A DNA stretch of 64,000 bases from Acidimicrobiia bacterium. Its GTDB lineage: Bacteria; Actinomycetota; Acidimicrobiia; Spongiisociales; UBA11373. Positions 1 to 64,000 of the stretch are shown piece by piece. Position 1 is the first letter of the stretch. Each line of letters opens with the position of its first letter. A program made the position numbers and the translations under genes. Location of the stretch: positions 1,719,469 through 1,783,468 of the forward strand of contig CP129495.1 of the NCBI GenBank assembly GCA_030584185.1. Direction: 5' to 3'. A model generated the notes under the pieces. The model was not told where the DNA came from. It saw only the letters and a program-made list of their open reading frames with translations, and did no database searches.

Positions 1-4
1 AGGC

Positions 5-2269
5 GTGTTCTCCAGACTCGGATCGATGATCGCCGGCCTTCTCCGACGCCGCGGCCCGGCCGTGTTCCTTGCGCTGGCGGCCGCCATAGGGGTGATCGTG
101 GGAGTGGCTGCCGCTGCCATGATCGGGTTGATCGAGGCCGTGGCCGAGGGTGTCCATGAGTTCGGTGATGCCCTCGGTGCCCCCAAGGCGGTGTTCCTGA
201 TCACGATTCCCGCCGGGTTTCTTCTCGCCTGGTGGATCGCCCGTCGTTTCGCTCCCGAGGTGGCAGGCGACGGCGCACCCGAGGCCATGGCGGCGCTGGC
301 GCTGCGGTCCGGCGTGGTGCCCGCCCGGGCAGCACCACTCAAGATCCTGGTCACGGGCCTCACCGTCGGCACGGGGGGCTCAGGGGGGCGCGAGGGGCCG
401 ATAGTCCTGGTGGGTTCTTCGATCGGTTCGTCGATCGCTCGTGCCACCGGTCTCGGCGAGGATCGCGTGCGCAGCCTGGTGGCGGCAGGCGCCGGCGCCG
501 CCATCGGCGCCTCCTTCAACGCCCCCATCGCCGGGATGCTCTTCGCCATGGAGGTCATTCTCGGGAACTTCGCCGTGAGGCATCTGAACGCCGTGGTCAT
601 CGCCTCGGTATCGGCTGCCGTCACCACCCGGTCGATCGTCGGCGAGGAGCTCATCCTGCGGGCCTTTCCCCATCGGGTGAAGGACGCCCGGGAACTCCTC
701 CTCTACGCCGTGTTGGGAGTGCTGGCCGCCGTCGTGGGCTGGCTGTTCCTGAGGCTGCTCGACCTCGCCGAGCGTCATCCGCTTCCCGGACGGTCCTGGG
801 TGCGACCGGCCCTTCTCGGGCTCGCCGTGGCCGGGATCGGCTGGCTCGAGCCCGACGTGCTCGGAACCGGTCAGACCTTCGTGCGCGGGCTGCTCACCGA
901 GCTAAGCACCAGCGCCGTCATCTGGTACACCCTCGGTGCCATCGCCCTGGCCAAGGTGCTGGCGACAACCCTCACCATCGGGTCCGGGGCCTCGGGCGGT
1001 GCCTTCATGCCCAGCCTGTTCATCGGCGCCGCCCTCGGCGCCGGGTTCGCCGGACTTGCGGCCGAGGTGTGGACCATCTCCCCGCTTGCCCCCGGCGCCT
1101 TCGCCGTCGTCGGCATGGCCGCCACGTTCGCCGCCGTGGCCCGTGCGCCGTTGACCTCGATCCTGATCGTCTTCGAGATCACCCAGGACTACGGGTTGGT
1201 GCTGCCCTTGATGCTCGCCGCCTCCCTCGCCACCTACCTGGCCGACAGGCTCCATCCCGAGTCCGTGTACACCATGGCCCTGGTCCGGCGAGGGATTCGC
1301 CTCTCGCGGCGCTCCGAGGTCGATCTGCTCGATACGGTGGCGGCAGGTGACGTCGTCGCCCTCGATCCGATGGTCGTCGCGCCCGGGGTGTCGGTAGACG
1401 ATGCGCGCCGGCTCATGGACGAGGGTCGCCTCCACGGACTCCCGGTGGTGGATAAGGGACACCTGGTAGGGATCGTGACCGTCACCGACCTGCTGCGCGC
1501 CACGGCGGAGGGGGCGACCGTCGCCGATGTCATGACCCCGCGACCGTCCACGGCGACGCCATCCACGCCGGTGTCGGCCGTGCTGGAGCGGATGGCTGCA
1601 CTCGGGGTGGGGCGCATCCCCATCGTCGCCGAGGATGATTCGACCCGTCTGCTGGCGGTCTTCAGGCGTGAGGACGCGGTGCGCGCCTACCACGCCGCCC
1701 TGGGGCGGGAGGTCGACCACGACCTGGGCCGGTCGCGCCTTCAGGTACGGATCGGCTCCGATGCCGGCTTCCATGAGGTCACCATTCCCGCAGGCTCGGT
1801 GGCCGATGGGCGAGCGCTGCGTGAGATCCCGATTCCCGGCGGGGCGACGGTGGTCTCGGTGCGCCGCGGCACCGAGGTGCTGGTACCCGACGGAAGCACC
1901 GCACTGCTCGCCGGCGACGTCCTCACCGTCTTCGCCAGACCCGGGCTCGACGTTCGCCTGCTGGAGCGGCTTCACGCCGGCGACACCGCCGAGCTGGATC
2001 TCATCGCCGATGATGGCGCCCGCTTCTTCGATGTCGAAGTCCCGGTCGGGTCGGTGGCCGACGGAAGGCCGATTCGCGAGGTGGCCATCCCCGGCGGGTG
2101 CACCGTGGTCTCGGTGCGGCGCCGCGCAGATGTGATCGTGCCCGACGGGGGCACGATCTTGCATGGCGGCGACGTACTCACGGTGTTCGCCCGGTCGGTG
2201 TCACGCCGCACGTTCGTAGAGCGTCTTCAGGCTTCGGCACCCCAGGGTGATGGTGGCGGGGCCGTCTAG
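5..2269 (+). CDS. ClC-family chloride channel/antiporter with CBS pair and two C-terminal RCK_C domains
   Basis: Membrane Cl- channel or Cl-/H+ exchanger. The ClC core fills about residues 1-435. The selectivity motif GGSGGREGP lies near residues 124-132 and keeps the gating glutamate. The second filter motif GSGASGGAFMPS is also present. A CBS pair follows (about 446-562), then two tandem RCK_C (TrkA_C) domains (about 573-648 and 655-735). ClC-CBS fusions are common; adding two RCK_C domains is less so, and the two copies are very similar, indicating an internal duplication. CBS domains usually sense adenine nucleotides; RCK_C domains sense nucleotides or ions. The GTG at 5 is the first in-frame start visible, so the true start could lie left of the window. 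Confidence 0.88.
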   Translation: MFSRLGSMIAGLLRRRGPAVFLALAAAIGVIVGVAAAAMIGLIEAVAEGVHEFGDALGAPKAVFLITIPAGFLLAWWIARRFAPEVAGDGAPEAMAALALRSGVVPARAAPLKILVTGLTVGTGGSGGREGPIVLVGSSIGSSIARATGLGEDRVRSLVAAGAGAAIGASFNAPIAGMLFAMEVILGNFAVRHLNAVVIASVSAAVTTRSIVGEELILRAFPHRVKDARELLLYAVLGVLAAVVGWLFLRLLDLAERHPLPGRSWVRPALLGLAVAGIGWLEPDVLGTGQTFVRGLLTELSTSAVIWYTLGAIALAKVLATTLTIGSGASGGAFMPSLFIGAALGAGFAGLAAEVWTISPLAPGAFAVVGMAATFAAVARAPLTSILIVFEITQDYGLVLPLMLAASLATYLADRLHPESVYTMALVRRGIRLSRRSEVDLLDTVAAGDVVALDPMVVAPGVSVDDARRLMDEGRLHGLPVVDKGHLVGIVTVTDLLRATAEGATVADVMTPRPSTATPSTPVSAVLERMAALGVGRIPIVAEDDSTRLLAVFRREDAVRAYHAALGREVDHDLGRSRLQVRIGSDAGFHEVTIPAGSVADGRALREIPIPGGATVVSVRRGTEVLVPDGSTALLAGDVLTVFARPGLDVRLLERLHAGDTAELDLIADDGARFFDVEVPVGSVADGRPIREVAIPGGCTVVSVRRRADVIVPDGGTILHGGDVLTVFARSVSRRTFVERLQASAPQGDGGGAV

Positions 2270-2302
2270 CGTGCCCTCACGCGCCCCGAGAGGAGACGAC
2301 CG

Positions 2303-3088
2303 ATGACCCGTCCTGTCCGGCTTGCAGTCCAGGTGCAGCCGCAACACGCTTCATACGGCGCCCTGCGCGATGCTGCCATCGAGGTCGAGGAGCGGGGCGC
2401 AGACATCCTCATGAACTGGGATCACTTCTTCCCACTCTGGGGGGAGGCGGACGGCCCCCACTTCGAGTGCTGGACACAGCTGGCCTCGTTCGCCGAGGTG
2501 ACCAGCCGGGTCGAGGTCGGACCCCTGGTGGCATGCAACTCGTATCGAAACCCGTCACTCGTCGCCGACATGGCCCGCACCGTGGACCACATCTCGGGAG
2601 GCCGGGTGATACTCGGAATCGGTGCCGGTTGGTTCCAGCGGGACTACGAGGAGTACGGCTACGACTTCGGCACCGGGCCCAAGAGGGTGGCGGCGCTTGG
2701 ACGCGACCTACCGGTGATACGTCGGCGGCTCGAAGCCCTCAACCCGCCACCGCTGAGGCGAATGCCGATCCTGGTCGGAGGCGGCGGAGAGAAGGTCACG
2801 CTGCGCATCACCGCCGAGCACGCCGACATCTGGCACGGGTTCGGCGACCCCGACCTGATCCGCCGCAAGTGCGGCGTGCTCGACGCCCACTGCACTCGCT
2901 TCGGCCGCGACCCGGAAGAGATCGAGCGGTCGGCGGGCGTGCCCCGGGCCTCGTTCGACGACCCTTCCTACGGCGACGCCCTGGTGGAAGCGGGAGCCAC
3001 CCTGCTCACCTTCGGAGTGGACGGGACCGATCTCGACCTGCGCTTCCTCGACCGTTGGGTTGCCTGGAGGGACGCCCGCAACGCATGA
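2303..3088 (+). CDS. LLM-class (luciferase-like) F420-dependent oxidoreductase
   Basis: A 261-residue TIM-barrel flavin/F420 oxidoreductase of the bacterial luciferase superfamily. Typical family segments are the N-terminal strand with NWDHFFPLWG, the ARTVDHISGGRVILGIGAGW block (about residues 93-112) and MPILVGGGGEKVTLRITAEHAD. Actinobacterial members mostly use reduced F420 for hydride transfer; the substrate cannot be read from sequence. The ATG follows an AGGAG box. The gene sits 33 nt after the ClC gene and may share its transcript. Confidence 0.8.
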   Translation: MTRPVRLAVQVQPQHASYGALRDAAIEVEERGADILMNWDHFFPLWGEADGPHFECWTQLASFAEVTSRVEVGPLVACNSYRNPSLVADMARTVDHISGGRVILGIGAGWFQRDYEEYGYDFGTGPKRVAALGRDLPVIRRRLEALNPPPLRRMPILVGGGGEKVTLRITAEHADIWHGFGDPDLIRRKCGVLDAHCTRFGRDPEEIERSAGVPRASFDDPSYGDALVEAGATLLTFGVDGTDLDLRFLDRWVAWRDARNA

Positions 3089-3106
3089 CCGACGGCGTGT
3101 CGCACC

Positions 3107-3112
3107 TAGGCT
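3107..3112 (+). promoter_or_regulatory. -10 box TAGGCT, leaderless promoter
   Basis: TAGGCT ends 7 nt before the ATG at 3120 and there is no Shine-Dalgarno box, so transcription probably starts at the start codon. Confidence 0.5.
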
Positions 3113-3119
3113 CTCGGTC

Positions 3120-3608
3120 ATGATCCGGCGAGCACTCGAGGCGGCACTGCTCCGCCGTGAGCCCTACCTGATCATGGTGGTTCGACCCGACGGGGTCGCC
3201 GACGGTGCGATCGTGGTCGCCATCACCCACGCCCTGCTCTCCATCCCCTTCGTCTGGGAGGGTGGCCGTCTCCTCCTGGCGGTGCGAGTCGTGCTCTCCG
3301 GTGTCGTCGCCTGGATCGTCATCTCCGGGCTCATCTACCTGATCGGTCGCCACCTGCTCGAAGGCGACGGCTCATTTGCGGGAACGATGGCCGCCACATC
3401 GATCGGCTTTCCGGTCCTGCTGACGGCCCTCCTGCTTGCCCCCTTCATCAGCCCGCTGCGCTCCACGCTGGTCGCCTCGGTGTGGCTGGTGGCGACGCTG
3501 TGGGTGGCGGCCAAGGTCGCCCTCGATCTTCCACCGGCAAGGGCAGCCGCCGCCGCCACGGGTGGCTGGCTCTCCTATGTGGTGATATCGCTCCTCTTTC
3601 GCCTCTGA
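3120..3608 (+). CDS. Small integral membrane protein, Yip1-like
   Basis: A 162-residue protein with about five hydrophobic segments and a short basic N-terminus. The pattern (membrane segment, a GRHLLEGDGSFAGTMAATS-like loop, then repeated hydrophobic helices) resembles bacterial Yip1-domain proteins, whose function is poorly defined. I chose the ATG at 3120 over an upstream TTG at 3060 because the upstream start would lie inside the preceding oxidoreductase gene and because a -10 box is correctly spaced for this ATG. Its stop overlaps the truA start (ATGA). Confidence 0.6.
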   Translation: MIRRALEAALLRREPYLIMVVRPDGVADGAIVVAITHALLSIPFVWEGGRLLLAVRVVLSGVVAWIVISGLIYLIGRHLLEGDGSFAGTMAATSIGFPVLLTALLLAPFISPLRSTLVASVWLVATLWVAAKVALDLPPARAAAAATGGWLSYVVISLLFRL

Positions 3609-4339
3609 TGGCCGTATACCGGATCGATCTCGCCTACGACGGAACCGGCTTCCGGGGCTGGGCGCGCAACGCCGGAGTCAGAACCGTGCAGGGAGCGATG
3701 GAGGACGCCCTCGCTGCCGTGCTCGGCGAGAAGGTGTCCCTCTCAGTTGCCGGCCGCACCGATGCCGGCGTCCATGCCCGACGCCAGGTGGCGTCCTTCG
3801 AGTCACCCGAAGGACTCGACGGCGACGGATTGGGTCGGTCCCTGCGGCGCATGCTCGGTCCCGAGATCTCGGTCCGCTCGGTGACACCAGCGCCAGAAGG
3901 ATTCGACGCGCGTTTCTCGGCGACCGCTCGCTCCTACCGGTACTTCGTCGAGGAGGCGCCCAGGCACGATCCGCTCCGGGCGAGATGGGTGTGGCACCTG
4001 GGAGAGACCCTCGATTTGACGTCGATGAACCAGGCGGGGCAAGCGCTGGTGGGTGAGCACGACTTCGCCTCGTTGTGCCGCTCCTCGGCCGGCCGTTCGA
4101 CGGTCAGGCGTGTGCTCGAGGCGAATTGGCAACGCGATGAACTGCTCACCTTCGGGGTGACCGCCACCGCCTTCTGCCAGCAGATGGTCCGCTCCATGGT
4201 CGCCCTACTGGTCGACGTGGGCAGAGGGAAGGTGCCGGCTTCGGCGGTCCCGGCGATAGTCGACGCCCGCGACCGGAGCGCAGCACGGGGTGTGGCACCG
4301 CCCCATGGGTTGATCCTCTGGGAGGTCTCCTATGGGTGA
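3608..4339 (+). CDS. truA: tRNA pseudouridine(38-40) synthase TruA
   Basis: Isomerises uridines 38-40 in the tRNA anticodon stem. The 243-residue protein has the family motif GRTDAGVHA with catalytic Asp52, an N-terminal [12 protein letters not shown] strand and the C-terminal [20 protein letters not shown] segment. The ATG at 3608 overlaps the upstream stop. truA just upstream of rplM-rpsI is a typical actinobacterial arrangement. Confidence 0.95.
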
Positions 4340-4402
4340 CTCGCGGGGCGAACATCCCCGATGACGGGCCCGGCCCCGGTCGCCCACGGCCATCCCGGCC
4401 GA

Positions 4403-4433
4403 TTGGCATAGAGCCTTCCCGGGGCGTTACCAT
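4403..4433 (+). promoter_or_regulatory. Candidate rplM-rpsI promoter
   Basis: TTGGCA (4403-4408) and TACCAT (4428-4433) are separated by 19 nt. This would give an mRNA start near 4440 and a leader of about 64 nt before rplM. Confidence 0.4.
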
Positions 4434-4440
4434 GTCGTGC

Positions 4441-4481
4441 CGCCCCGCACCGCGGGGCGCGTCTGTGTGCGCCGTCGGCGC
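4441..4481 (+). promoter_or_regulatory. Two stem-loops in the rplM leader
   Basis: An 8-bp stem CGCCCCGC/GCGGGGCG with a 3-nt loop (4441-4459) is followed by GCGCC/GGCGC with a 3-nt loop (4469-4481). They end 4 nt before the GGAAGGGA Shine-Dalgarno box. Position and shape suit an autoregulatory ribosomal-protein leader, but I could not match it to a known family. Confidence 0.4.
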
Positions 4482-4503
4482 CCCCGGAAGGGACCACATC
4501 CCG

Positions 4504-4965
4504 ATGAAGTTGCAGAAGACATTCACGCCGCGGCCGGTAGACGTCGACCGCGCCTGGTGGCTGGTCGATGCCACCGACATCCCCCTCGGCCGGCTCGCCT
4601 CCGAGGTGGCAGCGCTGTTGAGGGGCAAGCACAATCCCAAGTTCGCCCCGCACATGGACATGGGCGATTTCGTCGTCGTGGTCAACGCCGAGAAGGTCAC
4701 GCTCACAGGTGCCAAGGCGGACCAGAAGCGCTACTTCCGCCACTCCGGATACCCCGGTGGACTGACCGAGACCGGTTTCCTGGCGATGCAGGCCAAGCAC
4801 CCCGAGCGTGTGATCGAGAAGGCGGTGCGCGGGATGCTCCCTCACAACCGGCTGGGTCGCGCCATGGGGCTCAAGCTCAAGGTCTACGCCGGCCCGACCC
4901 ATCCCCACGCCGGACAGGCGCCGCAGCCGTACACCCTGACCGCCAGAAAGGTCGAAACCGCATGA
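4504..4965 (+). CDS. rplM: 50S ribosomal protein L13
   Basis: A 153-residue L13, an early-assembling protein of the large subunit. Family landmarks are [18 protein letters not shown] near the N-terminus, [12 protein letters not shown] in the middle and [23 protein letters not shown] near the C-terminus. A GGAAGGGA box lies 10 nt before the ATG. The stop overlaps the rpsI start in an ATGA, so L13 and S9 should be translated in a coupled way. Confidence 0.97.
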
Positions 4966-5354
4966 CCAAGCCCCTCGCCCTGACCGTGGGCCGCCGCAAG
5001 ACCTCGGTGGTCCGGGTGCGCCTTCGCGACGGCTCGGGAAAGATGAGCCTCAACGGTCGCAGCCTGGAGGACTACTTCCCGACGATGGCCAACCGCATCC
5101 GGATCCTGGAGGTGTTCAAGGTCGCCAATCTCGAAGGGCGATATGACCTCGAGGCGATCCTCGAAGGCGGTGGTGTCACCGGGCAGGTCGACGGGCTGCG
5201 GCTGGGAATCGCTCGGGCCCTGATCGAAATAGATCCCGAGCTGCGGCCATCGCTGAAGCGGGCCGGACTGCTCACCCGCGATGCTCGCGCCGTGGAGCGC
5301 AAGAAGTACGGTCTGCGCAAGGCTCGCCGGGCAACACAGTTCACCAAGCGCTGA
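4962..5354 (+). CDS. rpsI: 30S ribosomal protein S9
   Basis: A 130-residue S9. It shows the family's [12 protein letters not shown] segment, the Gly-rich [19 protein letters not shown] region and the basic C-terminal tail ending [17 protein letters not shown], which reaches the P-site tRNA. The ATG at 4962 overlaps the rplM stop. Upstream in-frame starts would read through rplM and were discarded. Confidence 0.97.
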
Positions 5355-5388
5355 AGCGCTGCGGCGCCTCATGGCGAAGGAGCCGCCC

Positions 5389-6726
5389 ATGGCCGAGAAT
5401 CGACTCTTTGGAACCGACGGTGTTCGCGGCCTGGCGAACGTCGAGATCACCCCGGAGCTGGCGGTAGGCCTGACGCGAGCTGCCGCCGCCGGCCGATCGG
5501 GCACGGTCGTCGTGGGTCGGGACACGCGCCGCTCCGGACAGATGTTGATCGCAGCTGTCGTGGCGGGGTGCAACTCGGCCGGTCTGGACGCCGTCGACCT
5601 GGGAATCGTCCCCGTCGGGGCGGTGAGCCACCACACAATCGAGCGGCGTGCCACCCTCGGCGTGATGGTCTCGGCCTCCCACAACCCGGCAGCGGACAAC
5701 GGAATCAAGTTCTTCGGCTCCGATGGGGCCAAGCTCGCTTCCGAGGAAGAGGCTGCGATCGAGGCCCGGTTCCGGTCGTCGGAATCCGGCGGCCGCCTCA
5801 GCGGTGAAGAGATCGGTGTTCAGCTGCCGGACCCGGCGGCCGTCGACGAGTACATCGACCATCTGGCGTCGCTCTCGCAGTACCGGCTGAGCGGCATCAA
5901 GGTCACCCTCGATTGTGCCAACGGCGCCGCCTTCCTGGCGGCGCCAAGGCTCTTCTCGCATCTCGGCGCCGAGACCGAAGCCCTCTTCGTGGCCCCATCC
6001 GGGATGAACATCAACGACGGCTGTGGCGCCGTGTCGCCCGGGGTGCTGGCGTCGCGGGTGGCGGGTGGCGTCGGGCTGGCATTCGACGGCGACGCCGATC
6101 GTTGCATCGCCGTGGATGAGGACGGGCAGGTGTGCGACGGCGACGTGATCATGGCGATCATCGCCCGGCACCTGAAGGAGAACCAGGCGCTGCCCGGTGA
6201 CCGGCTGGTGGCCACGGTCATGTCCAACCTCGGGTTCCGCACCGCGATGTCGTCCCTGTCGGTCGCCGTCGAGGAGACCCCCGTCGGTGATCGGTACGTG
6301 CTCGAGGCAATGCGTCGCACCGGGGCCGCCCTTGGTGGTGAGCAGAGCGGCCACGTGCTGTTCGGCGGCCGGGCCACCGGTGACGGCCTGCTCACCGGTC
6401 TGCGCCTTCTCGAGGTGATGGCAGCCACGGGCAGGCCGCTTCGGGAGCTGCGCCGGGTGATGACCGCGTTCCCCCAGGTGCTTCGCAACGTTCGGGTCCG
6501 CGTGAAGGAGCGATTGGGTGATGCCGAGGCCATCTGGGAGGCGGTGCGGCGTGTGGAGAAGCGCCTCGGTGACGAGGGTCGAGTCCTGGTGCGCTCCTCG
6601 GGGACCGAGCCTCTGGTTCGGGTGATGGTCGAGGCCCGGGCACCGCACGAGGCCGCCTCTGCGGCCGACGACATCGCCGCCGTCGTTCGGCGCGAGTTGG
6701 GCGCCACATCCGACGACGAGGGCTAA
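5389..6726 (+). CDS. glmM: Phosphoglucosamine mutase
   Basis: Converts glucosamine-6-P to glucosamine-1-P for UDP-GlcNAc and peptidoglycan. The 445-residue length matches the family. The active-site loop SASHNP contains phosphoserine Ser97, DGDADR is the Mg2+ loop, GGEQSGH binds sugar, and RSSGTEPLVRVMVEA is the C-terminal phosphate-binding loop. An AAGGAG box 7 nt upstream favours the ATG at 5389 over the one at 5371. It acts one step after GlmS, encoded next. Confidence 0.95.
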   Translation: MAENRLFGTDGVRGLANVEITPELAVGLTRAAAAGRSGTVVVGRDTRRSGQMLIAAVVAGCNSAGLDAVDLGIVPVGAVSHHTIERRATLGVMVSASHNPAADNGIKFFGSDGAKLASEEEAAIEARFRSSESGGRLSGEEIGVQLPDPAAVDEYIDHLASLSQYRLSGIKVTLDCANGAAFLAAPRLFSHLGAETEALFVAPSGMNINDGCGAVSPGVLASRVAGGVGLAFDGDADRCIAVDEDGQVCDGDVIMAIIARHLKENQALPGDRLVATVMSNLGFRTAMSSLSVAVEETPVGDRYVLEAMRRTGAALGGEQSGHVLFGGRATGDGLLTGLRLLEVMAATGRPLRELRRVMTAFPQVLRNVRVRVKERLGDAEAIWEAVRRVEKRLGDEGRVLVRSSGTEPLVRVMVEARAPHEAASAADDIAAVVRRELGATSDDEG

Positions 6727-6729
6727 CCT
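6724..6729 (+). promoter_or_regulatory. -10 box TAACCT upstream of the glmS ribozyme
   Basis: TAACCT overlaps the glmM stop codon. It would start an RNA near 6736, about 54 nt before the predicted ribozyme cleavage site, so glmS can be transcribed separately from glmM. Confidence 0.45.
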
Positions 6730-6789
6730 GGGTTTGCCGCCGGTGACGGTGGTCGGCAAGAAGAAGCAGACCGGAGACACAGTTCTGCA

Positions 6790-6925
6790 GCGCCTGGCCT
6801 CCTTCCGGGGAGGTGACGAGGAAGAGGGAGCATCGAAAGATTCGGCGGATGCCCTCTCGGCCGCTCACGGTCGTGACGTCGTGGAGAAAAGCCCGGGGGT
6901 GACCCCGGTGGACAGAGACCACGGC
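6790..6925 (+). ncRNA. glmS ribozyme: glmS ribozyme/riboswitch in the 5' UTR of glmS
   Basis: The region matches the known ribozyme in order. The cleavage sequence A|GCGCC puts the scissile bond between 6789 and 6790. P1 is CCTCC/GGAGG (6798-6802 with 6809-6813). The invariant GACGAGG is at 6815-6821. P2 is AGAGGG/CCCTCT (6823-6828 with 6852-6857), enclosing the core ATCGA (6832-6836) and TTCGGCGGATGCC (6841-6853). A short P3-like hairpin lies at 6865-6876. P4 is CCGGGG/CCCCGG closed by a GUGA tetraloop (6893-6908), then GTGG/CCAC (6908-6922). In the family, glucosamine-6-P acts as cofactor for self-cleavage and the mRNA is then degraded, giving feedback on GlmS. A short reading frame through 6734-6931 is explained by this RNA. 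Confidence 0.9.
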
Positions 6926-6985
6926 GAGTGAGGCGGGTTGCGGCCCGCACCCGGCTCCGGTCTCCCGACGAAGGGAGACACTCTC

Positions 6986-8812
6986 GTGTGTGGAATCATG
7001 GGCTACGTGGGGCCGCGTCAGGCGTCCCCGATCGTCGTCGACGGCCTTCGCCGTCTCGAGTACCGCGGATACGACTCGGCGGGTATCGCCGTCCACGACG
7101 GGGACCGCCTGGGGGTCGCCAAGGCGGAGGGCAAGCTCGCCCGGCTCGACGACCTGCTCCAGCAGCACCCGCTCTCGGGAACCTGGGGGATCGGCCACAC
7201 GCGCTGGGCGACCCATGGCGCCCCCAGCGACCGGAACGCGCACCCTCACGCCGATCCGCACGGAGAGATCGTCCTCGTGCACAACGGGATCATCGAGAAC
7301 TTTCTGGAGCTCAAAGAAGGGCTGGAGGAGGAAGGTGCCGATTTCAGCTCCGAGACCGACACCGAGGTGCTCGCACACCTCGTCGCCGCCGAGTACGACG
7401 GCGATCTCCTGGAGGCGGTTCGCCGGGCGGTGGCCAGGGCTCAGGGCGCCTACGCCCTGGTGGCGATGGCCCGCAACGAGCCGGGGCGCATGGTGGCGGT
7501 GAGGATGATCTCCCCACTCGTGGTGGGGATCGGCGACGGTGAGATGTTCCTCGCCTCCGACGTCCCGGCGCTCTTGCCGCACACGCGCCAGATCGTCATC
7601 GTCGAGAACGGCGAGGTCGTCGACATCACCGCCAACTCGTTCCACATCGAGACCCTGGGCGGGGAGCGGGTGGAGAGATCCCCGATGGAGATCACCTGGA
7701 GCGCCGAGCAGGCAGAGCGTGGCGGGTTCCCACACTTCATGATCAAGGAGATCCATGAGCAGTCCCGGGCCGCCACCGAAACCTTGAGCGGACGGGTCCA
7801 AGCCGACGGGTCGGTGGACCTCGAAGGCGTCGCCTTTCCAGGCGGCTTCGCAGCCGGCCTGGAGAAGGTGTGGATCACCGCCTGCGGAACCGCGCTGCAT
7901 GCCGGGCTGGTGGGCAAGCACGTGTTCGAGAGCCTGCTTCGCATCCCCACAGAGGTCGCCTACGCCCATGAGCTTCGCTACTCCCACCCGCTGATCACTC
8001 CGGGCACCCTCACCATCGCCATCAGCCAGTCGGGGGAGACCGCCGACACCCTGGCGGCGGCGACGCTCGCCAAGAGCCTCGGCTCCCGTCTGCTGGCACT
8101 CACCAACGTGGTCGGCTCGACGCTGAGCCGAGAGGCGGACGACGTCCTCTACACGAGAGCCGGACCGGAGATCGCCGTCGCCTCGACCAAGGCCTACCTC
8201 ACCATGCTGGTCGGCGAGTACCTGTTGGCCCTGTCCGTCGGACAGGCTCGTCGGTCGATCCCCGATGCGGTCGTCGCCGAGCTGACCGGGGCGCTGCACT
8301 CGATCCCCTCCCGGATCGACGGGGCCCTGAGCAACGAGCAGGCGATCGCGGCCCTGGCCAAGCGGCTTGCCGGGCACGAGCACGCCTTCTTCATCGGGCG
8401 GGGCCTGGATCATGCGGTTGCCATGGAGGGCTCCCTGAAGATGAAGGAGATCTCCTATGTGCACTCCGAAGCGATGCCCGCCGGTGAGCTGAAGCACGGC
8501 ACGCTAGCCCTGGTCACTCCGGGCACACCTGTGGTGGTCGTGATCACTCAGGGGGAGACATATGACAAGACCGTCTCCGCGATCCAAGAGGTGAAGGCGC
8601 GGGGGGCGCAGGTGGTGGCAGTGGCCTTCGACGACGACTCCGAGATCGGGAAGCATGCCGACGAGGTGATGCGGGTTCCGCGGGTGCCCGACATCCTCTC
8701 GCCGTTGGTGGCGATCGTTCCCCTGCAGCTCCTCGCCTATCACCTGGCTGCAGAGCGGGGGCACGACATCGACCAGCCGCGCAACCTGGCCAAGTCCGTC
8801 ACCGTCGAGTAG
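6986..8812 (+). CDS. glmS: Glutamine-fructose-6-phosphate aminotransferase (isomerizing)
   Basis: Makes glucosamine-6-P from fructose-6-P and glutamine, the first step to UDP-GlcNAc. The 608-residue protein begins MCGIMGYVG, so Met removal exposes the catalytic Cys of the class II glutamine amidotransferase domain (about 1-230). Two SIS domains follow, with TACGTALHAG, SQSGETADT and the C-terminal NLAKSVTVE tail that carries the isomerase loop. The GTG at 6986 is chosen because Cys must be residue 2 and an AAGGGAG box lies 8 nt upstream. Expression should be controlled by the ribozyme ending about 60 nt upstream. Confidence 0.96.
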   Translation: MCGIMGYVGPRQASPIVVDGLRRLEYRGYDSAGIAVHDGDRLGVAKAEGKLARLDDLLQQHPLSGTWGIGHTRWATHGAPSDRNAHPHADPHGEIVLVHNGIIENFLELKEGLEEEGADFSSETDTEVLAHLVAAEYDGDLLEAVRRAVARAQGAYALVAMARNEPGRMVAVRMISPLVVGIGDGEMFLASDVPALLPHTRQIVIVENGEVVDITANSFHIETLGGERVERSPMEITWSAEQAERGGFPHFMIKEIHEQSRAATETLSGRVQADGSVDLEGVAFPGGFAAGLEKVWITACGTALHAGLVGKHVFESLLRIPTEVAYAHELRYSHPLITPGTLTIAISQSGETADTLAAATLAKSLGSRLLALTNVVGSTLSREADDVLYTRAGPEIAVASTKAYLTMLVGEYLLALSVGQARRSIPDAVVAELTGALHSIPSRIDGALSNEQAIAALAKRLAGHEHAFFIGRGLDHAVAMEGSLKMKEISYVHSEAMPAGELKHGTLALVTPGTPVVVVITQGETYDKTVSAIQEVKARGAQVVAVAFDDDSEIGKHADEVMRVPRVPDILSPLVAIVPLQLLAYHLAAERGHDIDQPRNLAKSVTVE

Positions 8813-8822
8813 CCGCAGGCAA

Positions 8823-9197
8823 TCAGTGCTCGCCAAGGGCGATGGCGAACACCATGGCGTCACGATCGGTGTGGGTGATGGTGATCTCCACGCCGGTGAC
8901 TCCGAGCATCTCGGCCCGCCTGGCGGCGGTCCGATGGAGTCGCACGGTCGGCTTGCCACCACCGGTGATCTCGACGTCGCGCCATCGAATGCGGCGCCAG
9001 CCGCTGCCCAGGCTCTTCATCACCGCTTCCTTCCCGGCGAACCGGGCTGCCAGGCGGCGTTCGGGGGCGGCGAACCGAAATGCGTAATCGCGTTCGGCCT
9101 CGGTGAAGCAGCGTTCGGCGAACCTCGGGTATCGGTCGAGCACCCGGCGGACGCGCCCGATCTCGGCGAGGTCGACCCCCAGTCCGATGATCCGCAT
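8823..9197 (-). CDS. acpS: Holo-[acyl-carrier-protein] synthase
   Basis: Transfers 4'-phosphopantetheine from CoA to ACP. The 124-residue length is typical. The Mg2+/CoA residues lie in IIGLGVDLAEI (Asp9) and RFAAPERRLAARFAGKEAVMKSLG (Glu in FAGKEA). The C-terminal ITHTDRDAMVFAIA strand is also conserved. An AGGAGGGG box lies 3 nt before the ATG, and a -10 TAGCCT (9224-9229, minus) lies inside the stop region of the upstream popT gene. Confidence 0.93.
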   Translation of the reverse strand: MRIIGLGVDLAEIGRVRRVLDRYPRFAERCFTEAERDYAFRFAAPERRLAARFAGKEAVMKSLGSGWRRIRWRDVEITGGGKPTVRLHRTAARRAEMLGVTGVEITITHTDRDAMVFAIALGEH

Positions 9198-9223
9198 CGA
9201 CCCCTCCTGGCTGTGCCAGGCTC

Positions 9224-9229
9224 AGGCTA
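9224..9229 (-). promoter_or_regulatory. -10 box TAGCCT for acpS
   Basis: Minus-strand TAGCCT overlaps the popT stop codon. A start near 9217 would leave a leader of about 20 nt containing the AGGAGGGG ribosome-binding site of acpS. Confidence 0.4.
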
Positions 9230-10102
9230 TCGCGCCCGGGGCGTCCCTCCCACCCGCGACACCCAACCGATCCCGAGGACCACGCCCAGTCCCAGCGCAG
9301 CCAGCAGCAGGGGAGCGAGTGGATCCTGTGGCGCCGCCAGGCGGGCGGTGGCGGTTCCGTCGGGCCAGGGCCAGAGGACGCGAAGCGAGCCTGCCATCAG
9401 GCCGATCAGCGCTGCCATCACGGTGTCGTGATGATGGCGGAGGAGTCGATCGAGAACGGTGGCGAACGACGAGAGGCCGATTGCGGCACCGGCGACGAAC
9501 ACCGAGATCACGCCCAACCGCCTGTCGTTCACGGCATCCAGAACCGGCTGGTACATCCCCAGCATGAGGAGGATGAACGACCCGGATATCCCCGGAAGGA
9601 TCATCGCCACTATCGCCACCGCCCCGGCGACGAAGAATGCGGCTGCCGCGGGATTCGCCACCTCGCCCCGTCGGAGCCCGAGGAGCAAGAAGGCCGCGAC
9701 GGCGACCGCCGCCAGCACCACCAGCCGTCCGAGGTCCCAGCGGCCCACCAGCCTCCAGGCGATCAGGATCGAGGCGAGTACGAGGCCGAAGAAGAGGGCG
9801 GCGGTCTCGACCGGTTGCTCCTCGAGCATGCGGTCGATCAGCGAGGACAGGGTGAGCACCGCCAGCGCGATGCCGGATAGCAACGGCACCAGCAGTCGCC
9901 ACTCGACCGCTCCGAGGCGGCGCCCTGCCTCCTGCCAGCGCCCCCTGATCAGCGCCCCGAGTGACGAAGCGGCGTGATGCACGGAGGCGACCAGGCGCTC
10001 GTAGATGCCGAGCACGAGGGCCACGGTGCCACCGGAGACCCCGGGCACCACGTCGGCCGAGCCCATCAGGAATCCTCGGGCGACATCGATGATGAGGTTC
10101 AC
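9227..10102 (-). CDS. popT: DUF368 polytopic membrane protein, predicted undecaprenyl-phosphate translocase
   Basis: A 291-residue protein with about eight membrane helices. The N-terminal signature GFLMGSADVVPGVSGGT and the related VAMILPGISGSFILLMLGMY (about residues 160-185) are the paired inverted-repeat motifs of DUF368. Members of this family (PopT) are reported to recycle undecaprenyl phosphate across the membrane for cell-wall synthesis. The start is a GTG with a leaderless -10 box. It lies between a lipoprotein gene and acpS, all on the minus strand. Confidence 0.85.
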   Translation of the reverse strand: MNLIIDVARGFLMGSADVVPGVSGGTVALVLGIYERLVASVHHAASSLGALIRGRWQEAGRRLGAVEWRLLVPLLSGIALAVLTLSSLIDRMLEEQPVETAALFFGLVLASILIAWRLVGRWDLGRLVVLAAVAVAAFLLLGLRRGEVANPAAAAFFVAGAVAIVAMILPGISGSFILLMLGMYQPVLDAVNDRRLGVISVFVAGAAIGLSSFATVLDRLLRHHHDTVMAALIGLMAGSLRVLWPWPDGTATARLAAPQDPLAPLLLAALGLGVVLGIGWVSRVGGTPRAR

Positions 10103-10109
10103 CGGGGGC

Positions 10110-10115
10110 AGGCTA
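10110..10115 (-). promoter_or_regulatory. -10 box TAGCCT, leaderless promoter of popT
   Basis: Minus-strand TAGCCT ends 7 nt before the GTG at 10102; no ribosome-binding site is visible. Confidence 0.5.
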
Positions 10116-10126
10116 ACCCTGCAGGG

Positions 10127-11239
10127 TCAACCTGCGCGGTACTGAAGGTTCTTGCCGGCCGGGCCCCGGATGGTGAGGGTCTCCCCGTCGATGTCGAGGT
10201 CTGCGCCTTGGCCGAGCACGGTGAGCACGAACGCTTCCTGGGCCATGATCTCCTCCCCGCATGCCATCTCCGTGGCAGTCGTCGGGCCGAAGCCGAGATC
10301 GTCGTCAAGGGTCCCCGAGATCTGGTTGCAGCCGCTGCTCCCCGTGAACGAGCCATCGGCGTCGAAGAGCAGGAATGCGGGCGCCACCGGTGCCGTGGCG
10401 ACCTCGCCGTCGACGAGCATCTCCAAGTTCCACTCAATGCCGGCCAGGGCAGCAACCTCATCCGGCTCAACGGCCAGGAGTCGTAGCGCCTTCCCCGAGG
10501 GGTGGGTGATGGTCAGCGAGTCGCCGGCGATCGAGACATGAGCCGGGCCCGAGAGCACGCCCAGCATCAGCCGTTCCTGGTTCATGATCGCCTCGTCGCA
10601 GGCGATCAGGGTGGCGACGATCTCGGTGAACCCGAGAACCGGGTCGTATGAGCCGCCGAAGCCGTTGCACCCGTCGTGACCGCTCACGGCGCCGTCCTCG
10701 GTGAACACGATCCAGGCCGATGCCGCCGGCGTCGAGGTGGAGTCCCCGTCGACCAGCGTGTCCAGCGTCCAGTGGGTACCGGTGAGGGAGGCGTCCACGG
10801 CCGACGGCTCGGGCTCGAACCGCAGCTCCACGCCGTCGCCGGTCAGGAGCACACCTCCGCCGGAAGCGATCACCTGCTGCACGCGCACCAGGGCGTCGAG
10901 GAACGCTGCTTCGAGGTCCATCACCCCCGTCGCCTCGCACCACATCTCGGTCCGGGCCAGTCCCTCGCCCTCTCCGATGGAGACCTCGCTTCCGTCGAGA
11001 AAGACGGGACCTCCGTAGTGGTTGCAGGCGGCGGTCCCGGCCACTGTGCCATCGTCGACCCGCAGCGTGACGGCGTGTCCGGGTATCGGCTGCAGGGAAA
11101 CCCCATCGACCGAGCCCGAGGTGAGTACCCAGGTGCGGTCGCCGAGAGGGTTCCCCGCTCCCATGTCGTCCTCCTGGCCGCAGGAGGCGAGTACGAGCGA
11201 TGCGACGACGAGGGAGGCGATGAGGGCGGTGCGTTTCAT
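10127..11239 (-). CDS. Lipoprotein with three META/HslJ-like domains
   Basis: A 370-residue exported lipoprotein. Residues 1-20 form a signal peptide ending in lipobox LASC (Cys20). Three repeats of a META (HslJ-like) domain follow, at about 30-130, 148-250 and 265-368. Each carries a tryptophan near its start (WVL, WTL, WNL), a GxxxCN-type core (GTAACNHYGG, GHDGCNGFGG, GSSGCNQISG) and a later Cys (MWCEA, IACDE, MACGE). E. coli HslJ is a single-domain heat-inducible lipoprotein. Function is unknown; envelope-stress binding is a guess. A possible ECF-type promoter lies upstream. Confidence 0.8.
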   Translation of the reverse strand: MKRTALIASLVVASLVLASCGQEDDMGAGNPLGDRTWVLTSGSVDGVSLQPIPGHAVTLRVDDGTVAGTAACNHYGGPVFLDGSEVSIGEGEGLARTEMWCEATGVMDLEAAFLDALVRVQQVIASGGGVLLTGDGVELRFEPEPSAVDASLTGTHWTLDTLVDGDSTSTPAASAWIVFTEDGAVSGHDGCNGFGGSYDPVLGFTEIVATLIACDEAIMNQERLMLGVLSGPAHVSIAGDSLTITHPSGKALRLLAVEPDEVAALAGIEWNLEMLVDGEVATAPVAPAFLLFDADGSFTGSSGCNQISGTLDDDLGFGPTTATEMACGEEIMAQEAFVLTVLGQGADLDIDGETLTIRGPAGKNLQYRAG

Positions 11240-11247
11240 GCCGGTTC

Positions 11248-11274
11248 GACGGGGCCGGCCTCGCTGCCGGTTCC
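11248..11274 (-). promoter_or_regulatory. Candidate ECF-sigma promoter (GGAACC-N17-CGTC)
   Basis: On the minus strand GGAACC (11269-11274) and CGTC (11248-11251) are 17 nt apart, and the lipoprotein ATG follows 8 nt later. It resembles the element upstream of the ECF sigma gene at 50281. Chance occurrence in GC-rich DNA is possible. Confidence 0.35.
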
Positions 11275-11312
11275 CGGGACCATCGGCGGTGCCTCACCCG
11301 CTCCGAGCGCCG

Positions 11313-11318
11313 TACGAT
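11313..11318 (+). promoter_or_regulatory. -10 box TACGAT, leaderless promoter of the nnr operon
   Basis: TACGAT ends 7 nt before the ATG at 11326, with no Shine-Dalgarno box. It would drive the eight-gene chain to 17963. Confidence 0.5.
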
Positions 11319-11325
11319 CCACGGC

Positions 11326-12738
11326 ATGCGCCCGGTGATCACACCTGCCGAGTCGGCCCGCCTCGACGAGGCCGCCGGGACTCCGGGGCGCCTGCTCCTC
11401 GAACGCGCCGGTCTGGCGGTGGCGCTGGCGGCGGTCCGAATGGGCGCCGGGTACGGCCGTCGCGTCGCCGTGCTCACCGGCCCGGGGAACAACGGCGGTG
11501 ACGGATGGGTAGCGGCGCGACACCTTCGCCGTCGCGGCGCCGAGGTGGTGGTCCACTCCCTCGGCTACCCGAGAGGCGACTCTTCACCGAGACGGGCCGC
11601 CGCCATCGCCGCCGTTCGCAGCGGCGTATCGGTGCGTCTGCTGGGCGAGACGAATGAGTGCGACCTCATCGTCGACGCCCTGTTCGGGTCGGGGTTCCGC
11701 GGCTCGCTGCCCACCGCAGTGGCGTCCTGGACGGGCCTGGAGGTACCGGTCCTGGCGGTGGACCTCCCGTCGGGTCTGGACGGGCTCACCGGAGAGGCCC
11801 AGGGGCCCGTGTTCCGGGCGTCGCGCACGGTTACCTTCCACGCCTTGAAGACCGGCCACTTGGTGGGGGACGGGCCCGACCTGTGTGGTGAGGTGGAGGT
11901 GGCAGACATCGGCCTCGGCGGCGAGATCCCCGAGTGGCTGCTCTGCGAGGACGCAGACGCCGGCGTACCGGAGCGGCCATCGCGAGCACACAAGTGGTCG
12001 GCCGGTTCGGTGGCGGTGGTCGGTGGGTCCCCGGGAATCGTCGGAGCGTCGGTGCTCGCCGGAGGCGCCGCATTGCACTTCGGCGCCGGCTCGGTACGGG
12101 TTCTGGTGCCGCGGGGAGTGGGCGGGCTCGCGGCGGCGATGGATCCCGGCCTCACCACCGAGGCGGTCGGGGACGCCGAGTCCTTCGACGATGGTGACGC
12201 CCCCGTAGTCCTCGAACGGGCCTCTCGCTTCGACGTGATGCTCCTCGGCCCCGGGTTGGGGCCCGAGAGCGGCGGGTTCGCCGAAAGCCTGATGCGGGGC
12301 TGGCCCAAACCGATGGTGATCGACGCCGATGCCCTGCGCATGATCACCCCCTCGATGCTGGCAGGGCGGCCCGCTGCGACCGTGATCACCCCGCACGCCG
12401 CCGAGTTCACCGCCTTGACCGGAGAGGCGGCGATCCCCGAGAGCGCCGCCGGGCTGGCGTCCTCGACCGGGGCCGTGGTCCTGCTCAAGGGTGCTCCCAC
12501 GTTCGTGATGGGCACGCGGCGGTGGGTCGTGACCTCAGGCACCAGGGATCTCGCCACGATCGGCACGGGTGATGTCCTGGCCGGGATGGTGGCCGCCCTG
12601 ATGGCGCGAGGGATGCCGCCCGAGGATGCCGCTCGCGCCGCCGCCCACCGGCACGGGAGGGCGGGCCGCAGGCTGGCGGAGACAACTACCGTCACCGCTC
12701 CGCGGCTCATGGGCGAGATCGGGAGGTGGGCTTGGTGA
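11326..12738 (+). CDS. nnr: Bifunctional NAD(P)H-hydrate epimerase / ADP-dependent NAD(P)H-hydrate dehydratase
   Basis: Repairs damaged (hydrated) NADH and NADPH. The N-terminal epimerase domain (about 1-200) has GPGNNGGDGW and the DLPSGLDGLTGE loop. The C-terminal dehydratase domain (about 210-470) has KWSAGSVAVVGGSPG, LLGPGLGPESGG, the TPHAAEFTALTG segment and the ATP-fold motif GTGDVLAGMVAALMARG. The 470-residue length fits the fused form. It overlaps alr by a GTGA and starts the operon. Confidence 0.92.
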   Translation: MRPVITPAESARLDEAAGTPGRLLLERAGLAVALAAVRMGAGYGRRVAVLTGPGNNGGDGWVAARHLRRRGAEVVVHSLGYPRGDSSPRRAAAIAAVRSGVSVRLLGETNECDLIVDALFGSGFRGSLPTAVASWTGLEVPVLAVDLPSGLDGLTGEAQGPVFRASRTVTFHALKTGHLVGDGPDLCGEVEVADIGLGGEIPEWLLCEDADAGVPERPSRAHKWSAGSVAVVGGSPGIVGASVLAGGAALHFGAGSVRVLVPRGVGGLAAAMDPGLTTEAVGDAESFDDGDAPVVLERASRFDVMLLGPGLGPESGGFAESLMRGWPKPMVIDADALRMITPSMLAGRPAATVITPHAAEFTALTGEAAIPESAAGLASSTGAVVLLKGAPTFVMGTRRWVVTSGTRDLATIGTGDVLAGMVAALMARGMPPEDAARAAAHRHGRAGRRLAETTTVTAPRLMGEIGRWAW

Positions 12739-13829
12739 GGCCGTCTTGGGTGGAGGTGGATCTCGACGCCATCCGACACAACGTGACCGAGATGGCTGCG
12801 GCCATCGCCCCGTCGAGACTCTGCGCCGTGGTCAAGGCCGACGGCTACGGGCACGGCGACGTCCCGGTGGCGGCGGCTGCACTCGAAGCGGGGGCCTCGA
12901 TGCTGGCCGTGGCGCTGGTCTCGGAGGGTGCCGGACTGCGCGAAGCGGGGATCGAAGGTCCGATACTCCTGCTCTCGGAGCCGGAAGCCGGCGATGCCGG
13001 CGAGGTCGTGCGCTGGGACCTCACACCCACCGTGTACCGCGAGTCGTTTCTCGAGGCATTGGTTGCGGTTGCCCCCGACGGCCATCCGGTACACGTCAAG
13101 GTGGACACCGGGATGCACCGTGTGGGCGCCACGCCTGAGACCGCGGTGTCGCTGGCCACCGCCGTCGCCGCCTCTCGCCTGCGTCTGGAGGGGCTGTGGA
13201 CCCACTTTCCCGTCGCCGAGGCCGATCATGAGTTCACCCGTGGCCAGGTGGCCACGCTCCTCGACGTCGCCGCCCGCCTCCGTCTCGCCGGCGCTGCCCC
13301 GGAGATGCTGCACGCCGCCAACACCGCCGGTGCCCTGGGCCTCCCCGCCGCCCGGCTCGATCTCGCTCGCGTGGGTATCGGGACCTATGGGCTTCGCCCG
13401 GCGCCGGGGTACGCCCCCGAGATCGATCTGCGGTCGGCGATGCGGGTGGTGAGCCGGGTGGGGCACCTCGCCCGGCACCGAGCCGGGGAGCGCCCCTCCT
13501 ACGGACGGATCCGACCGCTGGCCACCGACTCGACTATCGCCACCGTGCCCATCGGGTACGCCGACGGGGTGAGGCGGGCACTCTCGCACAACGGCGGCGA
13601 GGTGATCATCCGGGGCCGCCGGTATCCGTTCGCCGGGACCATCACCATGGATCAGGCCCTCGTCGACCTGGGTGACGACCCGGTCGCCATCGGCGACGAG
13701 GTCGTCCTGCTGGGCCGACAGGGAGATGCCGAGATCACCGCCGACGAGTGGGCGCAGCGCCTCGGAACCATCAACTGGGAGGTGGTGTGCGGCTTCGGCC
13801 CCAGACTTCCCCGACGGTACCTGGGGTGA
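12735..13829 (+). CDS. alr: Alanine racemase
   Basis: PLP enzyme supplying D-alanine for peptidoglycan. AVVKADGYGHG carries the PLP lysine near the N-terminus; HVKVDTGMHRVG, RPSYGRIRP and VPIGYADGVRRAL are the other conserved segments. I chose the GTG at 12735 because it overlaps the nnr stop (GTGA) and has a GGGAGG box 8 nt upstream; a GTG at 12726 would add three residues. The 364-residue length is normal. Confidence 0.94.
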   Translation: MRPSWVEVDLDAIRHNVTEMAAAIAPSRLCAVVKADGYGHGDVPVAAAALEAGASMLAVALVSEGAGLREAGIEGPILLLSEPEAGDAGEVVRWDLTPTVYRESFLEALVAVAPDGHPVHVKVDTGMHRVGATPETAVSLATAVAASRLRLEGLWTHFPVAEADHEFTRGQVATLLDVAARLRLAGAAPEMLHAANTAGALGLPAARLDLARVGIGTYGLRPAPGYAPEIDLRSAMRVVSRVGHLARHRAGERPSYGRIRPLATDSTIATVPIGYADGVRRALSHNGGEVIIRGRRYPFAGTITMDQALVDLGDDPVAIGDEVVLLGRQGDAEITADEWAQRLGTINWEVVCGFGPRLPRRYLG

Positions 13830-14716
13830 CCCTCACCGCCGTCCCCGGTGTTCGTGTCGGCCACTGGACCGACCCCGTCGGACTCACCGGGGTGACCGTC
13901 GTGGTTCCGCCCGAGCCCAACGTCACCGGGGTTGAAGTACGCGGGGCTGCACCGGGAACCCGAGAGACAGCACTCCTCGCCCCGGGGATGAAGGTGGAGT
14001 CGGTGCAGGCGATCGTGCTCGCCGGCGGCTCCGCCTTCGGGCTGGCCGCCGCAGACGGCGTGGTGTCCGCCCTGGAGGCCGAGGGCCGGGGCCACCCCAC
14101 GTTCGCCGGCGTGGTCCCGATCGTTCCGGCAGCGATCATCTTCGACCTCGGTGTCGGTGATCGACGATCCCGTCCCGATGCCGCTGCCGGTGCCGCCGCC
14201 TACCGGGCGGCGACGACGGAGCCCGTGGTCATGGGATCGGTGGGGGCGGGTACCGGGGCCACGGTCGCCGGATGGCGGGGGTTCGACCATCGAAGGAGGG
14301 GTGGGGTCGGTTCCCACTCCGAGCCCGTGGGCAGGGCGACGGTGGGTGCCCTTGCAGTGGTCAACGCCGTCGGTGACGTGTTCACCCTGGAGGGGGAGCC
14401 GCTCACCGGCGGTGTGCTGGTTCCCGAAGGCCCGCCGGTGGCCCCTCGTCCCCTGGAGAGCACCACCTTGGTGGTCGTGGCCACCGACGCCAGGCTCGAC
14501 CGCACCGCCCTCTCCCGGCTTGCCGTCCAGGCGCACGACGCCCTGGCGGTATGCCTCCGGCCCAGCCACACACGCTACGACGGGGACGCCGCCTTCGTGG
14601 TGTCCTGCGGAGGGATGGAGGCCGATCCGGACGCCCTCGGTGTGGCCACCTTCCGGGTGGTCGGGCGGGCGATCGAGGCGGCGATGCGGTCAGCACCGGC
14701 GGGGGTGGTCGGATGA
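13826..14716 (+). CDS. P1/S58-family Ntn-type peptidase (DmpA/NylC-like)
   Basis: A 296-residue member of the self-processing aminopeptidase/hydrolase family that includes DmpA and nylon-oligomer hydrolase NylC. Family features are GVRVGHWTD near the N-terminus, the Gly-rich VLAGGSAFGLAAADGVV block and STTLVVVATDARLD, where the autocleavage site and Ser/Thr nucleophile are expected. The GTG at 13826 overlaps the alr stop; upstream starts would lie inside alr. The substrate is unknown; its place beside alr may hint at small amino-acid derivatives, which is speculative. Confidence 0.82.
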   Translation: MTLTAVPGVRVGHWTDPVGLTGVTVVVPPEPNVTGVEVRGAAPGTRETALLAPGMKVESVQAIVLAGGSAFGLAAADGVVSALEAEGRGHPTFAGVVPIVPAAIIFDLGVGDRRSRPDAAAGAAAYRAATTEPVVMGSVGAGTGATVAGWRGFDHRRRGGVGSHSEPVGRATVGALAVVNAVGDVFTLEGEPLTGGVLVPEGPPVAPRPLESTTLVVVATDARLDRTALSRLAVQAHDALAVCLRPSHTRYDGDAAFVVSCGGMEADPDALGVATFRVVGRAIEAAMRSAPAGVVG

Positions 14717-15324
14717 CCGCATTCGCCGATCTGACTTCCCTGGCGGCCGCAGCCTCGTCTTGCACCGACTGCCGCCTGGCGGAGACCCGCACCAGCGTGG
14801 TGTTCGCCGATGGCGGCGAGGGTGCCGACCTGATGCTCATCGGTGAGGCGCCGGGAGCCAACGAGGACAGGATGGGGGTTCCATTCGTCGGTGCAGCGGG
14901 GAGGCTGCTCGACGGGTTGCTCGGCGAGATCGGGCTGCAGCGTCAGGATGTCTACATCGCCAACGTGCTCAAGTGCCGCCCGCCGGGCAATCGCGACCCA
15001 CAGCCCGACGAGATCGAGGCGTGCAAGCACTTTCTCCGCCGCCAGATCGAGCTGGTCGATCCTCGGGTCGTGGTGACGCTGGGTAACTTCGCCACCCGTC
15101 TCCTGCTCAGGAGGGATGTGGGGATCACCCGCCTGCGGGGCCAGGTGTACCCGTGGTGGCGGAGGCATCTGGTCCCCACCTTCCACCCGGCTGCCGCCCT
15201 GCGGTCCGGTGAGCGAGTGCTCGACCAGATGCGACAGGATCTCGCCATCGTCGCCGGGCTGTTGCAGGACGAGCCTCCTCCGGGCTCGGAAGGGGACGGC
15301 GAGCAGTTGGGGCTGTTCTCATGA
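14713..15324 (+). CDS. Uracil-DNA glycosylase, family 4/5 type (4Fe-4S)
   Basis: Base-excision repair enzyme removing uracil from DNA. The 203-residue protein has the iron-sulfur cysteines (CTDC near the N-terminus, later LKCRPPGNRDP and a following EAC), motif A GEAPGANED, the FVGAAGRLLD loop and the C-terminal TFHPAAAL histidine motif. The ATG overlaps the upstream stop (ATGA) and its own stop overlaps tsaE. Actinobacteria commonly have this glycosylase family. Confidence 0.9.
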   Translation: MTAFADLTSLAAAASSCTDCRLAETRTSVVFADGGEGADLMLIGEAPGANEDRMGVPFVGAAGRLLDGLLGEIGLQRQDVYIANVLKCRPPGNRDPQPDEIEACKHFLRRQIELVDPRVVVTLGNFATRLLLRRDVGITRLRGQVYPWWRRHLVPTFHPAAALRSGERVLDQMRQDLAIVAGLLQDEPPPGSEGDGEQLGLFS

Positions 15325-15773
15325 TCCGCGCCGAATGCGCCACCGAGGCCGACACCCGGGCACTGGGCCGTCGCCTTGCCGGGCTGTTGCGCCCCGGAGA
15401 CGTCGTACTCCTCGCCGGCGATCTCGGCGCCGGAAAGACCGTGTTCGCCGGGGGACTGGGAGAGGGGCTGGGCGTGGACGATCCGGTGGTGAGTCCCACC
15501 TTCGTCCTGGCACGGCGTTACTCGGGGTTGATGCCGATGGTCCACGTCGACATCTATCGGGTCGGCTCCTGGGCCGAGATCGAGGATCTGGATCTGGACA
15601 CGGAGGCGGGGGACGGCGTCCTGGTGGTCGAGTGGGGGCAGGCCGCCGAGCAGTCGTTCGGCGAGGATCACCTTCTGGTGAGTATCGAGGTCGGGTCCGA
15701 GGGGGCCCGCATCGTGGAACTGGTGCCGCACGGAACATGGATCGATCGCCCTCTCCACGAGGTGCTGTCATGA
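15321..15773 (+). CDS. tsaE: tRNA threonylcarbamoyladenosine synthesis ATPase TsaE
   Basis: P-loop ATPase of the t6A tRNA-modification complex (TsaB/TsaD/TsaE). Walker A is GDLGAGKT (about residues 33-40). The VSPTFVLARRY and VHVDIYRV segments and the VEWGQAAE motif are family-specific. The 150-residue length is typical. ATGA overlaps join it to udg before and tsaB after. Confidence 0.93.
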   Translation: MIRAECATEADTRALGRRLAGLLRPGDVVLLAGDLGAGKTVFAGGLGEGLGVDDPVVSPTFVLARRYSGLMPMVHVDIYRVGSWAEIEDLDLDTEAGDGVLVVEWGQAAEQSFGEDHLLVSIEVGSEGARIVELVPHGTWIDRPLHEVLS

Positions 15774-16474
15774 GGATCGTCGCCATCGAGACGGCCACGG
15801 CGGCGTCCTCGGTGGCTCTCGGCGATGCTTCCGGCATCGTGGCCGCGGCACGACGGGTCGATCGTCGGGGTCACGTCGGGTTCATGGTGCCGGCACTCGA
15901 ATTCTGTTTCGAGCAGGCGGGATGGCTGCCCGACGAGATCGATGCCGTCGCCGTCGATGTCGGGCCGGGCCTGTTCTCCGGGATCCGCGCCGGGCTGGCC
16001 ACCGCCCAGGCGTTGGCGGTGGCTGCCGGCGTCCCCCTGTTCCCGGTGACCTCGCTGGATGCCGTCGCCCTGGAGGCGAGGACCGGTCATCGCCGCATCT
16101 GGGCGGTGGTGGACGTTCGCCGCGGCGAGGTGGCGGCCGGCCCCTACCAGCCCGTGCCCGGCGGTGTCCTGCGCGACGGCGTCGCCGAACTGTGCACGCC
16201 GGAGGCCTTTCGGGCGATGTTGGAGAGCGACCCGTCCGAGGGGCTGGTCGTCGGCGAGTGGCAGGCACTGCCCGACGGGACCCTGCTCGGCCTGCATGCC
16301 ATCAAGACCGGCCGGCCACGGCATCCTTCTGCGGCATCGGTCCACGAGATCGCCCGGGGTCTCGCCGCCCGCGGCGAGGCTCCTCACCCCGACGATGTGC
16401 GCCCGCTCTACATGCGCGAGCCGGACGTGGCCATCAACTGGTCCGACTACCGGGAGGAGGGGCCATGGCGGTGA
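15770..16474 (+). CDS. tsaB: tRNA threonylcarbamoyladenosine synthesis scaffold TsaB
   Basis: Non-catalytic ASKHA partner of TsaD in t6A synthesis. The N-terminal strand IVAIETATAASSVAL and the GPGLFSGIRAGLATAQALA segment (about 62-80) are diagnostic. At 234 residues it has the usual length. The ATG at 15770 overlaps the tsaE stop; the stop overlaps rimI by 10 nt. Confidence 0.92.
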   Translation: MRIVAIETATAASSVALGDASGIVAAARRVDRRGHVGFMVPALEFCFEQAGWLPDEIDAVAVDVGPGLFSGIRAGLATAQALAVAAGVPLFPVTSLDAVALEARTGHRRIWAVVDVRRGEVAAGPYQPVPGGVLRDGVAELCTPEAFRAMLESDPSEGLVVGEWQALPDGTLLGLHAIKTGRPRHPSAASVHEIARGLAARGEAPHPDDVRPLYMREPDVAINWSDYREEGPWR

Positions 16475-16959
16475 CCGCCCCGGTGGTACGGCCGATGACC
16501 GCCGCCGACGTGGCCGGAGTCACCGAGCTCGAGGCGGCCTCCTTCCCCGACCCGTGGTCGGCGGCTGCGTTCTTCGAGGAGATCGTCCAGCCGAGCAGGC
16601 TCTATCTGGTTGTCGAGGACGGGGGCCGGGTCGCCGGCTACGGCGGGATCATGATCATCGAGGAGGACGCCCACGTGATGACGATCGCCGTCGCCCCGGA
16701 AGACCGCCGCCGTCGGTTGGGTACCCGGCTGATGCTGGGCATGGTCGAGGTGGCCCTGAAACGCGGCGTGCAGAGCCTGACGCTCGAGGTTCGACCCTCG
16801 AACACAGCCGCCCGCACCCTCTACGAGCGTTTCGGGTTCGTCGAGGTGGGCACCCGTCCCGGCTACTACCGGGACGAGGACGCGATCATCATGTGGGTCG
16901 TGGACGCCGCCGGCCCCGAGTATCGAGCCCGCATCGACTCCATCCGGGGTTCGGCATGA
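16465..16959 (+). CDS. rimI: Ribosomal-protein-S18-type N-alpha-acetyltransferase RimI
   Basis: GNAT acetyltransferase, by family an N-terminal acetylase of ribosomal protein S18. The acetyl-CoA motif reads VAPEDRRRRLGTRLM, followed by LEVRPSNTAARTLYERFGFVEVGTRPGYY, typical of RimI. Start ATG 16465 has GGAGG 7 nt upstream; a GTG at 16471 overlapping the tsaB stop is possible. RimI between TsaB and TsaD is a conserved actinobacterial order. Confidence 0.9.
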   Translation: MAVTAPVVRPMTAADVAGVTELEAASFPDPWSAAAFFEEIVQPSRLYLVVEDGGRVAGYGGIMIIEEDAHVMTIAVAPEDRRRRLGTRLMLGMVEVALKRGVQSLTLEVRPSNTAARTLYERFGFVEVGTRPGYYRDEDAIIMWVVDAAGPEYRARIDSIRGSA

Positions 16960-17963
16960 GCCTCACCATCCTCGGGCTGGAGACCTCTTGTGACGAGACG
17001 GCGGCCGCCGTCGTTCGCGACGGCACGGTCCTCTCCAACGTGCTCTCGTCGCAGGTGGACGAGCACGCCCGGTTCGGCGGCGTGGTGCCCGAGGTGGCGG
17101 CCAGGGCGCACGTCGAGGCGATCCGATCCCTCACCCACAAGGCGCTGCGGGACGCCGGGGTGCATCAGATGGACCTCGACGCCGTTGCCGCCACCCGCGG
17201 TCCGGGCCTCGCCGGGGCGCTCATGGTCGGGTTCTCCTATGGAAAGGCGCTGGCGTGGGCGCTGGGGAAGCCGTTCGTCGGGATAGACCACATGGAGGGG
17301 CATCTGTTCGCTCCCCGCCTGGAGCACGACGGGTTCCAGCCACCGGCGGTGGTGCTGTTGGCCTCGGGCGGGCACAGCCAGATCGTCCACATGCGCTCCT
17401 GGGGCGAGTACGAGGTGGTGGGGGCCACCATCGACGACGCCGCCGGCGAGGCGTTCGACAAGCTGGCGAGGTTCCTTGGCCTGGGCTACCCCGGCGGCCC
17501 CGCCATCGATCGGGAGGCCGAGGGCGGCGATCCGTCATCGGTGTCCTTCCCCAGGGCGATACCAGACCGACCCACCGATTTCTCCTTCTCCGGTCTCAAG
17601 ACCGCCGTGGTGGAGTTCGTTCGCAGGCGCCACTCCGAGGGGACGCTGCCCCCGATGCCCGACCTCGCCGCCGCCATCCAGGAGGCGATCGTCGACGTGC
17701 TCGTCGACAAGACCATGAACGCCGCCGAGCAGACCGGTTCCCCCGCCGTGGGCGGCGGGGGAGGGGTCCTGGCCAACAGAAGGCTGAGGCAGCGACTCTC
17801 GGATGAGTGCGGCCGCCGCGGTCTCGACCTGTTCCTGCCGTCACCGGCGCTGTGCACCGACAACGGGGCGATGATCGCCGCCGCTGCCGCCTTCCGCTTG
17901 GCAAGGGGAGAAACGACCCCGCATCGCTGCGAAGTGGATCCTTCGCTGCGGTTGGGTGGCTGA
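16956..17963 (+). CDS. tsaD: tRNA N6-adenosine threonylcarbamoyltransferase TsaD
   Basis: Catalytic subunit that transfers the threonylcarbamoyl group to A37 of ANN-decoding tRNAs. The ASKHA N-terminus ILGLETSCDETAAAVV, the metal-binding HMEGH (His-x3-His) motif, LLASGGHSQI and the C-terminal CTDNGAMIAAAAAFR motif are intact. The 335-residue length is typical. The ATGA overlap with rimI ends the chain that began at nnr. Confidence 0.96.
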   Translation: MSLTILGLETSCDETAAAVVRDGTVLSNVLSSQVDEHARFGGVVPEVAARAHVEAIRSLTHKALRDAGVHQMDLDAVAATRGPGLAGALMVGFSYGKALAWALGKPFVGIDHMEGHLFAPRLEHDGFQPPAVVLLASGGHSQIVHMRSWGEYEVVGATIDDAAGEAFDKLARFLGLGYPGGPAIDREAEGGDPSSVSFPRAIPDRPTDFSFSGLKTAVVEFVRRRHSEGTLPPMPDLAAAIQEAIVDVLVDKTMNAAEQTGSPAVGGGGGVLANRRLRQRLSDECGRRGLDLFLPSPALCTDNGAMIAAAAAFRLARGETTPHRCEVDPSLRLGG

Positions 17964-18018
17964 AGGGCATCCTTCCCAAGAAACCTGAGTCGATGGCGCT
18001 CATCTTCGGGCCGGTCGA

Positions 18019-18045
18019 CTAGCACTCCGCGTTCCCGACTGCTAG
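18019..18045. promoter_or_regulatory. CIRCE operator for HrcA
   Basis: CTAGCACTC (18019-18027), 9 nt, then GACTGCTAG (18037-18045). This matches the CIRCE consensus with one mismatch in the right arm. It overlaps the -10 box at 18043, so HrcA binding should block groESL transcription. A further intact right half-site, GAGTGCCAA, occurs at 18066-18074. Confidence 0.75.
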
Positions 18046-18048
18046 CCT
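18043..18048 (+). promoter_or_regulatory. -10 box TAGCCT of groES-groEL
   Basis: TAGCCT shares 3 nt with the CIRCE right arm. A start near 18055 gives a leader of about 40 nt containing AAGGAGGAG. Confidence 0.5.
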
Positions 18049-18094
18049 TGGCAATCGTAGCCGACGAGTGCCAATGAAGGAGGAGATTCGTCAC

Positions 18095-20060
<1,966 letters not shown>

Positions 20061-20085
20061 ACGAATCGAGCCGATCGATCACGGA

Positions 20086-20118
20086 AGGGGGCGGGCATGG
20101 GCCCGCCCCCTCTCGTTT
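20086..20118 (+). terminator. Rho-independent-type terminator after groEL
   Basis: GGGGGCGGGC (20087-20096) pairs perfectly with GCCCGCCCCC (20101-20110) around a 4-nt loop, followed by TCTCGTTT. It also lies downstream of the convergent acetyltransferase gene. Confidence 0.75.
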
Positions 20119-20135
20119 GGAAGCGTTGCGGGAGG

Positions 20136-20738
20136 CTACGGCTCGAGCCAGCCCCGATCGACCCACCGGGTGTGCTCGGTGCGGTACTCGTCCTCGAGGA
20201 GTGCCCACAGGCCGTGGTCCATCCACACACCGTGGACGTGGACTTCGCGTCGCAGCAGGCCCTCGCGCACGAAGCCGAGCTTCTCGGCGATCCTCTCACT
20301 GGCGCGGTTGCCTGCGGCGATACGAAGGGTGATCCGGTGCATTCGCAGCTCCTCGAAGCCCATCTGCAGTATCCGGGCGGCGGCCTCGGTTCCGATGCCG
20401 TGGCCGGCCGCCGACGAGCGCACCCAGTAGCCGACCTCCCCCGATCGCTCGCGGCGCGACAGCGGCCAGATCGAGATGTTCCCCAGGTGACCGGGCAGGT
20501 CGGAGCCCCGGATTGCCAGGTCGTAGGCGCGGCCCTCCGACCAGGCCGCGGCAGAGTCGCGCACGAAGCGCGCCGCCTCGGGGCGACCGTAGCCGGCGTG
20601 GGCCCAGGGCAGCCAGGCGGCGAGGTCCTGCCATGACTCCTCCACCGCTTCGACCATGGGGTCGATGTCTCGCCTCCTGAAGGGGCGAAGCTCCAGGCGG
20701 GGGGTGACCCTCGCCCTGGTGGGAACGGACCGCAGCAT
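20136..20738 (-). CDS. GNAT acetyltransferase, RimJ/RimL family
   Basis: A 200-residue acetyltransferase. TPRLELRPFRRRDIDPM at the N-terminus, GEVGYWVRSSAAGHGIGTEAA with the acetyl-CoA loop, and RMHRITLRIAAGNRASERIAEKLGF place it near RimJ/RimL or ribosomal-protein Ser/Ala acetylases. The substrate is unknown. The ATG at 20738 is favoured over one at 20792 because the latter would run through the divergent Nudix promoter and gene start, and because TAGGCT lies 8 nt upstream of 20738. Confidence 0.82.
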   Translation of the reverse strand: MLRSVPTRARVTPRLELRPFRRRDIDPMVEAVEESWQDLAAWLPWAHAGYGRPEAARFVRDSAAAWSEGRAYDLAIRGSDLPGHLGNISIWPLSRRERSGEVGYWVRSSAAGHGIGTEAAARILQMGFEELRMHRITLRIAAGNRASERIAEKLGFVREGLLRREVHVHGVWMDHGLWALLEDEYRTEHTRWVDRGWLEP

Positions 20739-20746
20739 TGCGGCCG

Positions 20747-20764
20747 AGCCTATCGCCGTACCAT
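20747..20764. promoter_or_regulatory. Back-to-back leaderless promoters
   Basis: Minus-strand TAGGCT (20747-20752) lies 8 nt before the acetyltransferase ATG. Plus-strand TACCAT (20759-20764) lies 6 nt before the Nudix ATG. The two start codons are only 32 nt apart. Confidence 0.5.
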
Positions 20765-20770
20765 GCGCCG

Positions 20771-21322
20771 ATGGTTGCTTCCTGGGAGGCACTCTCCGCG
20801 CTGCCTCCGGTTCCGCCCGGTGACGAGGTACGCGCCGCCGTGTTGGTGCCGATCTACGAGGATGCCGGGCGCCTTCGCCTGATAATGACCCGGCGCCCCG
20901 ACGACATGCGCGCCCACCCCGGGGACGTGGTGTTTCCCGGAGGCACGATCGAGCCGGGCGATGCCGACCCGGTGGCTGCGGCGATGCGCGAGGCCTCCGA
21001 GGAGGTCGGCCTGCCGCGCAGCAGCATCGTCGAGGTCCTCGGCGGATTGACCCCGGTGCATGCTCGTTCGGTGACCATGATGATCGCCCCCGTGGTGGCC
21101 CGGGTCCAGCGACCCGAGCGCCTGGTCCCGCAGCCGGGGGAGGTGTCGGCGATCATCGAGCCGCTGGTGGATGATCTGCTCGACGACGACAGGTGGGTGA
21201 GTCGCAGTTGGGGGCCGGGTCGGAAGATGTGGTTCTTCGAGTTCCCCGAGGGCGTGCTCTGGGGGGCCACCGCATTCATGGTGCGCGACCTCCTCGAGTA
21301 CTTCCGGCGGATCGAGTCCTGA
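20771..21322 (+). CDS. Nudix hydrolase, CoA pyrophosphatase type
   Basis: A 183-residue Nudix enzyme. The Nudix box starts GGTIEPGDADPV and ends REASEEVGL, with the catalytic glutamates present. The preceding LIMTRRPDDMRAHPGDVVFP is the extra motif of CoA diphosphatases (NudL-like), which hydrolyse CoA to phosphopantetheine and 3',5'-ADP. ATG 20771 fits the leaderless pattern. Fairly sure of family, less of substrate. Confidence 0.83.
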   Translation: MVASWEALSALPPVPPGDEVRAAVLVPIYEDAGRLRLIMTRRPDDMRAHPGDVVFPGGTIEPGDADPVAAAMREASEEVGLPRSSIVEVLGGLTPVHARSVTMMIAPVVARVQRPERLVPQPGEVSAIIEPLVDDLLDDDRWVSRSWGPGRKMWFFEFPEGVLWGATAFMVRDLLEYFRRIES

Positions 21323-21365
21323 CCGGGGTCTGGCCGTTCCTCCCGGACAGCACAGGTGTGGGCCG

Positions 21366-21371
21366 TAGGCT
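21366..21371 (+). promoter_or_regulatory. -10 box TAGGCT, leaderless promoter of the Fur-family gene
   Basis: TAGGCT ends 6 nt before the GTG at 21378; no ribosome-binding site. Confidence 0.5.
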
Positions 21372-21377
21372 GGGGCC

Positions 21378-21806
21378 GTGCACGTCACATGGGAGATGCT
21401 CGCCGATCGTCTGCGCTCCTCGGGGCTGAGGATCACCGGGCCGCGGCGGCACGTCCTGACCGTTCTCGCCTCGAATCACCAATGTCATCTGACCGCTCCA
21501 TCCATCACGGAGACTCTCGCCGGCAAGGTGGATCCGGCCACCGTCTACCGGACCCTGGACACGCTCGAGGCGGTAGGCGTTGTCACCCACAGCCATCTGG
21601 GCCATGGGCCCGCCGTCTATCACTTCGCCGACGAGCCACCACACCAACATCTGGTGTGCTCCAGCTGTGGAGTGGCGGTGGAGGTCGACATGGATGTCAT
21701 CCGGCTCAGCCTCGGCGAGATGACCGCCCGCACCGGCTTCGTGCCCGATCCCACCCACTTCGCCGTCTCCGGCACCTGTGCCGCCTGCATCGCCGCCGGC
21801 GCCTGA
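21378..21806 (+). CDS. Fur-family metalloregulator, probably nickel/cobalt-responsive (Nur-like)
   Basis: A 142-residue Fur superfamily repressor. The winged helix includes RITGPRRHVLTVLA and the recognition region KVDPATVYRTLDTLEAVGVV. Metal-site residues are in PPHQHLVCSSCG (HxH plus CxxC), and a second CAAC near the C-terminus completes a structural zinc site. It lies directly upstream of cbiMNQO, and a Nur-box-like dyad sits on the cbiM promoter, so control of nickel or cobalt uptake is the best inference. Zur or Fur function cannot be excluded. Confidence 0.82.
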   Translation: MHVTWEMLADRLRSSGLRITGPRRHVLTVLASNHQCHLTAPSITETLAGKVDPATVYRTLDTLEAVGVVTHSHLGHGPAVYHFADEPPHQHLVCSSCGVAVEVDMDVIRLSLGEMTARTGFVPDPTHFAVSGTCAACIAAGA

Positions 21807-21830
21807 TATCCTGTTGCGAGTCAGTCGCAG
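21807..21830 (+). promoter_or_regulatory. cbiM promoter with Nur-box-like operator
   Basis: -10 box TATCCT (21807-21812) is followed by TTGCGA-N5-TCGCAG (21814-21830), whose inner TGCGA/TCGCA arms are perfect. The dyad covers the expected start site near 21819. The 6-5-6 layout equals the streptomycete Nur box (tTGCaa-N5-ttGCAA). Confidence 0.55.
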
Positions 21831-21839
21831 GAAGATCCG

Positions 21840-22490
21840 ATGCACATTCCCGACGGCATCGTGAACGGTGCCACATCGGCCGGCTTCGGCCTGGTGGCGG
21901 CAGGCGGATTCGGCGCTTCGGTGAGGCGCGCCCGCCGGGTCCTGGAGGACCGCCACGTCCCCCTCGCCGCCCTCACCGCCGCCTTCGTCTTCGCCGCCCA
22001 GATGGTCAACTTCCCCGTCATCGCCGGCATGAGCGGACATCTCCTCGGCGGTGTGCTCGCCTGCGTGTTCGTCGGCCCTTCGACCGGGGTGGTGGTGGTA
22101 GGCATCGTCCTGGTGGTGCAGTCGATGCTGTTCGCCGACGGCGGACTCACCGCCATCGGGCTGAACATCACCAACATGGCTCTCATCGGCGGACTCGGCG
22201 GATACGGGGTGTTCCGCCTCCTGCGGTCGGTGCTTCGCCGGGCTCCGGTGGCGGCACTCGCCGCCGTCGCCGCCTTCGTCTCGGTTCCGCTGAGTGCCCT
22301 CGGCTTCGTGGCACAGTTCGCCATGGGCGGGGTGGCCGAGGTCTCGCTCGGCGCGGTGACCGCGGCGATGCTCGGCACCCACATTCTCATCGGTATCGGC
22401 GAGGGCGTGATCACGGGCTTCGTCGTCGCCGCCGTCGCCGCCTCCCGGCCCGACCTGGTGCTCGGAGAGCCCGCGAGGGTGCGGGCGTGA
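21840..22490 (+). CDS. cbiM: Cobalt/nickel ECF transporter substrate-binding membrane protein CbiM
   Basis: A 216-residue S-component with about six to seven helices. It starts MHIPDG, where the N-terminal amine and His2 coordinate Co2+ or Ni2+ in this family; the later VNFPVIAGMSGHLLGG segment is also diagnostic. Residue content does not separate cobalt from nickel. The GTGA overlap joins it to the cbiN-like gene. Confidence 0.92.
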   Translation: MHIPDGIVNGATSAGFGLVAAGGFGASVRRARRVLEDRHVPLAALTAAFVFAAQMVNFPVIAGMSGHLLGGVLACVFVGPSTGVVVVGIVLVVQSMLFADGGLTAIGLNITNMALIGGLGGYGVFRLLRSVLRRAPVAALAAVAAFVSVPLSALGFVAQFAMGGVAEVSLGAVTAAMLGTHILIGIGEGVITGFVVAAVAASRPDLVLGEPARVRA

Positions 22491-22789
22491 ACCGCCGCTT
22501 CGCCGTCACCGCCCTTCTGGTGACACTCGGGGTCGCCATCGGCGCGAGTCAGCTGGCCTCCGATGCCCCCGACGGCCTCGAGTTCGTGGCCGGGCAAGAG
22601 GGCTTCGCCGGCACCGCTCGTGATCACGCCCTCGCCGACACGCCTCTTGCCGACTACGGCGACGACCTCACCGGCCACACCGCCCTCGACACCGCCATCG
22701 CCGGGCTGGTCGGCGTGTCGGCGACCATCGGAGTCGGCTGGCTGCTGCTCGGTGGCAGGCGGCCGAGCAGCGCGTCGCGGGAGGGCTGA
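22487..22789 (+). CDS. cbiN: CbiN-like small subunit (PDGLE domain)
   Basis: A 100-residue protein with one N-terminal helix (about 5-22), an exported loop and one C-terminal helix (about 74-90). The loop contains SDAPDGLEFVAGQEGF, the PDGLE motif of small cobalt/nickel transporter components that work beside CbiM. The GTG overlaps the cbiM stop. cbiQ starts one nucleotide after its stop. Confidence 0.85.
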   Translation: MNRRFAVTALLVTLGVAIGASQLASDAPDGLEFVAGQEGFAGTARDHALADTPLADYGDDLTGHTALDTAIAGLVGVSATIGVGWLLLGGRRPSSASREG

Positions 22790-22790
22790 G

Positions 22791-23539
22791 GTGGCCGGAG
22801 GCCACCTCCACGCCCTCTACCGGCACGGCTCCTCGCCGGTGCACCGGGCAGCGCCCCATCTGAAGGTGCTCGCCACCCTCGGGTTCGTCGTCGCCGTGGT
22901 GCTCACCCCCAAGGAGCAGGCGTGGGCCTTCGGTCTCCATCTCGCCGTTGCCGTGGCCGCCCTCATGGCGGCGCGCATCCCCGCCCAGTTCGTGGCGGCA
23001 CGCTTGACGGTGATCGTGCCCTTCCTCCTCGCCGCCGGCACGCTCCCGTTCCTGGCCGCGCCGCCCGACAACTCGTGGGGCCTCTCCGTACCCGGGCTGT
23101 GGGCGGCCTGGAATGTCGCCGCCAAGGCGACGCTCGGGACTCTGGCCTCGATCACCCTGGCCGCCACCACCGAGCCCTCCGAGCTGATCGCAGGGCTGGA
23201 GCGGCTGCGCGCCCCCAGGATCGTCACCGCGATCCTCGGCTTCATGATCAGGTACCTGGACCTTGTCGCCGCCGAGATGGGCCGGATGCGCGTCGCCATG
23301 CGCTCGCGCGCCTACCGGCCGCGCTGGCTGGGCGGGGCCAGCGCCCTGGGCCGGGGGGTAGGCAACCTCTTCTTGCGGTCGTACGAGCGTGGTGAGCGCA
23401 TCCACCTTGCGATGATGGCACGGGGGTATTCCGGGTCACTGCCGCCCGCCCCGCCTGACGCGGCCTCGGTCGCGCCGATGGCGACGGTGGCTCCGGCGGC
23501 GGCCGCCTGGCTGGTTCTCGCCGCAGCCCTGGCTGCGCC

Positions 23540-23543
<4 letters not shown>
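22791..23543 (+). CDS. cbiQ: Cobalt/nickel ECF transporter transmembrane protein CbiQ (T component)
   Basis: A 250-residue coupling protein with about five to six helices. SRAYRPRWLG and RSYERGERIHLAMMARGYSG carry the Ala-Arg-Gly motifs that couple to the ATPase. The GTG at 22791 follows a GGGAGGG box; other upstream starts fall inside cbiN. The stop overlaps cbiO (ATGA). Confidence 0.9.
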
Positions 23544-24252
<709 letters not shown>

Positions 24253-24277
<25 letters not shown>

Positions 24278-24942
24278 GCCCGACGGTCGACGGGAGACAG
24301 CGACCATACCCACCACACGGCCACCAGGGAGCCCAGGACCTCGCCGGCGAGGAACACCCACACCGATCCGGGGTCGATGCCGGCCGGCGATCCGGTGAAC
24401 ACTCTCGCCAGGGTGACCGCAGGGTTGGCGAACCCGGTCGATGCGGCGAACAGGTGAGCTCCGGCCACGAACGCCCCGACGGCGGCACCGACGGACGCCT
24501 GGCGACCGGCCCGGACCAGGAGGAAGATGAAGGCCACCAGCCCGGCCGTTGCCACCGTCTCGGCCACGAAGGCACCGGCCCCCGCTCTCGGCATGTCGGA
24601 GATCGACAGCAGCGGATCACCGAAGCCGGCGTGGGCCACGACAACGCCGAGGACCCCACCCGCCACCTGGGCGAACGCGTAGGGAACCGCCTCCGACACC
24701 GGAAGGTGGCCCAGCAGCACCGCGCCGAGACTCACCGCCGGGTTGAAGTGGGCGTCACCCACGGTGCCGAGGGCGGCGATCAGTGCCGCAAGCACGCCGC
24801 CGACCGTGATCGCCGAGGCGAGGAGGCCGATGGCGGGCGACGCCCCCAGGCGTGCCGCCGTCGTCGCCGCACCGACGACGGCCAGCAGGAGGAAGGCCGT
24901 GCCGATGAACTCGACGGCGAGGCGACGTCCCAGGGATCTCAC
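24253..24942 (-). CDS. MIP-family aquaporin/aquaglyceroporin in an arsenic operon
   Basis: A 229-residue channel with six helices and both NPA motifs, HFNPAVSLG (about 66-74) and FANPAVTLAR (about 176-185). Coupled to arsC by a GTGA overlap. In Sinorhizobium an aquaglyceroporin (AqpS) in an ars operon releases arsenite made by ArsC; the same role is inferred here because no ArsB or Acr3 pump is present in this window. The in-frame region upstream of 24942 belongs to arsC and is not part of this protein. Confidence 0.85.
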
Positions 24943-25574
24943 CTCGGTTCGAAGACGCCGAGCTCGGCGAGAAGACCGGAGACCCGGTCCCTTATCTCGT
25001 CCCGGATCGGCCGCACCTGGTCGGCGGTCATCCCGGCGGGATCGGTGATCTCCCAGTCGAGGTACCTGATCCCGGGGAACACCGGGCAGGCGTCCCCGCA
25101 GCCCATCGTCACCACCACGTCGGCCGCCCTGACCACCTCGTCGGTCCAGGGGAGTGGTCGCTCGCCTGCGAGGTCGATGCCCTCCTCGGCCATGGCCTGG
25201 ACGACGGCAGGGTTGACCTCGCTCGCAGGGTCCGATCCGCCGGAGAACACCTCGATGGCGTCGCCACCGATCCTCCTGGCCCATGCAGCGGCCATCTGCG
25301 ATCGCCCTGCGTTGTGGACACAGAGGAACACCACCGCCGGCTTGCGGTCCCTCGGGGGGGTCCGGAGACGTGAGGCGGCCTGGAGGCGGTCCCTGGCGAG
25401 GCGCTCGATCAGGATGGGGAGCCAGGTGAGTATCCGCGCCCTGCTCTCGAGCATCTCCTGCGACTCGGCCATGAACCGGGCGATCGTCTCCACACCGAAC
25501 ACGCCATCGAAGTCGCGCTGCACACGCTGTGCCGCCTGGTCGATCATCAGTTGGGTCTCGGGAGGAAGTGCCAT
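24939..25574 (-). CDS. arsC: Thioredoxin-type arsenate reductase ArsC with N-terminal helical domain
   Basis: A 211-residue protein. Residues 1-70 form an all-helical domain seen in actinobacterial ArsC proteins. Residues about 79-205 are a low-molecular-weight phosphatase fold with P-loop CVHNAGRS (Cys-x5-Arg) and the relay cysteines in MGCGDACP. It reduces arsenate to arsenite. AAGGAG lies 9 nt before the ATG at 25574. The start overlaps the upstream ArsR-ArsC gene by 28 nt; a start at 25547 with a TGATG junction is possible. Confidence 0.9.
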   Translation of the reverse strand: MALPPETQLMIDQAAQRVQRDFDGVFGVETIARFMAESQEMLESRARILTWLPILIERLARDRLQAASRLRTPPRDRKPAVVFLCVHNAGRSQMAAAWARRIGGDAIEVFSGGSDPASEVNPAVVQAMAEEGIDLAGERPLPWTDEVVRAADVVVTMGCGDACPVFPGIRYLDWEITDPAGMTADQVRPIRDEIRDRVSGLLAELGVFEPR

Positions 25575-26224
25575 GGTGTCCTACTCCTTGCTCCGGTCGC
25601 CCGGACTCTCTTCTCCAGGGTGGTGAGGGCGTCGACGAAGGCACCGCGGGTGCCGATCGGGGCGGGATCGGGGGTCGACCAGTGCACCGTTGGTTCGGAG
25701 AGCGCCTCGTGTGCCCGGTCGCAGACGGTGACCACCGTCGCCCAACCGCCTCCGGCGTCGTCGAGGTGTCGCGGTGAGGCACCGGTCAGGTCGATCCCGG
25801 CCTCTCCGGCCACTGCGACCGCCATGGGATGCACCCTGCTCGCCGGCTCGGTCCCGGCGCTTCCGGCGACGCCGCCGGTCGCGGTCCGCCACAAGGCGGC
25901 GGCGATCTGGGAGCGCGCCGAGTTCTGAGTGCACACGAACAGGACCGGCTCGCCCAGAGGCCTGGCATCGAGGCCGAGGTCTCGCGCCGCCTCCGTCACC
26001 AGGCTCACATAGCGTCTGCGTCCGTCACCCTCCGACCGGGTGCGTCGCACCAGCCCTGCGGCTTCGAGGACCTCCAGGTGATGGGCGAGCAGGTTGGGGC
26101 GGACACCCAGCGATGCCCCCAGTCCCGCTGGGGAGAGATCACCTCGCGTCAACGCCTCGGCCACCGCCAGGCGAATGGGATCGCCCAGTGCGGCGTGACG
26201 CCCGGCTCGTGTCTCGAGGTCCAC
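25547..26224 (-). CDS. ArsR repressor fused to a second LMW-phosphatase/ArsC domain
   Basis: A 225-residue fusion. Residues 1-85 are an ArsR winged helix (RHAALGDPIRLAVAEAL, GVRPNLLAHHLEVLEAAGLV); residues about 92-215 are an ArsC-like phosphatase with P-loop CTQNSARS. No obvious CxC metal-binding pair is seen in the ArsR part, so arsenite may be sensed at other cysteines or through the fused domain. It begins the operon, and the GTG at 26224 fits a leaderless promoter embedded in a palindromic operator. Confidence 0.88.
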   Translation of the reverse strand: MDLETRAGRHAALGDPIRLAVAEALTRGDLSPAGLGASLGVRPNLLAHHLEVLEAAGLVRRTRSEGDGRRRYVSLVTEAARDLGLDARPLGEPVLFVCTQNSARSQIAAALWRTATGGVAGSAGTEPASRVHPMAVAVAGEAGIDLTGASPRHLDDAGGGWATVVTVCDRAHEALSEPTVHWSTPDPAPIGTRGAFVDALTTLEKRVRATGARSRTPWHFLPRPN

Positions 26225-26230
26225 CGACTC

Positions 26231-26257
26231 AGAATACCTCAATGTTGATTGAAGTAT
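26231..26257 (-). promoter_or_regulatory. ars promoter and ArsR-type operator
   Basis: Minus-strand -10 TATTCT (26231-26236) lies 6 nt before the GTG. It overlaps a 10-4-10 inverted repeat ATACCTCAAT/ATTGAAGTAT (26234-26257) with one mismatch, typical of ArsR-family operators and consistent with autorepression. Confidence 0.65.
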
Positions 26258-26280
26258 CTCTTTCCGGGTGGTGCCCCGCT

Positions 26281-26976
26281 CTACCCCCACCATCCGACGA
26301 AGATCGGGGCCAGGACCACCGCTGGGAGCAGGTTGGCCACGCGCACCTGCTTGAGGTCGAGCAGGCGAAGGGCGATTCCGAGGAGGAGGATCCCTCCGGC
26401 TGCACCCAGGGCATCGATCATCGGGTCGGTGAGGATGCCATCGAGGGTGCCCGCACCGAGGGCGATCCCGCCCTGGATGAGGAGGACGGTGAGGGCCGAG
26501 AAGCCGACGCCCCACCCGTAGACGGCTGCGAAGGCGATGGCGGCGAACCCGTCCAGGGCAGCCTTCACGAGGAGCAGCTCGGCGTCGCCCAGGCCGTCCT
26601 GGATCGACCCCACGATGGTGAGTGGGCCGACGCAGAAGACCAGGGAGGCGATCACGAAGCCCTCGCCCATCCGGGCGTTGCCCCGAGGAGTGTCGCCGTC
26701 CCCGGCCACGACCCGCTGCAGGAAGGCGCCCAGCAGATGCAGTCCCGCCTCGATCCGCATCGCCTCGCCGAGCAGGGCGCCGAGGAGCACGGCTCCCAGG
26801 ACAAGGGGGAACTCCTCCGTGGGGAGGATCTCCCGGACGGCGATGGCGGCCGTGGCCAGCCCGAGGGTGGCCATGACCGTCTCTCTGACCCGCTCCGGGA
26901 AGCGGGTCCCGGCCATGGCGCCGATGACCGTGCCCACCAGGACGGTGGCGACGTTGGTGATGGTCCCGATGGGCAT
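26281..26976 (-). CDS. DUF554 integral membrane protein
   Basis: A 231-residue protein with about seven helices. The start MPIGTITNVATVLVGTVIGAM, the FCVGPLTIVGSIQDGL segment and the GGILLLGIALRLL helix match DUF554 (YdfK/YqgA-like). Function is unknown. The ATG fits a leaderless promoter. It is upstream of the ars operon on the same strand, but the operon has its own promoter. Confidence 0.85.
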   Translation of the reverse strand: MPIGTITNVATVLVGTVIGAMAGTRFPERVRETVMATLGLATAAIAVREILPTEEFPLVLGAVLLGALLGEAMRIEAGLHLLGAFLQRVVAGDGDTPRGNARMGEGFVIASLVFCVGPLTIVGSIQDGLGDAELLLVKAALDGFAAIAFAAVYGWGVGFSALTVLLIQGGIALGAGTLDGILTDPMIDALGAAGGILLLGIALRLLDLKQVRVANLLPAVVLAPIFVGWWG

Positions 26977-26983
26977 TCGAGCG

Positions 26984-26989
26984 ATGTTA
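26984..26989 (-). promoter_or_regulatory. -10 box TAACAT, leaderless promoter of the DUF554 gene
   Basis: Minus-strand TAACAT ends 7 nt before the ATG at 26976; no ribosome-binding site. Confidence 0.5.
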
Positions 26990-27009
26990 TGCCCCCGACC
27001 TCGGTTCGC

Positions 27010-28128
27010 TCACCCGAGGTCGGGCCGGAGAGCCGCCGCAGCCTCGAACCGCACCCGGAAGTCCTCGTCGGCCGTGGCCACGATCAGCATCTCGCTGCTC
27101 CGCTCCGATCCCAGATCGGCGAGGGCTCGCACCGAGCGCCATCGGATCCAGGGATCGGTGTCGAAGAGGGCGTCCTCGAATAGGGGTCGGTACGCCTCGT
27201 CCTCGAGATCGGCGGCGGCGTCGACGGCCGCCCGCCGCACCAGGCGGGATGCGTCGGCGTAGCCGGTCACCAGGGCCGCCTTGGCGACCGCCTCGTCGGC
27301 GGAGAGGGCGAGGGTCACCACCGCCGCACGCCGCCTCCTCGCCTCGGCGGAGTCCAGCGCCGCCACCAGAACCTGGCGGTGCTCGTCACGATCCGGGTTC
27401 ATCAGGTGGAGGTCTTCGGGTCGCATCGAGGCCAAGCTCAGGTGTCCGGCCTCGTCGATCAGGTCCTCGCGGGTCCGTCTCGGGCGGCTCCTCCCGGCGC
27501 CGGTCCAGAAGAGGTCGGTGACGCGCCGCAGCACCGGCTCCAGGCGCTCCTCCCAGGAGGCCGATCCGATCAGGCCCACGGTCACGAAGTCGCCGGCCAC
27601 CATGACATCGGTGACATCGAGGTCCTCGAACAGCGTCGCCACCCGTGGGTCGTCCACTTCCTCGCCCCGTCGATACCAGACGCCCGGAGCGGGCTCGCCG
27701 CCGACGTCGAACTTGACCTTGCGGGGATGTGGCGTCGGCTGGGGGCGGACCGGCCCGGCGAACGCCCGCTCGAACATGCTGGGCGTCTCCGAGACGGTGG
27801 TGCCGACCACCTCGATCTCGTAGCGTCCCTCCCTGATCCCGTGGCGCAGCCGCAGGCCGTGGCCCAGATCGTGCTCCCACCAGCCTTCGGCGAGGTGGGG
27901 GGTCACCAGGTCGGAGAGGCGGGTGGCGTCTTCGGGGCCCCATGGCGCCGCCGAGAAGAAGCGCTTCAAGGCGTTCTTGAAGGGGATGAGGATGTGGAAC
28001 GGGAGGTGGATCGCCACCTCCTCGGTGAGGTGGTTGGAGGCGACGGCGACCAACTCCAGGTTGGCGACCTCGGTGCGGGGCTGGCGCGACATCGGCCAAT
28101 GGTCGCACACGGCGAAGCGGGCGGGCAT
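27010..28128 (-). CDS. Nfu N-terminal-like domain plus HEAT-repeat protein (CvfC-like)
   Basis: A 372-residue soluble protein. A segment with KVKFDVGGEPAPGV and LFEDLDVTDVMVAGDFVTVGL (about residues 135-210) resembles the Nfu/NifU N-terminal domain. The C-terminal third (about 255-372) carries three HEAT-like helical repeats (ARRRRAAVVTLALSADEAV, RLVRRAAVDAAADLEDEAY, WIRWRSVRALADLGSERS). This pairing resembles the poorly understood conserved virulence factor C family. The ATG at 28128 has GGAGGAG 10 nt upstream; an ATG at 28092 is possible. Confidence 0.65.
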   Translation of the reverse strand: MPARFAVCDHWPMSRQPRTEVANLELVAVASNHLTEEVAIHLPFHILIPFKNALKRFFSAAPWGPEDATRLSDLVTPHLAEGWWEHDLGHGLRLRHGIREGRYEIEVVGTTVSETPSMFERAFAGPVRPQPTPHPRKVKFDVGGEPAPGVWYRRGEEVDDPRVATLFEDLDVTDVMVAGDFVTVGLIGSASWEERLEPVLRRVTDLFWTGAGRSRPRRTREDLIDEAGHLSLASMRPEDLHLMNPDRDEHRQVLVAALDSAEARRRRAAVVTLALSADEAVAKAALVTGYADASRLVRRAAVDAAADLEDEAYRPLFEDALFDTDPWIRWRSVRALADLGSERSSEMLIVATADEDFRVRFEAAAALRPDLG

Positions 28129-28131
28129 CGC

Positions 28132-28137
28132 TACCCT
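28132..28137 (+). promoter_or_regulatory. -10 box TACCCT of trpS
   Basis: A start near 28144 would leave a short leader containing GGAGG just before the TTG start at 28162. Confidence 0.4.
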
Positions 28138-28161
28138 GCTCCTCCCACCGGTGGAGGCGAG

Positions 28162-29139
28162 TTGGAGCGCAAGAGGGTCTTCTCGGGACTGCAGCCGACA
28201 GGCAACGTGCACATCGGCAACTACCTGGGCGCCCTGCGCAACTGGGTGCGCCTCCAGGATGAGTACGACTGCGTCTACTGCATCGTCGATCTCCACGCCA
28301 TCACCGTCGAGTACGACCCGGCACAGTTCGCTCGCGAGCGAACCGACGCCGCCAAGGTGCTCATCGCCTGTGGTGTCGATCCGGCCCGTTCCCTGTTCTA
28401 TCGCCAGAGCCGGGTGCCGCATCACACCGAGCTGGCCTGGATGCTGGGGACCATCGCCTCGATGGGCCAGCTGAGCCGGATGACCCAGTACAAGGAGAAG
28501 TCCGATCGCACCGGTGAGAGGCTCGGGATCTTCGCCTATCCGGTGCTCATGGCTGCCGACATCCTGCTCTACAGGGCCCATGCGGTGCCGGTGGGCGACG
28601 ATCAGAAGCAGCACCTGGAGCTGACCCGGGATCTCGCAGAGCGCTTCAATGCCAGGTTCGGTGAGGAGTTCCCGATCCCCGAGCCGATCATCCCCGAACA
28701 CGGCGCCCGGATCATGTCCCTGCAGGACCCGACCTCCAAGATGTCCAAGTCCGACCCCGACCCCTCGAGCCGCATCCTGGTGCTCGATCCGCCCGACACC
28801 ATTGCCCGCAGGGTGAAGCGGGCGGTGACCGACTCGGAAGGTTCGGTGCGGCTCGACTGGGAGAAGAAGCCCGGCATCTCCAACCTGCTCGAGGTGATGG
28901 CCCTCTTCACCGGAGAGTCGATTCCCGAGATCGAGGCCGAGTACGGGACCGGCGGTTACGGGCGCTTCAAGGAGGCAGTGGCCGAGGCGGTCGTGGAGGG
29001 CCTGGCTCCGGTGAGGGAGCGATTCGCCGCCCTTGACGACGCCGATGTCGAGGCGGGGCTGGAGGAGGCGGCAAGGGTCGGGGCGGAGCGCGCCGAGGTC
29101 CTGCAGCGACGGGTGCGGGAGCGTCTCGGGCTGGTCTGA
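28162..29139 (+). CDS. trpS: Tryptophanyl-tRNA synthetase
   Basis: Class I synthetase charging tRNA-Trp. The HIGH motif appears as GNVHIGN right after SGLQPTG, and the second signature as KMSKS; the segment between has GDDQKQHLELTRDLAERFN. The TTG at 28162 is chosen because the protein homology starts at KRVFSGLQPTG, no ATG or GTG lies in frame nearby, and GGAGG is 4 nt upstream. The 325-residue length is normal. Confidence 0.94.
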   Translation: MERKRVFSGLQPTGNVHIGNYLGALRNWVRLQDEYDCVYCIVDLHAITVEYDPAQFARERTDAAKVLIACGVDPARSLFYRQSRVPHHTELAWMLGTIASMGQLSRMTQYKEKSDRTGERLGIFAYPVLMAADILLYRAHAVPVGDDQKQHLELTRDLAERFNARFGEEFPIPEPIIPEHGARIMSLQDPTSKMSKSDPDPSSRILVLDPPDTIARRVKRAVTDSEGSVRLDWEKKPGISNLLEVMALFTGESIPEIEAEYGTGGYGRFKEAVAEAVVEGLAPVRERFAALDDADVEAGLEEAARVGAERAEVLQRRVRERLGLV

Positions 29140-29178
29140 GGTCGTCACCGCCCCGGTCCGGGGCGGCATCTCACCCAC

Positions 29179-29184
29179 TACGCT
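29179..29184 (+). promoter_or_regulatory. -10 box TACGCT, leaderless promoter of guaB3-guaA
   Basis: TACGCT ends 6 nt before the ATG at 29191; no ribosome-binding site. Confidence 0.5.
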
Positions 29185-29190
29185 GAGGGC

Positions 29191-30348
29191 ATGGACGTCG
29201 AGATCGGCAAGGGCAAGTCGGGAAGGCGGGCGTACGGCCTCGACGACATCGCCATCGTCCCCAGCCGGCGGACCCGCGACCCCGACGATGTCGACATCTC
29301 CTGGAAGATAGACGCCTACGAGTTCGCCCTTCCCATGCTCGCCTCGGCCATGGACTCGGCGGTCAGCCCGGCCACGGCCATCGAGATCGGCCGCCTCGGC
29401 GGTCTGGGAGTCCTCAACCTGGAGGGCCTCTGGACCCGGTATGAGGACCCGGACCGTGTGTTCGAGGAGATCGCCTCGCTCCCCGCCGAGAAGGCGACCC
29501 GTCGCATGCAGGAGATCTATCAGGAACCCATCGACCAGGATCTGATCGTCACCAGGATCCAGGAGATGAAGGCGGCAGGCGTGGTCACCGCCGCCAGCCT
29601 CACGCCGCAGCGGGTTCCGCAGTACGCCGCGCTGACGGCGAAGGCCGGGCTGCACATCCTGGTGATCCAGGGAACGGTGGTCTCGGCGGAGCACGTCTCG
29701 ACCCGGTCGGAGCCCCTCGACCTGAAGCGCTTCATCGCCGAGTTCGAGATCCCGGTGATCGTCGGCGGCTGCGCCTCGGAGTCGACCGCCCTCCACCTGA
29801 TGCGAACCGGGGCGATGGGGATCCTCGTGGGCGTGGGACCGGGTGCTGCCTGCACCACCCGGGGAGTGCTCGGCGTGGGGGTCCCGCAGGCCACCGCCAT
29901 CGCCGACGCCGCCGGCGCTCGCATCAGGTATTTGGACGAGTCGGGCCGGTACGTCCATGTGATCGCCGACGGCGGGATGCGCACCGGCGGCGACATCGCC
30001 AAGGCGATCGCATGCGGTGCCGACGCCGTGATGCTCGGATCGCCGATCGCAGCGGCCGCCGAGGCACCGGGAAAGGGCTTTCACTGGGGAATGGCCACTT
30101 TCCATCCGACGCTCCCCAGGGGCACCCGTGTCGAGGTGGGGAACCTGGGGACCCTGGAGGAGATCCTCGTCGGTCCCGCCCACGAGAACGACGGCCGTCG
30201 CAACCTTTTCGGAGGACTCCGGGTGTCCATGGCCACCACCGGCTACGCCGACCTCAAGGCGTTCCAGAAGGCCGAGGTGATGGTGGCCCCCGCTCTGCGC
30301 ACCGAAGGCAAGGCCCTGCAGCGCGATCAACGGGTCGGCATGGGGTGA
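29191..30348 (+). CDS. guaB3: GuaB3-family IMP dehydrogenase-related protein
   Basis: A 385-residue TIM-barrel of the IMP dehydrogenase/GMP reductase superfamily, without CBS domains. The active-site loop [20 protein letters not shown] holds the catalytic Cys, and [30 protein letters not shown] is the phosphate/K+ region. GuaB3 is the actinobacterial paralog usually found beside guaB2; its exact activity (IMPDH or GMP reductase) is not settled. It overlaps guaA by GTGA. No classical CBS-bearing guaB is in this window. Confidence 0.88.
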
Positions 30349-31892
30349 TTGGGGAAGGCGGTGCCACCGAACGGGTCCTGGTGGTGGATTTCGGCGCCCA
30401 GTACGCCCAGCTCATCGCCCGCCGGATCCGCGAGGCGCACGTCTTCTCCGAGATCGTCGCCCGCGATGTGACGGCGGCCGAGGTCCGGGCCATGGTTCCG
30501 GTGGGGATCGTCCTCAGCGGCGGACCGGCATCGGTGTACGCCGAGGATGCCTATGACCTGGACCCGGCGATCCTCGCCCTGGGGATCCCGGTGCTGGGGA
30601 TCTGTTACGGGCATCAGGTGATGGCCCACTCGCTGGGGGGTGAGGTGGTTCGCACCGAGACCGCCGAGTTCGGACGCACCCGGCTCGAGGCCGCTCCCGG
30701 ATCGGTCCTCTTCACCGACCTGCCCGAGGAGCAGGAGGTGTGGATGAGCCACCGCGACGCCGTGGTCAAGCCGCCGCCCGGCTTCCGGGTGACCGCCACC
30801 ACGGCCGAATCGCCGGTGGCCGCGATGGAGGACCCGGATCGCGGTCTGTGTGGCGTCCAGTTCCACCCCGAGGTGGCGCACACTCCGCGCGGCCAGGATG
30901 TCCTGAAGCACTTCTTGTACGAGGTCTGCGGCGCCCGTCCGACATGGACCCATGTCGGCATCATCGAGCGCGCCGTCGAGGCGGTCGCCGCCCAGGTCGG
31001 CGATTCGGGCGTGATATGTGCCCTGTCGGGCGGTGTGGACTCGGCGGTGGCTGCGGTGCTCGTCCACAGAGCGGTGGGGGACCGGCTCACCTGCGTCTTC
31101 GTCGACCATGGGCTGATGAGGGAGGGAGAAGCTGACCAGGTGGTCACCGCCTTCCGGGATCACCTCGACATCGACCTGGTTGCGATCGACGCCTCGGAGC
31201 GGTTCCTCGGCGCCCTCGCCGGGGTCACCGATCCCGAGCAGAAGCGCCGCATCGTCGGCGAGACCTTCATCCGGGTGTTCGAGGAGTTCGCCCGCAGCCA
31301 CCGCAACGCCCCTTTCCTGGTTCAAGGGACCCTCTACCCCGATGTGATCGAGTCGGGCACTCGCGACGCCGCCCGGATCAAGAGCCATCACAACGTGGGT
31401 GGCCTCCCCGAGGACATGGACTTCGCCCTCGTGGAACCACTGCGCGACCTGTTCAAGGACGAGGTGAGGGCAGTCGGCGAGGAGTTGGGGTTGCCCGAGG
31501 CGATGGTCTGGCGGCAACCGTTTCCCGGCCCCGGGCTGGCGGTGCGGATCATCGGCGAGGTGACCGCCGAGCGGCTCGACCTGCTGCGTCGCGCCGACGC
31601 CATCATCACCGAGGAGATCCGTCGTGCCGGTCTCGATCGTCGCGTGTGGCAGGCCTTCGGCGTCCTCCCCGCAATCAGGTCGGTCGGGGTCCAGGGCGAC
31701 GAGCGGACCTACGCCCACCCGCTGATACTGCGTGTCGTCTCGTCGGAGGACGCCATGACCGCCGACTGGGTGCGTTTGCCCTACGAGGTACTGGAGCGCA
31801 TCTCGTCGCGGGTGATCAACGAGGTCGACGGGATCAACCGTGTCGCCTACGACGTTTCCTCGAAGCCGCCCGCCACCATCGAGTGGGAGTGA
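30345..31892 (+). CDS. guaA: GMP synthase (glutamine-hydrolysing)
   Basis: Converts XMP to GMP. The class I glutamine amidotransferase domain (about 10-200) has the nucleophile in GICYGHQ and the His-Glu pair in QFHPEVAHT. The ATP pyrophosphatase domain has the P-loop SGGVDSAVA, followed by the dimerisation domain ending KPPATIEWE. The GTG at 30345 overlaps the guaB3 stop. The 515-residue length is normal. Confidence 0.96.
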
Positions 31893-31895
31893 GAC

Positions 31896-31935
31896 GCCAC
31901 CCCGTCGTGGGGTCCCATCCTTAAGATGGGGTGGC
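31896..31935. other. Nested stem-loops between guaA and the CheA-like gene
   Basis: Outer arms GCCACCCC (31896-31903) and GGGGTGGC (31928-31935) enclose CCCATC-CTTAA-GATGGG (31914-31930), and CCCC/GGGG can also pair at 31900-31912. It has no T-run. It may act as a guaA terminator or as an alternative-pairing element. Confidence 0.4.
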
Positions 31936-31977
31936 GGTGGGTCGATATCGACTCAATCCCTCTAGACCTGGACTCCC

Positions 31978-34023
31978 GTGCCTTTCGACGATGATCTCGA
32001 GCTTCAGCGGCTGTTCGTCGGCGAGGTCGGCGAACGCTCTGCCGCCTTGATCGCCGGCGGCGAGGCTCTGGCGCGCTCCGACATCGACGAAGAGCAGATC
32101 CGCACCATGGTGCGCGAGGGGCACACCCTCAAGGGGACGGCCCGGATGATGGGATACATCGCCATCTCCGATGCCGGCAAGGTGCTGGAGGATGCCTGGC
32201 GCTCCATCTCGACGGGCGAAGTGCCGCCAGGTCCGGAGCTCTCCAAGGCACTGATCGAGCTGGCGCGTCAGCTGGCTCCTGCCGTTCCCGCAGACCCCAC
32301 ATCGGGGACGCCCGGGTTGGCTTCGGCGATCCGCCATCTGCGTCGAGCCCTCAAGGACGACCTTCCTGCTGCCACGGCGGAGGACTCCAGGACCGCTCGG
32401 CCCGAGAGCGACCTCGACGGGCTGCTCGGTGCCATCGACACCTGGGCGTTCGGTGAGACGGTGCGGGTGAACGCTGCCGGTCTCTTCCGGCTCATCAACG
32501 AGATCGTGTCGTTGCGGGTCGAAGCCGAGCTCGTCGGCGAGACGGTGCGCCGGCTGGCCGAGATGCCCGACGGTCCGCCGAGAGACCGGGACATGGAGCA
32601 CCTTTCGCTGTTGGTGCGCAACGCCGAGCAGGCCCTACTCGAGTTGCAGACGCGGGCTTCGGAGCTCTCGGCTGCGCCGCTCTCCGACGTGACCGGCACC
32701 TTCAAGCAGCTGGTTCGCTACATCTCGCGCCGGGCCGGCAAGGAGGTCCGCTTCGACGTCGTCGGCGACGAGGTGCGGGTCGACCGACAGGTCCTGGAAC
32801 GGCTCTCCGACCCGCTTCGCCATCTGGTGGTCAACGCCGTGCAGCACGGCGTCGAGGTCCCCGAGCGCAGGGAGGCGGCGGGCAAGGTGCGCACCGCCAC
32901 CGTGACGTTGCGGGCCGAGGTCGAAGGGCAGCGGCTCTCCATCGTCGTCGAGGACGACGGCAAGGGAATCGACTGGAGCTCGGTGCGTCGGGTCGCCCTG
33001 GAGCGCGGCCTGCTCACCGAGGACGAGGCCCATGATCAGGAGTCGCTGCGCCGTGTCCTCTTCTCGCCGCACTTCAGCACCGCAGAAGCCGCCGACACGG
33101 TCGGCGACGGCCAGGGGCTGGCGACGGTGACTGCCGCCGTCGAGGGCCTTCAGGGGACTCTGACCCTGGACTCCGAGCCCGGCCAGGGATCACGGATCGC
33201 CATCACGGTTCCGACGAGCCGCTCCCTGCAGGACGCCGTGCTGATCTCGTCTGCAGGCCAGACCTGGGGGATCCCGGCGATCGCCGTCCTCGACCAGCTC
33301 CCGCTGGCCGGGCAGACGCTGTGGGAGCGGGATGGCCGGACCGAGACCACATGGGAGGGCAGCACGATCCCGGTCCTGTCCTTCGCCGAGGCGGTCGGGT
33401 TGAGCGAGACCGGTGAACCCGAGCGCATCGTGGTCGTCTCCACAGCCACCGGACCGGTTGGCTTCACCGTCGTCGCAGAGATGGGACGGCGCCAGGTGGC
33501 GGCGCGGGAGCTGGGGCCGATCCTGGAGGGGGTCCCCCACCTCACCGGGGCCGCCATGCTGGGTGGAGGCGACATCGTGGTGCTGGTGGATCCGAACCGC
33601 CTGGCAGCGCTTGCCCGTGCCGAACGCGAGACCGGACCCCGCCTGCGGGTCCTGGTCATCGACGACTCACGCGGAGCCCGCCAGGTGGTCGGCGGCGCCC
33701 TGGGCTCGGCCGGTTTCGAGGTCGATCTCGCCGGGAGCCCCACCGAGGCGCTCTCGGTGCTCGCCGATCAGCAGTTCGACGCCATCGTGATGGACTACGT
33801 GATGCCGACCATGGATGGCGCCACCCTGGCGGCACGGGTGCGGTCGCTCGGCGTGCGCACGCCGATAGTGATCCTCTCCGGCGCCGCCACCACCGATGAT
33901 CAGCGCAACGCCCTGGCCGCCGGCGCCGACGCCTACCTCGACAAGGACGACGTGCGCCGCGGAGCCCTAGCCGAGGCGATCCTCGACCTGGTCGGGGGCC
34001 GCCGCATCGAATCACACGCCTGA
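31978..34023 (+). CDS. Hybrid CheA-type histidine kinase with C-terminal receiver
   Basis: A 681-residue cytoplasmic signalling protein. Order: Hpt domain with His49 in GHTLKGTA; dimerisation region (about 140-260); CheA-type ATPase with N-box HLVVNAVQHG, G1 box VEDDGKGID and a degenerate G2 box GDGQGLATV; CheW-like domain (about 405-540); receiver domain (about 555-675) with Asp606 in VMDYVMP and the conserved Lys in YLDKDD. It resembles the kinases of Pil-Chp-like systems. No receptor, CheW, CheY or CheB/R gene is nearby. The start is a GTG at 31978, which is not firmly supported. Confidence 0.87.
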   Translation: MPFDDDLELQRLFVGEVGERSAALIAGGEALARSDIDEEQIRTMVREGHTLKGTARMMGYIAISDAGKVLEDAWRSISTGEVPPGPELSKALIELARQLAPAVPADPTSGTPGLASAIRHLRRALKDDLPAATAEDSRTARPESDLDGLLGAIDTWAFGETVRVNAAGLFRLINEIVSLRVEAELVGETVRRLAEMPDGPPRDRDMEHLSLLVRNAEQALLELQTRASELSAAPLSDVTGTFKQLVRYISRRAGKEVRFDVVGDEVRVDRQVLERLSDPLRHLVVNAVQHGVEVPERREAAGKVRTATVTLRAEVEGQRLSIVVEDDGKGIDWSSVRRVALERGLLTEDEAHDQESLRRVLFSPHFSTAEAADTVGDGQGLATVTAAVEGLQGTLTLDSEPGQGSRIAITVPTSRSLQDAVLISSAGQTWGIPAIAVLDQLPLAGQTLWERDGRTETTWEGSTIPVLSFAEAVGLSETGEPERIVVVSTATGPVGFTVVAEMGRRQVAARELGPILEGVPHLTGAAMLGGGDIVVLVDPNRLAALARAERETGPRLRVLVIDDSRGARQVVGGALGSAGFEVDLAGSPTEALSVLADQQFDAIVMDYVMPTMDGATLAARVRSLGVRTPIVILSGAATTDDQRNALAAGADAYLDKDDVRRGALAEAILDLVGGRRIESHA

Positions 34024-34045
34024 GATTCGAAGACCACCCCCTCGG

Positions 34046-34051
34046 TAGACT
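34046..34051 (+). promoter_or_regulatory. -10 box TAGACT, leaderless promoter of pcrA
   Basis: TAGACT ends 6 nt before the ATG at 34058; no ribosome-binding site. Confidence 0.5.
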
Positions 34052-34057
34052 CGGCCC

Positions 34058-36259
34058 ATGCCGGAGTCCGAGTTCTTCGAGGGTCTCAACCCGTCGCAGC
34101 GGGAGGCCGTCGCCGCCATCGAGGGCCCCGTCCTGGTGGTCGCCGGAGCCGGCTCGGGCAAGACCCGGGTGCTCACCCATCGGGTCGCCCATCTGATCGG
34201 CGACATCGAGGTGTCGCCGTATCAGATCCTGGCCATCACCTTCACCAACAAGGCGGCCAACGAGATGAAGGAGCGGGTGGCCCGGCTGGTCGGGGGAGTG
34301 GTGCGGGGGATGTGGGTGTCGACCTTTCACTCGGCGTGCGTCCGCATCCTGAGGCGGGAGGCGAGCGCCTTCGGGTACAAGTCGCAGTTCACCATCTACG
34401 ACGACCTCGACTCGCGGCGTCTGGTCGAGTTCTGCCTGCGCGAGCTCGACCTCGACCCGAAGCGGTTCCCTCCGCGGGGTGTCCTCGCCGCCATCAGCAA
34501 CGCCAAGAACGAGCTGGTCGACTTCGAATCGTTCGGCGAGCGGGGCTCCGGCCCGTACCACGAGAAGGTGTCCGAGGTGTACCGGCTCTATCAGCGGCGC
34601 CTGCGTGAGGCGTCGGCGATGGACTTCGACGATCTTCTCATGGTCACGGTCGAGCTGTTCGGCGCCTTTCCCGAGGTGCTGCAGACCTACCAGGAGCGGT
34701 TCCGCTACGTGATGGTCGACGAGTATCAGGACACCAACCACGCCCAGTACAGGTTGGTGCAGATGCTGGCCCAGCGGCACCGCAACCTGTGCGTCGTGGG
34801 CGACTCGGACCAGAGCATCTACGCCTTCCGGGGGGCCGACATCAGGAACATCCTCGAGTTCGAGCGCGACTACCCGGATGCCCGGGTGGTGGTGCTCGAC
34901 CGGAACTACCGATCCACCCAGACCATCCTCGATGCCGCCAACGCAGTCATCTCCAACAACTCGGGGCGCAAACCGAAGCGCCTCTGGACCGATCTCGGCA
35001 CCGGGTCGCCGATAGCGGTGTTCCGTGCCGAGGACGAACACGACGAGGCGGCATTTGTGTCCGAGCGGTTGAGCCTCCTCGCCGACGAGGGGCTGTCACT
35101 GTCCGACGCCGCCATCTTCTACCGCACCCACGCCCAGTCCCGCGTGCTCGAGGAGGTGCTCTCCCGGCGTGGGATCAGGTACCAGATGATCGGGGGGGTC
35201 CGCTTCTACGAGCGAGCGGAGATCAAGAATGCCATGGCGTATCTGAAGGCGATAGTCAATCCCGGCGACACTGTGGCCGTCAAGCGGATCGTCAACATAC
35301 CGCGGCGCGGAATCGGCGACACTACCATCGCCCACCTCGACAGGCTCGCCGAGAGGGAGAGGATCGGATTCTTCGACGCCATGCGCCGGGCCGTCGAGTG
35401 CCCCCATCTCTCCGGTCGGGCCCTCGGCGCCGTCGGCGAGTTCGTGGCCCTCATCGAGGAGTTGACGGCTGTCGCCGAGGATGGCCCCCGTGCGGTCCTG
35501 GAGGCGGTCCTGGAACGAACCGGGTACGTCGGCGACCTGGAGCGGGACGGCTCGATCGAGGCGCTGGGCCGCGTGGAGAACCTTCGGGAGCTGCTCTCGG
35601 TGGCGGGTGAGTTCGAGGAGAGTGGCCCGATCACCGATCTCGGCGACGAGGTGTGGGAGGAGCTGGACGGTCTGCGCCGCCTGGAGAGGTTCCTCGAGTC
35701 GACCGCCCTGGTCTCAGACGTGGATGCCCTCGACACCGCCGACCCGGACGGTGGAGTGCCCTCGGGGCAGGTGACGATGATGACCCTTCACAACGCCAAG
35801 GGCCTGGAGTTCCCGGTGATCTTCATGGTGGGGATGGAGGAGGGGGTGTTCCCCCATCTCCGCAGCCTCGGCGACCCCGACCAACTGGAGGAGGAGAGGC
35901 GTCTCGCCTACGTCGGGATCACCCGGGCGATGCGGCACCTCCACCTCACACATGCCACCACCCGCAACCTGTTCGGTCAGAGCAACTACAACACGCCCAG
36001 CCGGTTCATCAAGGAGATCCCGGAATCGCTGAGGAACGAGCCATCGGGTCCCCGCCCCCGTCGTGAGGCGCCCGCTGCCGGCCCGACGCTCACCGTCGGC
36101 GAGATCGCCGAGGGTGATCGGGTTCGGCACCGGCGATGGGGGATGGGCACTGTGGTCGGAGTCTCCGGAGACGGTGAACGCGCCGAGGCCGTCGTTCGAT
36201 TCGACGAGGCCGGACAGAAGCGACTCCTCCTCATGTGGGCGCCGTTGGAACGGGCCTGA
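34058..36259 (+). CDS. pcrA: ATP-dependent DNA helicase PcrA/UvrD
   Basis: A 733-residue superfamily 1A 3'-5' helicase for repair and replication restart. Q-motif LNPSQREAV, Walker A GAGSGKT (about 30-36), [12 protein letters not shown], Walker [31 protein letters not shown] and the C-terminal [15 protein letters not shown] and YVGITRA motifs are intact. The last 45 residues ([20 protein letters not shown]) form the Tudor-like domain known to bind RNA polymerase in PcrA/UvrD. Confidence 0.96.
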
Positions 36260-36285
36260 GCGGAGACCGTCATCGGGGCAGCAGG

Positions 36286-36291
36286 TAACCT
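36286..36291 (+). promoter_or_regulatory. -10 box TAACCT, leaderless promoter of the B12-subunit gene
   Basis: TAACCT ends 8 nt before the ATG at 36300; no ribosome-binding site. Confidence 0.5.
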
Positions 36292-36299
36292 CGGGTCCC

Positions 36300-36692
36300 A
36301 TGCCGCGCCGGATACTCATCGCCAAGCCGGGCCTCGATGGGCACGACCGCGGGGCGAAGGTCATCGCCCGGGCCCTGCGGGACGCCGGCAACGAGGTGAT
36401 CTACTCGGGGCTCCACCAGACGCCCGAGCAGATCGTCGAGACCGCCCTCCAGGAGGACGTCTCCGCCATCGGGCTGTCGGTGCTCTCCGGGGCGCACATG
36501 ACGCTGTTCCCCCGTGTCGTCGAGCTGCTCGCCGAGCGTGACGCCGCCGAAGTGGTGGTCTTCGGAGGTGGCATCATTCCGGCCGCCGACATCCCCGTCC
36601 TCGAGGAGCGGGGGCTGGCGGCGATCTTCACACCGGGAACCCCCCTCGCCGAGGTGGTGTCCTGGGTGGAAGAGCACATCCCCGAGCGCTGA
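36300..36692 (+). CDS. Methylmalonyl-CoA mutase-type cobalamin-binding subunit
   Basis: A 130-residue stand-alone B12-binding domain. [22 protein letters not shown] has the DxHxxG cobalamin-ligand motif, followed by [12 protein letters not shown] and [14 protein letters not shown]. In many archaea and actinobacteria the mutase is split into a large catalytic and this small subunit. No large subunit lies in this window. sucCD follows after 9 nt, fitting succinyl-CoA as shared intermediate. Confidence 0.88.
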
Positions 36693-36701
36693 GAGGTTTC
36701 A

Positions 36702-37853
36702 GTGGACCTGTTCGAATTCCAGGGAAAATCGCTGTTCGCCCGTTCTGGAGTCCCGGTGCCCGAAGGCCGCGTTGCGGCCACCCCGGAGGAGGCGGAGGCG
36801 GCGGCGCGCCAGTTGGGCGGGGGCCCGGTGGTGGTGAAGGCGCAGGTGCAGGTGGGCGGTCGCGGCAAGGCGGGGGGGATCAAGCTCGCCGCCGGGCCCG
36901 AGGAAGCGGGGGCCCGTGCCGCCGAGATCCTCGGCATGGACATCAAGGGCCACACGGTGCACCTGGTCTGGGTGGAGCAGGCATCGGAGATCGTCGCCGA
37001 GTACTACGTGTCCTTCACGCTCGATCGCTCGGCGAAGCGACATCTGGCGATGGTGTCCGCCAGGGGGGGAATGGACATCGAGGCGGTCGCCGTCGAGACG
37101 CCGGATGCGGTGGTGCGGATGCACGTCGACCCGGTGATCGGGCTGGCGGGGTGGCAGGCGTCTGAGCTGGTGTACCGCGCCGGGTTCGACCGGGCCACCG
37201 CCCGGCGTTCGGCAGCCGCCCTGCAGAGCCTCTACGGCGCCTTCGTGGCGCTCGACTGTGATCTCGTCGAGGTGAACCCGCTGATCCTGACCGGCGATGG
37301 CGAGATCGTGGCCCTCGACGCCAAGGTGACCCTCGACTCCAACGCCTTCTTCCGGCACCCGGAGTTCGAGGAGTTCCGCCAGGCGTTCACCCCGGATCCG
37401 ATCGAGGAGATGGCCCGGGAGCGCGACCTCAACTTCATCAAGCTCGAGGGGTCCGTCGGGATCATCGGCAACGGGGCAGGCCTGGTGATGTCCACCCTCG
37501 ACGTGGTGTCGCTGGTCGGCGGCCGTGCAGCCAACTTCCTCGACGTCGGCGGCGGCGCCGGCGCGGACACCATCACCGACGCCCTCGAGGTGCTCACCCA
37601 CGACCCATCGGTGCGGTCGGTACTGATCAACATCTTCGGCGGGATCACCCGTTGCGATCTGGTGGCCGAGGGCATCGTCGAGGCGCTGGGGAGGCTCCGG
37701 CTGCCGTGGCCGATCGTGGTCCGCCTCGATGGCACCAACGCCGTCGAGGGAAGGGCCATCCTCGAAGGGGTCGCCTCCGACCGGGTGATCGCCTCGCCGA
37801 CGATGCGGGAGGCGGCGGAGCAAGCCGTAGCCCTGGCCGGAGGGGAGGCCTGA
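36702..37853 (+). CDS. sucC: Succinyl-CoA ligase beta subunit
   Basis: A 383-residue ATP-grasp subunit of the TCA-cycle enzyme that makes ATP or GTP from succinyl-CoA. [42 protein letters not shown], the EVNPLIL metal loop and [19 protein letters not shown] are conserved. The start is a GTG with GAGAGG upstream. It overlaps sucD by one nucleotide (TGATG). Confidence 0.95.
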
Positions 37854-38728
37854 TGGCGGTTTACGTGGACGAGTCCACCCGTCTGCTGGTGCAGGGTCTG
37901 ACCGGCTCACAGGGTCGATTCCATGGCTTCCGGAACCGTGACTACGGAACCCACCTGGTGGCCGGGGTGACCCCGGGCAAGGGCGGCTCCGATCTCGACG
38001 GGGTGCCCATCTTCGACACGGTCGCCGAGGCGGTCGAGGCCACGGGCGCCAACACCTCGATGGTGTTCGTCCCGCCGGCGTTCGCTGCCGACTCGATCCT
38101 CGAGGCGGCCGCTTCGCCGGGGATCGGCCTGATCGTGGCCATCACCGAGGGGATCCCGGCCCACGACGAGGCCCGGGTCTACAACTACGTGAAGATGACC
38201 TCCGCCGCGACCGTGATCGGACCCAACTGCCCGGGCCTCATCTCGCCTGGGCGGGCGAATGTCGGGATCATCCCGCACGAGATCACGCTCCCCGGCGACG
38301 TCGGCGTGGTGTCCCGGTCGGGCACCCTCACCTACCAGGCGATACATGAGCTCACGGTGCGCGGCATCGGCCAGTCGACCTGCGTGGGCATCGGCGGCGA
38401 CCCGGTCCCGGGCACCACCTTCGTCGATGTGCTGCGGCGTTTCCAGGACGATCCCGACACCAGGGCCGTGGTCATGATCGGCGAGATCGGAGGCAGCGCC
38501 GAAGAGGAGGCGGCAAGTTTCATCGCCGAGGCGGTCACCAAGCCGGTGGTCGGCTACATCGCCGGTGTCACCGCCCCTCCGGGCCGCAAGATGGGGCACG
38601 CCGGGGCGATCATCTCCGGATCCACCGGGACCGCCTCTGCCAAGCAGGAGGCTCTGCGCGCCGCCGGTGTGGTGGTCGTGGACGACCCGACCGCCATCGG
38701 CGTGGCGGTGGCCGCCCTGGGCGGATAG
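37853..38728 (+). CDS. sucD: Succinyl-CoA ligase alpha subunit
   Basis: A 291-residue CoA-binding subunit. [13 protein letters not shown] binds Co[13 protein letters not shown] is the middle motif and [14 protein letters not shown] holds the phosphorylated active-site His. An AGGGGAGG box lies just before the ATG at 37853; earlier in-frame starts are inside sucC. Confidence 0.95.
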
Positions 38729-38766
38729 GGTCACACGGCGGCGCATTCACCGCAGCCTCTGCCGGG

Positions 38767-38772
38767 TACCCT
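38767..38772 (+). promoter_or_regulatory. -10 box TACCCT, leaderless promoter of udk
   Basis: TACCCT ends 7 nt before the ATG at 38780; no ribosome-binding site. Confidence 0.5.
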
Positions 38773-38779
38773 CACCGCA

Positions 38780-39427
38780 ATGCCGCCGTCGCCTCCTTCA
38801 TGGCCCACCGCAGGGCCGTTGACCATCGGGATCGCCGGAGGCTCCGGTTCCGGAAAGACGACCATCGCCCGGTCGATCGTGGACGCCATCGGGGTGGAGC
38901 GGGTGACGCTTATCCAGCACGACTCCTACTACCGGCGTCAGTCCCACCTGTCGCTCGAGGAGAGGGCCCGGGTCAACTACGACCATCCCGACTCCCTGGA
39001 GACGGACCTCCTGGTGAGCCACCTGGAGCAGATGATCGAGGGCAAGGCGGTGGAGATCCCGGTGTACGACTTCACGGTGCACGATCGTTCCGAGGAGACC
39101 GTGCCCGTCCAGTCTCGGCCCGTGATCATCGTGGAGGGGATCCTGGTGCTCTTCGAACCGGCCCTGCGCAGGCTCATGGACCTCAAGGTGTACGTCGACA
39201 CCGATGCCGACCTCAGGATCGCCCGGCGATGGACGCGCGACATGGACGAGCGGGGCCGGACCTTCGAGTCGGTCCGGGAGCAGTACCTGTCGACGGTGAG
39301 GCCGATGCACCTGCAGTTCGTCGAGCCCACCAAGCGATACGCCGACATCGTGATCCCGGAGGGGTACAACCTCGGCGCCGTAGGCACCGTGATCTCGATG
39401 ATCAGGGAGGTGCTGCGCGGCTCGTGA
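38780..39427 (+). CDS. udk: Uridine kinase
   Basis: A 215-residue pyrimidine-salvage kinase (uridine/cytidine to UMP/CMP). Walker A is GGSGSGKTT (about 20-28). IQHDSYYRRQSHLSLEERA and NYDHPDSLETDLL are the nucleoside-binding blocks, and RPVIIVEGILVLFEP is the Walker B region. RRWTRDMDERGRTFESVREQY is the family lid. Confidence 0.93.
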   Translation: MPPSPPSWPTAGPLTIGIAGGSGSGKTTIARSIVDAIGVERVTLIQHDSYYRRQSHLSLEERARVNYDHPDSLETDLLVSHLEQMIEGKAVEIPVYDFTVHDRSEETVPVQSRPVIIVEGILVLFEPALRRLMDLKVYVDTDADLRIARRWTRDMDERGRTFESVREQYLSTVRPMHLQFVEPTKRYADIVIPEGYNLGAVGTVISMIREVLRGS

Positions 39428-39466
39428 AGGGAGCCGGCTGCCGACGGATCTCGAGCGCGCGAGGGG

Positions 39467-39472
39467 TACCCT
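39467..39472 (+). promoter_or_regulatory. -10 box TACCCT, leaderless promoter of folD
   Basis: TACCCT ends 7 nt before the ATG at 39480; no ribosome-binding site. Same hexamer and spacing as udk. Confidence 0.5.
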
Positions 39473-39479
39473 CCCCGCC

Positions 39480-40340
39480 ATGAAGGATCCCACCGCCGGA
39501 CGCCTGCTCTCCGGCCTCGAGGCGGCCGCCTTGTGGCGGGCCGAGACCGCAGGAAGGGTCGGCGCCCTGGCCGATCTTGGGATTCGTGTCGGCCTGGCCA
39601 CGCTCCTGGTCGGCGACGATCCCGCCTCGATGGCGTATGTGCGGCGCAAGCACCAGGCGGCCGAAGCGGCGGGAATGCGTTCCATCGATCGACGCCTCCC
39701 AGCCCAGGCCTCACCGGGCCAGGTCGAGGCGGCCATCGACGACCTGAACTCGGATCCGGTCGTCCACGGCTACCTGGTGCAGCTCCCCCTCCCGCCACAG
39801 GTCGATCCCGCTCGCATCCTGGAGCGGATCGATCCCGCCAAGGACGCCGACGGCCTCCATCCCCAGAACCTGGGCCGGCTGATGCTCGGGCTTCCCGGGC
39901 CGCGCCCGGCGACCCCCACCGGGATCTTGAGGCTGCTCGATCATCACGGTGTGGCCACCTCGGGCCGCTCTGCGGTGGTCGTGGGACGCTCATCGCTGGT
40001 GGGCAGGCCGCTCGCCGTCATGCTCTCATCCCCGGGCCGGGACGCCACGGTGACCGTGGCCCACACCCGGACCCCCGACCTGGCATCGGTGACCCGGGAT
40101 GCCGAGATCGTGGTGGCCGCCGCCGGGAGCCCCGGCCTGATCGGGCGGGACCATGTGGCGCCCGGCGCCTTCGTGGTCGATGTGGGCACCACCCGTGTGG
40201 GCGACGCCCTCGCCGGGGACGTGCGGTTCGAGGAGGTGATGAGCGTCGCCGGGGGGGTCAGTCCCGTCCCGGGAGGTGTCGGTCCGATGACGATCGCAGC
40301 GCTTCTCGCCAACGTTGTCGGACTCGTCGAGGGATGGTGA
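39480..40340 (+). CDS. folD: Methylenetetrahydrofolate dehydrogenase/cyclohydrolase
   Basis: A 286-residue bifunctional one-carbon enzyme making 10-formyl-THF. SMAYVRRKHQAAEAAGM contains the active-site Tyr and Lys, VHGYLVQLPLPPQVD and DPAKDADGLHPQNLG bind folate, and VVVGRSSLVGRPLAVML binds NADP. The C-terminal GGVSPVPGGVGPMTIAALL is conserved. Confidence 0.95.
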   Translation: MKDPTAGRLLSGLEAAALWRAETAGRVGALADLGIRVGLATLLVGDDPASMAYVRRKHQAAEAAGMRSIDRRLPAQASPGQVEAAIDDLNSDPVVHGYLVQLPLPPQVDPARILERIDPAKDADGLHPQNLGRLMLGLPGPRPATPTGILRLLDHHGVATSGRSAVVVGRSSLVGRPLAVMLSSPGRDATVTVAHTRTPDLASVTRDAEIVVAAAGSPGLIGRDHVAPGAFVVDVGTTRVGDALAGDVRFEEVMSVAGGVSPVPGGVGPMTIAALLANVVGLVEGW

Positions 40341-40368
40341 CGCCGGTCGCGATGCCTCGTCGCCCCGC

Positions 40369-40374
40369 GATAAT
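40369..40374 (+). promoter_or_regulatory. Candidate -10 box GATAAT of icd
   Basis: GATAAT would start an RNA near 40381 with a leader of about 23 nt that contains AAGAGGAG upstream of the ATG at 40404. Confidence 0.4.
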
Positions 40375-40403
40375 CGATTGGTCCAACAAGAGGAGTCCGA
40401 CGA

Positions 40404-41606
40404 ATGCCCGCCAACATCACCATGGGGCCTGCCGGCCTGGACGTTCCCGACGACCCCATCCTGCCCTTCATCGAGGGTGACGGCACCGGCCCCGACATCT
40501 GGGCGGCGGCGGTGCGCGTCTTCGACGCCGCCGTCGAGTCCGCCTACGGCGGCTCCCGGCGAATCCATTGGACCGAGGTGCTCGCCGGTCAGAAGGCGTT
40601 CGACGCCACCGGGGAGTGGCTTCCCACCGAGACCATCGCCGCCTTCGAGCGGCATCTGGTGGGGATCAAGGGGCCGCTGACCACGCCGGTCGGCGGAGGG
40701 ATTCGGAGCATCAACGTCTCCATCCGACAGATCATGGATCTCTATGCCTGCGTGCGGCCGGTCAAGTGGTATCGGGGGGTTCCGTCTCCGGTGAAGCACC
40801 CCGAGAAGGTGGACATGGTCATCTTCCGCGAGAACACCGAGGACGTGTACGCCGGCCTGGAGGTGGCTGCGGGGTCCCCGGAGGCGACCCGGCTGCGCCA
40901 GTTCCTCGAAGACGAGATGGGCTGGAAGATCAGACCCGACAGCGGCCTCGGGCTCAAGCCGGTCTCCGAGACCGGCTCCAAGCGGCTGGTGCGCGCCGCC
41001 ATCCGTCACGCTCTCACCCAGAAGCGGCGGTCGGTGACGCTCGTCCACAAGGGCAACATCATGAAGTTCACCGAGGGCGCCTTTCGCACCTGGGGCTACG
41101 AGGTGGCCGAGGAGGAGTTCGGCAACACGACGGTTTCGTGGGAGGCCAGTGGCGGCGACCCGGGTGACCGGCTGCTGATCAAGGACTCGATCGCCGACGC
41201 CTTCTTGCAGCAGATCCTCACCCGATCCGACGAGTACGACGTGATCGCGACGCTCAACCTGAACGGCGACTACGTGAGCGATGCCCTGGCCGCACAGGTG
41301 GGAGGGATCGGGATCGCCCCGGGCGGCAACATCAACTACGACAGCGGGCACGCGGTCTTCGAGGCGACCCACGGGACGGCGCCCAGGTACGCCGGACAGG
41401 ACAAGGTCAATCCGGGTTCCCTGATCCTCTCCGGGGTGATGATGCTGCGCCACATGGGCTGGGCCGAGGCGGCGACCGGCATCGAGACCGCCATGGAGGC
41501 AGCCATCTCCGATGGAATCGTCACCTACGACCTGGCCCGTCTGATGGAGGGGGCCACCGAGGTTCCGACCAGTGGGTTCGCCGACGCGGTGATCGCCCGC
41601 CTCTGA
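40404..41606 (+). CDS. icd: Isocitrate dehydrogenase (NADP-type, E. coli-like)
   Basis: A 400-residue TCA enzyme. [24 protein letters not shown] includes Ser102 at the E. coli phospho-regulatory position and the isocitrate-binding Arg residues. [25 protein letters not shown] and [21 protein letters not shown] follow. The Arg-Tyr in APRYAGQ matches the Lys-Tyr that favours NADP in E. coli. AICDHK/AceK was not found in the window. Confidence 0.95.
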
Positions 41607-41645
41607 GACCGGGGCTGCCCCGGATCGAACCCCGATGCATGGGGT

Positions 41646-41651
41646 TAGCCT
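41646..41651 (+). promoter_or_regulatory. -10 box TAGCCT of mdh
   Basis: A start near 41658 gives a leader of about 29 nt with AAGGAG 5 nt before the GTG at 41687. Confidence 0.45.
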
Positions 41652-41686
41652 TGGCGAGGAATGGGTTTGGACGACAAGGAGCGATC

Positions 41687-42625
41687 GTGAGCCGAGTTAC
41701 CGTGGTCGGTGCGGGAAAGTACGGGTCCACCACAGTGCAGCGCCTCGCCGAGGCCGGTGTCTGCGATGAGATCGTGATGACCGACATCGTCGAAGGTCTG
41801 CCCCAGGGTCTGGCACTCGACATGAACCAGGCCCGGCCACTCGAGCGTTACCGCACACGCGTGGTGGGCACCAACGACTACGCCGACACCGCCGGCAGCG
41901 ACGTCGTGGTGATCACGGCGGGCCTTCCCCGAAAGCCGGGCATGAGCAGGATGGACCTGCTCGAGGTGAACGCAGGGATCGTCGGGGACGTGACCCGGGC
42001 CATCGCCGCCGGTTCTCCAGATGCGGTTCTCATCGTGGTCACCAACCCGCTGGACCAGATGACCACCCTCGCCGCCGAGGTCTCCGGATTCCCCAGGAGC
42101 CGCGTGATGGGGCAGGCGGGGAACCTGGACACGGCACGCTTCATCCACTTCATCGCCGAAGCGACCGGTGCCGACGTCCTCGAAGTCGAGGCGCTCACGC
42201 TCGGCAGCCATGGCGAGACCATGGTGCCGGTGCCATCGCAGTGCTTCGTCGCCGGGAAACCGCTCACCGAAGTGCTCGAAGCAGCAGCCATCGAAGCGCT
42301 GGTGGAGCGCACCAGGGATGGTGGCGCCGAGATCGTCGCCCTGCTCAAGACCGGTTCCGCCTACTACGCACCGTCTTCGGCCGCCGCCAAGATGGTCAAG
42401 GCGGTCCTCGGGGACACCGGCGAGCAGATGCCGGTGTGCGCCTGGACCGAGGGCCAGTACGGGATCTCTGGTGTGTACCTGGGGGTTCCTGCCCGGCTCG
42501 GTGCCGAGGGCGTCATGGAGATCGTCGAGCTCCCGCTCGAGCCCGACGAGCTCGCCGCCCTGCGAGCTGCGGCCGGAGCCGTTGCGGCGAAGGTCGCCGA
42601 GCTGGACCAGATAGGGAAGGGCTGA
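41687..42625 (+). CDS. mdh: Malate dehydrogenase (LDH-like type)
   Basis: A 312-residue NAD enzyme of the TCA cycle. RVTVVGAGKYGSTTVQRLA is the Rossmann loop. GLPRKPGMSRMDLLEVN holds the substrate arginines, with Arg rather than Gln in the loop, indicating malate not lactate. VTNPLDQMTTLAAE and the catalytic His in LGSHGETMVPV are intact. The GTG at 41687 has AAGGAG upstream; an upstream ATG at 41639 lies in the promoter region and is rejected. Confidence 0.94.
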   Translation: MSRVTVVGAGKYGSTTVQRLAEAGVCDEIVMTDIVEGLPQGLALDMNQARPLERYRTRVVGTNDYADTAGSDVVVITAGLPRKPGMSRMDLLEVNAGIVGDVTRAIAAGSPDAVLIVVTNPLDQMTTLAAEVSGFPRSRVMGQAGNLDTARFIHFIAEATGADVLEVEALTLGSHGETMVPVPSQCFVAGKPLTEVLEAAAIEALVERTRDGGAEIVALLKTGSAYYAPSSAAAKMVKAVLGDTGEQMPVCAWTEGQYGISGVYLGVPARLGAEGVMEIVELPLEPDELAALRAAAGAVAAKVAELDQIGKG

Positions 42626-42659
42626 CCCGGCTGTCCCGTTCGGATCGTCCGCGAACCGG

Positions 42660-43538
42660 CTACGCCGATGCCAGCTGCAGCTCCGACTCCCGGGCCGCCT
42701 CCTGCTGGCGGTGGGCCCGCTCCGAAGTGGCGATCTCGTCTCGGCGCTTCGCCCAGAGCCCCACGACCCCGACGAAGGCGAGCAACCCGCCGACCCAGGC
42801 GATCAGCACACCAGAGGTGATCTGAGCGTCCCCGAACTCGACGGCCACTCCGCTCGTCTCCGCCTGCCTTTGCAGGAGGTCTACGCGAAGTGCCGATGCC
42901 ATGGTGATGGCCGTGATCCAGATGGACATCGTGGCGAGCATGAGCAGACGCCATCCGGCCAGGGCCGACGGGTGGCGCAAGATCGCCTGGGCGGCGAGGA
43001 TCCCGAACAGCACCAGGAAGATCAGCCACACCGGACGCTCCTTGCCGCCGAAGATCGGGTTGAGCACGCCGAACAGCAGCAGGGCGAATGCCGCCAACCA
43101 GGCGCCGAAGCGGATCGCACCCTTGAAGGAGTTCCGGGCGCGTTCACCGATGCTGGAAGCAGCGAGGTTGGTGACCAGACCGGCCCCGATCATGGCGATC
43201 AACGCCATCCCGAGGAAGGAGAGCGTGCGATCCCCGGTGTCGGCCACCAGGGCGATGCCGACCGACCAGCCGACCAGGCCAGCCGCCACGATCATGGACC
43301 CGAAGCGGGTCCGTCCGATACGACCGAAGGCCAGCAGCAGGGTGATCACCAGCAGGACGGCGGCGGTGGCGGCGATCACCTTCCCCTGCATGGTCTCGTA
43401 TCCGCGCAGCGACCAGGGCGACACGATGTAGCGGTAGTCGCGGCGTACCCGGACGTACTCCCAGGCGGCGGACGAGCCCAGGAGCAGCAGACCGAGGGTG
43501 GTCAGTGCCAGCGGACGGTTCTTGAGGAAGGCCCTCAC
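42660..43538 (-). CDS. Polytopic membrane protein of unknown function
   Basis: I do not recognise the family. The 292-residue protein has about eight hydrophobic helices (roughly 10-27, 52-72, 80-98, 106-125, 140-160, 168-186, 197-215, 240-258) and a charged C-terminal tail rich in Arg, Glu and Gln. It has no cysteine-rich or ATP-binding motif. A GTG at 43538 is preferred since a GGAG lies just upstream and a -10 TAGAGT (43565-43570, minus) precedes it; a TTG at 43601 is the longer alternative. It is convergent with mdh and divergent from hup. Confidence 0.65.
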   Translation of the reverse strand: MRAFLKNRPLALTTLGLLLLGSSAAWEYVRVRRDYRYIVSPWSLRGYETMQGKVIAATAAVLLVITLLLAFGRIGRTRFGSMIVAAGLVGWSVGIALVADTGDRTLSFLGMALIAMIGAGLVTNLAASSIGERARNSFKGAIRFGAWLAAFALLLFGVLNPIFGGKERPVWLIFLVLFGILAAQAILRHPSALAGWRLLMLATMSIWITAITMASALRVDLLQRQAETSGVAVEFGDAQITSGVLIAWVGGLLAFVGVVGLWAKRRDEIATSERAHRQQEAARESELQLASA

Positions 43539-43564
43539 GCTTCTCCAGGGGTCGACGGGGCGCC

Positions 43565-43570
43565 ACTCTA
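43565..43570 (-). promoter_or_regulatory. -10 box TAGAGT of the membrane protein gene
   Basis: Minus-strand TAGAGT ends 26 nt before the GTG at 43538, allowing a short leader with GGAG. Confidence 0.35.
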
Positions 43571-43627
43571 CACCAGCCGGGCGAGGGCGGGTCGCCCGCA
43601 AGATGCACGCCGGGGGCCGAAAATGGT

Positions 43628-43633
43628 TAGAGT
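43628..43633 (+). promoter_or_regulatory. -10 box TAGAGT of hup
   Basis: A start near 43640 gives a leader of about 27 nt carrying GGAGGAGGA, 6 nt before the ATG. Confidence 0.45.
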
Positions 43634-43666
43634 TACAAGGATGTCATTCCCGGAGGAGGAGTGCAG

Positions 43667-43939
43667 ATGAACAAGCGTGAGCTTGGAGATGCGGTAGCGG
43701 CATCGCTCGGTGGCAGCAAGGCCGCCGGAGGCACCGCGGTTGACGCCGTCTTCGACGCCATCACCGCCGCACTGGCGCGAGGCGAGAAGGTGTCGATCTC
43801 CGGATTCGGCAACTTCGAGGTTCGCACCCGTTCGGCGCGTGTGGGGCGCAATCCCCGCACCGGTGAAGCGGTGCAGATCGCTGCCAGCAAGGCTGCGGCC
43901 TTCAAGGCGGCGAAGGCACTCAAGGACGCCGTCAACTGA
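43667..43939 (+). CDS. hup: HU-family DNA-binding protein
   Basis: A 90-residue histone-like nucleoid protein. [15 protein letters not shown], the [24 protein letters not shown] beta-arm and [20 protein letters not shown] are characteristic. It lacks the long Lys/Ala tail of mycobacterial HupB. The strong GGAGGAGGA box favours the ATG at 43667 over a GTG at 43661. A long palindromic terminator follows. Confidence 0.95.
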
Positions 43940-43960
43940 TACGTCTCGACGAGAGATGAG

Positions 43961-43992
43961 AAGTAGGGGCACCCCGCGGGGTGCCCCTACTT
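43961..43992. terminator. Bidirectional terminator: perfect 32-bp palindrome
   Basis: AAGTAGGGGCACCCCG and CGGGGTGCCCCTACTT are exact reverse complements with no spacer. It lies between the convergent hup and SCP2 genes and can terminate both; the short A-rich and T-rich ends resemble weak U-tracts. Confidence 0.75.
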
Positions 43993-44021
43993 CGTGGCGG
44001 TCGGACTGGAACGGATCCGGC

Positions 44022-44408
44022 TCAGTACTCCACCGGCATGTCCTTGGTGGCTGCTGCGAACTGGGTGAGCATCCCCTGGTTCATCATCAGCTTGGCCATG
44101 TTTCCGCTCACCTTCAGCTTGCCGGTCATGAAGGCCATCTGCGTGTTCAGCTCTCCCCGGCTGATGGCGCTGGCGGTGGCATAGTCGTTGGTGATGGTGG
44201 CGTCGGCGTCATCGGCCTCACCCGCCCGGGCTTGCGCCGTTCCGTCGGCGACCCTCATGTAGTAGGTGCTCTCGGCGCCCTCAGGGGCGTCGGTCACGAC
44301 GAACTGGAGGGTCAGGTTCACGTTGGCGACCGCCCCGGTGAATCCCTCGTGGGCGTTCACGGTTGCGGTGAGCTCATCCAGCCACTCCTGGGAGAGGAAC
44401 TTGGACAC
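44022..44408 (-). CDS. SCP2 sterol-carrier-like domain protein
   Basis: A 128-residue single-domain lipid-binding fold. The centre TYYMRVADGTAQARAGEADDADATIT and the C-terminal GKLKVSGNMAKLMMNQGMLTQFA match SCP2 proteins, which bind fatty acyl or sterol-like lipids. The role here is unknown. The start is a GTG with AGAAGGAG 9 nt upstream. Confidence 0.85.
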   Translation of the reverse strand: MSKFLSQEWLDELTATVNAHEGFTGAVANVNLTLQFVVTDAPEGAESTYYMRVADGTAQARAGEADDADATITNDYATASAISRGELNTQMAFMTGKLKVSGNMAKLMMNQGMLTQFAAATKDMPVEY

Positions 44409-44440
44409 GGCTTTCGGCTCCTTCTGTCGAATCCGAGCCG

Positions 44441-44446
44441 AGGATA
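44441..44446 (-). promoter_or_regulatory. -10 box TATCCT of the SCP2 gene
   Basis: Minus-strand TATCCT; a start near 44434 leaves a leader of about 25 nt with AGAAGGAG. Confidence 0.4.
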
Positions 44447-44477
44447 GCCCCGGTGCCCGGGGACTCTCGCGTGGCGA

Positions 44478-45323
44478 TCAGGCCAGTGCCGCCTCGGTGA
44501 GTGCCTGATCGATGGCGGCGACCTGCTCCGGCGTCGGGGGACGCAGCGGACGACGGGGGAGCCCCGGTATCAGCCCGGTGCGCATGGCGGCGTGTTTCAC
44601 CGCAGGGATGCCGAACCGTTCCACGGCGGTGGCAACCGTCGTGAGCGGCGTTCCATCGCCTGCGACCGCTCGCTCCACCAAGGCCGTGGCGTAGTTGGTG
44701 CTGGCGGTGATCGCCCCGTGGGCGCCTTGCTCCACGGAGGCGGCGACCGCCGCCGAGGCTCCGGCAAAGAAGAGGAACCCGGGTTCGCAGGCGGCGGCGA
44801 GCCGGCCCAGCCGGTCGGGATCCCCTCCCGAGTCCTTCATGCCGACGATGGCGGGCAGGCCTGCCAGTCGTTCCACCGACTCGGAGGCCAGCTCGAGAGC
44901 AGTGACCCGCGGCACCGAATAGAGGAAGATCGGGACCGGCGAGGCGGTCGCGACGTCTTCGAAGAAACCCTCGATCAGATCCGGGCGGTGGCGGACCAGG
45001 GTCGTGGGCGTCGACACCAGCACCGCGTCCGCCTCGGCGCGTACCGCCTCTTCGATGGCTGCTCGGGCCATACGCAGCGACTCGGCGGTGACACCGACCA
45101 TGACGAACGAGTCGGGGGCGGCGTGCCGTGCGGTGATCGCCAGGGTGTAGCGCTCACCCGGCTCCAGGTAGGGACCTTCGCCGGTGGATCCGCCGATGAG
45201 GACGCCCTCGACGCCTCGATCCCACATGGTTGCCACGTTGTGATGGTGTGCGCCGCGGTCGATGTGGCTGGCGTCGTCGAAGGGTGTGATCAGTGCCGGC
45301 ATGACTCTGGGTGGGGTACGCAT
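44478..45323 (-). CDS. DapA-family aldolase/lyase
   Basis: A 281-residue TIM barrel of the dihydrodipicolinate synthase/N-acetylneuraminate lyase family. PALITPFDD, GVLIGGSTGEGPYLEPGER (pyruvate-binding GSTGE) and the Schiff-base Lys in PAIVGMKDSGGD are present. It could be a 4-hydroxy-tetrahydrodipicolinate synthase or a related 2-keto acid aldolase; no lysine genes lie nearby, so specificity is left open. The ATG fits the leaderless pattern. Confidence 0.82.
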   Translation of the reverse strand: MRTPPRVMPALITPFDDASHIDRGAHHHNVATMWDRGVEGVLIGGSTGEGPYLEPGERYTLAITARHAAPDSFVMVGVTAESLRMARAAIEEAVRAEADAVLVSTPTTLVRHRPDLIEGFFEDVATASPVPIFLYSVPRVTALELASESVERLAGLPAIVGMKDSGGDPDRLGRLAAACEPGFLFFAGASAAVAASVEQGAHGAITASTNYATALVERAVAGDGTPLTTVATAVERFGIPAVKHAAMRTGLIPGLPRRPLRPPTPEQVAAIDQALTEAALA

Positions 45324-45330
45324 CGCCCCG

Positions 45331-45336
45331 AGGCTA
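45331..45336 (-). promoter_or_regulatory. -10 box TAGCCT, leaderless promoter of the DapA-family gene
   Basis: Minus-strand TAGCCT ends 7 nt before the ATG at 45323; no ribosome-binding site. Confidence 0.5.
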
Positions 45337-45379
45337 GGGGATCGTCGCCACCCTCCTCGCGATGCGCGAGAATGTCTCC

Positions 45380-46111
45380 GTGTCCACCGACACCGAAACC
45401 GAGAGCCGCCCCGGGCGCCGCCTGCCCTGGCCGCTCTCCTTCTATCGGTCGGCCGTCGGCAAGAAGTGGGTCATGGCGGTCACCGGGCTGGTTCTCATCG
45501 GCTACGTGGTGGCGCACCTGATCGGCAACCTGAAGGTGTACCTCGGTGCAGAGGAGATCGACGCCTACGCCGAGGCCCTGCGCGACCTGGGCGGTGACCT
45601 CTTCCCGCGCACCAGCCTTTTGTGGCTGATGCGAACAGGGCTGCTGGTGGCGTTCCTGCTCCATGTGCACGCCGCCTACTCGCTCACCTACACCAACTGG
45701 AAGGCTCGCTCCGGGCGTTACCGGGAGCGTGACTACCAAGTTGCCACCTACGCCTCGCGCACCATGCGGCTCACCGGGACGATCGTCCTGCTCTTCGTCG
45801 GATTCCACCTTGCCGATCTCACCTGGGGGGTGGCCCCGGCGGCCAGCGACCAGTTCGTGCGCGGAGAGGTGTACGCCAATCTGATCGCCTCCTTCGAGCG
45901 CCTGCCGGTGGCGGCCGTCTACGTGATGGCCAACCTCGCCCTCGGGTTTCACCTGTTCCATGGTGTGTGGTCCCTCTTTCAGAGCCTGGGGTGGAGCCAT
46001 CCCAGCTTCAACCGCTGGCGGCGCTGGGCCGCCTACGCCGTCACCGGGCTGATCGTGGCCGGCAACCTGTCGTTTCCCCTCGCCGTGCAACTGGGGGTGC
46101 TCAAGCCGTGA
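45380..46111 (+). CDS. sdhC: Succinate dehydrogenase cytochrome b subunit (type B)
   Basis: A 243-residue five-helix membrane anchor with heme-binding histidines (for example in [27 protein letters not shown] and GFHLFHGVW). This single large anchor is the Bacillus b558-like type B form, which carries two hemes and serves menaquinone. The start is uncertain: GTG 45380 has GAGAAT 6 nt upstream, like the leaderless genes; ATG 45362 adds six residues. The stop overlaps sdhA (GTGA). Confidence 0.9.
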
Positions 46112-48030
46112 CCGTCGAACTCGACGCCCGAATCCCGGAAGGTCCGTTGGCCGAGAAGTGGGACGCCCACCGTTTCGAGATCCCGCTGGTGGCGCCACCC
46201 AACCGTCGGCGCTTCGAGGTGATCGTTGTGGGGACCGGTCTCGCAGGCGCCGCCGCCGCCGCCACCCTCGGGGAGCTCGGCTACCGGGTGAAGGTGTTCA
46301 CCTATCACGACTCCAATCGAAGGGCACACAGCATTGCCGCCCAGGGGGGCATCAACGCCGCCAAGAACTACCGCAACGACGGCGACAGCGTGCAGAGGCT
46401 GTTCTACGACACCATCAAGGGGGGGGACTATCGGGCCCGTGAGGCCAACGTCCACCGCCTCGCCCAGATCAGCACCGAGATCATCGATCAGGCCACCGCT
46501 CAGGGTGTGCCGTTCGCCCGCGAGTACGGAGGGCTGCTCGCCAACCGGTCGTTCGGCGGAGTCCAGGTGTCCCGCACCTTCTACGCCCGCGGTCAGACCG
46601 GTCAACAGCTGCTCCTCGGCGCCTATCAGGCGCTCGCTCGCCAGATCGAAGCGGGCACGGTTCGCTCCTACACCCGCTGCGAGATGCTCGACGTCGTCAT
46701 GGTCGAGGGCGAAGCGGCCGGGATCGTCGTACGAGACCTGGTGAGCGGTGAGGTGACTGCCCATTCGGCACACGCCGTGGTGCTGGCGACCGGCGGGTAC
46801 AGCAACGTCTACTTCCTCTCGACCAATGCCAAGGCATGCAACGTGACCGCCATCTGGCGTGCCCACCGCAAGGGGGCGCTGTTCGCCAATCCGTGCTTCA
46901 CCCAGATCCACCCCACGTGCATCCCGGCGAGCGACGAGTTCCAGTCGAAACTCACCCTCATGTCCGAGTCGCTGCGCAACGACGGGCGCATCTGGGTGCC
47001 TGCCGGGGATGGAGACGGGCGCCCCGCCGCCGACATCCCCGAGCACCAGCGCGACTACTTCCTCGAGCGCCGGTATCCGGCGTTCGGCAACCTGGTGCCC
47101 CGCGACGTCGCCTCGCGCGCCGCCAAGCGGGAGGTCGACGGCGGCAAGGGCGTCGGGCCGCTGCGCAACGGGGTGTACCTCGACTTCGCCGGAGCCGTCG
47201 GTCGCCTGGGGCGGGAGGCCATCGAGGAGCGGTACGGCAACCTGTTCGAGATGTACGAGCGCATAACCGGCGAGGACCCGTACTCGACTCCGATGAGGAT
47301 CTACCCGGCCCCTCACTACACGATGGGCGGCCTGTGGGTCGATTACGACCTCATGACATCGGTGCCCGGCCTGTACGCCCTGGGCGAGGCGAATTTCTCG
47401 GATCACGGAGCCAACCGGCTCGGTGCCAGCGCACTGATGCAGGGCCTCGCCGATGGCTACTTCATCCTGCCGAACACGATCGCCGGTCATCTCGCCCCGC
47501 GCCTCGGGACGGCGGCACCGTCCACGGATCATCCCGCGTTCGCCGAGGCGATCGCCGGCGCCAGAGACCGCATCGGCCGCCTGATGGCGGTCAAGGGGAA
47601 GCGCACCGTCGACTGGTTCCACCGCGAGTTGGGAAAGATCGTGTGGGATCACTGCGGCATGGAGCGCAGCGCCGACGGCCTGCGTCGGGCTCTCACCGAC
47701 CTCCCTGCGCTCGAGGAGGAGTTCTGGTCCGACGTCACGGTCCTCGGCGGCGACGACGGGCTCAACCAGACCCTGGAGAAGGCAGGGCGCGTCGCCGACT
47801 TCTTCGAGCTTGCGGCGCTCATGTGCCGCGATGCCCTGCATCGCGAGGAGTCGTGCGGTGGCCACTTCCGGGTGGAGCATCAGACGGCCGAGGGGGAGGC
47901 TCTCCGCGACGACGAGAACTTCGCCCATGTGGCCGCCTGGGGGTTTGCCGGCCCGGACGAGGAGCCCACGCTGGTGAAGGAGCCCCTGGAGTTTGAGGAC
48001 GTCGAGGTGAAGACGAGGAGCTACAAGTAA
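46108..48030 (+). CDS. sdhA: Succinate dehydrogenase flavoprotein subunit
   Basis: A 640-residue catalytic subunit. The FAD loop is [19 protein letters not shown], covalent flavin attachment is expected at the His in [22 protein letters not shown] and the [18 protein letters not shown] block form the dicarboxylate site, and [22 protein letters not shown] binds FAD. It is of the long, type B form, matching sdhC. TAATG joins it to sdhB. Confidence 0.95.
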
Positions 48031-48788
48031 TGGACCTCACGCTTCGGGTATGGCGGCAGGAGGGCCCGGACCGGCCTGGTGGGTTCGAGGAGTATCGGGC
48101 ACGCGACATCTCAGCCGACGCCTCCTTCCTCGAGATGCTCGACGTGGTCAACGACCGCCTCACCGTCGAGGGCCGCGAGCCGATCGCCTTCGAGCACGAC
48201 TGCCGGGAAGGCATCTGCGGATCGTGCGGCGTGATGATCGATGGGCGGCCGCATGGTCCGCAGGGTGGGACCGCCACCTGCCAGCTCCACATGCGGCACT
48301 TCACCGACGGGGACGTGATCGTGGTCGAGCCCTGGCGGGCTGGTGGCTTTCCGGTGCTCAAGGATCTGGTCGTGGACAGGTCGGCACTCGACCGCATCAT
48401 CGAGGCCGGTGGCTTCATATCGGTCGACACCGGCAGCGCTCCGGAGGCCAACCTGACGCCGGTCCCGAAAGCGGTCGCCGACCGCGCCATGGATGCCGCC
48501 GCCTGTATCGGTTGCGGTGCCTGCGTCGCCGCCTGTCCCAACAACGCGGCCCAACTCTTCACCGCCGCAAAGGTCGCCCATCTCAACCTGCTGCCCCAGG
48601 GTCAGCCGGAGCGCTTCATGAGGGTGCGGTCGATGGTGGAGACCATGGAGCGCTTCTTCGGGTCCTGCACCAACCACGGGGAGTGCGAGGCTGCCTGTCC
48701 CAAGTCGATCTCGATCGACTTCATCGCCCTGCTCAACAGGGACTTCGTTCGGTCGCAGTGGCGCGCCCCCACGACCACGGGTCGCTGA
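48030..48788 (+). CDS. sdhB: Succinate dehydrogenase iron-sulfur subunit
   Basis: A 252-residue electron-transfer subunit. The [2Fe-2S] ligands lie in [10 protein letters not shown] and a following Cys in ATCQL; the [4Fe-4S] and [3Fe-4S] ligands lie in [12 protein letters not shown] and [12 protein letters not shown]. It passes electrons from SdhA to the quinone site at SdhC. It ends the sdhCAB operon. Confidence 0.95.
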
Positions 48789-48805
48789 GCGGGTAACCGC
48801 CCTCG

Positions 48806-48900
48806 TGCGCGCGCTCCGCGCGAAGTGCCTTTCTAACTTGCAGCGCCAGTGGCGAAACCCGTTGTTGAATAAGCCCTTGCATGCGCGCGCTGCGCGCGCA
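48806..48900. repeat. Two GC-alternating palindromic repeats upstream of whiB
   Basis: The 10-mer TGCGCGCGCT occurs at 48806-48815 and 48882-48891. The first lies in the inverted repeat CGCGCG-CTC-CGCGCG (48808-48822); the second in TGCGCGCGC-T-GCGCGCGCA (48882-48900), which fills the spacer of the whiB promoter. Alternating CG tracts can adopt Z-DNA. Confidence 0.7.
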
Positions 48901-48905
48901 ATAAT
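48877..48905 (+). promoter_or_regulatory. whiB promoter, TTGCAT-N17-AATAAT
   Basis: -35 TTGCAT (48877-48882) and -10 AATAAT (48900-48905) are exactly 17 nt apart, the most consensus-like promoter in the window. The start near 48912 leaves AAGGAG in a short leader. Confidence 0.65.
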
Positions 48906-48932
48906 GACACTGGTGTAATTCCAAGGAGTTCC

Positions 48933-49208
48933 ATGCTCGACGATCTCAGAGAAGTGATCGAGGTCGGGGATCTGTCGTGGCAGGCCGGTGCCAACTGCAC
49001 CGGCGCCAACGCCGACCTGTTCTTCCCGGAACGAGGGGCGTCGACCCGGGTGGCGAAGTCGATCTGCCGGGAGTGCTCGGTCAAGGAGGCGTGCCTCGAG
49101 TTCGCCATCACGACCGGCGAGAAGTTCGGGATCTGGGGCGGCATGTCGGAGCGCGAGCGCCGGCGGGTGCGGCGCGAACGCCACATCGCCGCCCGCAGGG
49201 CCAGCTGA
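48933..49208 (+). CDS. WhiB-family iron-sulfur transcription regulator
   Basis: A 91-residue Wbl protein, a family confined to actinobacteria. Four cysteines (22, 45, 48, 54; CRECSVKEAC) bind a [4Fe-4S] cluster, GIWGGMSERERRRVRRER is the turn plus basic DNA-binding tail. It probably acts with the principal sigma factor, sensing redox or NO. Which Wbl subclass it belongs to is unclear. AAGGAG is 4 nt before the ATG. Confidence 0.93.
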   Translation: MLDDLREVIEVGDLSWQAGANCTGANADLFFPERGASTRVAKSICRECSVKEACLEFAITTGEKFGIWGGMSERERRRVRRERHIAARRAS

Positions 49209-49272
49209 GGAGACCCCCGGCCTGCGGCGCCTGGCCGCCTTCTCCACCGCCGAGGGGTCGCTCCGGCTCCCG

Positions 49273-49278
49273 TACAAT
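49273..49278 (+). promoter_or_regulatory. -10 box TACAAT of the Mrr-like gene
   Basis: A start near 49285 leaves a 20-nt leader with AAGGGAG 6 nt before the GTG at 49307. Confidence 0.45.
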
Positions 49279-49306
49279 GCGGTGGAATCGAGCAAGGGAG
49301 TAGCAA

Positions 49307-50212
49307 GTGGCCGTCGTCATCGCCGTCGGGGTGCTCGCTGTGATCCTGGCGGCGACCCTGATCGTCCTGAATCGCCGCCGAGGCGGTTCCGGGGAAGCGG
49401 CCGCCGGCGTGGTCTCGGCCGACATGGGCCGCCCCCGTCCGACGGTGGCGGAGTTCCACGTGCAGGACGGAACCGCCCGGGTGCACTTCGAAGTCCCCCT
49501 CCCCGCGTCGGGTGCCGACGAGGTGCTGGCTGAGCTGCTCGGGCGTGAGGCGGTGGAGGTCGTGCGCGAGAAGCGACACAGCCTCCCCATCGGCGACGTG
49601 ACCCGGGTGACCGCCCTGGGTAGGTTCGGGGCCGACTGGCTGGAGGTGACGAGCATCGGTCTCGACACGCCTGGCGAGCTCCCCCCGCCGATGCTTCCCG
49701 AGTTGCTCCCCCACGCCGGCCGTGGCGACTTCGACCCATTCGAGCACATCTCGGGGTTGCCCGAGCACGCTCCGGGACTGGCCGAGGGGCGCCGTGGCGA
49801 AGACCTGGAGCCGATGCGGCTCAGGCTCCCCGCCACGGCTTCCGCAGGGCTGCGCGCTCAGGGGGTCGATCCGGATGGCAGCGATGCCATCGACCTGGTG
49901 CTCGGCCTGATGCGCGCCGCCGGATACTCCATCTCCTCGACCGGTGACGACACCTTCATGGCGGTCCTCGGCGGTGGACGGACCATGTTGCGGGTGATCC
50001 CGCACGAGGCAGGGTCGCATCCCGAGGTGGACGAGACGGCGATCAGAAGGTTTGTGGTCGATTTCGGTGCTTCGGGTGCCGACCGTGGAATCCTGCTCAG
50101 CGAGAAGTGGTCGCCGTTCGAGATCTACGACCGGGAGCGCCGCGACCGGCGCATTCGTTTCGTGACCCGGGAGCGGCTGCAGGCGTTCGTCGACGCCCTG
50201 GCACTCGGTTGA
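49307..50212 (+). CDS. Membrane-anchored protein with degenerate Mrr-like C-terminal domain
   Basis: A 301-residue protein with one N-terminal helix (about 2-21) and a basic stop-transfer RRR. The middle (about 45-185) is unlike anything I know. The C-terminal region (about 195-300) follows the order of the Mrr-type restriction fold: IDLVLGLMRAAGY, then GADRGILLSEKWSPFEIYDRE, then IRFVTRERLQAFVDAL. The catalytic Asp and QxK pair expected between them is not seen, so nuclease activity is unlikely. The assignment is by eye and tentative. It lies between whiB and an ECF sigma operon. Confidence 0.55.
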   Translation: MAVVIAVGVLAVILAATLIVLNRRRGGSGEAAAGVVSADMGRPRPTVAEFHVQDGTARVHFEVPLPASGADEVLAELLGREAVEVVREKRHSLPIGDVTRVTALGRFGADWLEVTSIGLDTPGELPPPMLPELLPHAGRGDFDPFEHISGLPEHAPGLAEGRRGEDLEPMRLRLPATASAGLRAQGVDPDGSDAIDLVLGLMRAAGYSISSTGDDTFMAVLGGGRTMLRVIPHEAGSHPEVDETAIRRFVVDFGASGADRGILLSEKWSPFEIYDRERRDRRIRFVTRERLQAFVDALALG

Positions 50213-50240
50213 GGCCGACAGCACTCCCTGTCCTTCTCCC

Positions 50241-50266
50241 GGAACCAGATCGCTCCGGGTTTCGTT
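50241..50266 (+). promoter_or_regulatory. ECF-type promoter GGAACC-N16-CGTT
   Basis: GGAACC (50241-50246) and CGTT (50263-50266) 16 nt apart match the -35/-10 pattern used by many SigE/RpoE-type sigma factors. The start codon of the sigma gene is 14 nt downstream, suggesting autoregulation. Confidence 0.55.
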
Positions 50267-50280
50267 ACCGGTGATGGTGG

Positions 50281-50781
50281 ATGCCTGAGCATCCAGCCCC
50301 GTCATGGGAAGAGGTGGCCCGGGTCCATGGGCGCAAGATCTACAACTTCGCCTACCGACTCTCGGGGAATGCCGACGACGCCCAGGACATCGCCCAGGAG
50401 GTGCTCCTCCGAGTGCGGCGTGGGCTGGAGCGTTACACGCCCGGGTCTTTCGACGGCTGGCTGTGGCGGATCACCCGCAACGTCTTCCTCGACGAGGTGC
50501 GCCGCCACCGGCGTCGTCCCACGGTGCCCCTTCCCGACGACGAGCGTCCCTTCGGAGAGGCCGCCGCTCCGCCCGACGAGGTACTGGAGTCGACCACGCT
50601 CTCGGACGAGGTCCAGGCTGCCCTCCTCGACCTCCCATTCGAGTTTCGTGAAGCGGTCGTGCTCTGCGACGTGGTCGGTCTGGCGTACCACGAGATCGCC
50701 GAAGTGGTCGGGGTACCGGTGGGCACCGTCCGCAGCCGGATCCACAGGGGGCGCAAGATGCTGAAGGGGCAACTGTCGTGA
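50281..50781 (+). CDS. ECF-family RNA polymerase sigma factor
   Basis: A 166-residue sigma factor with only regions 2 and 4. Region 2: KIYNFAYRLSGNADDAQDIAQEVLLRVRRGL with FDGWLWRITRNVFLDEVRR. Region 4: LLDLPFEFREAVVLCDVVGLAYHEIAEVVGVPVGTVRSRIHRGRKML. Resembles SigE/SigL-type envelope-stress factors. ATGA-like overlap with the next gene (GTGA at 50778) pairs it with its anti-sigma factor. Confidence 0.92.
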   Translation: MPEHPAPSWEEVARVHGRKIYNFAYRLSGNADDAQDIAQEVLLRVRRGLERYTPGSFDGWLWRITRNVFLDEVRRHRRRPTVPLPDDERPFGEAAAPPDEVLESTTLSDEVQAALLDLPFEFREAVVLCDVVGLAYHEIAEVVGVPVGTVRSRIHRGRKMLKGQLS

Positions 50782-51542
50782 GCCACCTCGCCGAGGTCAT
50801 CTCCGCTCTTCTCGACGGGGAGCTGGAAGCGCCCGAGGCCGCCGCCGCCGAGCAGCACCTGGCCGATTGCGCTGCCTGCCGTATCGAGTACGAGGAGGTG
50901 CGAGCCGGGCGTGAGGCGGTTCGCTCTCTCCCCGAGAGGGAACCGGCGGCTCCGTTGATCCCCGGGTCCACCGTGGGGAGGCGGCCCCGCTGGGCCTGGG
51001 CGTCGGCGGCTGCGGTCGGCCTGGTTCTGGGCTCGGGGCTGCTCATCGGTCCCGGGGAGCCGGGTGTGGCCTTCGACACCGCTGCGCTCGCCGGGCAGCA
51101 CACGGCCGCCTTGACGCCGTCGGGCGCTGCAGATCCCGACGCCCCCTCCACGGTGACCGGCGGGTCCTCCCTCGACCCCGGCGCCAGGGGTCGGCTGCCC
51201 GAAGCCGTGGCCGGGTACGCTCGGAGAGACGCTCGCCTCACCCCCGGAGGCGTCTCGCACGGGGTCTACACCGACGGTGCCGCCACCTTCTCGGTGTTCG
51301 AGGCCGATCGAGGTGCCACTCCCGAACCGTTTCCAGCCGCCGACCGTTGGAGTTTCGATGGGCACGAGTACCTGGCGGTGGGATCGGCGGCAGAGGTACT
51401 GATCCATTGGAACGCTCCGGACAGCAGCTTCCTGGTGGTGGGCCCCCTAACCCGTGACCAGGCGCGTCTCGTGCTGGCCGACCTTCCCCGCCCTGGTGAT
51501 CGCAGCCTGCTGGTGCGGATCTGGCGGCGCCTGTTTGGCTGA
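50778..51542 (+). CDS. Zinc-finger anti-sigma factor with one transmembrane helix
   Basis: A 254-residue membrane anti-sigma. The cytoplasmic ZAS domain has His27, Cys31 and Cys34 (HLADCAAC). A helix spans about 72-90. The exported half (about 140-240) has GVYTDGAATFSVFEADRG and FLVVGPLTRDQARLVLADL, resembling sensor regions of MucB/RseB-related proteins. It should hold the sigma factor inactive until envelope stress or redox change releases it. Confidence 0.85.
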   Translation: MSHLAEVISALLDGELEAPEAAAAEQHLADCAACRIEYEEVRAGREAVRSLPEREPAAPLIPGSTVGRRPRWAWASAAAVGLVLGSGLLIGPGEPGVAFDTAALAGQHTAALTPSGAADPDAPSTVTGGSSLDPGARGRLPEAVAGYARRDARLTPGGVSHGVYTDGAATFSVFEADRGATPEPFPAADRWSFDGHEYLAVGSAAEVLIHWNAPDSSFLVVGPLTRDQARLVLADLPRPGDRSLLVRIWRRLFG

Positions 51543-51566
51543 ACGGAGTAGGAGCCGCCCGGCACC

Positions 51567-51572
51567 TACCCT
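51567..51572 (+). promoter_or_regulatory. -10 box TACCCT of the peroxiredoxin gene
   Basis: A start near 51580 gives a leader of about 25 nt with GGGAGGAG before the ATG at 51605. Confidence 0.4.
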
Positions 51573-51604
51573 TTCGGGGATCACCACGACCGGGAGGAGC
51601 CCTG

Positions 51605-52066
51605 ATGGCCGTCGAGATCGGATCACCTGCTCCGGAGTTCTCGCTTCGCGACACCGAGGGAGACCTCGTGACCCTGGATGCCCTGAAGGGACGCAAGAGC
51701 TTGGTCGTCTTCATTCCCTTCCCGTTCACCGGGACCTGCGAGGGCGAGCTGTGCGCCATTCGTGACCGGCTCTCCGAGCTGAACGACATCGATGCCGGCG
51801 TGGTGGCCATCACCTGTGACACACTCTTCGCCAACAAGGAGTGGGCGAAGCAGAACGGATTCGGCTTCCCCGTCCTCTCCGACTTCTGGCCGCACGGAGC
51901 GGTGACCGACGCCTTCGGCGCATTCGACGCGGAGGTCGGGGCCGCCAATCGGTGGACCTTCGTGCTCGACGCCGATGGCGTGGTTCGCTCGATTGTGTCC
52001 ACCGAGAGCCGCAGGTTCGCGCGCCAGTTCGACGACTACGTGGCCGCCCTGGCCGCCATCGACTGA
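51605..52066 (+). CDS. Peroxiredoxin, AhpE-like
   Basis: A 153-residue thiol peroxidase. The active-site PFPFTGTCEGELC holds peroxidatic Cys45 in the PxxxTxxC motif, with a nearby Cys50. The catalytic Arg is expected in the NRWTFVLDADGVV segment. The short length and motif fit the AhpE group of actinobacterial one-cysteine peroxiredoxins. It may reduce peroxides, peroxynitrite or lipid peroxides. Confidence 0.88.
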   Translation: MAVEIGSPAPEFSLRDTEGDLVTLDALKGRKSLVVFIPFPFTGTCEGELCAIRDRLSELNDIDAGVVAITCDTLFANKEWAKQNGFGFPVLSDFWPHGAVTDAFGAFDAEVGAANRWTFVLDADGVVRSIVSTESRRFARQFDDYVAALAAID

Positions 52067-52103
52067 TCCGACCGAAGTCAGGGCCTGCGAGCCCGAGTGT
52101 CGG

Positions 52104-52772
52104 TCATCCGCTGATGCGGTACCCGACGCCCCTCACGGTCTCGATCGTCGGCGCCGAGGGGTGTTCCTCGAGCCGCCGCCGCAGCCGGCGGATGTGCTGA
52201 TCGAGGGTTCGGGTGTCGCCGAACCAGGTGTACCCCCAGACCTTGTCCAGGAACTCCTCTCTCGGCACGACTCGCTCCGGCTGTTCCATGAGGAGGGCGA
52301 GGACCTCGAACTCCTTGCGCGGAAGGTCGATGCTCTCGTCTCCGATGTGCAGCCGGTAGGCATCGCGGTCCAGCGTGGCCGCGCCGACGGCCAAGGCCGG
52401 CCCCGATGTGGCTCCAAGGCGGCGGGTCGCCGCCCGCACCCGAGCCAGCAGCTCGCGGATCGAGTAGGGCTTGGTGACGTAGTCGTCGGCTCCGAGCTCC
52501 AGGGCGGCCACGACGTCGGCCTCGGCATCCTTCGCCGAGACGACGATGATCGGCACGTCGGAGTCCTGACGAACCGCCCGCAGCACGTCGAGACCACCGA
52601 TGCCGGGGAGCATCAGGTCGAGCAGCACCAGGTCGGGCCGCACCTCGCGGAAGCGGTCGAGGCCCGCTCGGCCGTCGGGCGCCGCATCGACGGTGTAACC
52701 CTCGCGCTCAAAGGAGAGCCGGATCGCTTCGACGAAGGAGGCCTCGTCCTCGATCACCAGGATTCGGGTCAC
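52104..52772 (-). CDS. regX3: OmpR/PhoB-family response regulator, RegX3-like
   Basis: A 222-residue regulator. The receiver domain has the phospho-acceptor Asp52 in LLDLMLPG and Lys101 in VTKPYS. The winged-helix output domain carries RKEFEVLALLMEQPERVVPREEF and RTLDQHIRRLRRRLE. It is the partner of the kinase encoded just upstream (ATGA overlap) and, from its place beside pst, is the likely phosphate-starvation activator. Confidence 0.88.
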   Translation of the reverse strand: MTRILVIEDEASFVEAIRLSFEREGYTVDAAPDGRAGLDRFREVRPDLVLLDLMLPGIGGLDVLRAVRQDSDVPIIVVSAKDAEADVVAALELGADDYVTKPYSIRELLARVRAATRRLGATSGPALAVGAATLDRDAYRLHIGDESIDLPRKEFEVLALLMEQPERVVPREEFLDKVWGYTWFGDTRTLDQHIRRLRRRLEEHPSAPTIETVRGVGYRISG

Positions 52773-53995
52773 GGCCGGCTCCAGACGGGCAGGCTGATCC
52801 TGAAGGTGGACCCTTCACCCTCGACGCTGCTCACGGTGACGTCGCCGCGATGGTTGCGAGCGATGTGACGGGCGATCGACAGGCCGAGCCCGGTTCCGCC
52901 GGTCTCCCGACTCCGGGCCCGGTCGACCCGGTAGAACCGTTCGAATATCCGATCGAGGTGGCCTTCGGGGATCCCTATCCCCTGATCCGACACTTCGATC
53001 GTCACCCATCCGTTGGCGACCGCGGTTTCGATCGTCACCCTGGGCGGCGGCTCGCCCGGCTCGGGGAACGAGTACTTGACGGCGTTCTCGACCAGGTTGG
53101 AGATCATCGACCGCAGCTGGCGGGAGTCGCCGACGACGCGCGCCTCGGGCGGTGTCGGCGAGAACTCGATCGTCACTCCTCGCCCCCGAGCGATCTCCGC
53201 CATCTCGGCGGCCACCGCCTCCAGCACGTGGGGTATCGACACCGGTTCATCGTGCCCCGAGAGGGCCTCCGCCTGGGAGAGGTCGAGGATGTCACCCACC
53301 AGTCGGGCGAGGCGGCCGGCTTCGTGTCGCAGCCGTTCGGCGAGCCCGGAGGCGGCGGGGTCGTCGGTGACCGCTCCGGCCAGGGCCTCGGCCAATGCCG
53401 CCAGCGCCGCCAGGGGAGTCTTCAGCTCGTGGCTGACGTTGGCGATGAAGTCGCGCCTCATGGCGGCAACCCGCCTGCTCTCGGTGACGTCCTCGATGAA
53501 CGCCACCGCTCCGATGCTCTCGATCCCGAAGTCGAGCGGGATCGCCGACACCTCGAGCACCGCTCTCACCGGGGTGTAGAGCTCGATCTCCGCTCCCACC
53601 GAGTTGCGGTCGAGGACCGCCTTCTCGATGGCTTCCCTGATCCGTACCTGTGCCACCGCCTCGCCGAGGCGTGTTCCTAGATGGCGTTCCGCTGCAGGGT
53701 TCACGGAGAGCACGACGCCGCGATCATCGGTGAGCAGGATGCCGAGGGGAGCGGCCTGCATGGCGCCGGCGAGGCGGGAGCGCTCTCGCTGGGCCTGTGC
53801 CGAGGATCTCTCCAGGCGCTGCAGTGCGGCGTCGAGGGCAGCCACGCGATGACGCCCGCTCGAGGGCACTCCACCACCGATCCGTTCCAGGGCTGCGTCC
53901 ACTGCACGGGCATGGCGCCGGTTTCGCCACCAGAAGAAGACCGCAACCAGTGCGAAGGCGGCAGCGACCGAGGCCGTGACCAGGGTTGGGTCCAC
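52769..53995 (-). CDS. senX3: Sensor histidine kinase, SenX3/PhoR-like
   Basis: A 408-residue kinase with one N-terminal helix (about 4-22) and little outside the membrane, a PAS domain (about 80-175), HisKA with the phospho-His in NVSHELKTPL, and an ATPase with NLVENAVKYS, DQGIGIPEG and GTGLGLSIARHIA. This is the SenX3 layout, which reads phosphate status through PstB/PhoU. The GTG at 53995 is preferred over an ATG at 54019 because TATGCT lies 6 nt upstream and the longer start would overlap that promoter. Confidence 0.88.
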   Translation of the reverse strand: MDPTLVTASVAAAFALVAVFFWWRNRRHARAVDAALERIGGGVPSSGRHRVAALDAALQRLERSSAQAQRERSRLAGAMQAAPLGILLTDDRGVVLSVNPAAERHLGTRLGEAVAQVRIREAIEKAVLDRNSVGAEIELYTPVRAVLEVSAIPLDFGIESIGAVAFIEDVTESRRVAAMRRDFIANVSHELKTPLAALAALAEALAGAVTDDPAASGLAERLRHEAGRLARLVGDILDLSQAEALSGHDEPVSIPHVLEAVAAEMAEIARGRGVTIEFSPTPPEARVVGDSRQLRSMISNLVENAVKYSFPEPGEPPPRVTIETAVANGWVTIEVSDQGIGIPEGHLDRIFERFYRVDRARSRETGGTGLGLSIARHIARNHRGDVTVSSVEGEGSTFRISLPVWSRP

Positions 53996-54001
53996 GGGGC
54001 G

Positions 54002-54007
54002 AGCATA
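54002..54007 (-). promoter_or_regulatory. -10 box TATGCT, leaderless promoter of senX3-regX3
   Basis: Minus-strand TATGCT ends 6 nt before the GTG at 53995. Confidence 0.5.
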
Positions 54008-54043
54008 GGTGCCCGCCATTCACTTACCGGGGTGCATGGTCGA

Positions 54044-54087
54044 GTTCACACCGGGTTCAAGTTGGGGCCGCGTGCGATTCATGCGGC
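54044..54087 (+). promoter_or_regulatory. PHO-box-like direct repeats upstream of pstS
   Basis: 11-nt units start at 54044 (GTTCACACCGG) and 54055 (GTTCAAGTTGG), and in the same phase at 54077 (ATTCATGCGGC), with one degenerate unit between. Actinobacterial PhoP/RegX3 sites are 11-nt GTTCA repeats. It lies just upstream of the pstS -10 box. Confidence 0.6.
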
Positions 54088-54092
54088 CTCCG

Positions 54093-54098
54093 TACGGT
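54093..54098 (+). promoter_or_regulatory. -10 box TACGGT of pstS
   Basis: A start near 54105 gives a leader of about 53 nt ending in AAGGAGGAAA. No good -35 is seen, as expected for a promoter activated through the adjacent repeats. Confidence 0.4.
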
Positions 54099-54157
54099 CC
54101 CCTCGGCATGGACGGGCCCGTGTCCGCTCGTGCCGAACCTACAAGGAGGAAATCCGA

Positions 54158-55222
54158 ATGATTCGCAAGACCGGGCGCCTAATGGCGACCCTGCTTGCCC
54201 TGTCGCTGGTGGTGGCGGCGTGCGGCGACGATGACGCCGCGACGACCACCACCGGGGGGACCACCGCCACCACGGCGGCTCCGTCCACGACGACACAGCC
54301 GAACACCGGTGTAGACCTGGGCTTGCCTGATGTCGATCCGTTGGATGTTCCCGCTGGGGACATCGCGATCGCTGGTTCGTCGACGGTGTTTCCGTTGTCG
54401 ACGGCGGTGTTGACGCGTTGGATCGATGAGGGTGGTCCGGAGTACTCGATCGACTCGGTCGGTTCGGGTGGCGGTTTCGAGCGCTTCTGCGTCGAGGGTG
54501 TCTCTGACATCTCGAATGCGAGCCGTCCCATCAAGGACTCCGAGGTGGATGCGTGCCGTTCGATCGGGCGTGAGCCCATCGAGATCCGGGTCGGGACCGA
54601 CGCCTTGTCGGTCGTGATCAGCAACGGCAACTACTTCGCCAAGACGATGACCCTCGAGGAGCTCAACACGCTGTTCTCTGCGCAGCCCGGTGACACCTGG
54701 GACATGGTGAACCCGTCGTTCCCGGCTCATCCCATCGCCTTGTACTCGCCTGGTGCCGACTCGGGCACCTTCGACTACTTCAACGAAGAGGTCCAGGGTG
54801 AGGCCGACCCGTCGCCGATCCTGGCCAATGGCCTGGCCGAGATCGTCGGTGAGGACGACAACCTCACGGTGCGTGGTGTCGCCGACGATGGCTGCACCGA
54901 GGGTGATCTGACTTCGACGTGTGCTGCGGGCTACTTCGGATATGCGTTCTTCCAGCAGAACGCCGGGGAGCTCCAGGTCGTCGACGTCGACGGTGTGACG
55001 CCGAACGACGATTCGGTCAACGCCGGGACCTACCCGCTGGCACGTCCGCTGTTCATGTACACCGATGCCGGTGTCATCGCCGACAAGCCACAGGTTGGTC
55101 TGTTCATCGCCTACTACCTCAACGTCGTCAACGAGGTCATCGGAGACGTCGGGTACTTCCCGGCACCGATGGCCGCCCTGCAGGAGGCAGCCGACGCCAT
55201 CGCGGCGGCAGCAGGCTTCTAG
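54158..55222 (+). CDS. pstS: Phosphate ABC transporter substrate-binding lipoprotein PstS
   Basis: A 354-residue lipoprotein. The signal peptide ends in lipobox VAAC (Cys22), followed by a Thr/Ala/Ser-rich linker to about residue 48. Phosphate-binding segments are IAGSSTVFPLS, SVGSGGGFERFC, SDISNASRPIK and SPGADSGTFDYF. The ATG follows AAGGAGGAAA; longer in-frame starts overlap the divergent kinase gene. Codon use includes more TTG and GTT/GGT than neighbouring genes. Confidence 0.94.
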   Translation: MIRKTGRLMATLLALSLVVAACGDDDAATTTTGGTTATTAAPSTTTQPNTGVDLGLPDVDPLDVPAGDIAIAGSSTVFPLSTAVLTRWIDEGGPEYSIDSVGSGGGFERFCVEGVSDISNASRPIKDSEVDACRSIGREPIEIRVGTDALSVVISNGNYFAKTMTLEELNTLFSAQPGDTWDMVNPSFPAHPIALYSPGADSGTFDYFNEEVQGEADPSPILANGLAEIVGEDDNLTVRGVADDGCTEGDLTSTCAAGYFGYAFFQQNAGELQVVDVDGVTPNDDSVNAGTYPLARPLFMYTDAGVIADKPQVGLFIAYYLNVVNEVIGDVGYFPAPMAALQEAADAIAAAAGF

Positions 55223-55244
55223 GTCCCTCCCACCGCCGAGGAGC

Positions 55245-55277
55245 GGGTCCCGGCCGGTCCCGAGCCGGTCGGGACCC
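55245..55277 (+). terminator. Strong stem-loop between pstS and pstC
   Basis: GGGTCCCGGCCGG (55245-55257) pairs over 13 bp, with one G-U pair, with CCGGTCGGGACCC (55265-55277) around a 7-nt loop. No U-run follows, so partial termination or 3'-end protection of abundant pstS mRNA is more likely than a full stop. Confidence 0.5.
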
Positions 55278-55323
55278 CACCTCGGGTAAGTTCCCTTCCG
55301 CAAGTCACCGAGAGGTAGCGCAA

Positions 55324-56274
55324 GTGATCGCAGGCACTCGATCGACCCCGCCCAGCCTCAAGGGTCGTCGTCGTCCAGTGGAGCGAGGCATCGTCGTCGC
55401 CCTCTTCCTGGCCGGGGCGGTTTCGATAGCGATAACCATCGGGATCCTCTGGGAGCTGGGCAAGGAGTCGCTCCTCTTCTTCCAGGACGAGCGGGTGTCG
55501 TTCTGGGACTTCATCACCAAGACCGAGTGGCTGCCGCAGGCCGGCTCCTTCGGGATCTGGCCCCTCGTGCTGGGCACGATGCTCATCACCATCATCGCCC
55601 TCTTCGTGGCGGTTCCGGTCGGTCTGGCGAGCGCCATCTACCTCTCCGAGTACGCCAGCCGCCGCACCCGCGGCATACTGAAACCGATCCTCGAGATCCT
55701 CGTGGGCATCCCGACCGTCGTCTTCGGGTTCTTCGCCGTCACCTTCATGACGCCGCTGCTGCGAACCATCTTCGGTGCCAGCAGGGTGGGCTTCTTCAAC
55801 GTGCTCTCGGCAGGGATCGTCGTCGGTTTTCTCATCGTTCCCCTGATCAGTTCGCTCGCCGAGGACGCCATGGCCGCCGTTCCCGATTCGCTTCGCCAGG
55901 CCGCCTACGGGCTGGGGGCGTCCCGGTTGGAGGTGTCGCTGCGGGTGGTGTTCCCGGCGGCCCTCTCCGGCATCGCCGCCGGGGTGGTGGTCGCCATGTC
56001 GCGCGCGGTGGGCGAGACGATGGTTGTCACGCTGGCCGCCGGGGCCTCGCCGCGCAACTTCTCCTGGACCGATCCCGCCGCCATGTTCGACCCCTTCACC
56101 GGCGCCCAGACCATGACCGGCTATGTGGCCATCACCGCCAACGGCGACCTCTCCTACAACACGATCGACTACAACTCGATCTTCGCCATCGGGCTCACCC
56201 TCTTCGTCATCACGCTGGTCCTCAACTCGCTGAGCCGCAGGATCGTCCGGCGCTTCCGGCAGGAGTACGAATGA
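55324..56274 (+). CDS. pstC: Phosphate ABC transporter permease PstC
   Basis: A 316-residue permease with six helices. GIWPLVLGTMLITIIALFVA begins the transport domain; the EAA-type loop reads LRQAAYGLGASRLEVSLRVVFPAALSGI, and MSRAVGETMVVTLAAG is also conserved. The GTG at 55324 has GAGAGG 8 nt upstream. The stop overlaps pstA (ATGA). Confidence 0.92.
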   Translation: MIAGTRSTPPSLKGRRRPVERGIVVALFLAGAVSIAITIGILWELGKESLLFFQDERVSFWDFITKTEWLPQAGSFGIWPLVLGTMLITIIALFVAVPVGLASAIYLSEYASRRTRGILKPILEILVGIPTVVFGFFAVTFMTPLLRTIFGASRVGFFNVLSAGIVVGFLIVPLISSLAEDAMAAVPDSLRQAAYGLGASRLEVSLRVVFPAALSGIAAGVVVAMSRAVGETMVVTLAAGASPRNFSWTDPAAMFDPFTGAQTMTGYVAITANGDLSYNTIDYNSIFAIGLTLFVITLVLNSLSRRIVRRFRQEYE

Positions 56275-57641
56275 GCGACATCGCAGGGGAACGGTTGGGA
56301 GACGGGTTTCCGACCGACGCCGAGTACCGGGCGATGCTCGACAGGCGGACCAGGAGGGGGCGTTTCGCCCAAGCCGGGTTCCTGGCCTTGCTGATCTTCG
56401 CCGTGCTCGCCCTGGCCAGCCTTCTCATCACGATCATCGACGACTCTTTCGGCCTGGTGGCGGTCGTCAACCAGCAGGAACCCGAGGCGGTGGTCGCCTC
56501 GCTCGGGTACGACCCGGCCGAGGTGTCCCTGGACGATCTCTCGAAGGACGAGTTGTTCGGCATTCTCGAGGCGGCGATCAACACCAACGTGGGGCGGCGC
56601 CTGGAGAGGGATCAACGGTTCTTCGAGGACCGTCTCGTCTTCGAGTCTCAGGAGAAGTGGGACGAGCTGTGCTCATCGCAGGACGCCCCCACCGGATGCT
56701 CGCTCGAGGCGCGCGGCCGCCAGAACCTGATGCTCCTCGTCGAGGAGCGGGTCATCAAGCCCGACATCATCGCCTCGAACGGGTTCTTTTCGTCGGTGCT
56801 CGACGGGGACGGGTTCGAAGAGTCCATCACCAGGGCCTTCGTGGAGACCCCCGAGAGGTTCCCCGACTACACGATCGATCAGGTTCAGTTCGAGTGGCGG
56901 GCATGGCTCAACCGGTCCTTCCTCACCAGCCCGTCGAGTTCGATCCCGGAGCTTGCCGGTATCAGGACCGCCATCCTCGGTTCGGCCTGGCTGGTCCTGT
57001 TCACCGTTCTCTTCTCCGTCCCGGTGGGGGTCGCCGCCGCCATCTACCTGGAGGAGTTCGCCAAGAAGAACAGGATCAACGACCTGATCCAGACCAACAT
57101 CAACAACCTCGCCGGCGTGCCGTCGATCGTCTGGGGAATGCTGGGCCTGGCCGTCTTCGTCCGCGTGTTCGAGCCGCTGACGCAGGGGAGGACGGTGATC
57201 TCGGCCGGGTTGACGCTGGGTCTGCTCACGCTTCCGGTGGTGATCATCTCGTCGCAGGAGGCCATCAGGGCGGTCCCCAACTCGCTGCGTCAGGCGGGCT
57301 TGGCCTTGGGTGCGACCAAGTGGCAGACGGTACGCAGCCAGATCCTGCCGGTGGCGATCCCGGGCATCCTCACCGGGACGATTCTCGCCATCGCCCGGGC
57401 GATCGGTGAGACGGCGCCCCTCATCCTGGTGGGGGCCGCCAGCTTCATCACCGTCGATCCTTCTGGCCCGTTCTCCAAGTTCACGGCCCTTCCCATCCAG
57501 ATCTTCCAGTGGACGGCCCTGCCTCAGCCCGAGTTCCGCAACCTGGCGGCGGCCGCCAGCCTGGCGCTGCTCGTGATGCTGCTCGTGCTCAACGCTGCCG
57601 CAGTGATTCTTCGCAATCGATACTCCAGGAGGATGACGTGA
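56271..57641 (+). CDS. pstA: Phosphate ABC transporter permease PstA with large extracytoplasmic insertion
   Basis: A 456-residue permease, some 150 residues longer than usual PstA. Helix 1 is at about 34-57. An extra domain (about 58-230) follows, with two cysteines (134 and 143) and no hydrophobic helix. The normal permease domain then has five helices with the EAA loop [29 protein letters not shown]. Topology puts the extra domain outside, facing PstS. Some proteobacterial PstA proteins carry a comparable DUF3333 region; I cannot confirm homology. GTGA links it to pstB. Confidence 0.9.
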
Positions 57642-58495
57642 CGACACAGAACCGGCAGGTCCTGCGGGCCGCACCCGAGGTGGGAGGTCCGTTCCCCTCG
57701 ACGACGACGGGTGAGGCAGTGCTCGAGACCAAGGGCATGAACGTCTATTACGGGGAGTTCAAGGCCGTCGCCGACGTTTCGATGCGCTTCGAAGCCAACC
57801 GGATCAGCGCCCTCATCGGACCTTCGGGCTGCGGCAAGTCGACCGTGCTGCGGTCGCTCAACCGGATGAACGACCTCATCCCGACCGCCAGGGTGGAGGG
57901 CGATGTCGAGTATCACGGGGCGAACATCTACGCCGACGGTGTGGACCCGGTCGAGATCAGGCGGCGGATCGGAATGGTGTTCCAGAAGCCGAACCCGTTT
58001 CCGAAATCCATATACGACAACGTCGCCTGGGGGGTCAAGATCAACGGGTTCAAGGGGGCGAAGTCGACCCTGGACGACATCGTGATGCGCGCCCTGGAGC
58101 AGGCTGCGCTGTGGGACGAGGTCAAGGACAAGCTGAGGGAGTCCGGCCTTTCGCTGTCGGGCGGCCAGCAGCAGCGCCTGTGCATCGCCCGGGCGATCGC
58201 CACCCAGCCCGATGTGATCCTCATGGACGAGCCCTGCTCGGCGCTGGACCCCATCGCTACGATGCGGATCGAGGAGTTGATGCTGCAGTTCAAGTCCGAC
58301 TACTCGATCATCATCGTCACCCACAACATGCAGCAGGCGGCACGGGTGTCGGATCGGACGGCGTTCTTCAACGTCGAGCTGAACGAGAAGGGCCAGCGCA
58401 CGGGGCGCCTCGTCGAGTTCAGCGACACCGCCATGCTGTTCACCAAACCGTCGCAACAGGCGACCGAGGACTACATCACCGGCCGATTCGGCTGA
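57638..58495 (+). CDS. pstB: Phosphate ABC transporter ATPase PstB
   Basis: A 285-residue ATPase. The family's [15 protein letters not shown] precedes Walker [28 protein letters not shown] is PstB-specific; the signature is [16 protein letters not shown] and Walker [14 protein letters not shown]. The GTG at 57638 overlaps the pstA stop and has AGGAGG upstream. The first 20 or so residues are a non-conserved extension. Confidence 0.95.
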
Positions 58496-58509
58496 GAGAG
58501 GGACAAGAG

Positions 58510-59205
58510 ATGCCGATTCCGCAGTCCGAATCCCGCCACAACTTCACCGAGAGCCTCGACGAGGTCCATCGTGGCATGACCGAGCTCGGCGCCCTGGTGT
58601 TGGAGAACAGCAGGCGGATGAGCGAGGCGATCCTGGAGAATCGCCTCGATCTGGCCCGTGCCGTCGTGGCTGGCGACGAGGAGATCGATCGGCGCTACTC
58701 CGCCCTGGAACATCGCGTGTTCGAGATCATGGCTCGCCAGCAGCCAGTGGCCGGCGACCTTCGCTTTCTGGTCTCGGCGACGAGGATCCTCTATGAGATC
58801 GAACGGTCCGGCGACCTTGCGGTGAACGCCGCCAAGGGCCTTCTCCGCCGCGACGGGTACACCTTGCCTCCGGGGGTGCAGTCCCTCGTCGCCCGCATCT
58901 CCCGGGCCTCCACCGACCTGTTCGCCGACGGCCTCGAGGTGCTGGCTGCTCTGGATCCCTCAGGGGCGGTGCGCATCGAGGCCGGCGACGACGAGGTGGA
59001 CAACCTCACCGGCGAGGTGTACGCCGCCATCGCCAGGAACGCCGACGACATGGGATTCGATCTGGCCATCGAGCTGTCGCGTGTCGGGCGCTACCTGGAG
59101 CGGATCGCCGACCACGCGGTGAACATCGCCGAGCACGTGGTGTTCATCGCCACCGGCGAGTTCCCCGAAGACGGCGATCCGGTGGCGGTGCGCGACGAGG
59201 CGTGA
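58510..59205 (+). CDS. phoU: Phosphate transport regulator PhoU
   Basis: A 231-residue all-helical protein of two PhoU repeats (about 12-105 and 115-210), each ending in a metal-binding E/DxxxD-type helix (RILYEIERSGDLAVN and RVGRYLERIADHAVNIAEHV). It links PstB activity to the histidine kinase and restrains phosphate uptake. It closes the pst operon. Confidence 0.93.
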   Translation: MPIPQSESRHNFTESLDEVHRGMTELGALVLENSRRMSEAILENRLDLARAVVAGDEEIDRRYSALEHRVFEIMARQQPVAGDLRFLVSATRILYEIERSGDLAVNAAKGLLRRDGYTLPPGVQSLVARISRASTDLFADGLEVLAALDPSGAVRIEAGDDEVDNLTGEVYAAIARNADDMGFDLAIELSRVGRYLERIADHAVNIAEHVVFIATGEFPEDGDPVAVRDEA

Positions 59206-59265
59206 CCTGATCGCAGGGTCGGCCGGAGCTGCCGCCTCTCGAGGCGTCGCGGTGATGCCCCGGGT

Positions 59266-61017
59266 GTGAGGAGAACCCCGATCCCGGGCGATCGTGACCC
59301 GTTGACCGTCAAGGATGGCCCCCGGCGATCCGATGCACATCGGGTGAGGAAGGGCACGATTCTTCGTCGTTCGTCGGGAGGCGGCGCGCCGCCACCCGAG
59401 ACGGCCGCGCTCGTGGCCAGGTGGGTGAGGGCGAGCGTGGGGATGTCGGCGGTGGCGTGGGTCGGACTGGGCATCGCCGCCGCCCTCGGAGTGCCCGAGC
59501 TGTGGCCGGCGCTGGTGGTCTCGCCCGGCATCTGGGCGGCGGCTCTGTTGTCCGGGGTGGGCGACCCGCGAACTCCGGCGCGACTGGTGCTCGCCGTGGC
59601 CATCGTCACCCCGATCCTCGGGGGCGTCGTCCCCGATCACATCTCGGTCGGGTTGCTCGCCGGGACCCTCACCGCCGGCCCGGTGGTCTTCGGGGTGTTC
59701 GAGGAGCGGCGCCGAATCCCGGTGATGGTCGCAGCGTTGACCGTCTGCGGCATCATCGTCCTGCGCCAGATCGCATCCGACTCCGTCCTGGTGTTCTTCG
59801 CCATCTCGTACACGAGCGGGGCGTTGATCGGTTCCTGGCTGGTGGTGTCGCTGCGCCAGGGCCTCCAGCGCCAGGCCGTGGAGATCGCCGGCGGAGATCG
59901 CCGGTTCCGCGACCTCTTCGACCGGGTACCTGTGGGCCTGTACCGCACCAGCGTGTCCGGGGAACTGCTCGACGCCAACCAGGCTCTGGCCGACATCCTG
60001 GGAGTACCGCTCGACTCGGTCCTGGGCAGACAAGTGCAGCCTTTCATGCTCGATCCGGCCGACCTCCACCGGCTTCGAGAGAGGCTGGCCACCGAGGGGA
60101 GCCCACTGGTGTCCGATCTTCGCTTCCGGCGTGCCGACGGTCGGATCATCTGGGTGCGGGATCGCACCCACATGGTTCGCGACGAGAGCGGTGAGGTGGT
60201 GTGCTTCGAGGGTGAGCTCCAGGACATCACATCGGAGGTCGAGCACATGGACCGGCTGCGCGAGCTGGTCCAGTCCAAGTCGGAGCTGATCGCCGCCGTC
60301 AGCCACGAGCTGAGGACACCGTTGACCGCCGTGGTCGGGTGTCTCGATCTCCTGGTGACCGGTGTCGGCGACGAGGCCGAGGATCTTCTCGCCCTTGCCG
60401 CCGAGCAGGCTCATGACCTGGCGACCATCGTGGAGGATCTGCTCACCGCCGCCCGTCTCGACAACCAGGAGCTGGTGGTCCACGACGAGGTCGTCGACAT
60501 CTTCGGAGCGGCCGAGGCCACCGTCCGCTCCATGGACTGGGTGGGCGTCTCCCTGGGCGTCCCTCCAGGGGCCGTTGGACGCGGCGACGGGTCGAGGGTT
60601 CGACAGATCCTGCGCAACCTGGTGAGCAACGCCTCCAAGTACGGGAAACCTCCGGTCTCGGTGCACCTCGAGGTCGGCGAAGGCACGGTGGGAATCGTCG
60701 TCGCCGATCACGGAGACCCGATCTCACCCGACGTGCGTCGCGCAATGTTCGAGTCGTTCTACACGACGGGCAGCCAGGGGACCCAGCCGGGCTCGATCGG
60801 GCTCGGCCTGGCGATCTCGCGTCGTCTCGCCCAGCGAATGGGCGGCGACCTGCACCATGACCGGGTCGGGGAGCAGAACCGCTTCGTGCTCACCCTGCCC
60901 GCCGTCGAAGCCGATCTCGCCGGCGACTCAGAGGAGGACTCGCGCCGCCCATCCGACGGGGTCGGCGACCTCGACGGCGTCGGGCAGGGCGCCGGGCTCC
61001 TGCCAGACTCGCTCTAG
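59266..61017 (+). CDS. PAS-domain sensor histidine kinase with N-terminal membrane domain
   Basis: A 583-residue kinase. Six hydrophobic segments (about 50-200) form a MASE-like membrane sensor. A PAS/PAC unit follows (about 216-335, RFRDLFDRVPVGLYRTS ... FEGELQDITSE). HisKA holds the phospho-His in AAVSHELRTPLTAVVG; the ATPase has LRNLVSNASKYG, ADHGDPIS and GSIGLGLAISRRLA. No response regulator adjoins. The start is doubtful: the GTG at 59266 is used, but a GTG at 59344 fits as well. The last 29 codons overlap the convergent gene. Confidence 0.83.
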   Translation: MRRTPIPGDRDPLTVKDGPRRSDAHRVRKGTILRRSSGGGAPPPETAALVARWVRASVGMSAVAWVGLGIAAALGVPELWPALVVSPGIWAAALLSGVGDPRTPARLVLAVAIVTPILGGVVPDHISVGLLAGTLTAGPVVFGVFEERRRIPVMVAALTVCGIIVLRQIASDSVLVFFAISYTSGALIGSWLVVSLRQGLQRQAVEIAGGDRRFRDLFDRVPVGLYRTSVSGELLDANQALADILGVPLDSVLGRQVQPFMLDPADLHRLRERLATEGSPLVSDLRFRRADGRIIWVRDRTHMVRDESGEVVCFEGELQDITSEVEHMDRLRELVQSKSELIAAVSHELRTPLTAVVGCLDLLVTGVGDEAEDLLALAAEQAHDLATIVEDLLTAARLDNQELVVHDEVVDIFGAAEATVRSMDWVGVSLGVPPGAVGRGDGSRVRQILRNLVSNASKYGKPPVSVHLEVGEGTVGIVVADHGDPISPDVRRAMFESFYTTGSQGTQPGSIGLGLAISRRLAQRMGGDLHHDRVGEQNRFVLTLPAVEADLAGDSEEDSRRPSDGVGDLDGVGQGAGLLPDSL

Positions 61018-61995
61018 GGCCTCGTCGCCCCATCGCCTGGAGACCTCGGCGCAGAATGCGGTCCCCGTCCGATACCCGGGACGCTTCAGGTCGAGCCCGA
61101 TCATCCGGGCGAGCATGACCTCGTCCGGTGAGGCGGTGCTGCGCGACCGATCGACCGCCTCCCGGATCGCCTCCGACTGCGGAACCAGCCCGGGAAGGGC
61201 ACGGTCCACCAGGTGCTCGCCGTAACCGTCGATCAACGCCATCACTGCGCGCATCCCCTCCAGGGATTCGAGGGCGGCGGGCCCGGGAGCGAGCCCGGCG
61301 GTGATCCCACCCTCCTCGACGAGACGCTGCAGGGCTTCGGGGTCCTGGAGCGCCGCCAGGCGGTCTCCGAGGGCATCGGCGTCGGTCTCGAGGCCTTCGA
61401 CGAAGGCGGCGAGGGTTCGCCTCGCCTGTTCGCCAACCCATGGCACGGCGAGTGCTGCGTGGTGGGATACCTCCCGCGTGACCGCCCACAGGCGCACCTG
61501 GAGCGGATCGAGGCCGTGTGCCAGGGCGAACCCTTCCACGTTGGGAACAACGAGGGCCGGCGGCGCCCCGGCGCCGGGCAGGCCCAGGTCGAAACCACCC
61601 AGGACGTGATGCGAGGCGGCGCCGACGAGGCCCCCGACCTGCAGCCCCACCATGGCGGGGCCCAGCGCCTGGAGCATCTCGGGCCCGGTGTCCGCCCCGA
61701 GGCGGGCGGCCAGGGGCACCGCCAGCGGCGCAAGGTCCTCGACGCGGCCGCTTGCCCACCCGCGGCGATCGAACACCTCGAGCCGTGCCGCCAGGGGTAC
61801 CGGGTCGAACGACGAGACCGCCGCCACGTGGTTCGCCGCCGTGGCGGCCAGCTCGCGAAACTCCTCGGCCAGCCACGGGTCGACCGGCTCTGCCTGCCCC
61901 GCCGATGATTCTGCGATCTCGCGCGCCAGCCGCCAGTTGACCGGGCCCGCAGACCGCAGCAGGTCGGCGAGCCGGTCGAAGAGATTGTCGGTCAC
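60928..61995 (-). CDS. DUF2342 zincin-like metallopeptidase-family protein
   Basis: A 355-residue protein resembling the actinobacterial DUF2342 family (putative hydrolase/F420-associated). Landmarks are VGLQVGGLVGAASHHVLGGFDLGLP, ALVVPNVEGFALAHGLDPLQVRLW and a second half with large helices ending in ALERVWQEPGALPDAVEV. At the position expected for HExxH it reads REVSHH (residues 174-179), so the first zinc His is Arg and peptidase activity is uncertain. The GTG start overlaps the stop of the HtrA gene (GTGA), implying one operon. Confidence 0.8.
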   Translation of the reverse strand: MTDNLFDRLADLLRSAGPVNWRLAREIAESSAGQAEPVDPWLAEEFRELAATAANHVAAVSSFDPVPLAARLEVFDRRGWASGRVEDLAPLAVPLAARLGADTGPEMLQALGPAMVGLQVGGLVGAASHHVLGGFDLGLPGAGAPPALVVPNVEGFALAHGLDPLQVRLWAVTREVSHHAALAVPWVGEQARRTLAAFVEGLETDADALGDRLAALQDPEALQRLVEEGGITAGLAPGPAALESLEGMRAVMALIDGYGEHLVDRALPGLVPQSEAIREAVDRSRSTASPDEVMLARMIGLDLKRPGYRTGTAFCAEVSRRWGDEALERVWQEPGALPDAVEVADPVGWAARVLL

Positions 61996-63137
61996 ACGCC
62001 CTCCGGTCGCTCCATCAGCGTCACGTCGGCCTGGATCTCGGCGCCGTCGCGAATCAGCGTGACCGTCACCTGGTCGTCGACGCGGTAGAGCCTGATCCGA
62101 ACCACGAGCTGCTCCATCGTGGACAGCTTCTCGCCTTCGACAGCCACGATCAGGTCGCCCACATGGAGACCGGCGGCCTCGGCGGCGGTGCCCGCCATGA
62201 CCTCGGCCACCTCGACCCCTGCAGGGATCGTCGATCCGTCACCCTGTTCTTCGAAGTGGGTGGTACCCCCGATCCCCAGGAAGGCGTGGTGCACCGCTCC
62301 GTCGGCGATGATCTCGTCGGTGATGCGCTGCACCATCTCCACCGGAATGGCGAAGCCGAGCCCTTCGGCGCCCACGTCGCTGATCCCGATCGCCGAGGTG
62401 ATCCCGATGAGCCGTCCCCCGGCATCGACCAGTGCACCGCCGCTGGAGCCGCGGGTGATCGGGGCGTCGGTCTGGAGCATCCCGAACAGCTCGCTTCCGG
62501 GCGTACTCACCCTCCTGTCGAACGCCGATACCACCCCGACGGTCACCGACGGACCGCCCTCGAGGCCGAGCGGGCTGCCCACGGCGACGGCGACGTCACC
62601 GATGGCCATCGCCTGGGATGAGCCGATGACTATCGGGGTGAGCCCGGTGGCCCCGATCTGGACCACCGCCAGGTCGGTGAGGGCATCTGCCCCGAGCACC
62701 GTCGCCGGGTAGGAGCGCCCGTCGGAGAACACGACGCGCACCTCGATGGCACCGTCCACGACATGCTGGTTGGTGACGATCGTGCCATCGGCGGAGAACA
62801 CCACGCCCGAACCCGACGAGGTGGCGAAGAACTCCTCGTCGTCGGTGTCGTCCACCTCGACGGTGACGATCGAGGGCAGCACCGCGGCGGCGACCTCGGC
62901 GGCGCTGCCGGTGGCGATGGGCGCCGGAGGCGCCGTTGTCTCGTCGGCCGCCATAAGGACTGCGGTGGCGGCCCCGGCCCCGATCAGGGCGGACAATGCG
63001 GCCAGGCCCACGGCGGCCAGCCAGCGCGGCGGGCTGCGCCTGCTGGATTCGGTCGCGACCGGTCTCGCCAGCTCGGGAAAGAGGGCGATCTCGACCGGCT
63101 CGCCGGGAAGGGCGCCCTCCTGAGTAGTGTCGGCCAC
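61992..63137 (-). CDS. HtrA/DegP-type S1C serine protease with PDZ domain
   Basis: A 381-residue membrane-anchored protease. A cytoplasmic N-terminus, one helix (about 40-63), then a trypsin-like domain with His125 (TNQHVVDG), Asp155 (TDLAVVQ) and Ser232 (TRGSSGGALVD), and one PDZ domain (about 280-375). It degrades or refolds damaged envelope proteins. The GTG fits the leaderless pattern. Confidence 0.92.
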   Translation of the reverse strand: MADTTQEGALPGEPVEIALFPELARPVATESSRRSPPRWLAAVGLAALSALIGAGAATAVLMAADETTAPPAPIATGSAAEVAAAVLPSIVTVEVDDTDDEEFFATSSGSGVVFSADGTIVTNQHVVDGAIEVRVVFSDGRSYPATVLGADALTDLAVVQIGATGLTPIVIGSSQAMAIGDVAVAVGSPLGLEGGPSVTVGVVSAFDRRVSTPGSELFGMLQTDAPITRGSSGGALVDAGGRLIGITSAIGISDVGAEGLGFAIPVEMVQRITDEIIADGAVHHAFLGIGGTTHFEEQGDGSTIPAGVEVAEVMAGTAAEAAGLHVGDLIVAVEGEKLSTMEQLVVRIRLYRVDDQVTVTLIRDGAEIQADVTLMERPEGV

Positions 63138-63143
63138 GTGGTG

Positions 63144-63149
63144 ATTGTA
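63144..63149 (-). promoter_or_regulatory. -10 box TACAAT, leaderless promoter of the HtrA gene
   Basis: Minus-strand TACAAT ends 6 nt before the GTG at 63137. Confidence 0.5.
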
Positions 63150-63181
63150 TGAGTGGCCCGCGGGTACCCGGAGGCGACCAG

Positions 63182-63589
63182 GTGGCGGTCTCGGACGCCG
63201 TCATCGAGCCCGCTCGTCTCCTCGATCACGTCGCCGACCCCGCTGCCGGCGCCTCGGTGCTGTTCCTGGGAACGGTTCGCGACCACTCGGTCGGCCGCCA
63301 GGGCGTGACCCGCCTCGAGTACGAGGCGTATCCCGAGGTGGTGGAGCGCCACATCTCGGACCTGATCTCCTCGGTCAGGGAGCGCTGGACGCTGGTGCGG
63401 GTGGCCGTCGTGCACCGAACCGGCTCGCTGGATGTGGGGGATGTGGCCGTGGGCGTGGCCGTATCGGCAGCCCACCGGAGCGACGCCTTCTCCGCCGGCG
63501 CCGCCCTCATCGACGAGCTCAAGGCGTCGGCACCGATCTGGAAGAAGGAGCACTGGCCCGGGGGGGCGGAGTGGGTGGCCGGCGGCTGA
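63182..63589 (+). CDS. moaE: Molybdopterin synthase catalytic subunit MoaE
   Basis: Converts precursor Z to molybdopterin with thiolated MoaD. ASVLFLGTVRDHSVGR, LEYEAYPEVVERHI and the active-site Lys region APIWKKEHWPGG are conserved. The GTG at 63182 has GGAGG 7 nt upstream and gives a normal 135-residue protein; an ATG at 63149 would add 11 residues but overlaps the divergent promoter. No MoaD gene is nearby. Confidence 0.9.
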   Translation: MAVSDAVIEPARLLDHVADPAAGASVLFLGTVRDHSVGRQGVTRLEYEAYPEVVERHISDLISSVRERWTLVRVAVVHRTGSLDVGDVAVGVAVSAAHRSDAFSAGAALIDELKASAPIWKKEHWPGGAEWVAGG

Positions 63590-63662
63590 GTGCGCCGTCC
63601 GTCGTCCTGGTGCCGCCGCCGGCCTCGAGGGTTCGGGCCGAGCAGCCCGGGGCCGGGTTGTG

Positions 63663-63668
63663 TAACCT
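63663..63668 (+). promoter_or_regulatory. -10 box TAACCT upstream of the livF-like gene
   Basis: A start near 63675 leaves a leader of about 24 nt with AGGAGG, 12 nt before the ATG. Confidence 0.4.
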
Positions 63669-63698
63669 CCCGCACGAGCCAGGAGGTTCGGGCGCGTC

Positions 63699-64000
63699 AT
63701 GCTGGCCCTCAAGAACGTAGAAGTCGTATACAGCGACGTCATCCTGGTGCTGCGCGGCGTCTCCTTCCAGGTGCCGGAGGGGTCGATCATCGCCCTCCTC
63801 GGCGCCAACGGCGCCGGAAAGACCACCGCCCTGCGGGCGATCGGCGGCCTCCTCGATGTGCACCGGGGTGACATCACCAAGGGTCAGATCAGCCTCGACG
63901 GCGAGCGGATCGACCATCTTCCCCCGGCTCGCCTGGTCCGGATGGGGATCAGCCAGGTGCTCGAAGGGAGGCGAATACTCGCCGAGCTCACCGTCGAGGA
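63699..64000 (+). CDS. livF: Branched-chain amino acid-type ABC transporter ATPase (LivF-like), partial
   Basis: The 3' end is cut by the window edge; about 100 residues are visible. ALKNVEVVYSDVILVLRGVSF and Walker A GANGAGKTTALRAIGG are followed by LVRMGISQVLEGRRILAELTVE, the LivF-type EGRR segment before the signature. LivF works with LivG, LivH, LivM and a binding protein, which would lie to the right if present. Confidence 0.88.
   Translation, partial: MLALKNVEVVYSDVILVLRGVSFQVPEGSIIALLGANGAGKTTALRAIGGLLDVHRGDITKGQISLDGERIDHLPPARLVRMGISQVLEGRRILAELTVE

Follow-up and report, generated by a model that had tools for sequence, protein, structure and literature searches.

A glmS ribozyme of Acidimicrobiia flanked by a conserved leader helix, a candidate for cleavage-driven control of glmS translation

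The window analysed here is a DNA stretch of 64 kb from a genome of the Acidimicrobiia, assigned to the order UBA5794 in the classification used. Its genes glmM and glmS are separated by 259 nt (6727-6985). The features of this region are listed in Table 1.

Table 1 Features of the glmM-glmS region (positions in the window)
Feature	Position	Strand	Remarks
glmM	5281-6726	+	longest ORF; Pfam PGM_PMM domains; stop TAA 6724-6726
glmM, probable start of the conserved protein	5389	+	MAENRLFGTDG
TAACCT, possible -10 element	6724-6729	+	overlaps glmM stop; weak
H1 5' arm AGACCGGAG	6768-6776	+	leader strand 5' of the cut; proposed anti-anti-SD
glmS ribozyme, RF00234	6778-6935	+	catalytic RNA from 6790
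Predicted cleavage site A|G	6789-6790	+	covariance-model alignment
H1 3' arm CTCCGGTCT	6955-6963	+	pairs with 6768-6776
H2 5' arm GTCTCCC (anti-SD)	6960-6966	+	GTCT also part of the H1 3' arm
H2 3' arm GGGAGAC	6973-6979	+	contains the glmS Shine-Dalgarno (SD) sequence
glmS	6986-8812	+	glutamine-fructose-6-phosphate aminotransferase, 608 aa; GTG start, VCGIMGYVG; Pfam

The window was compared with all 4227 Rfam families by cmscan. The glmS ribozyme (RF00234) was the sole match, with 89.9 bits at a gathering score of 37 (E 1.9e-19). It precedes the glmS coding sequence on the same strand and spans the model positions 1-167, i.e. it is of full length and not truncated. The same match was returned by a local rerun on 6500-7200, and it is the only one in the genome of 2.21 Mb. 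P1, GACGAGG, AUCGA, UUCGGCGGAUG, P2 and P4 with a GUGA loop are all present in the RF00234 alignment, including the core blocks of the class (AGCGCC at the cleavage site, GACGAGG, AUCGA, UUCGGCGGAUG and a GNRA-capped P4). The scissile A6789|G6790 is predicted within AGCGCCUG. A sequence-only reading of this DNA had proposed a complete glmS ribozyme in an actinobacterial genome, and the score far above the cut-off over the full model length confirms this; its list of conserved blocks agrees with the covariance-model alignment. It had also suggested a look at the leaders of related Acidimicrobiia. Here the ribozyme was found above cut-off in 57 of the 59 genomes sampled from the order UBA5794 and the window's family. 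Thus, a full-length glmS ribozyme is confirmed for the window by sequence comparison, and its cleavage and glucosamine-6-phosphate (GlcN6P) dependence are predicted. Position before glmS, conserved blocks and predicted A|G site correspond to the ribozymes of Bacillus subtilis and Thermoanaerobacter. By itself, it is a further member of an already known class.

Transcription may start about 7-8 nt downstream of TAACCT. This hexamer also occurs in the leaders of three related loci (L124, L129 and L142). A sigma-70 consensus scan found nothing, thus the assignment of TAACCT as -10 element is weak. No intrinsic terminator was detected on the plus strand. Several leaders, among them those of L112, L124, L129, L154 and L159, share a conserved ACAACYGA-like element at the presumed transcript start, in most cases 23-37 nt upstream of the cleavage site. 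It is often accompanied by TAnnnT 6-8 nt upstream (26 of 59 loci, with 0.33 expected by shuffling). When genomes were searched for TAnnnT-ACAACYGA, few sites were obtained in each, and their number barely exceeded that of a reversed-pattern control. The leader of the window is without a clear copy.

The leader in front of the cleavage site contains a strand perfectly complementary to the one just before the glmS SD. This helix, H1, lies outside the Rfam model and was overlooked by the sequence-only reading. Across the genera of the order its complementarity is maintained by quite different, compensating sequences, as in L124 (GGGTCGGA/TCCGACCC), L137 (GAATGCTGGAG/CTCCAGCATTC), L128 (GATCAAGC/GCTTGATC), L154 (GAGGACC/GGTCCTC) and L159 (GAGCAC/GTGCTC). 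Since H1 was first spotted by eye in a comparison of the relatives, controls were used to test it. Unrestricted duplex energies of 60- and 75-nt segments were uninformative in this GC-rich DNA (own -35.2, swapped -34.4) and therefore replaced by ungapped helix scores in defined sequence windows (n=59).

Own leaders with own pre-SD strands scored 21.4, compared to 16.9 after swapping the species (z 9.8, p<=1e-5); none of 100,000 species permutations reached the own-pair score. Reversed leaders scored 15.6 (p 9e-9). In species swaps no enrichment was found for the leader against the coding sequence or against the ribozyme. For a control segment far upstream, own pairs scored slightly above the swaps (19.2 vs 17.9, p 0.001), thus a small background effect is present. 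When the mRNA was scanned, the enrichment peaked between -34 and -22 nt relative to the glmS start (z 7.3, 13.2 and 11.4), with the maximum at -28 nt (z 13.2); no signal was seen from -70 to -46 or within the coding sequence. With one genome per genus z was still 8.4. A helix score of at least 19 was reached in 20 of 32 genera, compared to 17% of the swaps, and these 20 helices comprise 19 distinct 5' arms. The family f3 of the order scored low (16.7, compared to 21.7 in the rest); its one sampled GlmS groups with other Actinomycetota. In general, the H1 pairing across the order is well supported by these sequence comparisons. It is very improbable that the ribozyme is an ordinary one, with H1 and the hairpin H2 described below as by-products of GC-rich composition and of SD- or anti-SD-like letters in the leader. 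The GC-rich genomes and the small excess in the far-upstream control would agree with this, but it is contradicted by the species-swap, reversed-leader, positional and one-per-genus controls, and AT-rich Actinomarina-like genomes show the pairing, too. Since the arms vary between genera and are located about 190-380 nt apart, we dismissed the possibility of a DNA inverted repeat that acts as operator for a protein.

The H1 3' arm keeps a nearly constant distance to the glmS start (sd 6.8 nt), whereas its distance to the cleavage site varies widely (sd 51 nt). This bears on the idea that H1 is a structural closing helix, which aids folding or cleavage of the ribozyme and is close to the SD only incidentally. 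The ribozyme is enclosed by H1 in all cases, as expected for such a helix. Yet the distance from cleavage site to glmS start ranges from 188 to 377 nt, and H1 remains about 30 nt before the start. Furthermore, minimal glmS ribozymes of other bacteria function without an H1-like helix. Hence, we consider a purely structural role improbable.

Beyond the order, a leader arm and a complementary pre-SD strand were found in 26 of 26 Actinomarina-like loci. The arm is of the AACGAGC type (one AGCGAGC, one GACGAGC), with the complement directly before the SD. It is nearly constant (own 21.8, permuted 21.5), which indicates conservation more than covariation. In many of these loci a TATAAT-like element is located just upstream of the arm. 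Judging from the putative start sites, the transcribed leader may comprise hardly anything beyond the H1 strand. The hairpin of these loci lies beside the SD, not on it. No H1 enrichment was detected in 23 mostly Bacillota (non-UBA5794) loci and no H1 pairing in small samples of the actinobacterial families f53 and f37. A weak signal was obtained for the Rubrobacter-like family f47 (p 0.02).

In the window, the H2 5' arm GTCTCCC pairs with the SD-containing GGGAGAC and overlaps the H1 3' arm by GTCT. Predicted SD pairing amounts to 0.99 in the window's family (13 loci; shuffles 0.63) and to 0.76 over the order (shuffles 0.57). Blocking of the H1 3' arm lowered it from 0.78 to 0.53, compared to 0.66 when other stretches were blocked (p 0.0016); this effect was clearest in the families f1, f5 and f8. 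H2 over the SD is clear in the same three families and in part of f2, and weak in f3, f4 and f7. For the window an H1 duplex energy of -15.6 and a cost of 12.2 kcal/mol for freeing the 3' arm were calculated. In this model, gain and cost would be in a near balance suited to switching. In equilibrium folding with an unstructured linker in place of the ribozyme, the mean unpaired fraction of the SD was 0.32 with the own leader and 0.28 without; for the window itself, the leader did not open the SD at all under these conditions. Because the leader effect at equilibrium is small, co-transcriptional folding is invoked: the switch may depend on it or on ends brought closer by the ribozyme fold.

The pairing of the leader with the strand just before the SD suggests that the cut switches translation directly. 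From these computed features we infer the following course for cleavage, ligand response, leader release and translation. In the uncleaved mRNA, H1 would form across the ribozyme and weaken the SD-hiding hairpin H2, and glmS would be translated. At high GlcN6P the ribozyme would cut at 6789|6790. The leader, no longer covalently tied, would be lost and H1 with it. The freed strand would refold as H2 over the SD, and translation would stop. As a second layer, RNase J, which is encoded in the genome, may then degrade the cleaved mRNA. The sign of this switch agrees with the known negative feedback. We slightly favour the reading that GlcN6P-triggered cleavage switches glmS translation through this long-range H1/H2 platform. 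For the broader claim of a conserved subclass in UBA5794 and the Actinomarina-like group, in which self-cleavage would remove a tethered anti-anti-SD leader and directly switch translation initiation, we regard the chances as even.

The main rival explanation assigns H1 a purely protective role at the 5' end and leaves all regulation to decay. H1 would tie the 5' end and shield the uncleaved mRNA from 5'-end-dependent RNases, with no direct switching of translation; cleavage would strip this shield and expose a 5'-OH end for RNase J, as in Bacillus. RNase J is present, the known decay route could suffice, and decay by RNase J1 is the reviewed mechanism of glmS ribozyme repression (PMC10907184). 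The Actinomarina-like loci would also fit, with an H1 arm seemingly almost at the transcript start and no evident SD-masking hairpin. In contrast, end protection needs neither the anchoring of the 3' arm to the glmS start nor SD pairing, and in several families the H1 3' strand also pairs with the SD. Moreover, the Bacillota loci, for which decay is the established route, showed no H1. Protection alone is thus a possible but rather unlikely explanation.

Compared to known glmS ribozymes, a leader in front of the cut that pairs with a pre-SD strand able to mask the SD is the difference found here. The class has been treated as an odd riboswitch without expression platform that acts by RNA decay only (PMC10907184; PMC13273304). 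A study from 2026 searched for expression platforms among glmS variants, with the conclusion that none is commonly used; as described, sequences were extended and classified by downstream intrinsic terminators (PMC13273304). Its methods cite glmS as RF00083, the accession of GlmZ_SraJ. Owing to the terminator-based classification and this accession, if it is not a misprint, the negative result may not apply to the loci examined here. In the searchable literature, to which earlier surveys of the class do not belong, no paper joins the glmS riboswitch with Acidimicrobi- or Rubrobacter, a covarying leader/pre-SD helix is new for the class, and a cleavage-driven platform has no description for it.

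Many TPP riboswitches use a translational platform of anti-SD and anti-anti-SD strands. Two competing helices around the SD are common to these and to the switch proposed here. In TPP-type riboswitches the ligand stabilises a pairing, whereas here self-cleavage would covalently remove the anti-anti-SD strand. In Clostridioides difficile a c-di-GMP-II riboswitch is coupled to a group I intron, and splicing builds a ribosome-binding site. Both systems have in common that a ligand-controlled ribozyme reaction alters, or in our case would alter, the access to the ribosome-binding site. In the switch proposed here, cleavage would instead take away an anti-sequestering strand, and we do not suggest that the two RNAs are related in sequence. 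H1 suggests that the discarded 5' fragment has a function, and as a cleavage-detachable helix it is a testable case of catalysis-driven translational switching. If the reading is true, metabolite-triggered RNA catalysis directly controls translation initiation in a natural glmS subclass.

Regarding the origin of the ribozyme, it was found in 67 of 148 genomes sampled from the class Acidimicrobiia and in 75 of 396 from the phylum. The matches in the class include many Actinomarina-like genomes of 0.6-1.1 Mb (family f12), and other families of the phylum also carry the ribozyme. This places it widely in non-model Actinomycetota, beyond its reputation as an RNA of Bacillota. The sampled families of Acidimicrobiia without ribozyme are mostly without canonical GlmS and instead show GlmS matches of about 30% inside ORFs >1,100 aa. 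Exceptions are f15 and f16 with canonical glmS and no ribozyme. Hence, the RNA and the glmS gene are largely kept or lost together. This co-occurrence, together with the order-wide presence of the ribozyme, argues against a transfer of the RNA alone, one of two origins offered by the sequence-only reading. The other one, a wider ancient distribution, agrees better with the data; from the GlmS phylogeny, however, ribozyme and glmS may also have been transferred together at an early time. In the GlmS tree most UBA5794 families and the Actinomarina-like group are placed with GlmS of the Bacillota side and not with other Actinomycetota, with moderate support (SH-aLRT 93-94 by a quick method, not starred).

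Some single records were conspicuous. In f9, f14, f18 and other families a divergent GlmS-like protein is encoded in ORFs >1,100 aa, and no canonical GlmS of 608 aa was found. For one of these ORFs (L281:550-3909, minus strand) GATase_6 and SIS domains were assigned by Pfam; similar matches occur in L278-L280. A ribozyme more than 1 kb upstream of glmS, probably with a gene between them, was observed in L040:500-698 and G206:C124:4129-4371. A second RF00234-like match in L145 (G034:C72:18760-18922; 26 bits) is below the cut-off and probably due to chance. Two records labelled as Acidobacteria (L033) and Armatimonadetes (L039) contain a UBA5794-type glmS with ribozyme and look mislabelled.
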